The notes under the pieces were generated by a model. The model saw only the letters and a list, made by a program, of their open reading frames with translations, made no database searches and was not told the DNA's origin. DNA of 64,000 bases from Phycisphaerae bacterium (GTDB lineage Bacteria; Planctomycetota; Phycisphaerae; Sedimentisphaerales; Anaerobacaceae), in contig JAGOLX010000031.1 of NCBI GenBank assembly GCA_017993835.1, positions 1 through 64,000 of the forward strand, given 5' to 3'. Below are positions 1 through 64,000 of the stretch, piece by piece. The position numbers were made by a program, and so were the translations under genes. Numbering within the stretch: position 1 is the first letter of the stretch; every line of letters begins with the position of its first letter.

Positions 1-366
1 GGTGGGATCGGCCACATAGCTTCCGGGGCCATCCATGACCATATCTCCAAGAAACCGCTTTCTGGGAAATATCGTCCAACTGCGGCCTCGAAGCTGAGAA
101 AATCCTCTGTAACAATGCTACAGTCTCCCAATTATGTTCCGATTCCGCCGTCGATTGCCCGTCTGCAGTGGCGTGACAGCAGTCTTCGGCGAGATGATCT
201 GGGCCGTCCGGTGATTCGTATTTTCCTGGGCGGCGGAGGTTTCATCGGGCATTGGGGCGTTGTCATCGGCCACAAGGACATGCCGACGCCGCCATCGGAT
301 TTCTCTGACAATGGGGAGATACGTTGCCCGCTGGCCCCCGGCGCATATGTCTGGTATTCAGAATGA
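1..366 (+). CDS. C-terminal part of an unknown protein (5' end outside window)
   Basis: The frame beginning at base 1 is open for 121 codons to a TGA at 364-366, so this is probably the 3' end of a gene that starts upstream of the window. The last 50 or so residues read like real protein, with a glycine run (FLGGGGFIGHW), then DMPTPPSDFSDNGE and a hydrophobic-aromatic end GAYVWYSE. No known domain, membrane segment or catalytic motif is recognised. Base composition looks less GC-rich than the rest of the window. After the TGA the same frame is again open to a TAA at 571-573. It could instead be a chance open frame in a decayed region, so the call is tentative. Confidence 0.45.
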   Translation, partial: GGIGHIASGAIHDHISKKPLSGKYRPTAASKLRKSSVTMLQSPNYVPIPPSIARLQWRDSSLRRDDLGRPVIRIFLGGGGFIGHWGVVIGHKDMPTPPSDFSDNGEIRCPLAPGAYVWYSE

Positions 367-685
367 GATGCGAGACCTGGAGAATGCGATGCGTCATGTG
401 AGGTGAGAAATGATGTTGAGCAGAGGCCGTGTGTCCGCAAAGACCACGGTTCCAACGTCGTCACGCCGCTTGGAGGAATCGGGGCGGGCCTGTACGATGT
501 GCTCGGCGGAGGCTCTGATTCCCTCAGCGTCCACAAGGCCCGCGTGGATTTCAACGAACCCGCGGGTGAGTAATCGACTACGCCGTGTGGGCGTGGTCAA
601 CAGGATCACGCCGCGATGCGTCCTGACAGCAAGGACCCAGAAGGGGCATGGGGTGTCCAGGAGACTGCGACTCACGCGTCTCCAG
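367..685. other. gap without a clear gene; possible decayed coding sequence
   Basis: This gap lies between the 3' fragment at 1-366 and the end of the minus-strand transglutaminase gene. The frame of the preceding fragment continues without a stop to TAA 571-573, and its end (GGIGAGLYDVLGGGSDSLS and then HKARVDFNEPAGE) looks protein-like. A GTG at 403 could start a 56-residue peptide, but no good ribosome binding site precedes it. A weak hairpin (GGAGAC 660-665 with GTCTCC 678-683) sits just beyond the stop of the minus-strand gene and could help terminate it. Confidence 0.3.
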
Positions 686-2455
686 CTAACGCGTCAGTTC
701 TTCCATCAGCTCGGATGGCGACGTTGCGTCGATCGTCTCGGGTTTTGGGCCCAGAACCAGTTGACCTTTTTCGTTCGAGCGCGGCTCGGAAGCGAGCCAT
801 TTCCGCCATCGCGAATTGGCGGCGTTAAGAACGGAGTCCCATTGGCCGTCGTCGGTCGGGAACTTGCGGATCATCTTGCACTGATGGTCACAGTTTGCGG
901 CCGGATCGATGGTTCCCTTCGCCGAGATGGTGGATGGAGCACCCGGCATCTCGGTCAGCGACAAGTACGGCACACCACCGGCGGCCATGGGTCTTGCGTC
1001 GGCAAGTTCTCTGCTTTCATACTTCGGCGGGACGATCGCGACGTTGACCTGATACTCATTGGGCCAGGGCGATTTGCACATGCTCGACTCGATCGGATAC
1101 CAACCAAACTGAGGCACGTAGGCCTCGACGATATAGTGCGTCTGCAGCGGGCCGGACCAACTCGGATACCCCGCAACGACTCGGGCCGGGATATGGCTCG
1201 CTCGCAACAGGGCGGCCACAACGTTGGCGGAACTGGTGCATGATCCACGACCCGTCAACGCCTCGACGGCCGTCAGGTCCCTGGCTTGGCCTTGAGCGTT
1301 CGAGAAGATCACGCTGGCCCGCTCCTGAACGGCGGCAATCAGGGTCATCACATCATCGGCGTTTTCACGGATCTCCCTGCTCAATGCCTGGATCCTCTCG
1401 TGCTGCGAGTCGACACACCATGTGGACCCAAGCCACGGTTGACACTCCTCGGGCCACCGGTCGGGGATGTCTACCCGGTCCGGGACGTCGCTGAAGGACG
1501 ACGGACCCACGAGAACAAGGGAGCGGAATCTGATGCCCACCTTGTCGTGTTTAGGGCTGAGCGCGACCGATACCTTCGCAACATGGTTCTCCGGCGTGTC
1601 TTGATAGATCGCGACGCTGGTTGCGACCTCGGGAGGGTCCACGGTCAGTTCATAAGTCACGGGGACCTGCTGCCGATAGGCCAAGGGAACGGGGATCAAG
1701 ACGTTGGCGTCTTGTTCCTGCTTATCGTCAGCCTTCTTGGCCGCCAAGCCCAACGTTCTTGTCAGGCGACTGACCAGAGAAGGCCCGCACTTCAGCTCCA
1801 TGGCGCCGGTGATCTCAAGCAGGCCGGGACCGATGTCGTCAAACGATACGCCTCGAAGACCGCGGCCAGTCACCTCAGCGTCTTGATCGACAATCTCCAG
1901 CGAAACGTCATCCATCCATGCTTGCCCGCTGCCTGCCAAGAACATGCCCAGACAGATTGCCTCCGCGTCTTCAGCAATGTCGCCTACGATTTCATAGTAG
2001 TCCCAGTCCTTCTTCCGAATAGGACGATCGCTCATATTGTCGAAGAAGCCCATCCTGCGCTGCCCCTTCTCTCTGACCCGATCGACTCGCAGCCAAAGCT
2101 GGGCTCTGCCCTCTTGGCCATCGATGGCCGTACGAACCGCAGCCCGGTATCGTACGCGCGTCCCACGGAATGGAGCAGCATCGATCCTCTGCATCACGTT
2201 TCCAAACGGCCCAGATCCCTCCGCGCTCGGCTTGATCGTCAGACACTGTGTGCCGCTTTTCGGGTCCTCGTCGCAGACAAACACACGAAAGCCGGGGATC
2301 TTGGGCACAAGCCATTGAGCCGGAGCCTGACCGGGTTGCCCCTGTTCGAAGCCCGCGTTCGCAGGCACGGCTTCGGCCGCAGCCACACGAGATGTCCAGA
2401 CGAGGGCTATTCCCACGGCGGCGAGAATCACAAGACGGCACATTCGGCAGTTCAT
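686..2455 (-). CDS. secreted transglutaminase-like protein
   Basis: 589 residues. The start at 2455 is chosen because GGGAG lies about nine bases upstream and it puts a signal peptide (MNCRMCRLVILAAVGIALVW, cleavage near VAAAEA) at the very N-terminus; a longer frame begins at 2521. The N-terminal half looks like a beta-sandwich carbohydrate-binding-type region (NAGFEQGQPGQAPAQW; LRVDRVREKG). The C-terminal part carries a transglutaminase-like core: Cys406 in GRGSCTSSANVVAALLR, IPARVVAGYPSW, His440 in QTHYIVEAY, then FGWYPIESS. Glu456 stands where the usual catalytic Asp sits, so activity is uncertain. The family includes proteases and cross-linking enzymes acting outside the cytoplasm. It is transcribed divergently from rho and no neighbour suggests a substrate. 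Confidence 0.8.
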   Translation of the reverse strand: MNCRMCRLVILAAVGIALVWTSRVAAAEAVPANAGFEQGQPGQAPAQWLVPKIPGFRVFVCDEDPKSGTQCLTIKPSAEGSGPFGNVMQRIDAAPFRGTRVRYRAAVRTAIDGQEGRAQLWLRVDRVREKGQRRMGFFDNMSDRPIRKKDWDYYEIVGDIAEDAEAICLGMFLAGSGQAWMDDVSLEIVDQDAEVTGRGLRGVSFDDIGPGLLEITGAMELKCGPSLVSRLTRTLGLAAKKADDKQEQDANVLIPVPLAYRQQVPVTYELTVDPPEVATSVAIYQDTPENHVAKVSVALSPKHDKVGIRFRSLVLVGPSSFSDVPDRVDIPDRWPEECQPWLGSTWCVDSQHERIQALSREIRENADDVMTLIAAVQERASVIFSNAQGQARDLTAVEALTGRGSCTSSANVVAALLRASHIPARVVAGYPSWSGPLQTHYIVEAYVPQFGWYPIESSMCKSPWPNEYQVNVAIVPPKYESRELADARPMAAGGVPYLSLTEMPGAPSTISAKGTIDPAANCDHQCKMIRKFPTDDGQWDSVLNAANSRWRKWLASEPRSNEKGQLVLGPKPETIDATSPSELMEELTR

Positions 2456-2825
2456 TGGCTTCTCCCTTCGAGTGAGCCGTTGGCACATGAATCCAATACG
2501 ATGCAATCTCTGCCAACCCATTCAGGAGATCCTACCACTCTTGCTCAGCCACGGCGGCATTTCTATGCATCCCTATCAAGGACGCATTTGCAGGCCACAT
2601 GTTACCTGAGCCATCAGGAAATGCGAAATTGGCTCAAGAATGAGGATAGGGCCGTGTCCGACATCTCCTATGTAGTCTCAGCCTGCGGCTATGTTGCCCG
2701 CTGACCTGGGGAATCCGGGGTATGACAATTCCATCTCGATGGTTGCCAAGGCAAAGGATTGTGTTATGATACCGCCTTTGGGTCGGCCCATCGGGGGCCG
2801 CCGCACAATCCCATGGAAGGTGCTC
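2456..2825. other. divergent intergenic region, transglutaminase gene / rho
   Basis: 370 bases between two divergent starts. The rho-proximal half carries the sigma-70-like promoter listed separately. No convincing promoter was found by eye for the minus-strand transglutaminase gene, and no conserved RNA element or small gene was recognised. Confidence 0.5.
2743..2770 (+). promoter_or_regulatory. sigma-70-type promoter for rho
   Basis: TTGCCA at 2743-2748 and TATGAT at 2765-2770 are 16 bases apart. Expected transcription start is near 2777, giving a leader of about 50 bases before the ATG at 2826. Confidence 0.6.
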
Positions 2826-3950
2826 ATGAGTGAAGCAATCGCTGGAGTTTTGAAACGCATCAATAAGGATCAGTACTCGCTCCGTACGGTGGACCGGTCG
2901 TTTCGGACGGGCCCGCTGATGGCGTCGGTCCCGATGGACCTCGTACGCCGGTTCGGGATCATCGAAGGCGCCGCCGTCACCGGGCAGGTTGATCTGAAGA
3001 AGGGCAAACGCGTCGTGGTCTCGGTCGATTCGGTGGGGGGGCTGCCGCCGGAGAAGTTCCGAGGCCGCCCGCACTTCGCCGACCTGGTGGCTATCGACCC
3101 GTGCGAGCGGTTCGATCTGGGCGCCTGCGGCAACGAGAGCATGCGGATCGTCGACCTGATCTCGCCGGTCGGCAAGGGCAGTCGGCAGTTGATCGTCTCA
3201 CCGCCCAAGGCGGGCAAGACGATTCTCCTGGAGCAGATGGTCGGCGCGATCAAGCACTGCTCGCCAAAGACCCGCATCATCGTACTGCTGATCGACGAGC
3301 GCCCCGAGGAGGTCACCCATTTCAAGCGGGCCTGCCCTGGGGCGGAAGTGGTCTCCAGCACGAGTGACCATACCGCCGACGAGCATTGCGAGCTGGCCGA
3401 GTTGGTGCTCGCGCACGTCCAGAGCGAGCTGGAGTGCGGCCACGAGGTTGTCCTGATGATTGACAGCCTGACCCGCGTCGGGCGGGCGTTCAACAACCGC
3501 ACCCGGCGGGGCGGGGCCTCCCGGCCCACCATGAGCGGAGGTCTGGAGGCGGGCGTGCTGGAAATTCCCCGCCGGTTGTTCGGCTTGGCGCGGGCCATCG
3601 AGGACGGCGGCTCCGTCACGATCATCGCCACCTGCCTGGTCGACACCGGCTCCCGCATGGATCAACTGATTTTCGAGGAGTTCAAGGGCACCGGCAACAG
3701 CGAGCTGGTCCTGGACCGCTCGCTGGCCGAGCTGCGGATCTGGCCTGCGATCGACATCCCCGCCAGCGGCACGCGGAAAGAGGCGAAGTTGTATTCGCCG
3801 GACCATGGCCGCGGCTTGACCACGTTAAGACGGGTCGTTGCGAACTACGGACCCCGCGATGCGATGGAAGCCCTGTTCAAGCTGCTTCGCAAGTACCCGA
3901 CAAACCGGGAATTCCTCGCGGCCATGTCTCGCGGGGGCGCCCCGATCTGA
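2826..3950 (+). CDS. rho: Rho-family transcription termination factor, short form
   Basis: 374 residues; ATG 2826 is preceded by GGAAGG. Rho is a hexameric RNA-dependent ATPase that ends transcription. Visible parts: an OB-fold (cold-shock-like) RNA-binding segment around residues 17-95, then the RecA-like ATPase with Walker A PPKAGKT (126-132), DERPEEVTHF (158-167), Walker B VVLMIDS (208-214), and the conserved TIIATCLVDTGSRMDQLIFEE and SGTRKEAKLY stretches. It begins almost directly at the OB-fold, so the helical N-terminal bundle of E. coli Rho is missing. The Q-loop region reads NNRTRRGGASRPTMSGG rather than the usual form with P-x-SG-K/R and GGVD. It could be the only Rho or a second paralogue; the window cannot decide. 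Confidence 0.9.
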   Translation: MSEAIAGVLKRINKDQYSLRTVDRSFRTGPLMASVPMDLVRRFGIIEGAAVTGQVDLKKGKRVVVSVDSVGGLPPEKFRGRPHFADLVAIDPCERFDLGACGNESMRIVDLISPVGKGSRQLIVSPPKAGKTILLEQMVGAIKHCSPKTRIIVLLIDERPEEVTHFKRACPGAEVVSSTSDHTADEHCELAELVLAHVQSELECGHEVVLMIDSLTRVGRAFNNRTRRGGASRPTMSGGLEAGVLEIPRRLFGLARAIEDGGSVTIIATCLVDTGSRMDQLIFEEFKGTGNSELVLDRSLAELRIWPAIDIPASGTRKEAKLYSPDHGRGLTTLRRVVANYGPRDAMEALFKLLRKYPTNREFLAAMSRGGAPI

Positions 3951-4039
3951 CAAGCTGCAGATCGAGAACCCAGTCCGCGTCGCGTTGAACGGAGCGGAGT
4001 GAAGCATCCGGCTTGTGACCGAGTGAAAGGGATTCAGTC

Positions 4040-5434
4040 GTGGTGCAGAACGGCGGAGAGAGAGACTCGCAGGCATCGCGAGGTCCGCGGCGCACACAAC
4101 GACGTGTGACGCGGACCGGGCCGATCCTGCTTGTTCTATTGCTGTGCGGCGTCGCGGCCATTCTGGCCTTGCGGTGGCACTGGCGGCATGAGTTCCAGCG
4201 GCGTATTGGCGCGATTCGTGCGGGGGGCTACCCTGCGACGCCCGAGGAACACGACGCCTGGTACCCATGGCCCAAGTCGGGCGATAATGCCGCCAACTGG
4301 ATTGTCGGTGCCGCCACTCTTCACCAGGAACCTCCGAAAGGCGATTGGCAGCGTCTGGGCGAGATCCTCTGGCGACAAGACGTGGACCGGCCGGACCCGG
4401 GCCGGCCGCTCGCGGAAGACCTCACGGCTCTCTTGGAGCAGTACATCCGCGCGAACTCCGATCCGCTGGAATCGCTGTACGAAGCGGCGATGACTCCGGA
4501 GTGTCGATACCCGATCGACCTGTCCGCCGGACCGCGAGTTGCCATGTCCCATATCGGCAAGGTGCGGACAAGCGTGGGGCTATTGTGCCTCCAGGCGGTC
4601 TTGTGCGCCGAGCAGGAAGACCCAAACGCGGCGGTTCGCGCCGTCCGGGCGGCGATGCACGTCGCGGATTCGCTGCGCAATGAACCCGTCGTGATCTCAC
4701 ACATCATCAGGTTGTATGGGTGGGCCGGCATCTGCGCAACGATCGAGCGTGTCCTCAATCGGGTTCGCTGCACGGACGAACAACTCCAGACACTGTCCGA
4801 TGCCTTCGATAGACTCGATGTCACGACCGGCTTGTTGCGTGCCTGGGTAGGGGAGCGATGCCTGATGCACCCGCTCTTTGTGGGACCTCAGACCTTCGAC
4901 CGCGACGACTTTGGAAAGCTCCCGCCCGGTGCTCTGCTGGAGGCCTACGGCGCGCTCGGGCTCTCCGCCAGGGAGGGGATCATCTACCTTGACTTCGCGG
5001 AAGAGTGCCTGCGAATCGTCCAACTTCCCGTTTGTCAGTATCGCGCCGCGTGCGAGGCTGCGGATGCCCGCTATGTGCGAGGCAGGAGGGGAATTCTACT
5101 GCGGCGGATGACCCACGGGTCCGGCCTCTTCCGTTCGCACGTCTTGTATGTGGCGCGACTGCAAAACGCCAGGATCTCCCTGGCTCTGGAACGGCATCGG
5201 CTTGCCCACGGAGAGATTCCGCAGACGCTCGACCAGCTCGTGCCTGAGTTCCTGTCGGCTGTTCCACAAGACCCTTTTGACGGCCAGCCCATGCGGTATA
5301 ATCGCCAGGATGGCGGCTACATCGTCTACAGTGTCGGCGAGGACGGTAGGGACGATGCTGGCAAAATGCAGCCGTCCAAAGACGCCCGCGCCGGCGGCGA
5401 AACCTGGGACCTCGCGTTCCAGGTCCGTCGGTAA
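4040..5434 (+). CDS. single-pass membrane protein of unknown function with pilin-like C-terminal motif
   Basis: 464 residues, GTG start at 4040 with AAAGGGA seven bases upstream. A basic N-terminus (RGPRRTQRRVTRT) precedes one membrane helix at about residues 28-46, so most of the protein is probably extracytoplasmic. The middle is helical and not recognised. The C-terminus has the pattern ALERHRLAHGEIPQTLDQL, then VPQDPFDGQPMRYN and YSVGEDGRDD. This resembles the tail of type II secretion pseudopilin-like planctomycete proteins, where an elongated helix is followed by a small Asp/Gly-rich calcium-binding-like segment. It starts 89 bases after rho and ends 101 bases before the MoxR cluster, so it may be the first gene of that operon. 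Function unknown. Confidence 0.75.
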   Translation: MVQNGGERDSQASRGPRRTQRRVTRTGPILLVLLLCGVAAILALRWHWRHEFQRRIGAIRAGGYPATPEEHDAWYPWPKSGDNAANWIVGAATLHQEPPKGDWQRLGEILWRQDVDRPDPGRPLAEDLTALLEQYIRANSDPLESLYEAAMTPECRYPIDLSAGPRVAMSHIGKVRTSVGLLCLQAVLCAEQEDPNAAVRAVRAAMHVADSLRNEPVVISHIIRLYGWAGICATIERVLNRVRCTDEQLQTLSDAFDRLDVTTGLLRAWVGERCLMHPLFVGPQTFDRDDFGKLPPGALLEAYGALGLSAREGIIYLDFAEECLRIVQLPVCQYRAACEAADARYVRGRRGILLRRMTHGSGLFRSHVLYVARLQNARISLALERHRLAHGEIPQTLDQLVPEFLSAVPQDPFDGQPMRYNRQDGGYIVYSVGEDGRDDAGKMQPSKDARAGGETWDLAFQVRR

Positions 5435-5535
5435 CGTTTGGTCCTGGCCTGCGTCATACAGGTAGGCCGGCGATGCCGTCTGCCGGGACATTAACGCGTA
5501 ACCTGTGCTTAGATAGGGAATGAGGATCGGACGAG

Positions 5536-7194
5536 ATGTCGTTGCCGAAGGCAATCCAGCGAAAAGTCAGAGCGGTCCAGATTCGCTGCGGCGTGAATCT
5601 TCTCCTCCGTCAGGCCGGGAGGGTCCTGGCGGTCGCTGGAGCGGTAGCGGCCCTCGCGGTCCTGGCGGACCGTCTTGCGTCATTACGCACCTTGACGGCT
5701 TGGGGGATATGGTCATTCTGGAGCCTCGCGGCCATCGTTATACTGGCTCTCTGGGTTCTCAGGCTACCCAGTCGGATGGAGGCGTCTCTGTTGCTCGACG
5801 AGCGGCTCAAGCTCAGCGAGCGGTTCAGTACGACCCTGGCTTTCGCGCAGTCCAACGATCCCTTCGCCAAGGCGGCCCGCGCCGAGTCCCTCAGAGTGAT
5901 GCAACAGGCCAAGCTGGCGGGACACTTCCCGATCATGCTGTCGCGGAGTTGGGCCTACGGCACCGGGGTGTGGGCAGCGACCGCTGCAATGGTCTTTCTC
6001 CTGCCTCAGTACGACCTCTTCGGATTCGCCCGGGATCGGCAGGAAGAACAGAAGAAGGCCCAGGCTGTTCAGGCGGCCCAGACGCAGGTCAAGAAGGCGG
6101 TGCAGCAGGCCAAAGCAGCCGTCCGGGCGGCGGGGGACCCGAATCTCGCGGCGGACCTCAAGAAGCTCGACGAACTGGGTCATGCGGCCGAGCCACAGGA
6201 GGCCAAACGCGAGGCGATCAAGGCCCTTGGTGATCTGGCGGACAAACTCCAGCAGATGCAGGCGGGCGGGCAGGCCAAGACCGCCGAAGCGCTCCAGCAG
6301 ATGCTCAAACAATTGCACGGCTCGACCGACCCGTTCTCGCAACAGGTCCGCATGGCCTTGGGCAAGGGAGATTTCCCGCAGGCCGCCAAGGCGCTCGCCC
6401 AGTTGCAGAGCCAATTGAACGACGGATCGCTGCCGGAGGAAAGGCGCAAGGAGTTGGCTGCGCAGATGCAGAGCCTGGCCGCGGAGCTGGAGAAGCTCTC
6501 CCAGCAGAAGCGTCAGGTCGAAGAGGAACTGGCCAAGCTCGGACTCGACAAGCAGCTTGCCCAGGCGAGCCCGGAGCAGTTGCGACAGGCGCTGCAGAAG
6601 CAGGGGCTCAAGCCGGAGATGGTCGAGCAACTGATGAAGAAAGTGCAGGCGAGCCAGGCGGCTTCGGCCAGTTGTGCAAGTCTCGGGCAGGCCCTTGGGA
6701 TGGCGGCCGGCGCCGGCGGCCTTTCCAGCGACGGTTTGGCTGGAGCTATCGGCGAGCTGGATTCCCTTGACGCCATGCAGCAGCAGGTCATTCAGCTCCA
6801 GGCGACTCTGGCGGAGTTGTCGGGAGCCCTCGCAGGTCTCGGCCAAGGCATGGGCCAGGGCGACCGATGGGAGGTTGGCGAGGGTGGCGGCTACGGCGGG
6901 AAGGGAATCGGCCTGAGTTCCGTGGACGAGCACAGAATCACCTCGGACCCGCTGGCCGCGAACAAGACGGCCAAGGCACCGAGCCGGCCGGACAGCGGTC
7001 CCGCCGTCGCGAGCTGGTACTTCAAGGACGTGCAGATCAAAGGCGAGACCCAGCGCACCTTCGCCGAGGTTGTTCAAGCGGGACGCGACAGCGCCGCCGA
7101 GGCGATCAGCGAGAACCAGATCCCTCGACGGTATGAAGACGCGGTCAAGGCCTATTTCAATCAGCTTGAGGAGAGCGGTCCCAAACCGCAGTGA
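5536..7194 (+). CDS. coiled-coil membrane protein of the MoxR/VWA cluster
   Basis: 552 residues; ATG 5536 with GAGGA upstream. Membrane segments lie at about 28-45, 55-73 and 140-158. Between the second and third is a conserved-looking RMEASLLLDERLKLSERFST. After the third the protein is a long Gln/Ala/Lys/Leu-rich coiled coil (about 165-400) made of repeats such as QKKAQAVQAAQTQVKKAVQQ, followed by a glycine-rich linker and a short C-terminal domain ending near EDAVKAYFNQLEE. It resembles the large coiled-coil membrane proteins found next to MoxR, DUF58 and VWA genes, but no exact family is claimed. Its stop is immediately followed by the possible TTG start of the next gene, which implies co-transcription. 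Probably a scaffold for the VWA proteins. Confidence 0.8.
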   Translation: MSLPKAIQRKVRAVQIRCGVNLLLRQAGRVLAVAGAVAALAVLADRLASLRTLTAWGIWSFWSLAAIVILALWVLRLPSRMEASLLLDERLKLSERFSTTLAFAQSNDPFAKAARAESLRVMQQAKLAGHFPIMLSRSWAYGTGVWAATAAMVFLLPQYDLFGFARDRQEEQKKAQAVQAAQTQVKKAVQQAKAAVRAAGDPNLAADLKKLDELGHAAEPQEAKREAIKALGDLADKLQQMQAGGQAKTAEALQQMLKQLHGSTDPFSQQVRMALGKGDFPQAAKALAQLQSQLNDGSLPEERRKELAAQMQSLAAELEKLSQQKRQVEEELAKLGLDKQLAQASPEQLRQALQKQGLKPEMVEQLMKKVQASQAASASCASLGQALGMAAGAGGLSSDGLAGAIGELDSLDAMQQQVIQLQATLAELSGALAGLGQGMGQGDRWEVGEGGGYGGKGIGLSSVDEHRITSDPLAANKTAKAPSRPDSGPAVASWYFKDVQIKGETQRTFAEVVQAGRDSAAEAISENQIPRRYEDAVKAYFNQLEESGPKPQ

Positions 7195-7260
7195 TTGGAG
7201 ACCCGGGATGTCATTGTCCTGCGACAGCACGGAAGATGCGCGGATGGATGGGATTCGAGT

Positions 7261-10245
7261 GTGACGGCGGTGAACGACGCGTACGGCTTCTATCTTGGTC
7301 AGCCCTGGTGGCTTGCGGCGAGCTTGGTGATCGTCCCGATGATCTGGCTGGCCGGACGGAGCCTGACGACCCTGGGGACAACCCGCCGTCTCATGGCGGT
7401 GGTCCTGCGCGTCGCGGTCGTGCTGCTGTTGGCGGTGTTGCTGGCCAGGCCCACCCTCCTGCAGAAGAACCGTCGGACGACTGTGATTGCGGTGGTGGAT
7501 CGCAGCCAGTCCATCCCGGGCGAGTTGGCAGAGGCGGCTCTCGACTACTTGACGCGAGCTGTAGTTCATAAACCGACACAGAACCAGTTTGCCGTCGTCG
7601 ACGTGGCCGAGGAGGCGAGCATCTCGCTGTTGCCCACCGGCGACGCACAGATCCGTCGCAGGAACACCCTCCTGACGGGCAGCCAGAGCCGGCTCGCCGA
7701 CGGTGTTCAGATGGCGATGGCCATCGCGCCGCCGGACACCGCAGTGCGGATCGTCCTGGCCAGCGAGGGCAACGAGACGGAGGGCGATCTGAAAGAAGCG
7801 GCCCGAACCGCGGCGGCCAACGGGATTCCCATCGATGTCTTGCCCCTGCGATACCGCTACGGCAACGAGGTGCTCTTCCGGCGGGTTGCGGCGCCGCCGC
7901 GGGTGCGAAGCGGCCAGACGATCCCCCTGCGGTTCCTTCTGGACAGCACCGGGGACGTTCGCGGCAAGCTGATGCTCACGCTCAACGGCAAACCGGTCGA
8001 TCTGATGCCCGATACGCCGGAGGTCGCGGTCCCCGTCGAACTAAAGGCCGGGACCAATGTCAAGATGGTCTCAGTGCCGGTGGGGGCCCGCGGGATTCAC
8101 GATTTCGAGGTCGTCTTCCTGGCGGACGATCCTCGCCAGGACCGAATCGCGGAGAACAACCGTGCCGGGACGATCACCTGTGTGACCGCCCCCGGCTACG
8201 TCCGTGTCTTTGACGTCGATAGGGGAGGCGAGGCCCTGGCCCGCGGTCTTCAGCAGGCGGGGATCGACACTGTCCGCGACGACATCTCCGAATTGCCAAC
8301 CGAGTTGTCTCGCCTGTTGGACGTAGATGCGATTGTGCTGGTGAACACCGCGGTCCAGCACTTCACGATGGCGCAGCAGGAGATGCTGTGTCGGTATGTG
8401 AACGATCTGGGCGGCGGGCTCGTCATGGTGGGCGGCCCGGAGTCCTTTGGCGCCGGGGGTTGGATCGGTTCGCCGGTGGCGGCCATGCTGCCGGTCGATC
8501 TGGACCCACCACAGAAGAAGCAGTTGCCGATGGGTGCGCTGGTGCTGGTCCTGGACCACAGCGGCTCGATGCTGGGCGAGAAGGTCGAGATCTGCAAGGC
8601 TGCGGCAGCGGGCGCCGTCCGTCTGCTGAGCCGCCGAGACCTGGTGGGCATTGTGCTGTTTGACGCTGCCAGCGAATGGCTCGTGAAGCTCGGTCCGGCC
8701 GAGGACAAGGACAAGATCTACCGCGAGATCGGCGGCGTCGGCGCCGGCGGCGGCACGATCATGGCGCCGGCCATGGAACTGGCGTTCGATGCTTTGAGGG
8801 GCGCCAAACCGACCGTCAAGCACGTGATCCTGCTGACGGATGGACAGACGGCGTTCCCGGAAGACTGTAGCCGACTTGGGCTGGAGATGGCCGCTGCGGG
8901 CATCACGATCTCCACGGTGGCAATAGGCTCCGACACCAATATGCAACTGCTGAACGGCATTGCAGCCGCGGCACAGGGGCGGTTCTATCCGGTCGCTGAT
9001 CCGACCACGATCCCGGAGATCTTCATCAAGGAGGCCCAGGTTGTCCGTCGCTCGATGATTGTCGAGCAGACGTTCTCGCCGCAGGTCGTGTACGCGCTCA
9101 GCGAGGTTCTTTCCGGCGTGCCGACTGCGCTGCCCCCTCTCGACGGGTACGTCCTGACGGGTCCCAAGGGTGGTCTGAACCAACTGGTTCTTGGCAGCAA
9201 CGAGGCGGACCCGATCCTGGCGACCTGCCAGTCCGGGCTCGGGCGCTGCGTCGCGTTCACCAGTTCCGCAGACACTCGCTGGGCGGCGCAGTGGGTGCAA
9301 TGGCCCGGTTTCTCGAAGCTCTGGGATCAGGTGGTCCGCTGGGCGGGCAAACCCTCGCAGTCCGCGGAATGCGAGATCATGACCGATGTGGAGGGCCAGG
9401 AGGCCACAGTTCGCGTGGAAGCGTTCGATGCCCAGGGCCGGTTCCTTCAGTTCGCGTCCATCGAGGGAAAAGTCCTGACGCCCGAGATGAAAGGCGAGAC
9501 GCTCCAATTGACGCAGACGGGCCCGGGACAGTACTCCGGGCGATTCCGCGCGCGATCGTCCGGCAGCTACGTTGTGAACCTCCAGTACCGAAGAGCGGAT
9601 GAGACGGCGCCTCGCAACGAGGACGCGCCGTCTCCATCCCCCGAGGCGACGCGCCTAGCCAATGCGATCGTGACGATCCCGTTCGCCCCGGAGTTTCGCG
9701 ACCTGTCGGACAATGGGCCGCTGCTGGAGGAAGTCAGCAAGATGACGCGAGGGCGGGTCCTCTCGCTGGATTCCGATCCGAACGAGGCGAACCTGTTCGA
9801 TTCCGCTGGCCTGAAATTCCCCGAGACGCACCTGCCCCTGGTGCGGCCGCTGATGCTGGCGTGGGTCCTGCTGTTCCTGTTGGACGTCGCGGTCCGTCGC
9901 GTCGTCATCGACGTGCGGGCGATGCTCCGCAGAGTCACAGGCTGGCTGGCCGCGGCCGGTCGGCAGCAGAAGGACGAGCGAATCGCTCGCTTGCAGGCTC
10001 AAAGACAGAAGCTGCGGGCCCAGTGGTCCGCCCAGGCGGCGGACGGCGCCTCGGCGAAGCATTATGAAGGCGGCGAGAAGTACCGGGGCGATCTGATCGA
10101 TTCGGATCGCAAACGTCAGGAGCCGCCATCAGCCCAGCCGGCGGTCGAGGAGCCCAAGCCGGCCAAACCTGTGTCGCCGAGCACGCATATCGATCAACTC
10201 CTGCAGGTCAAGCGCAGGAAGACAGGTCACGAGGAAAAAGGATAA
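7261..10245 (+). CDS. double VWA / glutamine-amidotransferase-like membrane protein
   Basis: 994 residues from GTG 7261 (GGGA eight bases upstream); a TTG at 7195 in the same frame is an alternative start. Two membrane helices (about 17-33 and 44-67) are followed by a first VWA-like domain with the metal-site sequence DRSQS. A beta-sandwich region, a GATase1-like Rossmann domain (VDAIVLVNTAVQHF ... GGGLVMVGGPESFG) and a second VWA domain with DHSGSM and LLTDGQT come next. A final membrane helix near 860-880 leads into a lysine-rich cytoplasmic tail. The GATase-like domain has no Cys nucleophile elbow, so it is likely structural. Family knowledge: VWA proteins are metal-dependent ligand-binding partners of MoxR ATPases. 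It sits seven bases upstream of the MoxR gene. Confidence 0.85.
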   Translation: MTAVNDAYGFYLGQPWWLAASLVIVPMIWLAGRSLTTLGTTRRLMAVVLRVAVVLLLAVLLARPTLLQKNRRTTVIAVVDRSQSIPGELAEAALDYLTRAVVHKPTQNQFAVVDVAEEASISLLPTGDAQIRRRNTLLTGSQSRLADGVQMAMAIAPPDTAVRIVLASEGNETEGDLKEAARTAAANGIPIDVLPLRYRYGNEVLFRRVAAPPRVRSGQTIPLRFLLDSTGDVRGKLMLTLNGKPVDLMPDTPEVAVPVELKAGTNVKMVSVPVGARGIHDFEVVFLADDPRQDRIAENNRAGTITCVTAPGYVRVFDVDRGGEALARGLQQAGIDTVRDDISELPTELSRLLDVDAIVLVNTAVQHFTMAQQEMLCRYVNDLGGGLVMVGGPESFGAGGWIGSPVAAMLPVDLDPPQKKQLPMGALVLVLDHSGSMLGEKVEICKAAAAGAVRLLSRRDLVGIVLFDAASEWLVKLGPAEDKDKIYREIGGVGAGGGTIMAPAMELAFDALRGAKPTVKHVILLTDGQTAFPEDCSRLGLEMAAAGITISTVAIGSDTNMQLLNGIAAAAQGRFYPVADPTTIPEIFIKEAQVVRRSMIVEQTFSPQVVYALSEVLSGVPTALPPLDGYVLTGPKGGLNQLVLGSNEADPILATCQSGLGRCVAFTSSADTRWAAQWVQWPGFSKLWDQVVRWAGKPSQSAECEIMTDVEGQEATVRVEAFDAQGRFLQFASIEGKVLTPEMKGETLQLTQTGPGQYSGRFRARSSGSYVVNLQYRRADETAPRNEDAPSPSPEATRLANAIVTIPFAPEFRDLSDNGPLLEEVSKMTRGRVLSLDSDPNEANLFDSAGLKFPETHLPLVRPLMLAWVLLFLLDVAVRRVVIDVRAMLRRVTGWLAAAGRQQKDERIARLQAQRQKLRAQWSAQAADGASAKHYEGGEKYRGDLIDSDRKRQEPPSAQPAVEEPKPAKPVSPSTHIDQLLQVKRRKTGHEEKG

Positions 10246-10251
10246 GAGATC

Positions 10252-11271
<1,020 letters not shown>

Positions 11272-11298
11272 GTCCCATCCCATTCATCGAGAACCGCG

Positions 11299-12207
11299 AT
11301 GGCAACGACAAGACCCACAACCGCGAAGTTGACCGACCTGCTGGACGCGAAGTTCATGGCCCGGCTCGATTCGCTCGACCTGCTCAGCCGCAAGATCCTG
11401 CAAGGCAAGCTCCAGGGCGAGCGGCGCTCGAAGCGCCGCGGCCAGAGCGTCGAGTTTGCCGACCATCGTCCCTATGTGGTCGGGGACGACCTGCGTTTTG
11501 TGGACTGGAACATCTACGGCCGGCTCGATCAGCTCTTTCTGAAGCTGTTTCTCGAAGAACAGGACCTGACGGTGCATCTTCTCGTCGATGCGAGCGCTTC
11601 GATGGGCGTGGGGGAGCCCGCGAAGGGACTCTTCGCGAAGCGCCTTGCCACGGCTCTTGGCTACATCAGCCTGGCGAACAACAATCGGCTCACGATCAGC
11701 CTGTTCGCCGACGGCGTGCGGGCCCAGTTGCCCCACATGCGGGGCCGCAACTACTTGCCGCGCATGGCCGAGATGCTGCTGGCCACCGAGTGTGACGGAC
11801 TGTCGGATTTCGAGAAGGCGTGCCGGGATGTGACCGCCTCTCGCATCGGCTCGGGCGTGACCGTCGTGGTTTCCGACTTCCTGTTCAAGCAGGGTTACGA
11901 ATCGTCCCTGCGGCGGCTGATCGGCGCCAAGTACGACCTGTATGTAATCCAGGTCCTGTCGCCGCAGGAGATCTCGCCGGAACTGGCGGGGGACCTGAAG
12001 CTGCTCGACGTCGAGGACGGCGATGCCGCCGAGATCACGGTCGGTCCGGCCCTGATCAAGTACTACAAACGCAACCTTGCGGCCTGGTGCGATGAGCTGC
12101 GGACTTTCTGCACGAACCGCGGCGCGGTCTATGTGCAGGCGAATTCCGCGGACTCCGTCGAGTCGCTGGTTTTGAACTATCTGCGCCAGATTCAGTTGCT
12201 TCGATAG
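11299..12207 (+). CDS. DUF58 domain protein
   Basis: 302 residues. The conserved DUF58 stretch is RSKRRGQSVEFADHRPY...GDDLRFVDWNIYGR (about residues 40-75). It is followed by a VWA-like fold whose metal-site sequence is DASASM and whose later strand is VTVVVSDFLF. DUF58 proteins are almost always encoded beside MoxR and are thought to be its direct cytoplasmic partner. This one has no membrane segment. It is nine bases from the next gene and shares its operon. Confidence 0.9.
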   Translation: MATTRPTTAKLTDLLDAKFMARLDSLDLLSRKILQGKLQGERRSKRRGQSVEFADHRPYVVGDDLRFVDWNIYGRLDQLFLKLFLEEQDLTVHLLVDASASMGVGEPAKGLFAKRLATALGYISLANNNRLTISLFADGVRAQLPHMRGRNYLPRMAEMLLATECDGLSDFEKACRDVTASRIGSGVTVVVSDFLFKQGYESSLRRLIGAKYDLYVIQVLSPQEISPELAGDLKLLDVEDGDAAEITVGPALIKYYKRNLAAWCDELRTFCTNRGAVYVQANSADSVESLVLNYLRQIQLLR

Positions 12208-12216
12208 GGATGTGAC

Positions 12217-14184
12217 ATGGAGTTTCTGACGCCACTTGCCGGGCTTCATGCTGCTGCGGCCGCTGTGCCGCTGCTGCTGTTGCTCTATTTTCTCAAGCTG
12301 CGGCGTCAGGAGGTCCTCGTCTCCAGCACGCTGCTGTGGAAGCGGGCGGTGCGGGACCTCCAGGTCAACGCGCCGTTCCAGAGACTGCGTCGGAATCTCC
12401 TGCTGTTGCTCCAACTGTTGGCGCTGGCGGCGATCCTGGTGGCGCTGGCGCAACCGGTGCTGGCGCTGCGGCGCGGACCGGGACAGCGCTATGTCCTTCT
12501 GATCGACCGCTCGGCCAGCATGAACGCGACGGACGTCAAGCCGACGCGTCTTGACGCCGCCAAGAAACAGGCCAAGGCGTTTATCGAGTCCATGCGGACC
12601 GGCTCGACCCTCTCCTGGCGGGACCAATCGGATCACGCGATGGTGATTGCCTTCGATCAACGAGCGAACGTGGTGTGCAGCTTCACGTCGGACAAGCGGC
12701 AACTCGCCAGCCGGATCGACGCCATCGAGGTCGGGGACGGGGCCTCCCGGCTGGGCGAGGCCGTGACCGTGGCGAGGGCCTTCGCGCAGTCCTCCGGCGT
12801 TGAGTCCGCCGCCGGGACCACCGGGAAGCCGGCGCAATTGGTGCTCTTCAGCGACGGACGAATCGGCGACCTCGACGGCATCATCGTGGGCGACGACGAG
12901 ATCGTCTTCCATCGGATCGGCGAATCGCAGGACAACGTCGGCGTCACCGCGATGAACGCGAGGCGATCCTACGAGCAGCCCCAGGAGGTCGAGGTCTTCG
13001 CGTCGCTGGCGAATTTCGGAGCGGAGCCGGTTACTCGCGACGTGCAGTTTTCCATCGGAGGGAATGTGCATGCGGTGCGGTCCGTGACGATCCCGGGTTG
13101 CGAAGCCCAGACGGCGGACGAACCGTTCCGTCCAGGCGAAGCGACGCTCAATTTCTCCCTGACGCACAGCGAAGCGGGCGTGCTGGAGGTGCGCCAACTG
13201 GGCAGCGATCTCCTGGCCTGCGACGATGCGGCCCGGAGCGTTCTGGATCCGCCGAGGCGACTGTCCGTCCTGCTGGTCACGCAGGGCAATCCCGTCCTGG
13301 AGTCGGCGCTGAGAGCCTGCCCGATCGAGAGACTGGATCCCTGCACACCAGCCGGGTTCGACGCAGTGGGCCCATTCGTCTTCGCGGCGAGGCAGCAGTA
13401 CGATGTCGTCGTGCTGGACAACCACGTCCCGGCGCATCTGCCGCGGTGCTCGTACCTTGTCTTCGGAGCGCCGCCTGGCGGGATCGATGTCAATTCCCCC
13501 CAGGAACTGGAGAACCAGCTCATCGTGGACTGGCGTTCGCAGCACCCGGTGCTACAGTACGTGAATATGACCAACCTCTTCGCCGCCAAGAGTCGTCGGC
13601 TGGTGTTGCCGCGCGATGCGGAGGTGCTGGCCGAGTTCAACGAGTCGCCTGCGTTGGCACTGCTCAAACGCCACGGCAGCACGTATCTGATCGCGGGTTT
13701 TGACATCCTGCAGAGCAACTGGCCGTTCGAGCCGAGTTTCGTGCTGTTCTGCTACAATGCCTTGAGCTTCCTGGGCGCGCAGGCGGGTGACGGGCGGCGG
13801 CATGGACTGGCCGTCGGCGAGCCGATTGCCATCGAGGACGTTCCGGAGCACGCGGTCCTTGCGGTGACGTGTCCGGACGGGACCGAGGTCCAGGTGACGT
13901 CGGACCCGAGCGGTGCCGTCCGTTTTCCAGGGACGTATCGGGTCGGCGTCTATGCCGCCAGGATGCCGGAGAGGCCGCCGCAGTTCTTCGCGGTGAACCT
14001 GCTGGAGCCCCAGGAGAGCCGGATCGAACCGAGGGACAAGATCGAGTTCGCGGGCGTTGCGGTCGCCGCGCAAGAACAGGGCGTCCAGCGGGCCAATGTC
14101 CCCTTGTGGCCGCTGCTGGTGCTGGCGGCGTTGGTGTTCGTCTGCGTCGAGTGGCTGGCGTACAACCTGAAGATTCGGATTTGA
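12217..14184 (+). CDS. BatA-like VWA membrane protein
   Basis: 655 residues. The N-terminal LTPLAGLHAAAAAVPLLLLL helix and the juxtamembrane KLRRQEVLVSSTLLWKRAVRD are typical of the aerotolerance BatA / N-terminal double-transmembrane family. A second helix lies at about 60-83, followed by a VWA domain with the metal-site motif DRSASM (about 96-101) and FSDGRIGD. After a beta-rich middle and a Rossmann-like segment (VVLDNHVPAHLP) there is a C-terminal membrane helix (LLVLAALVFVCVEWLAY). The protein is anchored at both ends with the VWA domain between. It is translationally close to the DUF58 gene (9-base gap) and belongs to the MoxR module. Confidence 0.88.
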   Translation: MEFLTPLAGLHAAAAAVPLLLLLYFLKLRRQEVLVSSTLLWKRAVRDLQVNAPFQRLRRNLLLLLQLLALAAILVALAQPVLALRRGPGQRYVLLIDRSASMNATDVKPTRLDAAKKQAKAFIESMRTGSTLSWRDQSDHAMVIAFDQRANVVCSFTSDKRQLASRIDAIEVGDGASRLGEAVTVARAFAQSSGVESAAGTTGKPAQLVLFSDGRIGDLDGIIVGDDEIVFHRIGESQDNVGVTAMNARRSYEQPQEVEVFASLANFGAEPVTRDVQFSIGGNVHAVRSVTIPGCEAQTADEPFRPGEATLNFSLTHSEAGVLEVRQLGSDLLACDDAARSVLDPPRRLSVLLVTQGNPVLESALRACPIERLDPCTPAGFDAVGPFVFAARQQYDVVVLDNHVPAHLPRCSYLVFGAPPGGIDVNSPQELENQLIVDWRSQHPVLQYVNMTNLFAAKSRRLVLPRDAEVLAEFNESPALALLKRHGSTYLIAGFDILQSNWPFEPSFVLFCYNALSFLGAQAGDGRRHGLAVGEPIAIEDVPEHAVLAVTCPDGTEVQVTSDPSGAVRFPGTYRVGVYAARMPERPPQFFAVNLLEPQESRIEPRDKIEFAGVAVAAQEQGVQRANVPLWPLLVLAALVFVCVEWLAYNLKIRI

Positions 14185-14214
14185 CAAGCGATGCGAGTGC
14201 AGTGGAGTGAGCCG

Positions 14215-16410
14215 ATGGATCGAGTCGTGATTGCGATTCTGTGTGTGTTGGCGTGGGCGAGTTGCCTCCAGGGGGCGGGGCCGGAGTTCAACGTGGATTT
14301 CACGTGCGGCTGGAACGGCTACTACCGTCCCATGGAGTGGACGCCGGTCGAGGTCGGCCTCAGCAGCGATCTGAAGGAGCCCTTTGCGGGATCGGTGTCC
14401 CTCACCGCCCAGCAGGACGGGCTCAACACGCTGACCGTCAGCCAGGCGTTCGTCCTGATGCCCGACGTGTCGCTGCCGATCTCCTTCGTGACGAAGTTCG
14501 CGTTCGGCGCGTCCGCCTGCGACGTGACCATTCGCGACGATCGAGGGCGGGTTCGAGACCGTATCGTGCGAAACCTGTGGGACTACTCCCCGCAACAGCG
14601 GATGCTCCACGCGGTCCAGGAGCAGGACCTGCTCCTCGGTCTGGTCGGCTCGACGTCGTTCGGCCTGATGCGATTGCCCAAGGAAACGGCTTGCACGTCC
14701 GCCCGCGGCCCGGGCCAGGTCTTCGTCGGACCCAAGCTGGCCCGGAACGTCCCGTGGGACTGGACAGGATTCGCGGGCCTGGACCTCCTGATCCTGTCCG
14801 ATCCGGATTGGTCGCTGCTGAAGCCCCAACAGGTCCGAGCGATCTGTGAGTGGGTCTCCAATGGGGGAGCCCTGCTGCTGGTCCTGGGTCGGTACCCCTT
14901 GCCGCAGGATTCCCCGTTGCGCGATGCGATTCCGTTCCTGATCGGCGAGCCCAGGCAGGTGGAGGTCCCTCCCGACGCCATGGACGAATGGGGGTTGGAT
15001 TCGAGTCGGTCGCAGACCGTGACAGGATGGCCGCTCTCGCTGAAGCCGGGCATGCCGATCGCGGGTGGGGTCGAGTCCCAGACAGTACCCCTTTGCGGGA
15101 CGGGCCCTGTAGGATTCGGGCGAGTTGCCCTGGTGGCCTTCGATCCCACGCAGTTCGGGGACTCGCAGGTCGGACGGACAGCGGCGTTCTGGACGAAGCA
15201 GATCGTCGCCTGCCTCGGCGGAGGCGCGAATCGGGGCGCGGGACCGACTTCGCCGGCCGTGAGGGAAGTGGTTGGCGCCGCGGGACACGGGCGGACCCTC
15301 GTGCTGGCCGGCGATGTCTCCGAGGCCGATCGAGAGTCCGCGGCCAACCAGTTCGTCAATCGCCACCGAATTGGCATCGCCCAGACCGCTGCGAATCAGG
15401 TGATGAACTACCTGTTCGAGCTGCGTCAGATGCAGCCTCTGAGCATCTGGTGGGTCATCCTGACGCTGACCTTGCTGGCGGTGCTGCTGGGGCCTGTAGA
15501 CTACTGGGTGCTCAAACGCCTGGACAGGCAGCCGCTCACGTGGTTGACGAGCACCGGCTGGATCGCGCTGTTCACATTCGGCGCTTACTATGGCGTCCAG
15601 TATCTCCGCGCCGGCTCGATGGAACTGCGGGCCGTCACCGTCTTCGACGGTATTGCGGACGCCAACTGTGCTTGGGCGAGCTGCTATGCGGGGGTCTTTG
15701 CCCCGCGAAGCGACGAGTACCGCCTGGACGGTCTGACACCCCACCAGTGGTGGTCAGGCGCGGCGCCTATGCAGGAGGAGATCTGGGCTCACCAGCGGGA
15801 GTCGGGAATGCGGCAGATTTACTGCCGGCAGGCGGACGGGGGCAACCTGCCTGTGTCCATACCTATCAGCATATGGACGGTCCAGTCGCTGCTGTGTGAA
15901 TGGACACCGAAAGAGATGCCGTTCGCCGCGACGATCGATCGCAGCGGCGCCGTGCCGGCCGTCGAGATCCGCAATCTGTCCGATAGTCGCATCCGGCTGG
16001 GCTACGTTCTGTTCAAGGACTCCTGTGCGGACCTGGGTCCTGTTGCTGCGAGATCGACACAGCGATTCCCGATTCGGACCCGTCCCTTCCAACTCCGCCT
16101 GAGTCAGGACCTGCCATCGGGCGATGGTCGAGGGGGGGCGCCGCCCAACGTAAGAATGCCGGTGGAACTGCCTCGCTTGCCTGTGAGTCTGACCGGCGCC
16201 GCCGACAATGCCTTCTTCGCCCAGGGGTGTCTGAATCGGACGGTGGGCATGTACTCCTGTCTCGATTCCGGAGCGGCGATCGTCTGCGTGGTCTTCGAGG
16301 ATTCACCCACGCCGTTCACGATCCGGGGTCGTTCCTACGCGGTGAACCATATCCAGTTCGCCAGGCTGCTTGTGCCGGCTGCGAAGTCAGAAGGGGGAAT
16401 TCATGATTGA
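14215..16410 (+). CDS. large secreted/membrane partner in the MoxR cluster
   Basis: 731 residues from ATG 14215 (GGAG upstream); an in-frame ATG at 14191 lacks a binding site. A signal peptide (MDRVVIAILCVLAWASC) is followed by a beta-rich domain (GWNGYYRPMEWTPVEV). Next comes a GATase/Rossmann-like segment (LDLLILSDPDW ... GALLLVLGRYPL), two membrane helices near residues 405-450 (WWVILTLTLLAVLLGPVDYW and TSTGWIALFTFGAYYGVQYL), and a C-terminal extracytoplasmic domain. The general layout resembles the protein that closes many planctomycete MoxR-BatA operons. Function unknown. Its last 8 bases overlap the start of the ABC ATPase gene, which joins the MoxR half and the transporter half into one transcription unit. 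Confidence 0.8.
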   Translation: MDRVVIAILCVLAWASCLQGAGPEFNVDFTCGWNGYYRPMEWTPVEVGLSSDLKEPFAGSVSLTAQQDGLNTLTVSQAFVLMPDVSLPISFVTKFAFGASACDVTIRDDRGRVRDRIVRNLWDYSPQQRMLHAVQEQDLLLGLVGSTSFGLMRLPKETACTSARGPGQVFVGPKLARNVPWDWTGFAGLDLLILSDPDWSLLKPQQVRAICEWVSNGGALLLVLGRYPLPQDSPLRDAIPFLIGEPRQVEVPPDAMDEWGLDSSRSQTVTGWPLSLKPGMPIAGGVESQTVPLCGTGPVGFGRVALVAFDPTQFGDSQVGRTAAFWTKQIVACLGGGANRGAGPTSPAVREVVGAAGHGRTLVLAGDVSEADRESAANQFVNRHRIGIAQTAANQVMNYLFELRQMQPLSIWWVILTLTLLAVLLGPVDYWVLKRLDRQPLTWLTSTGWIALFTFGAYYGVQYLRAGSMELRAVTVFDGIADANCAWASCYAGVFAPRSDEYRLDGLTPHQWWSGAAPMQEEIWAHQRESGMRQIYCRQADGGNLPVSIPISIWTVQSLLCEWTPKEMPFAATIDRSGAVPAVEIRNLSDSRIRLGYVLFKDSCADLGPVAARSTQRFPIRTRPFQLRLSQDLPSGDGRGGAPPNVRMPVELPRLPVSLTGAADNAFFAQGCLNRTVGMYSCLDSGAAIVCVVFEDSPTPFTIRGRSYAVNHIQFARLLVPAAKSEGGIHD

Positions 16411-17329
16411 GACCAAGAAACTGACGAAGAACTTCGGGAACCTCGTAGCGGTGAGCAACCTGGATCTGTACATCGGAGCCGGGGACATCTTCGGATTCAT
16501 CGGACCCAACGGCGCGGGCAAGACCACGACGATGCGCATTCTCGTGACCCTGCTGGAACCCACCAGCGGCGAAGCGTTCATCGACGGTTTGAAGGTATCG
16601 AAGAAAGGCAAAGAGGTCCGCCGGCGGGTGGGGTACATGCCGGACTTCATGGGCGTCTACGACGACCTGAAGGTGTTCGAGTACCTGGAGTTTTTCGCCG
16701 CCGCGTTCGGAATCGAGTACAAGAAACGCCAGGCCATCGTCGACGGCGTCCTCGAGCTGACGGACCTCGTCTCGAAGCGCAGCGCCCCGGTGGACAGCCT
16801 GTCGCGAGGCATGCAGCAGCGTCTCGGTCTGGCCCGCGTGTTGATCCACGACCCGAAGGTCCTGATCCTCGACGAGCCCGCCAGCGGCCTGGATCCGCGG
16901 GCCCGGATCGAGATGCGCGAGCTGCTCCGCGAGCTGAAGCGCATGGGCAAGACGATCATGATCTCCAGCCACATCCTGAGCGAGCTGGAGGAGATCTGCG
17001 ACCGGATCGGGATCATCGAGCGAGGCCAGTTCGTCTTCAGCGGGACCATGGAGGAAATCCGGCCGCGACTGGGGATCCAGAGCAAGGTCCGCGTCAAGGT
17101 GCTCGGCGACCCCACCCGGGCGGTGGAGATGCTCTCGGCCCTGCCGCAGATCCAGAAGGTCGAACCGGTGGATGACTACCTCTCCGTGACCTTCTGCGAG
17201 GGCCAGGACACCGACGGCATCATCGCCCGGACCCTCGTCAACGGCGGCATGGACCTCGTCTACCTCCATCCCGAGCAGCTCAAGCTCGACGACGCGTTCC
17301 TCCAACTGACGAAGGGAATCGTGCATTGA
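16403..17329 (+). CDS. ABC transporter ATP-binding protein
   Basis: 308 residues; ATG 16403 follows AAGGGGG and overlaps the end of the previous gene. Motifs: Walker A GPNGAGKTT (34-42), Q-loop region, signature LSRGMQQRL, Walker B VLILDEPASGLD, and switch His in SSHILSELEE. A C-terminal domain of about 80 residues follows. It is of the type that drives ABC-2 exporters (gliding, Nos, or drug/polysaccharide export). It is the only ATPase in the cluster and is followed by four permease genes, so it probably powers all of them. Confidence 0.93.
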   Translation: MIETKKLTKNFGNLVAVSNLDLYIGAGDIFGFIGPNGAGKTTTMRILVTLLEPTSGEAFIDGLKVSKKGKEVRRRVGYMPDFMGVYDDLKVFEYLEFFAAAFGIEYKKRQAIVDGVLELTDLVSKRSAPVDSLSRGMQQRLGLARVLIHDPKVLILDEPASGLDPRARIEMRELLRELKRMGKTIMISSHILSELEEICDRIGIIERGQFVFSGTMEEIRPRLGIQSKVRVKVLGDPTRAVEMLSALPQIQKVEPVDDYLSVTFCEGQDTDGIIARTLVNGGMDLVYLHPEQLKLDDAFLQLTKGIVH

Positions 17330-17397
17330 TTGATGATGGATCATGGATGATCGGTGATTGGCGCTGTGCGGCGCACGGCGCATAGCCACGACGAACC

Positions 17398-19176
17398 ATG
17401 CAGACGGCATCGATACTCGATCTGTTCCAGTGCTTCTGCCGACGACGGCTGAGCGGACCTCTGTTCGACAAGGAACTCCGCATCGCGAGCCGGCGGCGAC
17501 GAGGCTACGCGCTGCGGTTCGCGTACGTCCTGCTGCTGATGGCTTTCATCGCTCTGGTCTGGATTCCCACCGTCCAGCTTCGGACGGGCGCTGCAATGTC
17601 CCGCGCGCACATGGAGGCGGCCGCCAAGACCATCACGCTGGGGATCGTGTGGTTCCAGTTCGTCGGGGTGCAATTGGTGGCCGCGATCATGTTGAGCACG
17701 ACCGTCAGCGAGGAAGTGTACGGGCGGACATTGTGCGTGCTCATGACGACGCCGCTGAGCGGCCGACAGGTGGTGATGAGCAAGTTCTACAGCCGGCTCG
17801 TCCAGATTCTTCTGCTGGTGGCGACGACCCTGCCGCTGCTGGCGATCGTCCGCGTCCTCGGCGGCATTCCCTGGAACTACCTCGTCGTGAGCCTGTGTGT
17901 AACGGCCGCCGCGGTCGTCTTCGTCGGGGCTGTCAGCCTGTTGTTCTCCGTGCTGTGCCGGCGGGCCTATCTCGCCATGATTGCGAGCATCCTGAGCGTC
18001 GCCTTCCTCTACGCGATCGTGCCCGTGCTCACCTTCCTCCTGCTGAAAGGTCGGCATTCGCCGCGAGAGGCGATGGAGATGACTCGCTACTGGAATCCCT
18101 TCTACCTGCTTCGTCAGTACACGACCGCTGCAATGTTGCCGTATCACGTCGTCTCTGTCTCGGCGGGACAGATCCTCGTATGTTGCACGGTGCTCCTGTC
18201 GGCGTCCGCGGGCCTTCTGGCGTGTTCCGTTCGCCTGGTCAAATCGGTGGCTCTTCGTCGCGCCATGGGGGAGCCGGCGCTGCTGGACCGCCTGCGGCGC
18301 AGGTACATCGAGACGGAGTCGGCGGACAAGAGCCCCAAGGCCCGCCAACGCGGGATTCGACGCGTGGTCGGTCCGCCGATGGTCTGGAAGGAGATGACCT
18401 GCACGCTCTCGCGGCGCGAGCGGTTCGCCACCGCGATGGTGCTTGGCATCCAGGTCGCGATGATCCTGATCGTGTATTCGTTTACCGCCGTGATGTCGGT
18501 CGTCTCGTACGAGGAGGCCCATATCGCGTACATCTGGATCTTCCTGACGCTGGCGGTGCTCTTCACGATCACTGCGTCGACCACCGGGATCAGCCGCGAG
18601 AGGGAGTCCCAGGCGTGGTCGCTGCTGCTCATGACGCCGCTGACAGACACCGACATTCTCGTGGGCAAGTTCGTCGGCGTGCTACGCCGCTGCGGGCCCA
18701 TCTGGCTGCTGTTGTTCGCCTACGTCGTCGCGTTTGCCTGGGCGAAGTGTTTCCATCCGATGGCCGTCGTACACGCGGGGGTCATGATCGTCTCGGCGCT
18801 GCTGTTCCTGTCGGCGACGGGGTTCTACTTCGGCTCGCGGTGCCGGCGGACGACCGACGCCGTAACGGCCAATCTGGCGCTGGCCGGTGGCTTGTGGTGC
18901 GTCCTTCCCATCGTTGCGGAAGCGGCCTCCTTTGGGATGGGCGCCCACCGGGAAACCGGCGTGTCTCTGATTTTTGCCCTGGTTCCCTTCGGTCAGGCGT
19001 TTGCCATGGTGGCGACGACGCTCGACAGTTACGTCACTGCGGTGCAATGCTTTGGCGGTGCGCGGGACGCCGCCGGCATGGCGACGTTCATGCTGCTCGC
19101 TATGGCGGGATACCTGTTGGTGTCACTCGTGTTCGCCTGGCGGGCCGTGCATGCCTTTCGGCGGAGGGTCTTTTGA
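17398..19176 (+). CDS. fused ABC-2 type permease, paralogue 1
   Basis: 592 residues, about 12 membrane helices in two similar halves. Half 1 begins with GPLFDKELRIASRRRRGY before the first helix and contains STTVSEEVYGRTLCVLMTTP...VMSKF. Half 2 begins with GPPMVWKEM and contains TGISRERESQAWSLLLMTPL...ILVGKF. The parallel pattern E-x-E/E-E...TP...GK shows internal duplication of an ABC-2 permease half. It lies 68 bases after the ATPase gene and 18 bases before the second permease. Substrate unknown. The start ATG has no strong binding site, but it places the basic motif at the same distance as in the paralogues. Confidence 0.85.
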   Translation: MQTASILDLFQCFCRRRLSGPLFDKELRIASRRRRGYALRFAYVLLLMAFIALVWIPTVQLRTGAAMSRAHMEAAAKTITLGIVWFQFVGVQLVAAIMLSTTVSEEVYGRTLCVLMTTPLSGRQVVMSKFYSRLVQILLLVATTLPLLAIVRVLGGIPWNYLVVSLCVTAAAVVFVGAVSLLFSVLCRRAYLAMIASILSVAFLYAIVPVLTFLLLKGRHSPREAMEMTRYWNPFYLLRQYTTAAMLPYHVVSVSAGQILVCCTVLLSASAGLLACSVRLVKSVALRRAMGEPALLDRLRRRYIETESADKSPKARQRGIRRVVGPPMVWKEMTCTLSRRERFATAMVLGIQVAMILIVYSFTAVMSVVSYEEAHIAYIWIFLTLAVLFTITASTTGISRERESQAWSLLLMTPLTDTDILVGKFVGVLRRCGPIWLLLFAYVVAFAWAKCFHPMAVVHAGVMIVSALLFLSATGFYFGSRCRRTTDAVTANLALAGGLWCVLPIVAEAASFGMGAHRETGVSLIFALVPFGQAFAMVATTLDSYVTAVQCFGGARDAAGMATFMLLAMAGYLLVSLVFAWRAVHAFRRRVF

Positions 19177-19194
19177 TATGGCCGGAGGACGTGA

Positions 19195-20883
19195 GTGATC
19201 GCTCAAGTGGCAAGTACGTTCTGGATGCGGCTGGGCCCGGCGTGGCTGGCCGGACCCATCTTCGACAAGGAATTGCGGGTCGCCAGCCGGCGGCGGAGAC
19301 CCTATGTCCTGCGTTCTGCCTATGTGGGCCTGCTGGCGATCGTTTTGTTGTATCTGTGGTGTGCCACTGTTCGTTTCCAGGGGACGGGTACGCCTGTCGT
19401 CCAGGTCTCCCGCCTGGGCGAATTCGGCAAGCAGATCGTGCTCGTGGTGATCTGGTTCCAGTTCATCGCAGGTCAGCTCCTGGCCGCGGTGCTGCTCAGC
19501 GACGCGATTGGCAGCGAGATCCGCCGTCGGACATTGGACGTGCTGCTGGTCACGCCGATCCGCAGTTTCCAGATCGTGATGGGCAAGCTGCTCAGCACGC
19601 TGTTGCAGGCCGCGTCGCTGTGGGCGATCAGCCTGCCGATCCTCGCGGTCGTTCGTGTCTTCGGCGGCGTGCCCTGGGATTCCGTCGTGGCCGGACTGTG
19701 CGTCACCTTCTCAGCGGGGCTCTTCACCGGCGCGCTGAGCCTGTGCTTGTCGATATCGAGCCGACGGCCCTATTCCGCTGTCCTGAGCGTGGGCACGTGG
19801 TATCTGGTTGCCTGGGTGCTCGTGCCCGCCGTATATGGGGCGCTGTTCCCGAGCGGTTCCTTCCTTGGCGTGAAGGTGCAGTCGATCCTGCATCTGACCA
19901 ACCCGTTCGCGGTCCTGACCGATCTGACGCAGGGACTGCTCGTCGGTTCTGGCGGCGGCGGCGCGGCGCCGTCCTGGCCTGAGAACTGCCTGATCCTGCT
20001 GGGTCTCGCAGGCGTCGTGCTCGCGTGGTCCGTGCTACGGGTCCGCAGGGTTGCCAGACGCACAGTGTCCCGGCGTGTCCAGGAAGAGGCAGAGCAGACC
20101 AGCGTCGGCGCACAGAGGAGACCGCGGGCGATCCGTCCAGTGACCGGCTCGCCGATTGTCTGGAAGGAACGGTGTTCCCCTTTGTTTCAGAAGCGTTGGC
20201 AGAGCGTATTCTGGGCCTGTGTCCTGGCGGCCGCGGTGGGAGTTCCACTGGGTCTTCGATTCCTCACGGGGACCACGGCCCATGTCGCGTTCCTTCCCGT
20301 CACGTCGATCTTCCGATTGCTCTTTGTGATCGGCTTGGCGGTCGGGGCGGCAGGCGCCGTTGCGAAGGAGAAGGAGGCTCGTACCTGGCCGATCCTGCTG
20401 ACGACGCCCCTGGAAGACCGGGAGATCATCAAGGGCAAGGCGATGGGGGTCTTTCGAAGGAACCTGCCCTTGCTGCTGCCTGTGCCTGTGCTGTACGTGC
20501 TCCTGTTCCCGTTTGGGCCTTCCCACAGCAGGACGCTGTCGGAACTTCTGACCTGGGCGCTTGTGCTGGTCTGGGGTTTGGCGGGCACCGCCTTCTTCTT
20601 GCTGGGTACGGGCCTGTACTTCAGCACCCGGTGCAAGACCACAGGCGCCGCGGTGGCGGCGACTCTGGCCGTGTACTACGCGCCGCAACTGCTCTTCTGT
20701 GGGGTCCTCAGTCCCATGTTCGTCCTATCGAGTGGGATGCTGGCTTCGATGGCGGGGCGAGCCGGACGTTCGGTGGCGCTCGCGGCGGTGCTGATCTCGA
20801 TTGCCCCGACCATGGTCTACATGGGTCTTGGGCTGCTCTTCATGCGTCTGGCAATTGGCCGGGTTCGACGGGACATCTTCTAA
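19195..20883 (+). CDS. fused ABC-2 type permease, paralogue 2
   Basis: 562 residues; GTG start 19195 with GGAGG six bases upstream. Same two-half layout as its neighbours: GPIFDKELRVASRRRRPY, then SDAIGSEIRRRTLDVLLVTP...VMGKLL in half 1. Half 2 has GSPIVWKERCSPL, then AKEKEARTWPILLTTPL...IIKGKA. It is the most divergent of the four: the hydrophilic loop between the halves is different and the usual S-E-E of half 1 reads S-E-I. Expected to sit in the inner membrane with the single ABC ATPase upstream. Confidence 0.85.
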   Translation: MIAQVASTFWMRLGPAWLAGPIFDKELRVASRRRRPYVLRSAYVGLLAIVLLYLWCATVRFQGTGTPVVQVSRLGEFGKQIVLVVIWFQFIAGQLLAAVLLSDAIGSEIRRRTLDVLLVTPIRSFQIVMGKLLSTLLQAASLWAISLPILAVVRVFGGVPWDSVVAGLCVTFSAGLFTGALSLCLSISSRRPYSAVLSVGTWYLVAWVLVPAVYGALFPSGSFLGVKVQSILHLTNPFAVLTDLTQGLLVGSGGGGAAPSWPENCLILLGLAGVVLAWSVLRVRRVARRTVSRRVQEEAEQTSVGAQRRPRAIRPVTGSPIVWKERCSPLFQKRWQSVFWACVLAAAVGVPLGLRFLTGTTAHVAFLPVTSIFRLLFVIGLAVGAAGAVAKEKEARTWPILLTTPLEDREIIKGKAMGVFRRNLPLLLPVPVLYVLLFPFGPSHSRTLSELLTWALVLVWGLAGTAFFLLGTGLYFSTRCKTTGAAVAATLAVYYAPQLLFCGVLSPMFVLSSGMLASMAGRAGRSVALAAVLISIAPTMVYMGLGLLFMRLAIGRVRRDIF

Positions 20884-20906
20884 TGGCAAGCGAAGTGAGA
20901 ATCTGA

Positions 20907-22757
20907 ATGGTTCCTCAGATGGCGAAGACACTGGCGGCGATTCTGAGCCCGGCGTGGCTGACGGGACCGATCTTCGACAAGGAGCTGCGGGTTTCCAGCC
21001 GCCGGCGGAGGAACTACTCGCTGCGGTCCTTCTACATCCTGGCGATGACAGTCTTCGTTGCGGTTGTCTGGACGAGCGTCGTGGACGTTCAGGGCAACGC
21101 GACCGTCCAGCAGGCCCACATGGCCGAGGCGGGCAAGTGGATCATCTCGACGATTGTGGTCTTCCAGTTCATCGCCATGCAGCTCCTGGCTGTCATCATG
21201 CTGAGCAATGCAGTCAGCGACGAGGTGTACCATCGCACGCTGGGCCTGCTCATGACGACGCCCATCACGGGCCTTCAGATCGTGATGGGCAAGGTGCTGA
21301 GCCGGCTGCTGCAGTTGATTCTGCTGCTGGCGATCACGTTTCCGATTCTGGCGATTCTCCGTGTCCTCGGCGGCGTGCCCTGGGACTACCTGCTGTCGAG
21401 CCTGTGCATCACGGTGGCGGCAGCCATCTTCGCGGGCTCGCTGAGCCTGCTGATGTCGATCCGAAGTCGGCGAGCCTATGTCGTGATCCTGCGGACGATG
21501 TTCCTCCTGGGCTGCTTCTACCTGGTGCTCCCGGTCTTTGCCGGCGTGTCCTGGGGACGCGGAGTCAGTGCATTTGCGGCAGGCCAATCGTTCCAGAAGT
21601 GGTTGTGTACCTTGATCGTAATCCATCTGAACCCTGTCGCCGGTCTGGTGACCACGACTTGGCAGATGCTCTCGGCGACGCGAGGGACGGTCGTGCCATA
21701 TTCCTGGCCGCTCCAGTGCGTCTGTCTACTGGGTGCATCGGCCCTTGTTCTGGCGTGGGCGACCGTCGTGGTCCGCAAGGTGGCGCTGCGCCAGGCCACC
21801 GGCCAGCTCGACGCCTGGTTCCAGCCCAGAAAACGACGGCGCAGAGTCCGTGAGCTGGCCGCGACCGTCGCCGAGGACAGGCCGCTGGGTGAGATCAAGC
21901 GGGTGCAGGGGCCGCCGGTGGTCTGGCGTGAGCTTCGGGCGCCTTTCATCGCAGGCGTCGATAATCGCAACAGCTACATCGGCCTGGGCATTACCGTGGC
22001 CGCCCTGTTGCTGACGTACCTGTCCTCCGCTCAGTCCCGGGTCCTCGACTATGATTTCGTCCAGACAACCTATGTGCTGCTCTTTCTGTTCTTGGGCACG
22101 GTCGTCAACGCAGTCTTCGCGGCCACGCGGATCACCTCCGAGAAGGAGACGCAGTCCTGGATGCTGCTGCTGGCGACCCCTCTGACCGATGTGGAGATCC
22201 TGTTTGGAAAGGCCATCTCCACCATCCGGCGCTGCGTGCCGATCTGGGGTCTGCTGGCGGCGCACGTGCTTCTGTTCGTTGTCATCGGGTATATCCATGT
22301 CGTCGCGGTCATCCACCTGCTCATGCTGGTCGTCTGGATCACCGTGTTTGTCACGGGGGCGGGCCTGTATTTCAGTGCGCGGTTTTCGAGAACGACCTCC
22401 GCGGTCGTGGCGACCTTCGGCTTGATCCTGGGTCTGTGGGTGGTCGGCCCGATTCTGGCGGGAGTGTTCTCGACAATCTCACCGCGGAGCAGCCTCCCGG
22501 GGGCGTATCTGTTGACCCATCCGACCGTCCAGGCCACTATTATCATGGATGGCGCCGGGGGCAGGGAGAATGCCCGCATCCCGTGGCGCGCCTTGGAGTA
22601 CCGGACAGACCATCGGCTCTCCGGCCGCGGGCAGGAGCCGGTAGGCGTGGAGGGGATGACGCGCATTCTGTCGGTCATATCGGCTTCGTATATCCTCGTG
22701 GGACTGCTGTTCTTCCGGCGGGCGGGCAGGCATCTCCGCCGCCATGTGTTCATATGA
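20907..22757 (+). CDS. fused ABC-2 type permease, paralogue 3
   Basis: 616 residues, the longest of the four. Starts with GPIFDKELRVSSRRRRNY before helix 1, then SNAVSDEVYHRTLGLLMTTP...VMGKVL in half 1. Half 2 has GPPVVWRELRAPF and then RITSEKETQSWMLLLATPL...ILFGKA. The extra length is in a C-terminal periplasmic loop (DGAGGRENARIPWRALEYR) before the last helix. ATG 20907 is 23 bases after the previous stop; an ATG at 20919 in the same frame is possible. Together with paralogue 4 it forms the most similar pair. Confidence 0.85.
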   Translation: MVPQMAKTLAAILSPAWLTGPIFDKELRVSSRRRRNYSLRSFYILAMTVFVAVVWTSVVDVQGNATVQQAHMAEAGKWIISTIVVFQFIAMQLLAVIMLSNAVSDEVYHRTLGLLMTTPITGLQIVMGKVLSRLLQLILLLAITFPILAILRVLGGVPWDYLLSSLCITVAAAIFAGSLSLLMSIRSRRAYVVILRTMFLLGCFYLVLPVFAGVSWGRGVSAFAAGQSFQKWLCTLIVIHLNPVAGLVTTTWQMLSATRGTVVPYSWPLQCVCLLGASALVLAWATVVVRKVALRQATGQLDAWFQPRKRRRRVRELAATVAEDRPLGEIKRVQGPPVVWRELRAPFIAGVDNRNSYIGLGITVAALLLTYLSSAQSRVLDYDFVQTTYVLLFLFLGTVVNAVFAATRITSEKETQSWMLLLATPLTDVEILFGKAISTIRRCVPIWGLLAAHVLLFVVIGYIHVVAVIHLLMLVVWITVFVTGAGLYFSARFSRTTSAVVATFGLILGLWVVGPILAGVFSTISPRSSLPGAYLLTHPTVQATIIMDGAGGRENARIPWRALEYRTDHRLSGRGQEPVGVEGMTRILSVISASYILVGLLFFRRAGRHLRRHVFI

Positions 22758-22770
22758 CGGAAAGGACCGG

Positions 22771-24529
22771 ATGGGCGCCATCGTTTTGAATTGGATTGTC
22801 CGCGTGCTGAGTCTGGCCTGGCTGACGGGCCCGATCTTCGACAAGGAGCTGCGGGTCTCCAGCCGTCGGCGGCGCAACTACGTCTTGCGGTTCCTCTACA
22901 TCGGCCTGTTCACCCTGCTGCTGGCTGATCTGGGCGGAGGCGGTGCCGTATCGCAGTACATCGGCCTACCAGAGTTCCCGCATGGGCCAGGCCGGGCAGG
23001 CCATCGTCGGCACGGTCCTGTGGTTCGAGTTCATCGCGGCCCAGGTCATTGCCATCGTCATGCTCAGCACCTCGATCAGCGATGAGATCTACCATCGGAC
23101 GCTCGGCGTCTTGATGACGACGCCGATCTCCAGTTTCCAGATCGTCGTCGGCAAGCTGCTCAGCAAGCTGCTGCAACTGGTCCTGCTCCTGGCGATGTCG
23201 TTGCCTCTGCTGGCGATCGTGCGGGTGTTCGGAGGCGTCGCATGGGACATCGTCGTGGGCGGCCTGTGCGTGACGCTGGCGACATCGTTGTTCGTCGGGT
23301 CGCTGAGCGTGTTCTTTTCGATCTTCACCCGACGGGCCTATTCCGTCATTCTCATGGCATTCGGGGCGCTCGGTTTCTTGTTCGCGGGGCTTCCGCTTGT
23401 TGTGGCGCTTCTGGCCTATTACCCCGACAAGTCGCCAACCATGGCGTTCTGGCAGGGACTGGGGTATGTGAACCCATACTACGTCATGGGCAAGCTGACC
23501 GACTCGCTGGTCTCGAGCCGGAATGCTGGTTTGACCCACTGGCTGATACACTGCGGCGTCCTGGTGGGCGCCTCGCTTCTGCTCCTGTTGCTGTCTGTGA
23601 TCCTGGTTCGCAAGGCGGCCTTGCGGCAGGCCATGGGCCAGACTGGCCTGTGGTCGCGTCGAGGCGTGCGTGGGCCGGAGGTGGATCATTCCTCCGGCCG
23701 GGTCCGGCGGGTGGTCGGACCGCCGGTGTTGTGGAAGGAGTGCCGGGCTCCCTTGCTGGGCAAACGCAAAGTGATGACCGTCGTGACGTGGATCGTGGTG
23801 CTCGCGTTGCTCGGTCTGACCTACTGGCTGTTCTATCGCCAAGGAGACCTGGACGACGATGGGGTTCACGGCATGTACATCATCCTGTTCTTCATGGTCG
23901 GCCTGCTTTTTACCGCGGTCCTTCCGGCGACGTGTATTGCCTCGGAGAAGGAATCGCAGACCTGGACGCTCCTGCTGACCACGTCGATCCGCGAACGGGC
24001 GATCCTGGCCGGCAAGTTCGGCGGCGTTCTGCGTCGCTGCCTTGCCGTATGGATGCTGCTGTTCGGCCACCTCCTGGCTTTCACGTTCGTGGGGTACATC
24101 CACCCTGCGGCGGTCCTCCAACTGGGTCTCGTCGTCGCCTGGGTCCTGGTCTTTCTGTCCTGCACGGGGCTGTACTTCAGCGCCCGCTGTCGGCACACCA
24201 CCACCGCGGTGATTGCCAACATGGGCTTGGCCGCGACCCTGTGGGCGATCGTGCCCTTGGTCCTGGTCATTGTCGCGGCGATCGGCAGGCACGATGACGA
24301 CCTGTTCTCCGCTTGCCTGGACGCCAATCCGGTGGTGCAGGCGGGCGTCATCGCCATGGCGACGACGCATCGCGGGGAACTGCGAGCCTATGACTGGGCG
24401 CAGGGCGGCATGCGAACGGTGGGGGACGCAACCGCGTGGATCCTCTTGATAGCCTTTCTCCACGTGATGGTCGGACTGGCTGTCGCGGCGTGGACCACGT
24501 TCCGGATGAGGCGCCATCCGCTGTCGTGA
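22771..24529 (+). pseudogene. fused ABC-2 type permease, paralogue 4, with a one-base frameshift
   Basis: Starts at ATG 22771 (GGAAAGGA upstream) and encodes GPIFDKELRVSSRRRRNYVLR, then leaves the permease frame near 22921-22925 (sequence CTGCTGCTGGCTGATCTGG). The following frame continues as LIWAEAVPYRSTSAYQSS...LWFEF, exactly matching the paralogues, to the TGA at 24527-24529. The total length is one base more than a multiple of three, so one inserted base (or two lost) explains everything. With the shift removed it would be about 585 residues with both duplicated halves intact (SDEIYHRTLGVLMTTP; ASEKESQTWTLLLTTS). No slippery site typical of programmed frameshifting is evident. It may be a sequencing error, a recent mutation or real recoding. 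Confidence 0.75.
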
Positions 24530-24549
24530 GAGGTCCTCTCGCGACAGCG
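24519..24549 (+). terminator. long hairpin at the end of the MoxR/ABC operon
   Basis: A 14-base-pair stem (left arm 24519-24532, right arm 24536-24549, loop GTC, one G-T pair) overlaps the stop codon of the fourth permease. No U-tract follows on either strand. It lies between convergent genes, so it may stop transcription in a Rho-assisted way or protect the mRNA 3' end. Confidence 0.55.
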
Positions 24550-24613
24550 GCGACTCTGCGAACGAAGCCCGGGATCCAGACCTCCCGCCGACTCCGACCC
24601 CATCCGACCACAC

Positions 24614-27211
24614 TCAGGGATGTGCGTAGAAGGCAACACCCTCGTCTGTGTAGACGTGGCCATATTCCTTGATGACGAAGTCCCTGTCCGCCTCGCTGGC
24701 TGTGTAGAACTGCGTGTTGTTCTCAGCCTTCCAAAGACGATACACCGGCACGCAATCGGCGGTCTGCGCGCCTTCGGGATAGGCGTAGTACGCGATGCCC
24801 TCGTCGTCCCAGACGTCCGCGTAGTCCTTCAGCAGCAGGTTTCTCTCGTCCTCGCTGATCGTATAGAAATGGCTCTGTCCGGACCAGAACCGATAGACCG
24901 GCAACAGCCTCTCGTAGTACGGCGTGGACCAGGCATTGAACACCGGGCCTTCGAAGGTCCAGAGATAGGCGTAGTTCTCGATCAGCCAGTTCTTCTCGCT
25001 CTCACTCGCTGTGTAGAAGTGATAGCCGCGTTCGGCCGACCAGAACCGGTAGACGGCCGAATAGGGCACCTCGAACGCCTGGCTCACAGCAATGGCCTTG
25101 CCGCAGGTGAAGGGGGTCTCGTCGGATGCGGTGACTTCCTGCACGTTCGCAAACGCGCACGCGACTCGATACCCTCCCTCCGGCAGGCCATAGGCATCCG
25201 ATCCCAGGGCGGTCAGGTCGAAGGTCTCCGTGACGACCTCCTTGGCGGTTGCCGTGTCCGTGATTGCCAGGGAGACGGTGTTGGCGGATGCGTCGGTGCA
25301 TGTACCCCAGGTCACGGTTACGGGCGACCCCATGATGCCGCCGGAGGCGGGGGACACGATCACCGGCCTCTGCGTCGGCTGGGCGATAGTGGTGTTGGAC
25401 TTCGGCATCATGAAAGGAACCTGGATGTTGTGTTCAGAGGTGCCCCGGTAGTACAGCGTGATGCGGTACGTGCCGTTGCCGTAGCCCGCGAGAGCGGCGG
25501 GGGTGTCCAGTTCCGCCCGGTAGCGCCACACGTGCTTTCCGTTCCGAATCAGGTGCGATGTGGTGACGCCTTTTGACGAGGTCTGGGAGTCATTGGGAAT
25601 CAGATAGGTGTTCCCGCTGTTTGGCGTGCGGAACTCGATTCGGTAGACGGTGTCGTTGGTCTCCAGGAGTAGGGAGAAGACGTACGTCGCGGACGTATCA
25701 GAGGGACTGTCGTAGGCGATGGTCTGGAGGATCTCGCCGCGATAGGGGTGGTCCGTCTCCGTGGACTGCTGGTACTCCAGGGCGCCGAGATCCACCACGG
25801 CGGCGCCGTTGTTGTCCCCGTCCACCACGCGGGCGTTGCCTTCGTAGTCGAGCGTCTCGACGCTCGTAGCGTGCGAACCCGCGTCGATGCAGGGGGAGCC
25901 GGACAGCAACTGGAAGTTGCCCCGTTCCGGGTCCTCCAACAATGGGTCGACGCACAGATTGCCCAGGCCGGAGTAGACGCTGTCGCCCTCGATGTTGCTG
26001 TAGTACGCCAGCGTCGTCGCGGTGAACGCCTGGGTGTTGTTGTAGATGCCTGGACCACCAAGGAATGCCTTGTTGCCCCACAGGATACAGTTCCACAGGG
26101 TGGCGGCGCCGCCGTAGCTGTACAATGCTCCGCCTCGGTTGGCCTTGTTGCCGTACAGCGTGCAATTGACTAACTGCGGATACGTCGCGGAAAGCGTTTC
26201 GGTCTCGCCGATGTATACGGCGCCTCCGTAGACTCCAGCGGAGTTCGCCCACATGATGCAGTCGATGACCGTGGCACCCGAGTACTCGTCCAGAATGGCG
26301 CCGCCCCAGTGTGTGACCGCGTTGTTCTGGAACAGGCACTTGCTGATCGTGGGCGAGCCCCCGGTGTTGTAGATGCCGCCTCCAGCGGTAGTCGCCGCGT
26401 TGCTGTCGACGAACGTGCAGGACTCAACCAGCGCGTGGGTGAGCGAGTTGCACAGACCCGCGCCGGAGTAGGCCACGTTGCCGGTGAAGGTGCAGCCGGT
26501 GATCGAGGGGGCGCCCTGGTCATTCATGATACCGCCGCCGTAGCCTTCGGCGGCTGTGTTGGCTTCGTTGCGGACGAAGGCACAGTGGCTGATGGCGGAA
26601 TCCGAATCGTAGTTGTAGATGCCGCCGCCATGGGTGCCCGCGATGTTCTCGGTGAACGTGCAATCGGTGATGACCGTGCCATGTGCTGCCGAGAGGGCGA
26701 TACCGCCGCCGCATCTCTGGCAGGAGTTCGCCACGAAGGTGCAATCCGTCACGGTGGCGCTGCAGTTCGTGATAAGCATGCCGCCGCCGTCGATGTCTTG
26801 GACGCAGAAAGCCCGTCCGCCGGTGATGGTGAGTCCGTCGATCTTTGCGTTGGCTGTGATTGAGAATACATGCCAGGCCATGCCGCCGCCATCGATGGTA
26901 GTCGCATAGACGTGCGCGTCGCGGGTGGCGCTCTCGCCGCTGTATCCGCCCAGGATCTTCACGGCCTTGTCCACCTCGATGGCCCAGTCGATCTTGTAGC
27001 GGCCGTGCTTGATTCGGATCTCGTCGCCGTCGACGACCGCAGTATCGTTGATGGCCGTCTGGATGTCCGTATAGGCAGTCGCCCAGGATTGCCCGTTCGT
27101 CCCCGAGCCATTGAGGGCCACGTACCGGACCGCTGCCTGGGTCGAGGCGGCCCACGCCAGCAGGAAAGCGGTTGTTGTTTTGATAACGAGTTGTCGTGTG
27201 TTGGTATTCAT
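24614..27211 (-). CDS. secreted parallel beta-helix protein with three C-terminal Tyr/Trp-rich repeats
   Basis: 865 residues from ATG 27211 (GGGAGAAGG upstream). A signal peptide (LVIKTTTAFLLAWAASTQA) precedes a right-handed beta-helix at about 30-480. Its rungs follow the polymorphic-membrane-protein style pattern of NCTF/DCTF plus GGGI-Y/N (GGGIYNYDSDSAI; GGGIYNTGGSPTI), and a closing segment CIDAGSHATSVETLDYEGN is typical of this family. An immunoglobulin-like middle follows. The end (about 720-865) has three copies of a DUF5648-like repeat: VYRFWSAERGYHFYTASESE, VYRFWSGQSHFYTISEDE, VYRLWKAENNTQFYTASEAD, each ending ..DEG.A.YA. A likely surface or glycan-binding protein. It has its own promoter. 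Confidence 0.85.
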   Translation of the reverse strand: MNTNTRQLVIKTTTAFLLAWAASTQAAVRYVALNGSGTNGQSWATAYTDIQTAINDTAVVDGDEIRIKHGRYKIDWAIEVDKAVKILGGYSGESATRDAHVYATTIDGGGMAWHVFSITANAKIDGLTITGGRAFCVQDIDGGGMLITNCSATVTDCTFVANSCQRCGGGIALSAAHGTVITDCTFTENIAGTHGGGIYNYDSDSAISHCAFVRNEANTAAEGYGGGIMNDQGAPSITGCTFTGNVAYSGAGLCNSLTHALVESCTFVDSNAATTAGGGIYNTGGSPTISKCLFQNNAVTHWGGAILDEYSGATVIDCIMWANSAGVYGGAVYIGETETLSATYPQLVNCTLYGNKANRGGALYSYGGAATLWNCILWGNKAFLGGPGIYNNTQAFTATTLAYYSNIEGDSVYSGLGNLCVDPLLEDPERGNFQLLSGSPCIDAGSHATSVETLDYEGNARVVDGDNNGAAVVDLGALEYQQSTETDHPYRGEILQTIAYDSPSDTSATYVFSLLLETNDTVYRIEFRTPNSGNTYLIPNDSQTSSKGVTTSHLIRNGKHVWRYRAELDTPAALAGYGNGTYRITLYYRGTSEHNIQVPFMMPKSNTTIAQPTQRPVIVSPASGGIMGSPVTVTWGTCTDASANTVSLAITDTATAKEVVTETFDLTALGSDAYGLPEGGYRVACAFANVQEVTASDETPFTCGKAIAVSQAFEVPYSAVYRFWSAERGYHFYTASESEKNWLIENYAYLWTFEGPVFNAWSTPYYERLLPVYRFWSGQSHFYTISEDERNLLLKDYADVWDDEGIAYYAYPEGAQTADCVPVYRLWKAENNTQFYTASEADRDFVIKEYGHVYTDEGVAFYAHP

Positions 27212-27794
27212 CACCTTCTCCCGGATGCCCCGGCATGCCTGTGAATGGTTCTGCACGTTCTCTGCGTTCGCCCGAACAGACCCGAAGCGCCGAGTCCGCC
27301 TCTGGGACTCCTTTCCTTCCTGGCTTGCCCTCCCTGAGCATGAGCGGCGCACGTGCGGGCCGGATCTGCGGTCACAGACTACACTATCCTATCTTCATTA
27401 TATCGTCCACAGAGACCGCTTTCAATAGGTTTGGGGGCATTTTCGGGGGATTCACCGCCTGTGAGGGCCTTGACGTTGGCGCAGTTCCCTGCTGTCTTCA
27501 TGACGGTTGGCGACAGAAAACGGAGGTTCTGAGTAGCTGGGAGACGCCTACGTGAAGATACCGTCAGTATCCTTGCTGATCGTGCCTTCATCCCTCGTTG
27601 TCTGTGGGGTGCCGTCAGGTTTCTGGTGTGCGTGGCAGATCGGGATATTCCCGGACTATCACTTCGAATCGCGGTACTATGGCCAGTTCAACCTCTTGAG
27701 TCGTGCGATTGATTGGGGAATCGCATCGGCCGACCCCGCGGGTCCGTCCGCTGACTCGGTCCGTGGCGCGGCCCCCGCCCGAGAAGCCTCCTGC
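27212..27794. other. intergenic region between beta-helix gene and aroB
   Basis: 583 bases containing the strong minus-strand promoter of the beta-helix gene and its leader of about 180 bases. The part next to aroB (about 27600-27794) lies beyond its stop codon and shows only GC-rich inverted bits (for example GACCCCGCGGGTC near 27733). No small gene or known RNA was recognised. Confidence 0.5.
27397..27425 (-). promoter_or_regulatory. sigma-70-type promoter of the beta-helix gene
   Basis: On the minus strand TTGAAA (27425-27420) and a perfect TATAAT (27402-27397) are 17 bases apart. Transcription should begin near 27390, leaving a long leader of about 180 bases before ATG 27211, enough for post-transcriptional control. 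Confidence 0.75.
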
Positions 27795-28892
27795 CTATCT
27801 GAGTTCTTTCAGCGCCTTTTCCACAACCTCTCGGGCTACCTGCACGGCGTATTGCCCGTCTTCGCGGTGAACCTGGCCAAGCCGGTCGAGCAGAACGAAT
27901 CTGGGCCATTGGTCGACGGCCTTCTTGTCGTGGCGGAGGAGTTCGAGCACCTTCTCGTCCGACAAGCTCGCCGGGAGCTTCGTCGGAACGCCAAGCCTTT
28001 CCAGGACCGCGCGGATCCGGTCGAACTGGCCCGGCTCGGAGAGCCCCAAGCGGGCTTCGATCAAGCCGGCAGCCATGATCCCAACCGCCACAGCCTCCCC
28101 GTGGAGGATCGTGTACTGGCTGGCAGCCTCGACCGCGTGGCCAATGGTATGGCCGTAATTCAGGATCCTGCGTTTGTTCTTCTCGAGTGGGTCCTCCGCA
28201 ACGACGCCTCCCTTGATCCGGCAGTTGTGTCCGGCCAGCGTTTCGAGGGTACCGTGATCCCTCGCGAGGATCGCGTCCAAACGGCCTTCAATGAGCTCGA
28301 AGCACGCCGCGTCCGCGATCAGGCCGTGCTTGACCGATTCGACGAGGCCGCTGCGGTACTGGCGGTCGTCCAGTGTGGCAACGGCTGCAACGTCGATGTA
28401 GACCGCTGCGGGGTGCCAGAAGGCGCCGAAGGCGTTCTTGCTGACGCTCGAATCGACGCCGGTCTTGCCGCCGATGGCGGAATCCGCCTGGGCCAGGGTG
28501 GTGGTCGGAACCTGGACGACGGGAACGCCTCGTTTGAAAATGGCAGCCGCGAAGCCCGCGATATCGCCTACCGTGCCGCCGCCCAGGGCGATGACGACGG
28601 TGTTGCGGCCGAGATAGGCCTTCTCCATCGTTTCGACGACCGCGACCGCTGTGTCGATGGTCTTGGAAATCTCACCGGCCGGCTTGACGACGAAGTGTGG
28701 GGCGGGCCGCCCGCCGAGCAGGGTACCCAGGTAGCCCGCTGCGACGACGTGCTCGTCGGTGACGACGAAACGATTGAAGCCGCTGTGAGCGGCCTTGATT
28801 TGCGACCATACCGAAGCCAGGATGCCCGACCCGATGACAACCCGATACTCTGTCTCCGGTCCACCGGGGACTTTAACCCGCATTTCTGTCAT
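27795..28892 (-). CDS. aroB: 3-dehydroquinate synthase
   Basis: 365 residues, normal for the family. The enzyme converts DAHP to 3-dehydroquinate, the second step of the shikimate pathway, using NAD and a divalent metal. Motifs: VVTDEHV, the NAD-binding GGGTVGDIAGFAAA, VPTTTLAQADSAIGGKTGVD, the metal-ligand region GLVESVKHGLI, and the second His pair in ILNYGHTIGHAVE and LHGEAVAVG. It is transcribed divergently from aroDE, placing three shikimate activities in one locus. The ATG at 28892 is used; a second in-frame ATG lies three codons later. Confidence 0.95.
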   Translation of the reverse strand: MTEMRVKVPGGPETEYRVVIGSGILASVWSQIKAAHSGFNRFVVTDEHVVAAGYLGTLLGGRPAPHFVVKPAGEISKTIDTAVAVVETMEKAYLGRNTVVIALGGGTVGDIAGFAAAIFKRGVPVVQVPTTTLAQADSAIGGKTGVDSSVSKNAFGAFWHPAAVYIDVAAVATLDDRQYRSGLVESVKHGLIADAACFELIEGRLDAILARDHGTLETLAGHNCRIKGGVVAEDPLEKNKRRILNYGHTIGHAVEAASQYTILHGEAVAVGIMAAGLIEARLGLSEPGQFDRIRAVLERLGVPTKLPASLSDEKVLELLRHDKKAVDQWPRFVLLDRLGQVHREDGQYAVQVAREVVEKALKELR

Positions 28893-29102
28893 AATCCGAT
28901 TCTACCGCACAACTGGCAATCTGTACCCGCTGCGCTGTTGCACATCGAGGGAGGCGATTGCATGACCTTGGCGAATTCACAAGGGCGTGATTCTAATCGA
29001 TTCGGCTCGAAAATGCAACACCTGTTTGTCGGGACCTTGCAGACTCCGGCGCGGCATGGGCGTTCGGCCCGCAATCGTCCTTCCTGCGGCGGATGTTGGC
29101 TC

Positions 29103-29131
29103 TTGCCTTATGGGGGTGCGGCTGCTATATC
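29103..29131 (+). promoter_or_regulatory. possible promoter placing aroDE on a near-leaderless mRNA
   Basis: TTGCCT (29103-29108) and TATATC (29126-29131) are 17 bases apart. The -10 box ends only eight bases before the ATG at 29140, so a transcript from here would have almost no leader. Confidence 0.4.
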
Positions 29132-29139
29132 TTCAGGAT

Positions 29140-30717
29140 ATGATGACCTATCTGGCAGTTCCCATCTCGGCGCAGGACTCAGGCCAGGCGAAACGGCAGG
29201 CGAGCGAGGCAATCTCCGCGGGCGCCGGAATGCTCGAATTGCGGATGGACTACTTTGAATCCCTGGATGTCGCCTCTGTCACGTCGCTGATCGCAGGAAT
29301 TCGGAAAATGGGATCGGGTCGGACGCCGGTCATCGTGACCTGCCGCGACCCGAAGGAAGGCGGCGCGAGGCGGTACCCCGATGAACTGCGACTCCGCATC
29401 CTGCGGACCGCCGTCGAGGCAGGAGCCGATTTCATCGACCTGGAATGTGCAAACTTCGTCCGCCCGGAGTTCTCGCAGGGCATCCACGAGGTCCTCGCGA
29501 ACCATCCGTCCAGCCGGTTGATTCTGTCGGCCCACGACTTCCAGGGCAGGTTCCGCGATATCCGCGCGCTCTGCGACGGGATTCTGCGAGCCTATCCCGG
29601 CGCGATTCCCAAACTAGTCTATACGGCCCAGCACATCAACGATTGCTTTGGAGCACTCGACCTGCTGCACGAGTCGAAGGGAGACCGCATCGTGTTGTGC
29701 ATGGGGGAAGCGGGATTGATCAGCCGCATCCTGGGCAAGAAGCTCGGCGGCCTCGTGACATTTGCGAGTCTGGACGACCAGACCGCGACTGCCCCGGGCC
29801 AAGTGACAATTCGTACGCTCAAAGACCTGTACCGTTGCGACTCGATCGATGGCCAGACCGAGCTTTTTGGCGTAATCGCCGATCCGGTCGGCCACTCGCT
29901 CAGTCCTGCGATCCACAACGCGAGCTTCGCCGACCAGGGGATGAACAGGCTCTATCTGCCGCTGCTGGTGCAGGGCGATCAGAGGGAATTCGATGCCTTC
30001 CTCGACAACGTTCTGGCCCGGCCTTGGCTGGGGTTCCGTGGGTTCAGCGTGACGATCCCGCACAAGGGCAGCGCCTTGGAGTATGTCCGCCGCAAGGGCG
30101 GCTTCGTCGAGCCCCTCGCCGAGCAGATCGGCGCCGCGAACACATTGCTCATCGAGCGACGAGTGACGAGCGACGAACCCCGCCTCTCGGCGTTCAATAC
30201 GGACTACGCGGGCGCCCTCGACGCGATCACACAGGGCATGGGTATCGAGCGGGCCGGCCTACGCGGCGTGCCGGTCGTGGTCGTTGGCGCAGGCGGCGTC
30301 TCGCGCGCCATCGTCGCAGGCCTGACGGACGCCGGCGCGAAGGTGACGATCTACAACCGCACGGCGGAGAGGGCTCAGGGCCTTGCAGCGGATTTCCGTT
30401 GCCAGGCCGAGGGCTTGGATGAACTGCCTCATCTCGATGCCAAGCTGCTGGTCAACTGCACGAGCATCGGCATGCACCCAAACGTGGATGCCACCCCGAT
30501 TCCTGCGGAGTGCCTCAGGCCGGGCATGACGGTATTCGACACCGTCTACAACCCCGCCGAAACGCTGCTCCTCAAGCAGGCCAAAGCCGCCGGGGCAAAG
30601 ACCATCGACGGCGTCGCCATGTTCGTCAACCAGGCCGCCACCCAGTTCCGCCTCTTCACCGGCCAGTCCGCCAACACCGATCTCATGCGAAAGGTGGTTC
30701 TCGGAAGCTTGAGATGA
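29140..30717 (+). CDS. aroDE: bifunctional 3-dehydroquinate dehydratase (type I) / shikimate dehydrogenase
   Basis: 525 residues from ATG 29140; the open frame reaches further upstream but the AroD family starts here (TYLAVPISAQD). The first 235 or so residues are type I dehydroquinase: ELRMDYF, VTCRDPKEGG, LILSAHDFQG and the Schiff-base lysine region IPKLVYTAQ. From about 245 comes shikimate dehydrogenase: GVIADPVGHSLSPAIHNASF, the catalytic-Lys region SVTIPHKG, NTDYAGA, and the NADP Rossmann stretch VVVGAGGVSRAIVAGL. It catalyses steps 3 and 4 of the shikimate pathway in the cytoplasm. The AroD-AroE order matches plant, chlamydial and planctomycete fusions. It is divergent from aroB. Confidence 0.95.
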   Translation: MMTYLAVPISAQDSGQAKRQASEAISAGAGMLELRMDYFESLDVASVTSLIAGIRKMGSGRTPVIVTCRDPKEGGARRYPDELRLRILRTAVEAGADFIDLECANFVRPEFSQGIHEVLANHPSSRLILSAHDFQGRFRDIRALCDGILRAYPGAIPKLVYTAQHINDCFGALDLLHESKGDRIVLCMGEAGLISRILGKKLGGLVTFASLDDQTATAPGQVTIRTLKDLYRCDSIDGQTELFGVIADPVGHSLSPAIHNASFADQGMNRLYLPLLVQGDQREFDAFLDNVLARPWLGFRGFSVTIPHKGSALEYVRRKGGFVEPLAEQIGAANTLLIERRVTSDEPRLSAFNTDYAGALDAITQGMGIERAGLRGVPVVVVGAGGVSRAIVAGLTDAGAKVTIYNRTAERAQGLAADFRCQAEGLDELPHLDAKLLVNCTSIGMHPNVDATPIPAECLRPGMTVFDTVYNPAETLLLKQAKAAGAKTIDGVAMFVNQAATQFRLFTGQSANTDLMRKVVLGSLR

Positions 30718-31088
30718 TGTGCAGACCAAGGCAAGCAGCCCTCGACAAACACGACGGAAGCGGTAGCACTCCTGCCCCTTTTCCCGTGGCAGCTTGCCGG
30801 TATTGAAACGATCGGGGGAGTTCGGCGTCTATCAGATTGAGGGCCGGCATCCCGGCGTCAGGCACCTTGTGGTCAGTGCCGGCCTCGCCCGCGATGAGTT
30901 GTACAGAGTCAAGGAGACGATGCAGGCATGGTCGAGCAGACGGTTCTGGCGAGCAAGCATCGCCCTCTGGCTTCACTGTCGCGTTTGGATATCCATGCAA
31001 ATCGGGCGGTGCCATTGCGGGCGGGAGGGGACGTCTGTACAATCAGCATCAACGAAGACATGACTTGTTCTTTTGAAGGGAGCTTACG
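30718..31088. other. intergenic region after aroDE
   Basis: 371 bases. Apart from the promoter and ribosome binding site (GAAGGGAG) of the next gene, nothing was recognised. Open frames on both strands (for example 30794-31063 plus) have no binding site and no family resemblance. Confidence 0.45.
31015..31043 (+). promoter_or_regulatory. sigma-70-type promoter of the DUF3352-like gene
   Basis: TTGCGG (31015-31020) and TACAAT (31038-31043) with a 17-base spacer, about 40 bases before ATG 31089. Confidence 0.5.
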
Positions 31089-33380
31089 ATGATTCGGGTG
31101 CGTTCGATTCTACCGGCATGTGTGGTTCTGTTGGCTACCGTATTGACTCATGCGCCTGTGGCGTCCGGGGCCTCGGCGTTGGAGGAGCTGGCCAAGCGGA
31201 TGCCTGACGACGTGATCGCCTTCATGGGCACCAGCGGGGGCGATGCCCTCAAGGGCGATTTCGAGAAGACGGCCCTCGGCCGGATCTGGAACGACCAAGG
31301 CGTCCAGACGTTCTATGAGTCGGTCAAGAAGGAACTGCTCGCGAAAGCCGTCCAGGAATCGGACGACCCCAACATCCCGCAGAAGGTCGATCTCGTGCTC
31401 AAATACGTCCGCCTGGCGCTGAGCAGGCCCATCGTGATCGGCGCCGTGCAGGTGCCCGTGGAGGACGGGCCGCCCATCGCGGGTTTTGCTATTCTTGATG
31501 CGGGCGATCGCAAGGCGGAGTTCACCGCCGTGCTGAGCCAGTTGGAGGCGATGGCCGGAGCGGGCGAGGGTGCCATTGCCGACAAGGAAATCGGCTCGCT
31601 CAAGCTGCGGGCCCCGAAAGATGCTGACGTCCCTCTGTACTGGGGTTGGGCGGGCAACTGCTTCGTCGTTGCCGTGAATGACGCCCAGGGCGCCGCGGTG
31701 AAGTATGTGTTGCAGCCGCATTCGGCTCCGCCTGCCTCCTTGGGCAAGGTGCCCGGCAGCGGTGACGCCTTCGTCGAGACCGTGGATATCCAGAAGGTCC
31801 GCCAACTGATCGCGTCGCTCATTCGCGAGGAGTCCGGCGACGAAGATGCGAACACATTCAGGACGGTTGTCGAGAAGCTCGGTCTCGCCGACGTCAAGAC
31901 CCTCTGCGTGCGTGCGGGCTTCGCGGGATCCAATGTGGTGGTTCAAGCTCTCTTGGAGATGCCCACGCCGGGCAGCGGGATCTTCACGGCGTGCAAGCCC
32001 ATTGACCCGGCGTGGTTCGGCGCGGTCGATACCCGGGCCATGACCGCCAGCGCGGTCAATTGGGATTTGGCCACTCTGTACGACACGATCCTGAGCACAG
32101 TGAAGACTGCTGTGCCCGATGAAGCGGACGACATCCAACAGGGCATCGAAGGGCTGCAATCTGAGATCAAAGTCAGGATTCGGGAGGACCTGCTTGGCTC
32201 GGTGGCCGGCCCGATGGTCTCTTACACGTTGCCGGCCGGCGTCATGGCCGGGGCCCCGATGGGTGGTTTCGTCGTGGCTGCCAAGCTCAAGGATGCCGCC
32301 GCTTTCGAAAAGGCCATGACGGCCCTCGGCGAATTCATCGGCGAGAAGGCCCAGGGCGTCTTCCAGGTCAGCGAGCAGAAGCAGGACGACGGCCGGACCG
32401 TGCATGTCTGGGCCATCGCGCCGGTGGCCATGATGGGTTTGATGCCCACTTGGTCGATTGCAAACGACCATGTCGTCATCGGGTCGAGCACGGAGCTGTG
32501 CAATCGGGCTGTCAAGCAACTCGTTTCGAAAGGGGACGATGGGAAGTCCCTGCTGGATGCCGAGGGCTACAAGAAAGCAGCCGCCGGACTCCCGCAGAAC
32601 CTGTCGAGTCTGAGCTACGTCGATTCGTCGCTTCAGCTTACCCAGATGATGACACAGGCGCAACAGATGTGGCCCATGGCGACGATGCTGGCGATGCAGC
32701 AGGGCATCAAGCTGCCGGTGATGCTGCCGTCGCTGACGCACATTGCCAAAGACATGGAGCCGTCGATTGACTACTGCTACAGGGGGCCCGACGGCGTGCG
32801 GTCGTTCTATCGCGGGCCGGGCATCGAGGTCAGCCTGGTCGCTGTGGCGGGCGGGGCCGTGGGCGCCGGCGTCGCGATGCCCGCGATGGCCAGGGCAAGG
32901 GAACAGGCCAGGACAGTCGCCTCCATGTCGAACCTCAAACAACTCGGACTCGCCGTGGTCATGTATGCAGATGAGCACGATGATAAGCTCCCCTCCGAAC
33001 TGGAGCAGGCGAAGACCTACTACCGCAACGATAAGATCCTGCAGTCGCCTCGCAAGCCCACTTGGTTTGACGGCCCGAGCTATGTCTACATCCCTGACCA
33101 GACCTTGAAGGGCAACCCCGGGAACATCGTGGCCTACGAGAACCCCGAATTCGCCAGCGACCAGATTCTGACTCTCTTTCTGGATGGCCACGTCGAGAAG
33201 ATGTCGCCCGATCGATTCCAGAGCGAGCTGGAGGCAACCTACGAGCGTCTGGGACGGGAAATGCCTGGAGAAGAATCTGAGGAGCAGGAAGAGTCCGAGG
33301 AGCAGATGGATTCCGAGGATGAGGAAGACTCCGACGACGAAGGGGAAACCGAAGGACTGACGGCGGCGCTGGGGTCTTGA
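31089..33380 (+). CDS. secreted DUF3352-like protein with pilin-like segment and acidic tail
   Basis: 763 residues with a signal peptide (SILPACVVLLATVLTHAPVA). The first 550 residues resemble DUF3352-type secreted proteins (ELAKRMPDDVIAFMGTSGGD; WAIANDHVVIG-like ATWSIANDHVVIGSST). Near 590-625 there is a hydrophobic-Pro-Ala segment (GAGVAMPAMARAREQARTVA) followed by SNLKQLGLAVVMYADEHDDK. This is the conserved junction seen in planctomycete pilin-like (DUF1559-type) proteins, and FLDGHVEKM follows at about 700. The last 45 residues are almost only Glu, Asp and Ser. It therefore seems to combine a pilin-like module with a larger secreted domain without a classical N-terminal prepilin site. A prepilin peptidase is encoded 1.4 kb downstream. 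Function unknown. Confidence 0.78.
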   Translation: MIRVRSILPACVVLLATVLTHAPVASGASALEELAKRMPDDVIAFMGTSGGDALKGDFEKTALGRIWNDQGVQTFYESVKKELLAKAVQESDDPNIPQKVDLVLKYVRLALSRPIVIGAVQVPVEDGPPIAGFAILDAGDRKAEFTAVLSQLEAMAGAGEGAIADKEIGSLKLRAPKDADVPLYWGWAGNCFVVAVNDAQGAAVKYVLQPHSAPPASLGKVPGSGDAFVETVDIQKVRQLIASLIREESGDEDANTFRTVVEKLGLADVKTLCVRAGFAGSNVVVQALLEMPTPGSGIFTACKPIDPAWFGAVDTRAMTASAVNWDLATLYDTILSTVKTAVPDEADDIQQGIEGLQSEIKVRIREDLLGSVAGPMVSYTLPAGVMAGAPMGGFVVAAKLKDAAAFEKAMTALGEFIGEKAQGVFQVSEQKQDDGRTVHVWAIAPVAMMGLMPTWSIANDHVVIGSSTELCNRAVKQLVSKGDDGKSLLDAEGYKKAAAGLPQNLSSLSYVDSSLQLTQMMTQAQQMWPMATMLAMQQGIKLPVMLPSLTHIAKDMEPSIDYCYRGPDGVRSFYRGPGIEVSLVAVAGGAVGAGVAMPAMARAREQARTVASMSNLKQLGLAVVMYADEHDDKLPSELEQAKTYYRNDKILQSPRKPTWFDGPSYVYIPDQTLKGNPGNIVAYENPEFASDQILTLFLDGHVEKMSPDRFQSELEATYERLGREMPGEESEEQEESEEQMDSEDEEDSDDEGETEGLTAALGS

Positions 33381-33401
33381 TGCAGGGCTTCCGGTATTCC
33401 A

Positions 33402-33430
33402 TTGAATCCCGGCGTCGCGGTCCGTATAAT
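33402..33430 (+). promoter_or_regulatory. sigma-70-type promoter of argG
   Basis: TTGAAT (33402-33407) and a perfect TATAAT (33425-33430) are 17 bases apart. The expected leader is about 80 bases before ATG 33518. Confidence 0.75.
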
Positions 33431-33517
33431 CCGACTTTTCCGTGAGTCGTGCCTCCTGGCGCGACGACTTGTGGCGGGCGGGACCGCTCGTCCTACCTTG
33501 AGCATGAAGGGCAGACT

Positions 33518-34741
<1,224 letters not shown>

Positions 34742-34752
34742 GGATCCCTGAT

Positions 34753-35931
34753 TTGACTCCACAAGAATGGATCTTGTGCGTTTGGATCTTTGCGCTGGGC
34801 GCCTGCATAGGCAGCTTCCTGAACGTCGTGATCTATCGTGTGCCGCGAGAGAAATCGCTGGTGCATCCGGGGTCTTCGTGTCCCCATTGCGGCCAGGCGA
34901 TCCGGTTCTACGATAACATCCCGCTGGTTTCGTGGCTCCTGTTGCGGGCCAAGTGCCGCCAGTGCAAGGGCCCGATTTCGCCCAGGTACTTCATCGTCGA
35001 GCTGCTGACGGCAGCGGTCTTCCTCGGTGTATATCTTGTCTATTTTCACACCGCGGTCCGCGCGACGATGAATGTCCAGGGCGCCTGGCTGGTCTACGTG
35101 CTCCACCTGATTCTCATCGCAGCCTTCATCGCCGCTTCCGGGATCGATCTGGAACTTTGGATCATCCCGTTGTCCATCTGCTGGTTCGTCACGGGCGCGG
35201 GCCTGCTCGGCTCGGCGATCGCGGGGTATTTCATCGATCCCCAGGCGATTCAATCCAACTGGTTGCTTCCGACGGCCTCGCCGCAAACGGGCGCCCTGGC
35301 CGTGGGGGCGACCGTCGGGCTGGGCTTGGGCTGGCTGCTGCTCCGGACCGGCGTCGTGAAACGGAGTTATGATGTGCCTGCTTGCGAAGGCGAAGCGGCC
35401 GTGGTCCAGGATGATCGGGGCAGGCCCGCCGGTCCCGGTCCGTTCGACGAGCCCCAGTTCAATCACCGGCTTGAGGCCCTTCGGGAGATCGTCTTTCTGA
35501 CGCCCATCATCGCCTGTGCGGTGCTTGCCTCCGTTGTCCTCGGCGGATCGGGCCAGACCCAGGCGTGGTGGAGCAGGGCGGTAGCGCATCCCGTCGTTTC
35601 CGGCCTGCTCGGGAGCGTCTTCGGGTACTTCGTCGGGTGTGCGACGGTATGGGCGACCCGCGTCCTCGGGACGCTTGCCTTCGGGAAGGAGGCCATGGGG
35701 CTCGGCGACGTCCACCTCATGGGTGCCGCCGGCGCGGTGGTAGGTCCGGTAATGGTGGTAATTGCCTTTTTTATCGCACCGTTCTTCGGCCTGGGTTGGG
35801 CACTCTTCCACCTGATCTCCAAAAAAATTCACCAGCTTCCCTATGGTCCGTTCTTGTCATTAGCTGTCTTGACTGTTATGATCTTCCACGACTGGATCAT
35901 GGTGCGTGTCAGTTTCGTGTTCGGTCCATGA
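34753..35931 (+). CDS. pilD: type IV prepilin peptidase (A24 family)
   Basis: 392 residues, TTG start at 34753 with AAGGAT upstream. The inner-membrane aspartic protease cuts and N-methylates type IV pilins and pseudopilins. The N-terminal domain has GSFLNVVIYRVPR and the two zinc pairs CPHC (43-46) and CRQC (68-71). The catalytic Asp residues are in SGIDLELWIIP (Asp132) and GLGDVHLMGAAGA. It is longer than E. coli-type enzymes because about 70 extra residues, partly a hydrophilic loop (CEGEAAVVQDDRGRPAGPGP), separate the two catalytic helices. No pilin operon is nearby, but a DUF3352-like protein with a pilin-like segment lies upstream and comEC downstream. Confidence 0.93.
   Translation: MTPQEWILCVWIFALGACIGSFLNVVIYRVPREKSLVHPGSSCPHCGQAIRFYDNIPLVSWLLLRAKCRQCKGPISPRYFIVELLTAAVFLGVYLVYFHTAVRATMNVQGAWLVYVLHLILIAAFIAASGIDLELWIIPLSICWFVTGAGLLGSAIAGYFIDPQAIQSNWLLPTASPQTGALAVGATVGLGLGWLLLRTGVVKRSYDVPACEGEAAVVQDDRGRPAGPGPFDEPQFNHRLEALREIVFLTPIIACAVLASVVLGGSGQTQAWWSRAVAHPVVSGLLGSVFGYFVGCATVWATRVLGTLAFGKEAMGLGDVHLMGAAGAVVGPVMVVIAFFIAPFFGLGWALFHLISKKIHQLPYGPFLSLAVLTVMIFHDWIMVRVSFVFGP
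35854..35882 (+). promoter_or_regulatory. sigma-70-type promoter inside the end of pilD, for the OmpA lipoprotein
   Basis: TTGTCA (35854-35859) and TATGAT (35877-35882) with a 17-base spacer, about 85 bases before ATG 35973. Confidence 0.5.
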
Positions 35932-35972
35932 CCTACAGGGAAGGGTTTGTGTTTTTTGCAGGGAGGTGCCGC

Positions 35973-36677
35973 ATGCAGTTGGTCAGCAGGAAGTTCGCAG
36001 TTCCACTCGTCTGTCTTGTCGCCATATCCTTGGTGTCCGGCTGCACGGACTACAAGAAGAAATACGACTACCTGAACGTCGAACATGAGAACCTCAAGGG
36101 ACGCTATGAGAACCTGGAAGGCCAGCGGCAGCAACTGGCGGACCAGATTGCGCTGGACCAGCAGAAGATCGATGAGTTGCAGCGACAGATCGAGGAACTC
36201 AACAAGACGCCTGCGGATGCGACCGGCTTCGGCGAGGGTTACGATGTGGCGTTTGACGCCGCAGCGGGGACCATCACGGTCACCCTGCCCAACACGATTC
36301 TGTTCGACTCGGGCAAGGCTTCTCTCAAAAGCGCCACCAGCTCGGAACTCGACCACATCCTGTCCGTCATCAAGCAGAAATATGCCGACAAGGATATCGA
36401 TGTCGTCGGTCACACCGACACCGATCCGATCGCGAAAACCAAGGATCTGTGGAAGGATAACCTGGAGTTGTCCACGCAGCGTGCTTTGTCGGTGGCGAGG
36501 TACCTGATCGCTCATGGCATCGCGGAGAAGCAGGTGCGTGCGGCCGGGTGCGGATCGGCACGACCGGTCGCCTCGAACGCAAACGCCACGGGCAAGGCCA
36601 AGAACCGACGGGTTGAGATCGTTGTCAACATGCGGCGTGCCGCGCCGGCCAAGCCGCAAGCTGTAGGCGGCGCCTAA
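35973..36677 (+). CDS. OmpA/Pal-family peptidoglycan-binding lipoprotein
   Basis: 234 residues; ATG 35973 has a strong AGGGAGGT site. A lipoprotein signal ends in VSGC (Cys24). Residues 30-80 form a coiled coil (YENLEGQRQQLADQIALDQQ), and the C-terminal OmpA domain carries FDSGKASL, GHTDTD, STQRALSVARYL and AKNRRVEIVV. Such proteins tie the outer membrane to peptidoglycan. Its presence supports a diderm cell. The stop codon overlaps by four bases the stop of the convergent 68-residue gene. Confidence 0.92.
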   Translation: MQLVSRKFAVPLVCLVAISLVSGCTDYKKKYDYLNVEHENLKGRYENLEGQRQQLADQIALDQQKIDELQRQIEELNKTPADATGFGEGYDVAFDAAAGTITVTLPNTILFDSGKASLKSATSSELDHILSVIKQKYADKDIDVVGHTDTDPIAKTKDLWKDNLELSTQRALSVARYLIAHGIAEKQVRAAGCGSARPVASNANATGKAKNRRVEIVVNMRRAAPAKPQAVGGA

Positions 36678-36880
36678 CGCGCCGACGCGATCACGATGAC
36701 GAACTCGTGATTCGTCGGGTCGAACTGAATACTCTCGATGGTCCCGGATACGGGTGCGACAGAAGGCGCGCTTGTATCCGGGACTCTCTGTATATGCTGC
36801 CCTCGTCGGACCACATCGCCCGTCTGAACCAGGAGGTGGTAGGTGGCGTCGACCCTCAGGATGGTCCGGCCGTCTCTCAT
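36674..36880 (-). CDS. 68-residue barrel-sandwich-hybrid (lipoyl/biotinyl-like) protein
   Basis: ATG at 36880 overlaps the TGA of the alkaline phosphatase gene as ATGA, the usual sign of coupled translation. The sequence has the layout of an isolated RnfC/NqrA- or biotinyl-like barrel-sandwich hybrid: VQTGDVVRRGQHIQRVPDTS, then VAPVSGTIESIQFDPTNHEF and a final VIVIASAR strand. There is no Lys in the usual biotin/lipoyl hairpin, so it is unlikely to carry a cofactor by that route. No enzyme with such a domain is encoded nearby. It is last in a comEC - phosphatase - small protein operon. Function unknown. Confidence 0.75.
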   Translation of the reverse strand: MRDGRTILRVDATYHLLVQTGDVVRRGQHIQRVPDTSAPSVAPVSGTIESIQFDPTNHEFVIVIASAR

Positions 36881-38133
36881 TTCAGCGGTCGCGGGAATGG
36901 CCTGATGCCGAGCAACTGAGCGATCTTCCTGGGAATATCCGTATTCTCCTGCACGCCCGAGAACCGGGGCGCCCCGGGCCCGAGTGCCCAGATCCCGACC
37001 GGGCCGCCGGAGTGGCCCTTCGTGGACCATCGCACGCCCAACTCGGCGTCTGGCTTGTCCTCGTCGCCTCCGCCGATGAGGGTGACGCCGCCGGTTTCGT
37101 GGTCGGCGGTGACGATCACCAGGGTGTGGCCGTCTTTGAGGGCGAAATCCACCGCGGCTTCGACCGCTTGGTCGAACAGCAGCGTCTGGCGGATCGCGCC
37201 GTTCACCTTGTTCGAGTGGCACTCCCAATCGATTTGGCTGCCCTCGACCATGAGGAAGAAGCCGGACTGGCCACGATTGGATTCGCGGCTCGCCTGTCGG
37301 AGCAGCCGAATCGCCCTCTGTGTCATCTGGGCCAGGGTCGGCTCGGGCCCCGCGGTCTTGAGGGCGTCCAACTGAAACAGGCCGAGCACATGGGAGCCCC
37401 GAGCGGCCCGCAGCCCGGCCAGGGTATCGACATACGTATAGCCGGCCTCCCGGGCCTGGGCCAAAACGTCGACATCGTCCTTGCGCCCGCTGTTCGGATC
37501 GGACTGGGGCAGGAAGTACTTGCGCCCCCCGCCAAAGAGGACATTGATCCGATTGACGACGAGCTGCTCGGCGATGGCGGGCTCCAGCTTGCGGGATTTG
37601 ACGTGGGAGCCGAACGAGGCGGGCGTCGCGTGACTCATCGTGCAGGTGACGACCAGGCCCGTCGCCATACCCTTGGCCTGGGCCGCCTCCAGGATCGTGA
37701 TATATCCCGTTCCCTCGGGGGTCATTCCGATCATGCCGTTCTTCGTCTTGACGCCGCACGCCAGCGCCGTGCCGGCGGCGGCCGAGTCGGTCACGCGCGA
37801 GTTGGCCGAATAGGTTCGCATGAGACCCGTGATCGGAAGTCTTTCAATGTGCAGCTTGCCACCCGGACCGCCGACCTTTGTGCCGGCCAGTGTCACCGTG
37901 TTGATGCCCATGCCGTCACCGATGCAGAAGATCACGTTTCGGACCTTCGTGGCGCTGGTCAGAGGGTAGGGTTCCGTTGTCATCGCCGGCTGATAGAAGC
38001 TCAGATCGTTCGGATCGACCTTGGCGGTCTCATACGTGAAATTCGTGGCAAGCGACGGACGCGCACCGACGAACAAGAAAATGACGCTCAGGATCAGGAC
38101 ATACAGTGACGACCTGTTGGCACTTCTACCCAT
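36877..38133 (-). CDS. phoA: secreted alkaline phosphatase
   Basis: 418 residues with a signal peptide (SSLYVLILSVIFLFVGARPSLA). The catalytic region has the metal site FCIGDGMGINT, the nucleophile serine in RVTDSAAAGTALACGVKT, HATPASFGSH, the Asp/His ligand stretch MVEGSQIDWECH, VTADHETGGVT, and the late ligand KGHSGGPV. It should release phosphate from organic esters in the periplasm or outside. AAGGAG lies ten bases before the ATG, inside the tail of comEC (12-base gap), so it is co-transcribed with comEC, an unusual pairing. Confidence 0.93.
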   Translation of the reverse strand: MGRSANRSSLYVLILSVIFLFVGARPSLATNFTYETAKVDPNDLSFYQPAMTTEPYPLTSATKVRNVIFCIGDGMGINTVTLAGTKVGGPGGKLHIERLPITGLMRTYSANSRVTDSAAAGTALACGVKTKNGMIGMTPEGTGYITILEAAQAKGMATGLVVTCTMSHATPASFGSHVKSRKLEPAIAEQLVVNRINVLFGGGRKYFLPQSDPNSGRKDDVDVLAQAREAGYTYVDTLAGLRAARGSHVLGLFQLDALKTAGPEPTLAQMTQRAIRLLRQASRESNRGQSGFFLMVEGSQIDWECHSNKVNGAIRQTLLFDQAVEAAVDFALKDGHTLVIVTADHETGGVTLIGGGDEDKPDAELGVRWSTKGHSGGPVGIWALGPGAPRFSGVQENTDIPRKIAQLLGIRPFPRPLK

Positions 38134-38145
38134 ACTGCGGACTCC

Positions 38146-40722
38146 TTACTGTGGTTTGTAGGCGGCCGTTTGTATCACACCGGCGGAGTCGATGCAAACA
38201 GTAACCGCTCCCTCGACGGCGGTGATTCGCAACTGCCCGGTCGGGGACGCGCCGATCACGCGACCTTGTTCGCAGTCTCTGCGGCCGCAACTGCATAGTA
38301 CGACGCTCGGGGTCAGTTGTTTGAGGAATCTGTCGTCCAAGGTCCTCGTCGAGCCGTGGTGGGGCGCGACGACCACGTCGGCCCGCAGCGCCGGATAGAG
38401 GGCCATAATCTGACGCTGGGCAACGCCTTCGATGTCCGAACACAGGAGTGCCGTTCTTCCGGCGTATTCGATCAGGGTCACGAGCGACCTGTCATTGTCG
38501 CCAAGGTCGGTCCGTGTTGCCGCCTCCGGGATCGGCCACAATACGCGAACCTGCGCCGGGCCGATGTCCATTGTCGCAGGCACGGGCTCGATGCGGACCT
38601 GCCGGTCTGCGAGATGGCCCTTGAGAACCCGGATCGTCTCGGCGTCCTGTGATTTGCCGAAAGACACGTCGTCGAAGCAGACTTGCCCGATCTTGCGGAG
38701 ATTCGTCACTTCCGGCAGGCCGTTGATGTGGTCGATGTCCGCGTGACTGACGACTACGGCGTCGAGCCGGTCGATTCCCTCGTGGTCCAGGAAGGGCACG
38801 ATGATCCTCGTCCCGATGTCTCGGCCGTACAGGGAGCCGGCGTCGAAGAGGATGTTCGCCGTGCCGGGGAAACGGACGAGGATCGCCTGCCCGTGTCCGA
38901 CGTCGAGGCACGTCATACTCAGGTCGTCGCGGTGGGTCCGCTGCCATTTCAACCCGCCCAGAGAGACGAAGAGCGTCAGCAGGATCGCCGAGCACAGAAC
39001 CATTCTCACCCGAGGGCGCCGCAGCGGGACGTACGCCGCGAAGAGGATCATCGCGTAGTACAGCAGGATCAGCCACAGCGGGACGCGACCGATCAAGAGA
39101 TAGGAGGGGTCGATCTGGGCCATGAGCCGGACCATCCAGATCAGCAGGTCAGCCAAGCCGCAGAGCACGCAGCCTAGCAGCAGGCTCAGCGTGGGCAGGA
39201 AGAAGGCCAGGACGATCTTGAGGAACCCGACCGTTAGGATCGCGGTCACCGGCAGCGCCGCGATCACGGTCCAGACGCTTGCGAGCGGCGTGATGTTGTA
39301 GAAGTGATAGAGGAGAATGCCCGCGCTGGCCAGCCACGCCGCCAGTCCCACGGCCATCGCGCGGACTATCCCGTTTGCCAGAGCACTCAGTATCCGCGTT
39401 GTGGTTGTGGCCTCAAGGAGCAGCGGTTCGAGACGGGCGAGCGTCCTTTCCTGCACCCCGCTTCGGATTCTCTCGGTGAACGCCAGGATTCCCGCCGTGG
39501 CGGCGAACGACAACTGCCACCCGACGTCGAACAACTGCGTTGGTTGAATCAGCAGCAGGATGATGACGGCCAGGGACAGGGAATTGAGCGGATTCGCTCG
39601 CCTTCGCAGAAGGATGGATGTGCAGAAGGACCAGACGATGACGGAGGCCCGCAGGATCGGCGCCTGCGGGGGAACGATGAACAGGAAGACCGTCGTCGCG
39701 ACAATGCAGACGACGGCGCGAATGGGCTTGCTGAGCCCCAGGGGTTTCCCGAGCCACCACACGATGCCGATCAGGATGCACAGATGCATTCCGGAAAGGC
39801 TGACGATGTGGAGCAGGCCGGTTCGCCGGAATGCCTCGTAGGTGTCCCGATCAATGTCCCGACGCTCGCCGAGGAGCAGGGCCTGGAGCATGGCCTCGCC
39901 CTGTGTGTCCGAGATCGGGTGGTCCAGAAGGGCCCTGGTCGCGGCGTCCGTGAGGGTTCTGCGAAGGCCTGCGAGCACACTGGGTGACAATCCCTCGACC
40001 ACCGTGATCGCCTCTCGCGAGGGAACTGAGACGCCCACATGCACGTTCTTGAGACGGAGGTATCTGGCGATGTTGAACTGGCCGGGATTCGTCGGCTCGT
40101 CATATCGGTGGAGCCAGCAGTAGGCTTCAATGCGATCCCCGATCTGCAGATTGGGGGCTGGTTCATCCACACGGACGCGGACTGTGCCTTCCATGGCCCG
40201 CCAGCCCTCGGGAGCCTGGATGGCCGCCATCCTGAGATAGAATGTGGTTGTCGGGTCGGTGGAGGCGAATTGCGCGAACAGCCAATCCTCCCTCTGCTGA
40301 TAGGGCTCGGTCAGGATGTGCCCACGGATGGTCGCCAGGGCCCGCTCGGAGCCGACGCAGTGTCGGATATCCGAGGGGCCGGCCGTCTCGAAGGACAACA
40401 GGCGAATGGCCCCCAGGCACAGGAAGCAACACGACGTGACGACGGCGCAGCCTTGCGGGCCCAGCCTGGAGCGGACCTGTCCCATGAGCATGACTGCCCC
40501 AGCGGAAACGATCACAGCGAGCCAGATCCAGGGCAGCACGCGAGGGGCCGGCGTCGTCGGACCATCTGAAAGCCCATACTGGATCAGGATGCCCACCATC
40601 AATCCCACGGCGGGCAAGGACAGGGGGGCGGTGCTCACCATGCGGCGCCACAGGGTGCGTCCGGCGAGTTGATCGTCGATTCGGGCCAGTTTCTGCCGTA
40701 TCTCGTCCATCGGTTCACGCAT
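38146..40722 (-). CDS. comEC: ComEC/Rec2 family DNA-uptake channel protein
   Basis: 858 residues. An N-terminal soluble domain with an OB-like fold (IRGHILTEPYQQRE; RVRVDEPAPNLQIGDRIEAYCW) is followed by the Competence domain of many helices (LLLGERRDIDRDTYEAFRRTGLLHIVSLSGMHL). A C-terminal metallo-beta-lactamase-like domain has AILVRFPGTANILFDAG, the SHADIDHINGLP metal motif and VVVAPHHGS. ComEC carries single-stranded DNA across the inner membrane during transformation. Domain content is complete. It is the first gene of a minus-strand operon with phoA and the 68-residue gene. Confidence 0.93.
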   Translation of the reverse strand: MREPMDEIRQKLARIDDQLAGRTLWRRMVSTAPLSLPAVGLMVGILIQYGLSDGPTTPAPRVLPWIWLAVIVSAGAVMLMGQVRSRLGPQGCAVVTSCCFLCLGAIRLLSFETAGPSDIRHCVGSERALATIRGHILTEPYQQREDWLFAQFASTDPTTTFYLRMAAIQAPEGWRAMEGTVRVRVDEPAPNLQIGDRIEAYCWLHRYDEPTNPGQFNIARYLRLKNVHVGVSVPSREAITVVEGLSPSVLAGLRRTLTDAATRALLDHPISDTQGEAMLQALLLGERRDIDRDTYEAFRRTGLLHIVSLSGMHLCILIGIVWWLGKPLGLSKPIRAVVCIVATTVFLFIVPPQAPILRASVIVWSFCTSILLRRRANPLNSLSLAVIILLLIQPTQLFDVGWQLSFAATAGILAFTERIRSGVQERTLARLEPLLLEATTTTRILSALANGIVRAMAVGLAAWLASAGILLYHFYNITPLASVWTVIAALPVTAILTVGFLKIVLAFFLPTLSLLLGCVLCGLADLLIWMVRLMAQIDPSYLLIGRVPLWLILLYYAMILFAAYVPLRRPRVRMVLCSAILLTLFVSLGGLKWQRTHRDDLSMTCLDVGHGQAILVRFPGTANILFDAGSLYGRDIGTRIIVPFLDHEGIDRLDAVVVSHADIDHINGLPEVTNLRKIGQVCFDDVSFGKSQDAETIRVLKGHLADRQVRIEPVPATMDIGPAQVRVLWPIPEAATRTDLGDNDRSLVTLIEYAGRTALLCSDIEGVAQRQIMALYPALRADVVVAPHHGSTRTLDDRFLKQLTPSVVLCSCGRRDCEQGRVIGASPTGQLRITAVEGAVTVCIDSAGVIQTAAYKPQ

Positions 40723-40920
40723 TGTACCCGAAGGGACTCTGTAGTACCATGGGGGCGGGATATTCCGGGTTGTCGAGCCGTAATCCCCGAACCGTCGTGC
40801 GGTTGTGATGTATAGAGAGAATCATCTGCGCCGGCTGGGTATTCGGAACGCCGTCGCGGACCGTGGGACGCAAGGCGTTCCCATGGGGATCGCGAACCTA
40901 TGACTGAGGGACCGTGACCT

Positions 40921-42636
40921 ATGCAGAGGGACGATATCTCGATTGTCTTGTGCGGGCAGGCGGGGCAGGGCGTGCAGACCGTGGAGTTTCTGCTGACCCG
41001 GCTCCTGAAACTCGCGGGCTATCACGTCTTTGCAACCAAGGAGTACATGTCACGAGTTCGCGGCGGCATGAACTCGACGACCATTCGGGTCGCCAATTGT
41101 GAGGTTGCCGCATACGTCCATCGCATCGACGTTCTGGTCCCGCTGGGCAAGGGGGCTGTCGAGCATGTCGCAAGACGGATCTCCGCACAGACCATCGTGT
41201 TGGGTGAACGGGACATGGTGGGCGACGGGCCCGCCATCCAGGCGTGCAGGTTCTTCGACGTTCCATTCACGCACATGGCATCGGACCTCGGGAACAAGCT
41301 CTACGCGAACATCATTGCCGTGGGGGCCATTGCGGCCCTTCTGGGAATCGACCGGGGGCAGCTCGCCGACCACGTGCGGCGTTCCTTCGCCCGCAAGGCG
41401 GCGTCGGTCGTGGACGACAACGTCAAGGCGGCCCAGGCAGGTCATCAGGCGGCGGAGGAACTCGGCGTCCGGGATCTGAGACTCGGGCCGGCGCCCGCCG
41501 CCCAAGTCCAGGATCGCCTGCTGCTCGACGGAGCCGAGGCGGTTAGCCTGGGGGCCATCGCGGGAGGCTGCAACTTCGTCAGCTCGTATCCGATGTCGCC
41601 CTCGACGCCTGTGCTGACATTTCTCGCACAGCACGGCCGCGACTTCGGGATCGTCGTGGAGCAGGCGGAGGACGAGATCGCCGCGATCAACATGGCCATC
41701 GGAGGCTGGTACGCCGGGGCTCGCGCGATGGTGACGACCTCCGGCGGCGGCTTTGCCCTGATGACCGAGGGAGTGAGCCTGGCCGGGATGATCGAGACGC
41801 CCATCGTGATTCACCTCGCCCAGCGACCGGGACCCGCTACCGGGCTGCCCACACGGACGGAGCAGAGCGACCTGGAACTGGCGTTGTACGCGGGACACGG
41901 GGAGTTCCCCCGCATCATCCTGGCCCCAGGGACGCTGGAAGAAGGCTTCCATCTGGCGCAGAGGGCATTCAACCTGGCCGACAAATACCAGGTCCCTGTA
42001 TGCATTCTCACGGACGAGTACTACATCGATTCGTACTACGACACGCCCGCATTCGATCTGTCCAGGGGTGGCGTCGAGAGGCACATTGTCCAAACTGCAA
42101 CGGACTACCGACGGTACTCGATCACCGAGGATGGCGTGTCCCCTCGCGGCGTGCCGGGCTACGGCGACGGTCTTGTGATCGTCGATAGCGATGAGCACGA
42201 CGAGGAGGGACATATCACCGAGGACCTCGATCTGCGGGTCCGCATGGTCAACAAGCGACTGTCCAAGGGCGAATCGCTCGCGGCGGACGTGGTGCCGCCT
42301 ACGCTGGTCGGGCCGGAGGACTACAAGAATCTCGTTCTGTGCTGGGGATCGACGTATCACGCGGTGAAGGAGGCCGTGTCGCGGCTGGGCCGGGACGACA
42401 CCGCGATGCTGCACTACAGCCAGGTCTACCCGCTCCATGGCGACACTGCCGATTACATGACGCGGGCCGACAGGACCATCCTGGTCGAGGGCAATGCCAC
42501 CGGTCAGTTCGCCAAACTGGTCGAGCTGCATGCCGGCGTGCCGGCCGACCACCTGTTACTGAAATACAACGGCCTGAACTTCGGCGTGGAAGAGCTTGTC
42601 GAAGGATTCCAGAGATTGATGAAGGACGATCGATGA
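40921..42636 (+). CDS. korA: 2-oxoacid:ferredoxin oxidoreductase, fused gamma-alpha subunit
   Basis: 571 residues. The gamma domain comes first ([35 protein letters not shown]), then the alpha domain from about 195 ([61 protein letters not shown]). With KorB it oxidatively decarboxylates a 2-oxoacid, probably 2-oxoglutarate, to the CoA ester with ferredoxin as acceptor, or runs in reverse. GAGGG lies about 11 bases before the ATG. Its stop overlaps the KorB start. Substrate is inferred from the gamma-alpha fusion typical of the two-subunit KorAB type. Confidence 0.92.
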
Positions 42637-43505
42637 TGGACGCCAATGCCTTTGATATGGGCGATATCGATATCGCCTGGTGCCCTGGCTGCGGGAACTA
42701 CCCGATCCTCAAGACGCTCAAGGAAGCCGTCGCGGAACTCCAGATCGACCCGACCCGGCTTGTCATGGTCTCGGGCATCGGCCAGGCGGCCAAGATCCCG
42801 CACTACCTCCGCGCACACGTCTTCAACGGCCTCCACGGGCGGGCGCTGCCCCCGGCGACCGCGATCAAGGCAGCCAATCCCAGCCTGACCGTCATCGCCG
42901 AGAGCGGCGACGGCGACATGTACGGCGAGGGCGGCAACCACTTCATCCACTGCATCCGGCGGAACCCGAACATCACGAATATCGTGCACGACAACCGAGT
43001 CTACGGCCTGACCAAAGGCCAGGCGTCCCCGACCAGTCCGCTGGGGTTCACGACGCCCGTCCAGGTCTACGGCGTCTGCCTGGAGCCGTTCAATCCGCTG
43101 GCGGTGGCCATCGCCCTGAACGCGAGCTTCGTCGCGAGGGCCAACGCCCAGGACCGCGAGCAGACCAAGGATCTGATGAAGAAGGCGATTACGCACAGAG
43201 GCTACGCGCTGCTGGACATCCTCCAGCCGTGCGTGACGTACAACAAGCTGAACACCTACCAGTGGTTCAAGGAGCACACGTACTACGTCGACGAGTCGCA
43301 TGATCCGCACGACCGAATGGCCGCCTTTCACAGGGCCACCGAGACGGACAGGCTCCCGCTGGGCGTCTTCTACGTCAGTCCCGACAAGCTCCCGTTCGAA
43401 GACAACACAGGCGTGTATCGAGACGATTCACGTCCTCTCTACGAGAGGCAGGTCGATGTCGAGAGACTGGGGAATCTGATGAACAGTCTTGCAGCCAACG
43501 CGTGA
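42633..43505 (+). CDS. korB: 2-oxoacid:ferredoxin oxidoreductase, beta subunit
   Basis: 290 residues. The start codon overlaps the korA stop (ATGATGA), indicating coupled translation. It binds thiamine diphosphate and an iron-sulfur cluster: [11 protein letters not shown] at the N-terminus, TPP-Mg motif [35 protein letters not shown], and the late cluster Cys in [18 protein letters not shown]. Complete. No ferredoxin or delta subunit gene is adjacent, as is usual for the two-subunit form. Confidence 0.94.
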
Positions 43506-43533
43506 CGCGTGCGTGACTCGCCGATCCGTTCGC

Positions 43534-44298
43534 CTACAGATTCACGGGCACACCCCGACTGGCTAGGTACTCCTTCATCTGTCGGATGCTGAACGTGCCG
43601 AAGTGGGCTATCGAGGCCACCAGCACCGCGTCCGCGTGGCCCTGATCGATGGCTTCGTACAGGTGTTCGAGCGTCCCGGCGCCGCCCGAGGCGATCACCG
43701 GGAGCGAAACCGCGTCGGCGATGGCTCGCGTCATTGCCAGGTCGTAGCCGGTCTGCTTGCCATCGGTGTCCATGCTGGTCGGCAAGATCGCGCCGGCGCC
43801 GAGACCCTCGACCTTTCGAGCCCATTCCACTGCGTCGATGCCGGCGCCGGTGGTGCCGCCGCGGACCATGACCTCGAAGCCGGAAGGCAGTTTGGCGTTC
43901 TTGGCGGTGTCGATGGCGACTGTGATCTTGTCGCTGCCGAATTGGGACGCTGCCTCGCGGACGAGGTTGGGATTCCGCACGGCGGCGGTGTTCATCGAGA
44001 CCTTCGAGACGCCGAGCTTGAGCAACTCCTCGATTGCCTGGCAACTACTGATACCCCCGCCCACGGTCAACGGCACGGAGATCCGCTCCACCGTCCGTTT
44101 CACCGCACCGATGAACGTCTTGCGGCCCTCCAACGTCGCGGTGATGTCGAGGAAGACCAGTTCATCGGCTCCTGCGGCACTGTAGGCGGCGGCATTCTCC
44201 GCTGGGTCGCCGACATCCTTGAGGTTGACGAAATTGACTCCCTTGACGAGCCGGCCGTCCTTGGTATCCAGACAAGGGATGATTCTGCGGTATTCCAT
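43534..44298 (-). CDS. hisF: imidazole glycerol phosphate synthase, cyclase subunit
   Basis: 254 residues; GGAGG lies eight bases before the ATG. A TIM barrel with the catalytic Asp in IPCLDTKDGRLVKGVNF and the second in VAIDTAKNAKLPSG, phosphate-binding TVGGGISS and IASGGAGTLEHL. With HisH it closes the imidazole ring and yields AICAR in histidine synthesis. Length is normal. hisH is not adjacent, so the histidine genes are scattered in this genome. Confidence 0.96.
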   Translation of the reverse strand: MEYRRIIPCLDTKDGRLVKGVNFVNLKDVGDPAENAAAYSAAGADELVFLDITATLEGRKTFIGAVKRTVERISVPLTVGGGISSCQAIEELLKLGVSKVSMNTAAVRNPNLVREAASQFGSDKITVAIDTAKNAKLPSGFEVMVRGGTTGAGIDAVEWARKVEGLGAGAILPTSMDTDGKQTGYDLAMTRAIADAVSLPVIASGGAGTLEHLYEAIDQGHADAVLVASIAHFGTFSIRQMKEYLASRGVPVNL

Positions 44299-44577
44299 CG
44301 TTTTGCCTCCACGTACAAGTGCGATTCTGCTGGATTCAAGAGCCTACTGGTTGGCCAGTATAGACTTGCGGCGGGAGCGCGTCGAGCAAATCCGCCATTG
44401 GGACCGGTGTTCCCACCCAGAAAATCCATACTTCTTCCCGGATTCTCGTAGGGATTGAACACCCAGGGCACTTCAGATGTAAAGAGAGAACCGAGCAGGA
44501 TCGGCATCCGGCTGAGGATTCGTAGGGTCAGCCGTCCGATGGAGCCCGGAAACAGCGTTATCGAAAGGGGAATTGAC

Positions 44578-44763
44578 ATGGCGAAAGCTGAAATGCCTCA
44601 TCCGGGCCACGATAGACACCTGTGTTACCTCAACAATCTCGGCTTCCAGATCAGCTACCCGGAGGAGTACAAGGATCTCGTCCGGAATGGCAAGTTCGTG
44701 TGCAAAGTTTGCGGAAGGGTGGCTGCCGACGAGAAGAACCTGTGCAAGCCGGTGGAGCTGTAG
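44578..44763 (+). CDS. 61-residue zinc-ribbon protein
   Basis: ATG 44578 is preceded by AAAGGGGA. The sequence HPGHDRHLCYLNNLGF, then FVCKVCGRVAADEKNLCKP, has four Cys (one, then C-x2-C, then one) and several His. This suggests a small rubredoxin-like zinc or iron site. No known family is assigned. It ends 57 bases before the stop of the convergent membrane-protein gene, with a hairpin between them. Confidence 0.7.
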   Translation: MAKAEMPHPGHDRHLCYLNNLGFQISYPEEYKDLVRNGKFVCKVCGRVAADEKNLCKPVEL

Positions 44764-44777
44764 GACGGATCGATTTG

Positions 44778-44821
44778 GCCCGGCGCTGTCGGCAAAGGGG
44801 GGTAAGCCGTCCGCGCCGGGC
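44778..44821. terminator. GC-rich hairpin between convergent genes
   Basis: GCCCGGCGC (44778-44786) pairs perfectly with GCGCCGGGC (44813-44821) over a 26-base loop. The right arm touches the stop codon of the minus-strand gene. No U-tract follows, so it is a terminator candidate only. Confidence 0.4.
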
Positions 44822-45852
44822 TACGCGTCCCAATTGAGTCGCTCTTCGCTTCCGCGATAGAAACAGCCAATGATGTGGGCCAGGACGAGCAACAGGTAGA
44901 AGGCGACGAACAGCAGAGCATAGCCCAGATGCCACAGATCGCCGGTCAGGCAGCGAAAGGCCGCCGGCACCAACAGGCATAGCGCACCACAGAAGACCGC
45001 CAGGAGGCAGTAGCGCGGGAACGTGCTGAGGATCGAACCCAGCAGCAAGATCGGGTTCAACGCGCGGAGCGACTCGAACAGAGTCACCGCCAGCAAGGCC
45101 ATGGGCAGGACGAATCCGCCGACGGCGCACAATGCCCAGGAGACCGGGCCACTCCCGCCGGCGGAAGCGTGCAGGATGGCCGGGGCCATGTAGGCGGCCC
45201 CACAGATTAGCGACGTGAGAGCCTGTCCGAGCAACTCCGCGACGCCCGGCGTCGATCCGCTCGTATCCACGGCCCGGATGCCGCCGGCGGCGCTGTCGCG
45301 CAGGCACTCGACCACGTACCAGTTGATGTAGAGTACGAACACCAGTAGCGAGCCCCAGTGGATCAGGATCATGATGACGAAGAGAATCAATGCCGGCGGA
45401 AACGCCAGGGCCAGGGCGTAGCTGAACTTCAGCAGAATGCGAAGGATGAAGGGGATGACGGTGCTCAGTGTCAGGATCAGCAGAGCCTGCCTGTTCAGTG
45501 GGTATAGGAAGATGTCGACGATCCAGGGCAGGGGTCGCTGAAGGGGCTCCTCGTGCTCCTTCAGCAGATAGCCTGCCTTCACGGCCTTGAGCTTCTCTTT
45601 GACCGCTTCCGCCGTCCTCGCCTGTTCCGCAGCATTGACTGGCGGCAAGTCCAGCAGCAGCGAATCGCGGAGCGAGACCTTCGTCCCGCCGGTCGCTTTA
45701 CTCCCAGCAGGTACTGTCGGCTCGGCCGTCTCCTCGGGCGCGGTCACTGGGATGTTCACGGCCCTCTTGCACTGGGGGCATCGGCCCTTCCTCCCCGCCT
45801 GTCTGTCTGCCACGCTCAGCAGACGCCCACAATGCTCACACGCGAATTTCAT
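44821..45852 (-). CDS. membrane protein with N-terminal zinc ribbon
   Basis: 343 residues from ATG 45852, which puts the zinc ribbon (FACEHCGRLLSV ... KGRCPQCKRAVNI, two C-x2-C pairs) at the very N-terminus. The open frame extends upstream without support. After a hydrophilic linker (about 40-100) there are several membrane helices (LILTLSTVIPFILRILL; PPALILFVIMILIHWGSLLV; GLICGAAYM-type; LLAVFCGALCLLVPAAF; ALLFVAFYLLLVLAHIIGCF). The layout matches many planctomycete zinc-ribbon/DUF4013-like membrane proteins of unknown role. Confidence 0.75.
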   Translation of the reverse strand: MKFACEHCGRLLSVADRQAGRKGRCPQCKRAVNIPVTAPEETAEPTVPAGSKATGGTKVSLRDSLLLDLPPVNAAEQARTAEAVKEKLKAVKAGYLLKEHEEPLQRPLPWIVDIFLYPLNRQALLILTLSTVIPFILRILLKFSYALALAFPPALILFVIMILIHWGSLLVFVLYINWYVVECLRDSAAGGIRAVDTSGSTPGVAELLGQALTSLICGAAYMAPAILHASAGGSGPVSWALCAVGGFVLPMALLAVTLFESLRALNPILLLGSILSTFPRYCLLAVFCGALCLLVPAAFRCLTGDLWHLGYALLFVAFYLLLVLAHIIGCFYRGSEERLNWDA

Positions 45853-46303
45853 GCTCCGCGCACCCGTTCGATCCAATCCCATCTCGACGCCATGGCCGCA
45901 AACCCTCAGTATACCACAACTGCCGAGCCCTGTGGAGATCACGCGACGACCCCGATGCACTCTTTCTTATCATCCTGAGCATGACAAAACGAATTCCGTC
46001 GAGAATCTCCCGCACATCCGTGAATCCCCGTCGTATTACAGGGAAAACAGAGACCGAGAACCGAAGGCGGGCCAGAGGTCTTTCATACTATTGGCCGTAA
46101 TCATACACCGTCATCATCGAACACCTATCATACCCGCCCCCCTTCGAAACCGTCGGACGAACGCGCGCTTTGCCGACGCCGCAACCGCAATGCGGTGCAC
46201 GTGGCCCCGCGTCGCAGTCCCGGCGGTATCCGCATCCACGCTGCTCAGCGTGCGTAAGTCCCTATTTCATAATCTCATACATTATTGTCGAAGGGAGTGG
46301 AGT
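45853..46303. other. divergent intergenic region before the HEAT/beta-helix gene
   Basis: 451 bases, less GC-rich than its surroundings. It contains a near-perfect inverted repeat, CACGCTG-CT-CAGCGTG (46237-46252), about 50 bases before the ATG, which could be an operator or a small leader hairpin. No promoter with both boxes was convincing and no small gene was seen. Confidence 0.4.
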
Positions 46304-48907
46304 ATGAGAGTGCGAACAGCAGTATCCGGCCTCGCAGCAATTATCTGTACCGTTGTCCTGTTGTCGTGTCCGGCGGTCCTTGGCAGGATCGTTTATGCTG
46401 ATGAAGATGCGCCGTTCGGAGGCGACACCGGTTCCTCTCCCAGCGGCCCGGACTACCGCTTGATCGTCCCCGGCGACCTCGACGGCATGCTACCCGTCGA
46501 TCTGAGAGATTCTGTCTGCCTGGGCGCTGATCGGGGGACGGACGACATCTCCTTCCCGGAAGAGCCCAATGAACCCAACATGTCTTACTACTCTGCGATT
46601 CTCAAAGACAAGGTGGACCGGATTCCCAATACGGCATCCGGCCAATTCGTGTTTCTCTATTCCTCAACCTGGAGTCCGCCCTGGCCCCATGCTCTTGCGG
46701 ATAGCCGCCTCGTCGCGCCGGAGGCCGTGCCGTACCTGATTCAGGTGCTCCGCGAGGGCCCTGAGTGGACAGATGATGAACTTCGGTCAGCAAGCAAGGA
46801 ATCGCCGCGTTATTACGCCCGATGTTATGCGGCCCTGTGTCTTGGGCTTTCCAAAGACCCACGGGCTTCTGACCCCCTGCTGGATGTCCTGCTGGACACG
46901 CAGATTGCGCCGTTCATTTCGCCGCACCCGGTCCGCAAAGACCGGTACGATCTCAGAGACTTCGCCGCATTTGCCCTTGGCGATCTGGGAGATTGCCGCG
47001 CGATCGAGCCGCTCCTGGCCGCGCTCAGGAGCGATCACTTTCCTCTCAGCATCTATTCTCTATTGAAGCTCCACGCGTTCAGCGCAGTCCCTTCCATCAT
47101 CGAGGTGGCCGTCGAGCACGATCTTCTGTCCACCACTGTCCACAGCAGCCTGATGTATGCTCTGAAGGTTCACTTCACCCTCGTGCATTCACATGAAGAC
47201 GAAACGTGGACCGTCGAAGAGTTCCCCGGCCTCTTGGGTAGCAGCGTGGGCGAAATCTGCGCGCAGCTCTGGCTTCATTGGCTTGACGCGGGTGACCGGT
47301 ATGCCCGCAACTGGTTTGACGCCTATTACTCCGAGTGGGATACCGCGGTGCGCGAGCAGCCTAACAATCACAGCTACCATAACGCCTTGCTCAACAAGAT
47401 GCTCACGGGCGGCATGGCGGCGACCCCATACATCATCGACAAGATGAAGCAGGGCGATGAGAGGCTCGTCGAGGCTATGACGCGTCTGATCCGTTGTTGG
47501 AAGGTCGAGGGCTGCACCGCGGCGGAGTGGCTCCAGTGGTGGACAGACAACCGGCAGCAGTGGCAAGTCTTCGACACGACGTCTGTCACCAAGATCCTGC
47601 GGGTGCCGGCTGGTTGCGCTACCATTCAGGCAGCTATCGACGCGAGTGTCGATGGCGATATGGTCCTCGTCGCCCCCGGCACCTACACCGGCGATGGGAA
47701 TCGCGACATCGATTTTGCCGGCAAGGCCATCACCGTCAAAAGCGAGACAGGCCCGGAACTCTGTATCATCCAATGCGGCGGTCAGTATCCGCGAGGTGAC
47801 GGAATCCCCACAAGATCCGCCACCATCCAGTTGATTGGGGTGGAATACCACCGCGGTTTCTACTTCCACTCCGATGAGGATGCGAATTCCGTCGTCCAGG
47901 GATTCACCGTTACAGAAGGGTATCTGCGAACGGAAGCAGGCGGCGCATTCTACTGTCTGGAGAGTAGCCCAACGATAAGGGATTGCATCATCACCGGGAA
48001 TGTGGCACGCCACGGGGGAGGAATTGCCGCCTACGATTCCAGTGCCCGAGTGGAGAACTGCGTCATCAAGGGGAATCTGGCAGCTTCCATACCGCTGGAC
48101 TTGGATTCCTCCTATGGGCAGTACGGACATGGCGGCGGGATAAGTACGGGCCGAGGAGCTGTTCGCATTCGCAATTGCCAAATCGTGGGCAACTCCGCGA
48201 GCGACAGCGGCGCAGGCGTGTCCTGTTCACAGGGAAGCCCGGAGATTGTGAACTGTACCGTGACAGGCAATCGAGCGGGCCATGCGGGGACGGGCGGGGG
48301 CATCTTCTGCGGATCTAATCGAGGGGGCAACACGTGCCATCTCAGGAATACCGTCATATGGGGCAATACTGCGGGGTCTTTGGGGAATGACATCGCTGTG
48401 CATACTGACGCTGTGATGCTGTGGACGATGGGGTGCCAACTTGACCACAGCTTTATCGGAGGCGATCCCAACGACTTGTATGATCCTGATGCGTGTGTCG
48501 ACGGGCGTTGGATCACGGGCGATCCACAGTTCGCGACTCCAGGCTACTGGGATCCCAACGGAACGGCGGATAAGCTGAGCGACGATTTCTGGATCGATGG
48601 CGATTACCATCTGAAGTCCCAGGCCGGGCGATGGGATCCGAACAGCGAAAGCTGGGTCCAGGATGACGTGACAAGTCCCTGCATCGACGCGGGCGATCCG
48701 AACAGTCCCATCGGCGACGAGCCATTCCTGAATGGTGGTCGGATCAATATGGGCGCCTACGGCGGGACCGCGGAGGCGAGCAAGTCGTACTTTGGCGAGC
48801 CGGTCCCCGACACGATCATCGCGGGCGACGTCAACGGCGACGGCAAGGTGGACTGGCTGGACCTTGAGATTCTGAGTCGCCATTGGCTCCAGGGATATCG
48901 CGAATAA
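46304..48907 (+). CDS. secreted HEAT-repeat / beta-helix / dockerin-type protein
   Basis: 867 residues from ATG 46304 (GAAGGGAG upstream), with a signal peptide (VSGLAAIICTVVLLSCPAVLG). Residues of about 130-360 form HEAT-like helical repeats (ARCYAALCLGLSKDPRASDP; FAALGDLGD-type FAFALGDLGDCRAIEPLLAA). About 430-790 is a right-handed beta-helix opening with VPAGCATIQAAIDASVDGDM and containing rungs such as GGGISTGRGAVRIRN. The last 30 residues are a dockerin-type calcium loop (AGDVNGDGKVDWLDLEIL). It is probably exported and held at the surface by the dockerin-like end. The HEAT plus beta-helix pairing is uncommon. No adjacent partner gene. Confidence 0.85.
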   Translation: MRVRTAVSGLAAIICTVVLLSCPAVLGRIVYADEDAPFGGDTGSSPSGPDYRLIVPGDLDGMLPVDLRDSVCLGADRGTDDISFPEEPNEPNMSYYSAILKDKVDRIPNTASGQFVFLYSSTWSPPWPHALADSRLVAPEAVPYLIQVLREGPEWTDDELRSASKESPRYYARCYAALCLGLSKDPRASDPLLDVLLDTQIAPFISPHPVRKDRYDLRDFAAFALGDLGDCRAIEPLLAALRSDHFPLSIYSLLKLHAFSAVPSIIEVAVEHDLLSTTVHSSLMYALKVHFTLVHSHEDETWTVEEFPGLLGSSVGEICAQLWLHWLDAGDRYARNWFDAYYSEWDTAVREQPNNHSYHNALLNKMLTGGMAATPYIIDKMKQGDERLVEAMTRLIRCWKVEGCTAAEWLQWWTDNRQQWQVFDTTSVTKILRVPAGCATIQAAIDASVDGDMVLVAPGTYTGDGNRDIDFAGKAITVKSETGPELCIIQCGGQYPRGDGIPTRSATIQLIGVEYHRGFYFHSDEDANSVVQGFTVTEGYLRTEAGGAFYCLESSPTIRDCIITGNVARHGGGIAAYDSSARVENCVIKGNLAASIPLDLDSSYGQYGHGGGISTGRGAVRIRNCQIVGNSASDSGAGVSCSQGSPEIVNCTVTGNRAGHAGTGGGIFCGSNRGGNTCHLRNTVIWGNTAGSLGNDIAVHTDAVMLWTMGCQLDHSFIGGDPNDLYDPDACVDGRWITGDPQFATPGYWDPNGTADKLSDDFWIDGDYHLKSQAGRWDPNSESWVQDDVTSPCIDAGDPNSPIGDEPFLNGGRINMGAYGGTAEASKSYFGEPVPDTIIAGDVNGDGKVDWLDLEILSRHWLQGYRE

Positions 48908-48908
48908 G

Positions 48909-48937
48909 CGGGGGACTGCCCAATCAGGCGCCCCCCG
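48909..48937 (+). terminator. nested hairpin after the HEAT/beta-helix gene
   Basis: CGGGGG (48909-48914) pairs with CCCCCG (48932-48937), with an inner GCC/GGC stem. TTCGTT follows. A plausible terminator two bases after the stop codon. Confidence 0.5.
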
Positions 48938-48977
48938 TTCGTTGGCATTATCGCTATGGTATTGATGGGAGAGTCGT

Positions 48978-51320
48978 ATGGGAACGCACAGTCGGGTCGG
49001 TTGTCGTCGGGTTAGGGAATCGAACGAATTCTACGCGCAGCATGGGTATATGGAGGTCCCTATGCTTGTGCAGTGGATGGCGACGCTTCGATGTGGACTT
49101 CGCTGCGAGCACTGCCTGGCGGTCAGTCGGGAGTCGGGGTTCTCGGATATGCCTTTGGAGGCGGTCCACAGGCTGATCGACGGGATCGCCCAGATGGGAG
49201 TGAAGGAGTTCCTGGTCACAGGAGGGGAGCCGCTCGCGAGGGAGGACCTGGGCGAGGTGATCGAGCACCTCGGACGCTCCGGCGTGAGCTGGACCCTCAA
49301 TACCGCGGTCATGCCCACGAAAACCCTTCGCGAGGTCCTCTCGCGGAACAAACCGGGCTTCGTCGCGGTGAGCCTGGATGGTCCCAAGGAAGTGCACGAC
49401 GCCTTTCGAGGTCGGGCGGGCGCTTGGGACGATGCGATGGAGGCGATCCGGTTCTTCAAATCGCTGGACGCCGTGCGGGTCTGCGCGGGTACGACCGTGA
49501 CGAGCCGCAATTACGACTATCTGGACGAGACCTTCCACCTGGTCACGACCAGCGGCGCGGACCAGTGGGGGATTCACCTGCTCGTCCCCGAGGGTCGGGC
49601 CGCGGACCGGCCGGACCTGTTCCTCTCGAAAACGCAGCTCAAGAGGCTCATCAAGTTCGTCGCACGCAGGCGAAGGCAGTTCCACGTCCAGATGGCCGAC
49701 GAGATCGGCTACCTGGGCTACCTCGAACCGCTGGTCCGCGACGTCCCGCTGACCTGCGGGGCGGGCCGGGCACAGTGCGTCGTCCTGCCCGATGGCTCGG
49801 TTGTCCCCTGCACGACCCTGGACCGCTCCTGCAGCGCAGGCAACGTCCACGACCGCCCGCTCCAGTCGATCTGGACGGAGGGCTTCGCGGACCTGCGGCA
49901 ATGGCGTCCGAACGGCAAGTGCGGCGGCTGCGAATACGCGGTCGCCTGCAAAGGCGGTTGCTGGCTCCAGCGCAAGGCTGGCACGCAATGCTTCAAGGAG
50001 GTCTGGCACGTGGCGGAAGCACTCAAGACCGCAGCGGGAATCGCGATCTGCTTAGGCAGTTTGGCGGTCGGCGAGGGTGCCAGTGCAGCGATTTTGGCGG
50101 GTCGCCCCGCTCGGCCGGCGAGTTTCCATTCGGCGTCGGCTTCTGCGACAACCCTGGAGTCGAGCATCAATGACTGGTACTTCAAGATGGCGGCCGGCCT
50201 TGATTTCGGCCTGCCCACGGCGGACGTGGATTGGTCCGATCCGGGCTGGGCATTCTTCAAGGACCTGATCGAGGGGACGATGCCCCAGGACATCACCGGG
50301 CGGTGCGCGAGAGTGGTCGATGCTCTGGAGACCCAGGAGAGATCACTGTCTTTGGTCGCGCTGTTGTGGCGCGGCGTGAATGGTCCTCTGTTCGAAGCTG
50401 ATCCTGCAACAGAGTATTCCCAGGCCGAGCGGCAGATCATCCGTGACACCCTGGGTGCGATCAAGCTGAAGGCTCAGGAATGGAGACTGGAGATCTTCGA
50501 GCAGAATCTGGACCCCTATCTCGCTGCTGGCAGGGTCACGGAGCGGCCGTTCTTTATGTACAGCAAGGCAGGGCCCCGCAAAGGGGATATCGAGCGGCAC
50601 TATCTGTCGAAGGATGTCAACGAAGAGCGCTGGGGCATTGGGAGCAGCCCTGATTCACGGGAGGCCGCCGAAGCGTATCTGCGGGCCCACCATTACGCAG
50701 ACCAGATGGATCTGAGGTTCGCATTCGGTCGCAGCGGATCGATCACGAAGTACTCCGCCGGGCAAGCCGAGGTCGTGGTTTCCCATGTGGGCAACACCTC
50801 CACAGGGACCCATCTACTCGGTGTCTTTGACGTAATCGCCACGGATATGGACATGTCTTTGCGTTTTGAGATCAGGGGGGACATCAAGCCGTATGACACG
50901 AACGAGGCGATCCTGCTGGGAGATGGAGGAGGCGAACAGGATATAAGAGCGACTGTTCAGGTCAACCTGACGGTGGGACGCGAGTACACCTATGTGGAAT
51001 TGATCGATGCGATCTACCGGCAGGGAAGATCTGAGTCTCAGAGACTATCGCTCCTGTGCATGGCCTATGACTGGCTGTCCCCAAGCCGCGTTTCACTGTG
51101 GGATCGTGAGGTCCCAGTCATGGTGACCGTTCACCAGAATGCGCCGCTTCTGTGGCCGGCGTTCCGCGAGATCATCGAGTCGGACACGATCCTCCCGACG
51201 CAAACGCCTTGGAACGGCTCGACGGGAGATCCCAGAGATCCCAGAGACCCCTCACCGGACGAAATCAGTCAGATCCACCGTCGGGCGGTTCTGAAGGACA
51301 CGGACTTCTGGATGTTCTGA
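48978..51320 (+). CDS. radical SAM/SPASM enzyme fused to a large unknown C-terminal domain
   Basis: 780 residues from ATG 48978 (GGGAG upstream). The radical SAM domain has the 4Fe-4S motif CGLRCEHC (Cys39, 43, 46) and VTGGEPLARED (80-90). A complete SPASM domain follows with Cys260, 267, 278, 285, 315, 318, 324, 328 and 338 (CGGCEYAVACKGGC), room for two auxiliary clusters. Such enzymes modify peptides (RiPPs) or activate sulfatases and quinohemoproteins. After a hydrophobic stretch (about 351-374, GIAICLGSLAVGEGASAAI) come some 400 residues with no recognised family, ending in a DPRDPRDPSPDE linker and KDTDFWMF. Whether this half is a substrate, a peptidase or a binding domain is unknown. 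No short Cys-rich precursor was found beside it. Confidence 0.85.
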   Translation: MGTHSRVGCRRVRESNEFYAQHGYMEVPMLVQWMATLRCGLRCEHCLAVSRESGFSDMPLEAVHRLIDGIAQMGVKEFLVTGGEPLAREDLGEVIEHLGRSGVSWTLNTAVMPTKTLREVLSRNKPGFVAVSLDGPKEVHDAFRGRAGAWDDAMEAIRFFKSLDAVRVCAGTTVTSRNYDYLDETFHLVTTSGADQWGIHLLVPEGRAADRPDLFLSKTQLKRLIKFVARRRRQFHVQMADEIGYLGYLEPLVRDVPLTCGAGRAQCVVLPDGSVVPCTTLDRSCSAGNVHDRPLQSIWTEGFADLRQWRPNGKCGGCEYAVACKGGCWLQRKAGTQCFKEVWHVAEALKTAAGIAICLGSLAVGEGASAAILAGRPARPASFHSASASATTLESSINDWYFKMAAGLDFGLPTADVDWSDPGWAFFKDLIEGTMPQDITGRCARVVDALETQERSLSLVALLWRGVNGPLFEADPATEYSQAERQIIRDTLGAIKLKAQEWRLEIFEQNLDPYLAAGRVTERPFFMYSKAGPRKGDIERHYLSKDVNEERWGIGSSPDSREAAEAYLRAHHYADQMDLRFAFGRSGSITKYSAGQAEVVVSHVGNTSTGTHLLGVFDVIATDMDMSLRFEIRGDIKPYDTNEAILLGDGGGEQDIRATVQVNLTVGREYTYVELIDAIYRQGRSESQRLSLLCMAYDWLSPSRVSLWDREVPVMVTVHQNAPLLWPAFREIIESDTILPTQTPWNGSTGDPRDPRDPSPDEISQIHRRAVLKDTDFWMF

Positions 51321-51379
51321 CGCGGATTCGCCGAGCTTCCCGCGGAATTGCGGCACTCTCGACGAGTGTGGCCGTCCGT

Positions 51380-51488
51380 TGTCATTCCCGCGGAAGCAGG
51401 AATCCACTCGCTGGGATGGGTCAGGTCCCCCGGTTCCTGGATTCCTGCCCCCGATCGGGTCGAGGGCAGGCATTGCGCAGGAATGACA
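51380..51488. repeat. palindromic dispersed repeat (GTCATTCC...GGAATGAC type)
   Basis: Outer arms TGTCATTCC (51380-51388) and GGAATGACA (51480-51488) are perfect reverse complements. Inside lie GCAGGAATCCA (51396-51406) with TGGATTCCTGC (51438-51448), and CCTGCCC (51444-51450) with GGGCAGG (51464-51470). The element belongs by appearance to the widespread family whose spurious translation reads VIPAxAGIQ...WIPAxAGMT. Only one copy is visible in this window. Confidence 0.75.
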
Positions 51489-51556
51489 GGGTCGTCACCG
51501 GGGGTCTTGGCGGCATTGCTACGTGTATTCCATCCCTCGGTAGTCCTTATAACGAA

Positions 51557-51592
51557 ACGGCCCCGGGCGAACTTGATGTCGCCCGGGGCCGT
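51557..51592. terminator. strong bidirectional hairpin terminator
   Basis: A perfect 14-base-pair stem (51557-51570 with 51579-51592, loop ACTTGATG) between the convergent radical SAM gene and the CARDB repeat gene. On the minus strand it is followed by TTTCGTTA. Confidence 0.75.
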
Positions 51593-51630
51593 CTTGAATC
51601 ACTGTTGCGTAGGTGTCAGATCGACTGCGA

Positions 51631-53427
51631 TCACTCGACGACGAGCTGTCCGGCCTTGATGACGACCATGTTGTTGGTCTCGTTCTTCTCCCGGACGTCG
51701 TTCTCGGGATCGATGAGCCAGCCGATGTTGTAGATGCCGGCGGGGATGTTCGTGGGGAACTCGCCCGCCCAGCCCATGTCGATCGATCCGCTCTCTGCCA
51801 CGTCCGCGGCGACCACAGTGAGCAGATAGTCATCCGCCGTGATCTCAGCATCGAGTGAGGCATAGATCGCGACGAAGAACGGGCCCGACTGGGCGCCGCC
51901 GCGATTGGCGACTGAGCCGGCGATCTTGATCCCCTGGCCGGCCTTGCCCGCGGTGACGCTTGGCGGCGTGAAGCCTTGATACTTCTCGCCCAGGTCGTAC
52001 AGTTCGGGCAGGACGATCGGCTCTATCTCGGAGCAGGCCATCCACCAGCCGGAAGTCGGCGAGTAGTACGGAATTGCTGCGGCGGGGCAATCGCAGAGTT
52101 CATCGGCCGCGTAGCCGCCGGTCCAGAAATCCCAGCTCACGAGGATCGGGGCCACAAGGTCCGTCGGATTGCAGCAGATCACGGTGCCGCCTGCGTCGGT
52201 CATCAGGCCCACTGCGCCTGCGGGCTCATCCACGAGCAGTCGGACGCGGTCGCCCGTCTGATAGGCCGGCGTGCAGCAGCCGTAGACCGGGCACTGCACG
52301 AGCACCGAACTCAGGACGACCTCGACCAGATCGACGTCGCCTGACGTGATGACCATCCCGTCCGGGATCCTGACATACGGGGCGAACAGGCCCCTCGCGA
52401 CGAAGTCCTGGCCGACGGACGACGTGTCGGACCCGAGGTCCGGGAGGTAGAAGAAGTCGATATTCTCCACGAACAGGCCGACTGCCGTGAGATCGCCGAC
52501 GCGGACTTCCTGGAGGGTCCCGCAGTCGGTCGAGAAAGGCTTGGCGAGGACTTCGGGCGAAACCCACCACGTGGACCCGGGCTGGAACATGCCTGCGAAT
52601 CGCTCGCTGCACTGGGCGTATTCGTTGGGGTCGCCGCCGTTGGTCCAGAGGTTCCAACTGACCATGATGGTGCCTCTCTTGTGATTGCTGCCGATGATGA
52701 TGCCCGTGGCGCCTCGCGGCAGGTCCACGGCCCCGTTGGGGTTGGCCTCGCCGATCAGGACGACGGAATCACCGTAATCGAAGCCGCAGGTCCAGCGGTC
52801 GGCGCAGGGCGCATCGCTGTAACCGGCGTAGGTCACAAGCGGGGAGTAGATGTCGCCGTCCAGTTGGGGGCACGCCCGCTTGGCATCCGCAGGGCTCTGG
52901 TTGAACAGGCCGCGGACTCGGACGCGGTTGCCGTCGAGCAGAGCCCACCAGTACTCCATGAAGTCGGCGCCGATGACGAGGTTATAGTACTTGCCGTCTT
53001 CGGTGTCCAGGTAGACGCAGCCTTCCTGGGTCTCCTTCAGGACGCCCTTGATGTCGATGGGCTGGCCGAGCAGCACGGCACTGGGATCGACCCAGCTCGC
53101 GGAACCGGCCGGGTACGGCCCGCCGAGCCTGGCGGCGCAGCCGGTTTCATCATCCTTGCCGCCCATCCACAGGTCCCAACTCACGAGAAGGGACCCGGTG
53201 CAGTCCACGGCATCACAGCACAGAACGGTACCTGCCATGCCCTTGAGGAGACCTTCCCCGACGGCTGGCGCGTCCTCCAGCAGGACCACGCGGGTTCCCG
53301 GCGCGAAGCCCGCCGGATAGCTTGGACGGCGCACGCCGCTGGGGTCATCTGCATTTGCGATCGTGCTGCCACAAACCAGGAACACGACCGACAGAACCAT
53401 CGCATACCGAATGACGTGCCGATTCAT
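51631..53427 (-). CDS. secreted protein with SH3-like repeats and C-terminal CARDB domain
   Basis: 598 residues from ATG 53427 (GGAG upstream); a signal peptide (MVLSVVFLVCGSTIANA) begins the protein. Three similar units have the pattern G-x-R/S-V-x-L, G-x-x-G-T-V/I-x-x-C, and L/M-V-S-W-D/N-x-W-x-x-G: GTRVVLLEDAP...LLVSWDLWMGG, GDSVVLIGEANP...IMVSWNLWTNG, GDRVRLLVDEPA...ILVSWDFWTGG. This looks like SH3-like beta-barrels of about 80-100 residues with extra Cys pairs (LCCD, ICCN). Between them are OB-like segments (GVLKETQEGCVYLDTEDGKY). The last 110 residues are a CARDB/cell-adhesion-type domain (AGSVANRGGAQSGPFFVAIY; ENDVREKNETNN). Probably a surface adhesin; partner unknown. Confidence 0.8.
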   Translation of the reverse strand: MNRHVIRYAMVLSVVFLVCGSTIANADDPSGVRRPSYPAGFAPGTRVVLLEDAPAVGEGLLKGMAGTVLCCDAVDCTGSLLVSWDLWMGGKDDETGCAARLGGPYPAGSASWVDPSAVLLGQPIDIKGVLKETQEGCVYLDTEDGKYYNLVIGADFMEYWWALLDGNRVRVRGLFNQSPADAKRACPQLDGDIYSPLVTYAGYSDAPCADRWTCGFDYGDSVVLIGEANPNGAVDLPRGATGIIIGSNHKRGTIMVSWNLWTNGGDPNEYAQCSERFAGMFQPGSTWWVSPEVLAKPFSTDCGTLQEVRVGDLTAVGLFVENIDFFYLPDLGSDTSSVGQDFVARGLFAPYVRIPDGMVITSGDVDLVEVVLSSVLVQCPVYGCCTPAYQTGDRVRLLVDEPAGAVGLMTDAGGTVICCNPTDLVAPILVSWDFWTGGYAADELCDCPAAAIPYYSPTSGWWMACSEIEPIVLPELYDLGEKYQGFTPPSVTAGKAGQGIKIAGSVANRGGAQSGPFFVAIYASLDAEITADDYLLTVVAADVAESGSIDMGWAGEFPTNIPAGIYNIGWLIDPENDVREKNETNNMVVIKAGQLVVE

Positions 53428-53780
53428 CTTCGTACTCCTCCATAATATGTGATGCCTGCCCATCCGGGCGACTGCCCTAACCGCTCAAGACACACGGGCC
53501 CGGGGTGTGACTCGCCATGCGCCCCACGATGCGGAAACAGCCCGTGCCGCTCAGGGTATCTTCAGCATAGCACAACCGCGCCGCGATGCAAGCTTTTTTT
53601 CTCGGACTTTGTGCCCTCCTGAGGGCAGATTTTGGCTCGTTGGGCGTTCCGTGGTCGCAGAATGGCTGAAACTGTCAGGAAAACGGCTTTTCGCCCACCG
53701 GCGGGGCGTCTACAATCGTGCCCGTTGCAGAGTGCCCGGAACCCTCGGCGGTCGGAATTGGAGTCGGACGCGTGCGAAAC
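53428..53780. other. divergent intergenic region
   Basis: 353 bases between the CARDB repeat gene (-) and the phosphoesterase gene (+). It holds a small hairpin GCCCTC-CT-GAGGGC (53613-53626) followed by AGATTTT on the plus strand, which could be an attenuator-like structure. No promoter or gene was convincing. Confidence 0.4.
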
Positions 53781-54239
53781 ATGGCCAAGCCTATCGGCGT
53801 TATATCGGATACCCATGGATTACTCAGAGACGAGGCCCGAGGCAGGCTGCAAGGCTGCGAACTGATCCTCCACGCGGGCGACGTGGGCAGCCCGTCCATC
53901 CTGGAGGAACTCCGGCAGATCGGCAGGGTCGTTGCGGTCCGAGGCAACATGGACAAGGGTCCGTGGGCGAGCGAACTGGAGGAGATCGAGCACGTCGAGG
54001 TGGATGGCAGGCGGATCTGCGTCATTCACGACATCGACAGGCTCGACCTCGATCCGGCGGGCGCCGACATCGACGTGGTCGTGTACGGCCACTCGCACAG
54101 GCCCGCCGTGGACCGGCAGGACGGCATCTTGTACCTCAACCCCGGCAGCGCCGGTCCCAAACGATTTGATCTGCCCATCAGCATGGCGATGCTCTGGATC
54201 GACTCTGACACGATTCACGCCGAACTGGTCGATCTGTGA
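53781..54239 (+). CDS. YfcE-type metallophosphoesterase
   Basis: 152 residues from ATG 53781. All five blocks of the YfcE/MJ0936 family are visible: SDTHG, LILHAGDVGSP, VRGNMD, VIHDIDR and VYGHSHRPAV, followed by YLNPGSAGPKRF. Members are small cytoplasmic two-metal phosphodiesterases. The family size is about 160-190 residues, so this is compact but complete. An upstream in-frame ATG at 53718 would add 21 unlikely residues. The next gene is convergent and starts 39 bases away. Confidence 0.9.
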   Translation: MAKPIGVISDTHGLLRDEARGRLQGCELILHAGDVGSPSILEELRQIGRVVAVRGNMDKGPWASELEEIEHVEVDGRRICVIHDIDRLDLDPAGADIDVVVYGHSHRPAVDRQDGILYLNPGSAGPKRFDLPISMAMLWIDSDTIHAELVDL

Positions 54240-54278
54240 AGCCATTCGCCAAAGGCATTACAGGCGTCTACAGCCTTC

Positions 54279-55106
54279 TCATGGGGACGTCCCTTTTGGG
54301 GGACCATCGCCGGTCAGTTTCTTCAGGAGTATCTGCGCGACTCTACTGATTGGCGGAGATGGGTCCTGTGCCGCTTCGCGGAGGATCGCCTGGTATTGTT
54401 CGCTTCCCGCTGCGATGTCGGGCGATGTTAGTACGGCACACTGGAATTGTGTTCCCTTGTATTTTCGTGGAACAGTCCCCTTCTCGATACCCTTGCGTAT
54501 GTTCTTCTTTACCTGTGCGAGGAGGGCTCGCCAGTCGTAGGGTTTACCCGTCGGCCCCATGAAGAGCAGGGCACAGCGTTCCTGGCTGATGACGTCGTAG
54601 CCATCTTCATGTCGTACCAGGAACGGACCGGCGAACGAGAGATTGTCCGGGCTCGGCTGCAAACGGGCGTTCTCGATGTCGCATTCACAGTCCTCGCAGA
54701 GCTTGGCTTCCCATGACGCGCCGAACTTCACGCCAAGCCACGATCCGAACGATGGGGCGCGCATCATCAGGCAGCCGTAGTTGTGGCAATGGGATCGGTC
54801 ACCGTGTTCGGGGTTGCTGCACAGGCCGAGCACGTGCCCAGCTTCGTGTCTCAGAACTGCGCCCGCCATTTCGTCCTTGCGCTTGGCGAGGGCGCCCAAG
54901 TTGCACAAGATCGTCGTAGGACAGGTGCCCGTTACCCGGGCAGGGCAGGCCCGCGAACACAATGGCGCCATAGCCATATCGGTGGAGGAGTTCGCAGATT
55001 CGAGTGAACACGCCAATCCTCTCATCCGCTGTGACAGTCCTTGTGACTCCGGTCGCAATCTCCGCTGTGGTTCTGTCGCCGTTCTGTTGATCTCTGGCGG
55101 AATCAT
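54279..55106 (-). pseudogene. archaemetzincin-like zinc protease, frameshifted
   Basis: The downstream frame encodes EMAGAVLRHEAGHVLGLC, then HCHNYGCLM and LCEDC. This matches the archaemetzincin (M54) pattern HExxHxxG with Cys pairs and an M-turn Met. The natural upstream part (TADERIGVFTRICELLHRYG ... FAGLPCPGNGHLSYDDLVQLG) is in a different frame. The two join smoothly if one G is removed from GGG at 54895-54897. No clear start exists in the upstream frame; ATG 55106 in the downstream frame would need a second shift, so the start given is a guess. The C-terminal 150 residues are not recognised. It may be a sequencing error or a decaying gene. Confidence 0.65.
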
Positions 55107-55270
55107 ACCGGAATTGGGATCTCCATACAACCTGGTGGAGCGACTTTTGTGTTTTCGCGGCGTGACGGGTCTGCTATCATACCGGCGATAATCGAAGCCT
55201 TCCGGGTCACGGCGGATTTCACGCCGGGCTCTGGGGATGATGGGGAACTGCATGGAAAGGGATTGAGACC

Positions 55271-57532
55271 ATGAGAAGAGCATTCATAGGACTGATTGTG
55301 TCGGCGTTGGCGGTTTCCGGATGCTCCAGCACCAAGGAGAAGGAGCACGGAATGAAGCACAGCCAGATCGACGGCAAGGTCCGCAAACTCGTGGCGCAGA
55401 TGACCGTCGAGGAGAAGGTCGGCCAGATGACGCAGATCACGCTGGAGCAGTTCGCCAAATCGGGTCAGGACGGGTACCTGATCCTCGACGAGCAGAAGCT
55501 CCGCGACGGCATCATCAATCACCATCTCGGCTCGATTCTCAATTGCGGCGGACAGGCCCGCACCGTGCAGAACTGGCAGGAGATCGTCACGAAGATCCAG
55601 GATATCGCGACGAAGGAGACCCGCCTGGGCATCCCCGTTATCTACGGCCTCGACACCATCCACGGCGCCAACTACGTGCTCGGCGCCACGATTTTCCCGC
55701 AGAATATCGCGATGGCCGCGACGGGCAACGTTGCGTTGATGGAGAAGATCGGCGAGATCTCCGCCCTCGAAACTCGCGCCGCAGGCATTCCGTGGAACTT
55801 TGCCCCCGTCCTCGACGTGGCCCGCCAGCCGATGTGGCCCCGCGTGTTCGAGACCTTTGGCGAGGACCCATACATCGCCTCGACGATGGGCGTCGCCTAC
55901 ATCCGTGGGCAACAGGGCAACGACATCTCCGACCCGCTCAAGGTCGCGGTCTGCATGAAGCACTACCTCGGCTATAGCTGGCCGCAATCGGGTCATGACC
56001 GCACGCCCGCCTATATCCCGGACCGGCAACTGCGGCAATGGTTTGTCCCGCCTTTCGCGGCCGCGGTCAAGGCCGGCGCGGTCACCTGCATGGCGAACTC
56101 CTCCGAGATCAACGGCGTCCCGGTCCATTCGAGCTCGTTCTACCTCAAGGACCTGCTCCGCGACGAACTGAACTTCCGCGGGTTCGTCGTGAGCGACTGG
56201 GCCGACATCGAGAACCTGTACACCCGCGAGAAGGTTGCCAAGGACCGTCGCGAGGCGGTGAAGATGGCGGTCCTGGCGGGCGTCGACATGAGCATGGTGC
56301 CCTACGACTACAGCTTCTACGACACGCTCCTGCAACTCGTCCAGGACGGCGAGGTCCCGATGAAACGGATCGACGAGGCGGTCCGCGAAATCCTCCGCGT
56401 CAAGTACATGCTGGGCCTGTTCGAGAAACCTTATCCGACGAAGAGCCTCGTCGCAAGTGTCGGGACCGAGGCCTCGCAGAAGGTGAACCTCCAGGCTGCC
56501 CGAGAGGCCATGACGCTGCTGAAGAACGATGGCGATCTGCTCCCGCTGGCGAAGAGCCGCAAAGTGCTGGTCACCGGCCCGACTGCGAACAAGCTCTCCG
56601 TCCTCAACAGCGGCTGGACCTTCACCTGGCAGGGCGACAAGGAAGAGCTGTATCCGCAGGACAAAAACACCATCCTCGAAGCGATTCGGGCCAAGGTCGG
56701 CGAGGGGAATGTCACCTACGTGGACGCGGTCGCGTTCGACAAGGAGATCGACATCGCCAAGGCAGTCGAGGCCGCTGCCGGCGTGGACGCAATCGTCGCC
56801 TGCATCGGCGAACCCGCCTACTGCGAGACGCCCGGCAACATCGACGACCTGACGATGAGCCAGCCGCAGTTGAATCTCGTCGAGGCCCTGGCCCAAACGG
56901 GCAAACCCGTCGTGCTCGTCCTGGTCGAGGGCCGGCCCCGCGTGATTCGGACGATCGTGGACGACGCGAAGGCGATCCTGATGGCCTACACCCCCGGCGT
57001 AGAGGGCGGCCAGGCGGTCGCCGATGTCCTGTTCGGCGACGCCAACCCCAGCGGCAAACTACCGCTGACCTATCCGAAAATGGCGGGCGGATTCGTGTGG
57101 TACGACTACAAGAACAGCGAGATCCAGGGCGGCAACAAGTACGATCCCCAGTGGCCGTTCGGCTTCGGCCTGTCCTATTCGAAGATCACGTACCGCGCCT
57201 TGCGGGTGGACCAGAGCGAGATCAAACCCGACAGCAAACTGACCGCAACGCTCGAAGTGACGAACGACAGCGACCGCCCCGCAAAGGAGACGGTTCACCT
57301 GTATCTCTCGGACGTGGTCGCCTCGGTGACGCCTCCCGTGAAGGTGCTCAAACGATTCCAGAAGGTGGACCTCCCGCCGAAGGCGACGCAGACCGTCCGA
57401 TTCACGCTGACCTGGGACGACCTGTCCTTCATCGGGCGAGACAACAAGCCGGTGGTCGAGCCGGGCGAGTTCAAAGTCCTCGTCGGCGATATGTCCGTCA
57501 GCTTCACCGCTGTGGAAGGCAGGAAGAAGTAG
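55271..57532 (+). CDS. bglX: GH3 family beta-glucosidase lipoprotein
   Basis: 753 residues. A lipoprotein signal ends in AVSGC (Cys18), so the enzyme is probably anchored on the outer membrane or in the periplasm. GH3 layout: N-terminal TIM barrel (MTVEEKVGQMTQIT; VIYGLDTIHGANYV; NFAPVLDVARQPMWPR), nucleophile Asp309 in GFVVSDWADI, then the alpha/beta sandwich (ILMAYTPGVEGGQAVADVLFG; NPSGKLPLTYP) and a C-terminal fibronectin-III-like domain (ETVHLYLSDV). It should remove beta-linked glucose from glycan ends. Complete and typical of BglX. A weak promoter (TATCAT at 55175) may lie upstream. Confidence 0.93.
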   Translation: MRRAFIGLIVSALAVSGCSSTKEKEHGMKHSQIDGKVRKLVAQMTVEEKVGQMTQITLEQFAKSGQDGYLILDEQKLRDGIINHHLGSILNCGGQARTVQNWQEIVTKIQDIATKETRLGIPVIYGLDTIHGANYVLGATIFPQNIAMAATGNVALMEKIGEISALETRAAGIPWNFAPVLDVARQPMWPRVFETFGEDPYIASTMGVAYIRGQQGNDISDPLKVAVCMKHYLGYSWPQSGHDRTPAYIPDRQLRQWFVPPFAAAVKAGAVTCMANSSEINGVPVHSSSFYLKDLLRDELNFRGFVVSDWADIENLYTREKVAKDRREAVKMAVLAGVDMSMVPYDYSFYDTLLQLVQDGEVPMKRIDEAVREILRVKYMLGLFEKPYPTKSLVASVGTEASQKVNLQAAREAMTLLKNDGDLLPLAKSRKVLVTGPTANKLSVLNSGWTFTWQGDKEELYPQDKNTILEAIRAKVGEGNVTYVDAVAFDKEIDIAKAVEAAAGVDAIVACIGEPAYCETPGNIDDLTMSQPQLNLVEALAQTGKPVVLVLVEGRPRVIRTIVDDAKAILMAYTPGVEGGQAVADVLFGDANPSGKLPLTYPKMAGGFVWYDYKNSEIQGGNKYDPQWPFGFGLSYSKITYRALRVDQSEIKPDSKLTATLEVTNDSDRPAKETVHLYLSDVVASVTPPVKVLKRFQKVDLPPKATQTVRFTLTWDDLSFIGRDNKPVVEPGEFKVLVGDMSVSFTAVEGRKK

Positions 57533-57553
57533 CCTGTCGATCGCTCCAATGTC

Positions 57554-57582
57554 TTGACACGACCGAAGCGGAAGGATAGAAT
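57554..57582 (+). promoter_or_regulatory. sigma-70-type promoter of the PEP-CTERM-like gene
   Basis: A perfect TTGACA (57554-57559) and TAGAAT (57577-57582) with a 17-base spacer. The leader to ATG 57751 would be about 160 bases. Confidence 0.75.
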
Positions 57583-57750
57583 CTATACTTGTGGCGGATC
57601 GTGGGAGTGTGTACAGCGGGCTCATGTCCGGATGTGCTACGGATGGCGAGGCTCGCACGCAGTATCTGAGCAGGATGTTGCGTTCGCCCGGTATGCGGGG
57701 TTGAGTGCATTGTGTCGCTGAAGTGTGCCTGATTTGGAGGAGGAGTAGCG

Positions 57751-58350
57751 ATGAAAAATGTAACTATGTGTGTCCTTGCGTTGTTCGTCACGACATCAAT
57801 CCAGGCAGCGCCCGATTCCTTTTTCACCTTGGACGATCCTGTGGGCGATCAGACGGGACTTGTTGACGTCGTCCGCATGGACTTCAGTTTCGATAGTGCG
57901 ACGGGAGACTATACGATTCTGCTCACTGCCGATGCGGCGAATCCCTTCCAGGGGGATTTCCGGATCAACATCAATATCTTCAATCCGGATACGGGGACAA
58001 TGGCCCTGGACCCCTCGTACTTCACGGATACGTACAACGACTATTACTCCGTATGGCCCGTCCTCACGTTCACGTTGACCGGCACGAATACGCGATTGCT
58101 CTCGTGGGACATTGGCGACAGAGTGGCTTCCTCTAATACAGTTTTTGGCAACCCTGAGGGCGTCTCGGAGTTCAAGTCGGCCGTGAGCGAGCTTCCCAGG
58201 GAGCCCCTATACAGGCAGGACTATATCGCCGTATGGGACTCTGCGGTTATTGAAGGACCGTTCGCCACTGTCCCCGTTCCCGGTGCGTTTGCACTCGTTG
58301 GGTTCGGGCTGGGCTTCGCCGGATGGCTTCGCAGACGCAGAATGCCATAA
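57751..58350 (+). CDS. PEP-CTERM-like secreted protein
   Basis: 199 residues; GGAGGAGGAG lies just before the ATG. A signal peptide (NVTMCVLALFVTTSIQA) is followed by a beta-rich domain with no recognised family. The last 26 residues are a sorting signal: VPVPGA, a hydrophobic helix (FALVGFGLGFAGWL) and RRRRMP. PEP-CTERM signals are cut and processed by exosortase, linking the protein to an exopolysaccharide-associated surface. No exosortase gene is in the window. The motif has G where the usual Glu stands (VPVPGA rather than VPEP), a known kind of variant. Confidence 0.8.
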   Translation: MKNVTMCVLALFVTTSIQAAPDSFFTLDDPVGDQTGLVDVVRMDFSFDSATGDYTILLTADAANPFQGDFRININIFNPDTGTMALDPSYFTDTYNDYYSVWPVLTFTLTGTNTRLLSWDIGDRVASSNTVFGNPEGVSEFKSAVSELPREPLYRQDYIAVWDSAVIEGPFATVPVPGAFALVGFGLGFAGWLRRRRMP

Positions 58351-58379
58351 CAGAGACCGCGTTGTAGTCGCCAGCAGAG

Positions 58380-60446
58380 TTACTCATCGAGCAGGAAGCA
58401 GCAGATTTCTTTCATGCTGCGGACGTATAGACGGTTACGGATGAGGGCGGGATGCGACCAGACTTCCGTGCCCTCGAAGAGCTTCAGACGGGAAACCGGC
58501 TCATATGCCTCGCGGGTGGCCTCGAAGAGGACCAGTTCTCCTTTGACCGTGATCGCCAGGACTCGGCCGTTGCCTGCGATCAGGGCGCCGTAGTCGGTGA
58601 ATGCGCCGTCGCCTTCGGTGCTGTAGAGGGTTTTGAGGTTGTTGCCCAGATCGAGGCAGAACAGGCCGCGGAAACAACCGAAGACGAGGCCGTCGATTGC
58701 CACCGGGGTCGAGGTGTCGGGAGCGAGCTTGCGGCTCTGGGCGATGGGCATCGGGTTGATCCGACCCTGGGCGTCGAAGTCGTAGAGACGGGTCCCGTTG
58801 TTCTCGGTGGCGACCAGGAGCCGGCCGTCGATGTTCACCGGCGTCGGCACATTGAAATCGCCTTTCTTCGTGGGCAGGAGCGTCCAAAGACGACGGCCGG
58901 TGTTCGGGTCCCAGCCGCCCAATGAGGTCGCGTCGTGGCCGACGACTTGTCGTACGCTGCCGAAGACGCCGACGATGAATGAGCCATAGCCCGCCGGTTC
59001 CCCGGGGGTCTTCCAGACGGTCTCGCCTGTGTAGAGACCCAGTGCCGCCAGCGATGTGTCGGGAGCGCCGGGATTGACGATCAGCAGGTCATCGACCACG
59101 AGCGGCGTCGAGCATATCCCCCAAGTCGGGAGCTTGGCGTTGAAATCCTTGACGAGGTTCCGACGCCAGACGATCCGCCGGCCCTCGACGCTGACGCAGT
59201 GCAGGTCGCCGAACGCGCCGAGGAGGTAGGCGAAGCCGCCGTGAATGACCGGGGCGGCCCGCGGGGCGTTTGTGAACTCCATCTGCCTGGGTGTCGGGTA
59301 GGCGACGGTCCACAATTCCCGTCCGGTCTCGGCGTCGAGGCATCGCCAGATGTCCTGGTCTTTCCGTTCGCTCTTGTCGGCGACGATCACGTAGTCCGTT
59401 GTGGCCGCGACGCCGGAGAGCCCCTCGCCGGTGAGTCCTCGCTTCCAAAGGAACTCCACTTGGGTGGGCAGCTCGGCGGGTACGTCCCGGCTGATTCCAT
59501 CGCGTTTCGGGCCGCGCCAGTCCGTCCATGGCGATGCAGGCGTCGGCGGCGGTTCGGCCACAACCGCTTTCACACTGGGCGGGCCAGCCAACTCGATGAA
59601 GCCGGATTTCGACGCCATCTCAACGAGCAGTTGCGAATCGCTTCGCATGGATCGCATCGCCTCTGCGACCATTCGCTCCGTGGATGGGCTCAGTCGGGCG
59701 GTCGCGAATGCCTGGATGAACGGTTCCGGCGGGGTCTGTCCGAGCATGCGCAGCGAGCCTTTCTCAACACCTGCAAGACCATCGAGCCAGGCCAGGGCAT
59801 AGCTGGGTATGACTGCGGCGTCGGCCTCGCCCTGGGCGACCGCCGCGAGCGCTGCGCCGTGATCCGACATGATTTGCAGGGGAGGCACAGGCGCCACGCC
59901 GTGCTCCGCGAGGAGGGCCAGGGCCGCGGAGTGCCGCTCGTTGTCGCTGCGAGGGCCGAACAGGATTCGGTGGTCCGCGAGGTCGCCGAGGGTTTGAGCG
60001 GGCGACCTGGCCCACACGATGAAGACGCCCCAGACTTCGGTGCCGCCGGCTGCATCCGTCAGGCGGGCGATGGGACGGACCGGCTTGTTGGCATCGGCCG
60101 CAGCGGACAACACCTCGGAGGTCTTGCCGATGAGCATGTCGATTGGCCCGGCATCTGCTGCGAGCGCCTTGCTCGGGTCATGGGCATAGAGCATTTCGAC
60201 TGGCCGGCCGAGCTTCTCTGCGAGGCAGTCGCGGAACCTGGCGTAGCTCCGCTGCGCATGATCCGGAATCCACGCGCGGGCCAGCCGGGCGCACAAGGGG
60301 TCCGTCACCGCGATGCGCAGGGGTTCGGCTCGCTGGACGGTGAGGTCCTCATCGATACCACGGTACACGTCGTAGAGCCAGACCGCAGCGACCGCAAACG
60401 GCAGCGGAAGGAGCAACCACCACGCCTTTTTCAGGTTTTGTCTCAT
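58380..60446 (-). CDS. PhnD-type substrate-binding domain fused to a PQQ-like beta-propeller
   Basis: 688 residues from ATG 60446 (GGGGA upstream); the open frame runs much further but without support. A basic N-terminus and membrane helix (KKAWWLLLPLPFAVAAVWLY) anchor it. Residues of about 45-280 resemble the phosphate/phosphonate ABC binding protein family (RIAVTDPLCARLARAW; LAEKLGRPVEML; GPIDMLIGKTSEVL; RSDNERHSAALALLAEHG). From about 310 a PQQ-like quinoprotein propeller starts with WTDWRGPKRDGISRD and continues with CLDAETGRELWTVAYPTP, WRRNLVKDF and GLYTGETVWKTPGEPAGYGS. No transporter genes are adjacent, so it is likely a sensor or surface protein. An unusual fusion. Confidence 0.85.
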   Translation of the reverse strand: MRQNLKKAWWLLLPLPFAVAAVWLYDVYRGIDEDLTVQRAEPLRIAVTDPLCARLARAWIPDHAQRSYARFRDCLAEKLGRPVEMLYAHDPSKALAADAGPIDMLIGKTSEVLSAAADANKPVRPIARLTDAAGGTEVWGVFIVWARSPAQTLGDLADHRILFGPRSDNERHSAALALLAEHGVAPVPPLQIMSDHGAALAAVAQGEADAAVIPSYALAWLDGLAGVEKGSLRMLGQTPPEPFIQAFATARLSPSTERMVAEAMRSMRSDSQLLVEMASKSGFIELAGPPSVKAVVAEPPPTPASPWTDWRGPKRDGISRDVPAELPTQVEFLWKRGLTGEGLSGVAATTDYVIVADKSERKDQDIWRCLDAETGRELWTVAYPTPRQMEFTNAPRAAPVIHGGFAYLLGAFGDLHCVSVEGRRIVWRRNLVKDFNAKLPTWGICSTPLVVDDLLIVNPGAPDTSLAALGLYTGETVWKTPGEPAGYGSFIVGVFGSVRQVVGHDATSLGGWDPNTGRRLWTLLPTKKGDFNVPTPVNIDGRLLVATENNGTRLYDFDAQGRINPMPIAQSRKLAPDTSTPVAIDGLVFGCFRGLFCLDLGNNLKTLYSTEGDGAFTDYGALIAGNGRVLAITVKGELVLFEATREAYEPVSRLKLFEGTEVWSHPALIRNRLYVRSMKEICCFLLDE

Positions 60447-60470
60447 GACGGAGTCCCCATAGGCTGTCCG

Positions 60471-60499
60471 AGCATAACAAGGCCCGCCCGACCAGGCAA
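60471..60499 (-). promoter_or_regulatory. sigma-70-type promoter of the PhnD/propeller gene
   Basis: On the minus strand TTGCCT (60499-60494) and TATGCT (60476-60471) with a 17-base spacer, about 25 bases before the ATG at 60446. Confidence 0.5.
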
Positions 60500-60529
60500 G
60501 GGTCTCGGAGAGACCGCTGCAATTCCGGC

Positions 60530-60558
60530 TTGATTCGATCCGGAGTTCACGGTAGAAT
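60530..60558 (+). promoter_or_regulatory. sigma-70-type promoter of the GLUG/dockerin gene
   Basis: TTGATT (60530-60535) and TAGAAT (60553-60558) with a 17-base spacer. It is back to back with the promoter of the divergent PhnD/propeller gene. Confidence 0.6.
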
Positions 60559-60644
60559 AGACGACAGGCAGCTTGGCCTTGTCGTCTCTTGGGTGATTTC
60601 GGTGTCGTGCGTCCCGGCTGCCGGGATGGAAGGAAGGTGATGAA

Positions 60645-62093
60645 ATGCGAGGAGGGCCGATTGTGCCCGCGAGAATGCTGTGTCCGTGGTTCGTCGTTCT
60701 GGCGTTGGCGTTGCCGGTCGGCGCCCAGTACGGCGGCGGTCTGGGGACCGCGGAAAGCCCCCATCTGATCTCTACCGCCGGCCACCTGGACGCGCTCGGC
60801 GCCAGGCCGGAAGACTGGGCCAAGCATTTCAAACTGATGGCGGACCTCGACCTCCAGAAGTACGGCCCGACTGAGTTCCACATGATCGGGACCGTCGAGG
60901 AGGGCCCCTTCACAGGCGTCTTCCTGGGCAATCACAAGACGATCTCTAACTTCCGGCGATCCGACGAAGAAGGAGGCTACTCCGGCCTGTTCGGACTGGT
61001 CGAGGGCGACGGCGCCCGAATCGAGAACCTGACGCTGGCCTATCCCGACATCGCCTGCTGCTACGGTCGGTATATAGGCGCGCTGGTGGGCGATCTGGAA
61101 GTCGGGACCATTGCCAACTGCCATGTGCACAGCGGCGCCGTCCAGGGGGTCGCCTACGTCGGGGGCCTCGTAGGCAGAAACGACGGAGGCGCCATCAGCG
61201 ACTGTACGGTTTCGGCCCGTGTTGAAGGCACGTCCCGTGTGGGCGGCCTGGTTGGCCAGAGCTACTTCGGGGTGATCGAGCGGTGCCGAGCGGAGGTCGA
61301 GGTTCTCGCTCCGCTGTCGTCGTACTGGGTCGGCGGCCTGGTGGGAGATTGTCGTCTTGCGACAGTGAGCGACTGCCGGGTCTGCGGCACGGTGTCCGGA
61401 GACGCCTGTGTGGGCGGCCTGGTAGGCGAATCTCTCACCGGTGTCATCGAACGCTCTTCCATGGCCGGCGCGGTCTGCGGGACCACGAAGGTCGGAGGAA
61501 TCCTGGGACTCAACAGCGGAAGCAGCGTAACCGACTGTTACGCGACTGCGCAGGTGAAGGCCGCGACCTGCGCCGGCGGCCTCGTCGGATGCAACGGTCC
61601 ATCTTGCCACTGCGCTGTGTACGAGGCAGGCGTCGTCAGCAGCTCGTACGCGTGCGGTCCTGTCGCAGGCGCCAGTTCGGGCGGACTCGTCGGCGTGGAC
61701 GACCGGGGCGAGGTGTTCGATTCCTTCTGGGACGCCGAAGCCAGCGGCTGCAAGACCAGCGCCGGCGGAGACGGCAAGACCGCGAAGGAGATGGCTGTCG
61801 CTTCGACGTACCTCGCTGCGGGATGGGACTTCGTGGGGGAAGAAGTGAACGGGACCCGGGAGACCTGGTACATCCCCGCCGCGGGCGGGTATCCCCGACT
61901 GGCGTGGGAACTGGCCGCTGGCGATTTCAGCGGGGACGCCCGAGTCGACTTCCACGACTACTCCCGACTGGCGGCCCAATGGCGACAGGCGGATACCGAT
62001 GCGTGGTCCGATGGAGACTACGTCGTTCCGGATGGGACGGTGGACTACGACGATCTGGCCCGCTTTGCGGAGGTCTGGCTCGCCGGCCGTTGA
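60645..62093 (+). CDS. secreted GLUG-repeat protein with paired dockerin-type loops
   Basis: 482 residues; GGAAGG precedes ATG 60645. A signal peptide (LCPWFVVLALALPVGA) is followed by five or more GLUG-type repeats (YVGGLVGRNDGGAISDC; RVGGLVGQSYFGVIERC; CVGGLVGESLTGVIERS; KVGGILGLNSGSSVTDC; SGGLVGVDDRGEVFDS), which form a beta-solenoid. The sequence FWDAEASGCKTSAGG closes the solenoid, as in related proteins. The C-terminus is a pair of dockerin-like calcium loops (GDFSGDARVDFHDYSRLAAQW; YVVPDGTVDYDDLARFAEVW). Many Cys lie in the repeats. Surface adhesin-like; partner unknown. A small hairpin overlaps the stop codon. Confidence 0.87.
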   Translation: MRGGPIVPARMLCPWFVVLALALPVGAQYGGGLGTAESPHLISTAGHLDALGARPEDWAKHFKLMADLDLQKYGPTEFHMIGTVEEGPFTGVFLGNHKTISNFRRSDEEGGYSGLFGLVEGDGARIENLTLAYPDIACCYGRYIGALVGDLEVGTIANCHVHSGAVQGVAYVGGLVGRNDGGAISDCTVSARVEGTSRVGGLVGQSYFGVIERCRAEVEVLAPLSSYWVGGLVGDCRLATVSDCRVCGTVSGDACVGGLVGESLTGVIERSSMAGAVCGTTKVGGILGLNSGSSVTDCYATAQVKAATCAGGLVGCNGPSCHCAVYEAGVVSSSYACGPVAGASSGGLVGVDDRGEVFDSFWDAEASGCKTSAGGDGKTAKEMAVASTYLAAGWDFVGEEVNGTRETWYIPAAGGYPRLAWELAAGDFSGDARVDFHDYSRLAAQWRQADTDAWSDGDYVVPDGTVDYDDLARFAEVWLAGR

Positions 62094-62178
62094 CGGCCCG
62101 CAGGCGAAGAAGCGAGAGGTGCATGGCGTGCCCCGACGGGCCAAGCATGCGATTGCCTTGTGTTCCGCGCGCATCCAT

Positions 62179-62206
62179 TTGCCTTTCTGGGGATTTCCTG
62201 CATAAT
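62179..62206 (+). promoter_or_regulatory. sigma-70-type promoter of the DUF89 gene
   Basis: TTGCCT (62179-62184) and CATAAT (62201-62206) are 16 bases apart, giving a leader of about 85 bases. Confidence 0.5.
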
Positions 62207-62218
62207 GTCCGTCTGTCT

Positions 62219-62269
62219 GCCGGGGCCGGCAATCCCTCTTCGCGGGATGAAAGTCCACTTCGGCGGGAC
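62219..62269 (+). promoter_or_regulatory. structured leader with three consecutive hairpins
   Basis: Three small hairpins follow one another in the leader of the DUF89 gene: GCCGG/CCGGC (62219-62230), ATCCC/GGGAT (62232-62248) and GTCC/GGAC (62253-62269). They do not match a riboswitch class that I recognise. This may simply be GC-rich folding. Confidence 0.3.
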
Positions 62270-62295
62270 GGAAGAAACCTGGTTGGTGAAGATCT

Positions 62296-63168
62296 ATGCG
62301 GACATTTCTTGACTGTGTGCCGTGCTCGATCCGGCAGGTGCTGGATTCGGTACGGATGATTACCGACGACGACACGATGCACGAGCGGGTCCTCCGCGAA
62401 CTGCTCGGGATGTGGCAGCGGATGGACATGCGGCAGAGCCCTCCGGCCATGGCGCAGAAGATCCATCGCTACCTGCGACAGCTCACCGGCGTGGCGGACC
62501 CCTACCTCGCTGTCAAGAACCACTACAACGCCTTTGCCCTGGGCCTGTACCCTGAGCTGCGCGAGCGGGTCGAGAACTCGGCCGATCCGTTCGAGACCGC
62601 GGTGCGTCTGGCCATTGCGGGCAACATCATCGACTTCGGCGTCAACTCGAACGTCGAGCAGTCCACCGTCCACGATGCGATCCTGCGGTCGCTCACCGAG
62701 CCGATAGACCACGACGCGGTGCAGAGCCTCCGTCGGGCAATCGATCAGGCTGAGGATATCCTGTTCCTCGGCGACAATACCGGCGAGATCGTCCTCGACC
62801 GTCTTCTCATCGAGCGGATGCCCAGGGACAGGATCACGTACGTCGTCCGCGGGCACCCGATCCTCAACGACGCCCTGTTGGAGGACGCCCGCACCGTTGG
62901 GCTGACCGACCTCGTCGAGGTGATAGACAACGGATCGGATGCGCCTGGCACAATTCTGGAAACCTGCTCGGACGCCTTCCGGCGGCGGTTCGAGCAGGCC
63001 GACTTGATCGTCGCCAAGGGCCAGGGCAACTACGAGTCGCTCAGTGAGACGCAGCGTCCTGCGTTCTTTCTCTTGCGTCCGAAGTGTGCAGTCCTGGCCC
63101 GCCACCTGAACTGCGGACTGGGCCGGCTGATGGTTCTCCGCAGCGGCATTGACCCTGCGAGGGCATAA
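62296..63168 (+). CDS. DUF89 (ARMT1-like) damage-control phosphatase
   Basis: 290 residues. The N-terminal TFLDCVPCSIRQVLD contains the C-x2-C motif of the short archaeal/bacterial DUF89 form. The conserved motifs FLGDNTGEIVLDRLLIE, VRGHPILNDAL and VAKGQGNYESL hold the metal-binding Asp/Asn residues. Members are metal-dependent phosphatases that remove damaged sugar-phosphate metabolites. It starts about 85 bases after a promoter and is followed 46 bases later by the FmdB-like zinc-ribbon gene, probably co-transcribed. Complete. Confidence 0.93.
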   Translation: MRTFLDCVPCSIRQVLDSVRMITDDDTMHERVLRELLGMWQRMDMRQSPPAMAQKIHRYLRQLTGVADPYLAVKNHYNAFALGLYPELRERVENSADPFETAVRLAIAGNIIDFGVNSNVEQSTVHDAILRSLTEPIDHDAVQSLRRAIDQAEDILFLGDNTGEIVLDRLLIERMPRDRITYVVRGHPILNDALLEDARTVGLTDLVEVIDNGSDAPGTILETCSDAFRRRFEQADLIVAKGQGNYESLSETQRPAFFLLRPKCAVLARHLNCGLGRLMVLRSGIDPARA

Positions 63169-63214
63169 ATCGTATACGTCACATGGGTTCTATTGATTCT
63201 GAAGGATACAGAAC

Positions 63215-63448
63215 ATGCCGATATTCGAGTACCGATGCGAGAAATGCGGGCACGTGATGGAAGTGCTGCACAAAAGCGTCAAGGCCGAGAGGCCCACGTG
63301 TGAAAAGTGCGGCAGCCCGGACATGAGCAAGCTGCTCTCCGGTTTCGCGGTGGGGAAGACCTCGCAATCGCCTGCCTGTGACTCGTGCCCCTCATTGCCC
63401 GCCTGCGGCGGAGGCTGCTCTTGCGGTTGTCAGATACCCAGCCATTGA
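63215..63448 (+). CDS. FmdB-like zinc-ribbon regulator
   Basis: 77 residues. MPIFEYRCEKCGHVMEVLHK and PTCEKCGSPDMSKLLSGFAV are the typical FmdB/CxxC_CXXC_SSSS zinc ribbon with two C-x2-C pairs. After it comes a Cys-rich tail (ACDSCPSLPACGGGCSCGC), which adds seven more Cys than the core needs and could bind another metal. It lies 46 bases after the DUF89 gene. Role unknown; family members are called putative regulators. Confidence 0.88.
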   Translation: MPIFEYRCEKCGHVMEVLHKSVKAERPTCEKCGSPDMSKLLSGFAVGKTSQSPACDSCPSLPACGGGCSCGCQIPSH

Positions 63449-63520
63449 TGAGGTTGCCTGCGCCTGCGGGGGGCGCTTCGGCGGTACTGCTGCGACCCGC
63501 CAAACGGACCGAGGGGTCTG

Positions 63521-64000
63521 TCACTCCGTGCCTTCGTTGAGCCAGATGTCCAGGCGTGGCGTCTGCCAGGCGTAGGGCTTGCCGAGGACATCGTAATCGC
63601 CATCGCCGTCCAGGTCGGCGATCCTGGACTCGTGGTTAGCGATGCCTTCGGAGATCGAGACCGTCTGGAACTTGCCTGTGCCGTCGCCCAGGAGGAGCAT
63701 GTTCTTGGCGTCGGGATTGCCGTTGTTGAGGCGCATCTCGGCGACCCAGATGTCGAGGTCTCCGTCGCCATCGATGTCGAGCGAGTCGGAGCCCGCTTCG
63801 ATGTGCAGAGGCTGATCTTCGACCACGTACTTCGTCCAGCCGGGCGCCGTCCGTCGATACCAGACAAGAGCAGGGGCCTGCGTCCGCTCGGCGATCACGA
63901 AGTCGTTGACGCCGTCCTTGTCGATGTCGCACACGAGGCTTGCGGTCTGTTCCTTCCCGCCATTGGGGACTGGCAGGTCGCCGGTGGTGGAGGATAGGTG
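63521..64000 (-). CDS. FG-GAP/VCBS repeat protein, C-terminal part (5' end outside window)
   Basis: The last 159 residues of a protein that begins beyond base 64000; the frame is open to the window edge. Calcium-loop repeats of the FG-GAP type are clear: CDIDKDGVNDFVIAE, LDIDGDGDLDIWVAE, ADLDGDGDYDVLGKP, each followed by a hydrophobic strand. These form a beta-propeller in secreted or surface proteins. The final LDIWLNEGTE closes the last blade. The upstream partner domain cannot be seen. Confidence 0.85.
   Translation of the reverse strand, partial: HLSSTTGDLPVPNGGKEQTASLVCDIDKDGVNDFVIAERTQAPALVWYRRTAPGWTKYVVEDQPLHIEAGSDSLDIDGDGDLDIWVAEMRLNNGNPDAKNMLLLGDGTGKFQTVSISEGIANHESRIADLDGDGDYDVLGKPYAWQTPRLDIWLNEGTE

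Follow-up and report, generated by a model that had tools for sequence, protein, structure and literature searches.

The window (the whole 64,000-nucleotide stretch of a Phycisphaerae bacterium contig that was analyzed) carries on its forward strand a single, complete open reading frame of 780 amino acids (48978-51320), which begins with ATG and has a ribosome-binding-like GGGAG (48967-48971, +) 6 nt 5' of this start. The encoded protein runs from a radical SAM/SPASM enzyme (residues 1-345) through a hydrophobic stretch (residues 348-372) into a domain of ~385 residues. An earlier note on this DNA had described a radical SAM/SPASM enzyme fused to an unrecognized domain, and this is borne out by the frame itself, by a 76%-identical full-length copy in the Phycisphaerales MAG UBA2218 (L005, the closest relative) and by seven further fused homologues (L006/L033, L007/L034, L008/L035, L055, L057, L058, and L059). 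The fusion gene is carried on contig C105 of genome G000 (6.37 Mb, ~99% complete), in which we count 48 radical SAM matches and no second copy of the C-terminal half. The gene on its 5' side, separated by 70 bases (~46133-48907, +), encodes a Disaggr_assoc beta-helix-like protein that also has HEAT/PBS repeats and carries a dockerin at its C-terminus; the dockerin end of this neighbor is seemingly lost in L005.

The enzyme half has the two hallmarks of the radical SAM superfamily, namely the core domain (residues 36-188; 49083-49541, +; Pfam PF04055, E 3e-15) and the CX3CX2C motif of the SAM-binding [4Fe-4S] cluster (C39, C43, and C46; 49092-49115, +), which is invariant in 14/14 aligned sequences; the cluster cysteines are kept in all close relatives, in agreement with the earlier note. 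A SPASM domain follows (C260 to C338; 49755-49991, +), matched by Pfam PF13186 over residues 260-319 (E 3e-9). The count of "3 plus 9" cysteines given previously is correct for the window protein (39/43/46, then 260, 267, 278, 285, 315, 318, 324, 328, and 338), but C285 is unconserved, so that the conserved set is three plus eight, with the eight SPASM cysteines (260, 267, 278, 315, 318, 324, 328, and 338) retained in 8/8 aligned fused proteins. Membership of the SPASM subfamily is recognized by seven to eight cysteines that serve two auxiliary clusters (PMC10452713), and the fused proteins conserve eight. More distant homologues, encoded by two adjoining genes (below), lack cysteines 315, 318, and 324 in four of four enzymes. 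Because these three correspond to AuxII ligands in the AhbD assignment (PMC10452713), the two-gene enzymes probably hold one auxiliary cluster, and their chemistry may differ from that of the fused enzymes.

The best NCBIfam match of the enzyme half is TIGR04133, at 169.6 bits against a cut-off of 425; heme b synthase AhbD (133 bits, cut-off 500), NirJ (105, cut-off 515), and the mycofactocin maturase MftC (130.5, cut-off 265) score similarly short of their thresholds, and none of the best 25 NCBIfam matches reaches a curated cut-off. A match to prokaryotic viperin, a defense protein, was set aside (37.7 bits, superfamily-level only; the fusion protein has a SPASM domain, viperin does not). 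The intact cluster cysteines uphold one part of the earlier proposal of an active peptide- or protein-modifying enzyme, whereas the modifying role is not established, the nearest SPASM families including the tetrapyrrole enzymes AhbD and NirJ. No PqqD-like RRE was detected in the fusion protein or in the ~99% complete genome G000; a diverged RRE could escape such a search.

The nine full-length fused proteins (window protein included) are scattered over several classes of Planctomycetota. Searching the window's phylum with the C-terminal half returned fused homologues in G098, G011, and G208, and profile searches added those of G443, G496, G501, and G491 from the window's own class. All share a start of the form M-[GAP]-x-[HY]-[ST], the order of enzyme, hydrophobic segment, and domain, and an aromatic-x-F/L end (DFWMF in the window protein; 51303-51317, +), the last of these being found also in a standalone form of the domain (L009, below). 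Enzyme halves are 48-67% identical among the fused homologues (87% in the closest pair) and C-terminal halves 17-44% (68% in the closest pair). The distribution of the family is sparse: 7/387 genomes of the class have a radical SAM hit at E<=1e-55, comprising five fused proteins, one two-gene pair, and one distant separate enzyme (G525). The joining of a SPASM enzyme to an exported partner, itself of an undescribed family, is genuine and conserved.

Two further loci hold damaged copies. The fusion gene can be lost, since genome G708, of the same genus, retains just its two ends in different frames (first ~46 and last ~17 codons; L060 4499-4778) at the syntenic place; G708 also lacks the upstream beta-helix gene. 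On contig C206 of G501, a second copy (L056 4877-6330), with a C-terminal half 85% identical to that of the other copy, has its enzyme end and C-terminal half in different frames and is cut by the contig end, so representing either a pseudogene or an assembly error.

The predicted exported partner domain (residues 396-780; 50163-51317, +) matches no described family, as the earlier note had supposed: residues 375-780 gave no Pfam or NCBIfam match at E<=1, PDB profile searches with either the C-terminal half or the two-gene partners returned nothing, and neither form matches the partner lipoprotein model TIGR04134. Plasmid records likewise held no match, and AlphaFold2 models of the C-terminal half (two sequences) had a pLDDT of 42, too poor for a fold search. 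Across 15 C-terminal-half sequences (fused, two-gene, and standalone), D618 is present in every one and W464-R465, inside LLWRG (50361-50375, +), in 14. A SKAGP motif (S529-P533; 50562-50576, +) is shared by the fused proteins and the two-gene partners; its K530 is kept in 13/15, the exceptions being L008 (Asn aligned, with a Lys close by) and the standalone L009 (Arg). No cysteine is conserved among the 15, and thioether formation on this half is therefore unlikely; nor does any position that never varies stand out as the kind of residue known to be a SPASM target. SKAGP, with K530 first, is a candidate modification or recognition site.

A check suggested in the earlier note, that the second half be sought as its own gene beside a radical SAM gene, proved positive at four distant loci. 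A profile search with the enzyme half reached more distant homologues, among them separate enzyme genes in G037, G111, G116, and G044 (L071, L072, L073, and L076) with a partner gene directly 3' of each, the junction being an ATGA overlap in L071, L072, and L073 and a 14-base gap in L076. Comparison by hhalign of the two-gene partners with the fused C-terminal halves (88%, E 3e-6, spanning SKAGP and the beta-rich part) supports their homology. The parts of the window protein are homologous to those of a two-gene system, in which a radical SAM gene is followed by the gene for an exported SKAGP-domain protein, but in fused form. Genome G324 (~81% complete) has the C-terminal half alone (L009), such that the domain can exist without a linked radical SAM gene; a radical SAM gene elsewhere in G324 was rejected as its partner, belonging to another family and adjoining no partner gene. 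L009 probably descends from a fused or paired ancestor, as it branches with the C-terminal halves of L006/L007 (tree support 96).

Two other loci have a comparable arrangement of genes. In G012 (L074 2687-5094), the gene directly 5' of a radical SAM/SPASM gene encodes a membrane protein that has two segments and HEAT repeats; hhalign gives no support for homology of this protein to the C-terminal half, the likeness being confined to a similar two-segment N-terminus. In G525 (L084 2087-3965), another radical SAM gene is overlapped by a gene whose product looks exported and has HEAT-like repeats. This product resembles the HEAT part of L009, and the two genes perhaps form a further pair of enzyme and exported partner.

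The hydrophobic stretch that the earlier note had seen between the halves resembles an export signal. In 9/9 fused proteins, hydropathy peaks beyond the last SPASM cysteine, and small residues and a site of the AxA type come next; in the window protein this signal-peptide-like segment spans residues 348-372 (ALKTAAGIAICLGSLAVGEGASAAI; 50019-50093, +), and in L007 it bears a lipobox-like LSAC. In the two-gene partners, two hydrophobic segments flank an Arg-rich RG[RH] loop, and an AxA-like site leads on from the second of them to the large domain; the second segment, counterpart of that in the fused proteins, is thus preceded by a positively charged loop. The standalone L009 has an ordinary N-terminal signal peptide. 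Taking hydropathy, charge, and the form of L009 together, the simplest reading would keep the enzyme in the cytosol and export the domain in fused and two-gene arrangements alike, and fusion would then have attached the enzyme at the cytosolic loop, replacing the first segment and preserving topology. Signal-peptidase cleavage after the internal segment would be the weakest part of this reading, because AxA-like sites turn up easily in Ala-rich linkers.

Both halves are under purifying selection. Between the window gene (48978-51320) and L005 (674-3022), dN/dS is 0.14 for the enzyme and 0.13 for the C-terminal half, with the lowest value (0.05) over residues 691-780. Synonymous divergence in the same comparison is uneven, dS being 0.56 in the enzyme half and 1.57 in the C-terminal half (neighboring genes 0.48-0.74), and a change-point scan of fourfold sites locates a step at codon 345/348 (31% versus 58% differences; 0/5000 permutations as strong). 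Most likely, one lineage had its C-terminal half replaced by a diverged homologue; differing codon constraint may be an alternative, against which bears a neighboring gene of low GC3 whose dS is not high. At greater depth, the trees of the enzyme and of the C-terminal half/partner are broadly congruent, both recovering the two-gene clade and L055+L058 (L006+L007 more weakly), and we therefore regard such exchange as infrequent, the two halves having traveled together.

Because the same parts are overlapping neighbor genes in other planctomycetes, the attached cargo is probably what the enzyme acts on or acts with. The account that we favor, to which we give a little short of an even chance, is that this SPASM enzyme has an exported partner of its own, here fused to it, which it modifies in cis before export. 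Residues 1-345 would remain cytosolic as the catalytic part, residues 348-372 or thereabouts would serve as internal signal peptide or membrane anchor, and the part from about residue 396 to residue 780 would reach the cell-envelope side, probably released by signal peptidase; the enzyme would radically modify a residue of its own attached, unfolded domain before or during Sec export, and the separate-gene version would act likewise in trans on its partner. We infer the topology, the cleavage, the partner as substrate, and the modified residue (K530 as first candidate) from sequence. Consistent with modification in cis are the intact enzyme, the fusion itself, the homologous two-gene operons, the standalone form with its signal peptide, the broadly congruent trees and purifying selection, together with the faster divergence of the C-terminal half relative to the enzyme, the lack of any other common neighbor, and the lack of a PqqD match in G000; sulfatase maturation and MNIO-modified precursors (below) serve as precedents. 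Against it, a co-translational signal might move the C-terminal half out of the cytosol before the enzyme reaches it; no radical SAM gene is linked to L009, three SPASM cysteines are missing from the two-gene enzymes, and no invariant residue of the C-terminal half stands out as a typical SPASM target. The earlier suggestion of a fusion that may bring its own substrate or keep hold of an exported client stands as the best reading, at slightly less than even odds. A fuller version, a self-maturing exported protein whose substrate is carried behind a cleavable internal signal, modified in cis, exported by Sec, and separated by signal peptidase, we consider rather unlikely.

The main rival, a possible but doubtful one, is that the exported half serves as membrane anchor, receptor, or structural partner of an enzyme that acts at the membrane on a small molecule or lipid (e.g., a tetrapyrrole), the exported half using or delivering the product. 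AhbD, NirJ, and NirJ2 are indeed among the nearest NCBIfam models, besides peptide maturases; the missing RRE and PqqD would fit such an enzyme, as would the anchoring of the two-gene partners beside a conserved, probably cytosolic Arg-rich loop. However, the AhbD and NirJ cut-offs are far off (133/500 and 105/515 bits), no tetrapyrrole or lipid gene is common to the loci, and the partner diverges quickly, more so than one would expect if it bound a small molecule.

We also considered whether the enzyme has other exported proteins as its targets, for instance the adjoining dockerin/beta-helix and CARDB proteins, with the C-terminal half as a client-recognition or membrane-tethering domain. The beta-helix/dockerin gene is close by on the same strand, and the beta-helix and CARDB genes are kept in L005. 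Yet the beta-helix/dockerin, CARDB, and GH3 genes near the fusion gene are common to L005 only, and the other fused and two-gene loci have nothing of the kind save one short CARDB-repeat similarity in L035 (CARDB being a common domain); comparison of all these loci revealed no third shared gene. The neighbors put forward in the earlier note are unlikely clients for this reason, making the explanation improbable, while its remark that no separate precursor lies nearby holds in the sense that no neighbor is common beyond L005. Finally, a non-functional fusion, decaying or mis-assembled, is very improbable in general and already refuted by conservation for the window copy: the G708 remnant (~46 + ~17 residues), the frame-shifted, truncated one of the two G501 copies, and the sparse distribution are outweighed by the uninterrupted, full-length genes of nine genomes from several classes, in which all cluster cysteines are kept, and by a dN/dS of ~0.13.

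The substrates of most radical SAM/SPASM enzymes are unknown. In the present case, the fusion, the paired genes, and the concordance of the trees point to one specific partner, and a one-protein test becomes possible. Were the partner the substrate, this would be a rare enzyme covalently tied to its exported client, raising the timing of modification relative to Sec export, a question shared with MNIO-modified exported precursors (PMC12452194).

Compared with the radical SAM/SPASM superfamily at large (PF04055 plus PF13186), the window enzyme has the expected CX3CX2C, core domain, and full eight-cysteine SPASM set, but is fused C-terminally to an exported domain via an internal signal-like segment and has no RRE. 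TIGR04133/TIGR04134, by the family names a radical SAM/lipoprotein pair, resembles it in coupling a SPASM enzyme to an exported partner of its own, and supplies the best NCBIfam match of the enzyme half; the window score is nevertheless far under 425, the C-terminal half has no TIGR04134 match, and enzyme and partner form one chain. A literature search found no paper that treats TIGR04133/TIGR04134 or a SPASM maturase from a planctomycete. Sulfatases are commonly exported proteins. They can be matured by SPASM enzymes, the anaerobic sulfatase-maturating enzymes (anSME; PMC8326336), and action on a large protein client is what we propose for the window fusion, which differs in having neither a sulfatase domain nor a conserved Cys/Ser target motif, anSME being absent from its best 25 NCBIfam matches. 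MNIO-modified precursors (bufferins) carry Sec signal peptides, for which there is preliminary evidence of a role in recognition (PMC12452194). Theirs is a different enzyme class, encoded in separate genes with partner proteins and acting on small Cys-rich precursors, but the order of events, cytosolic oxidative modification and then Sec export of a protein client, is the one that we propose for the window fusion.
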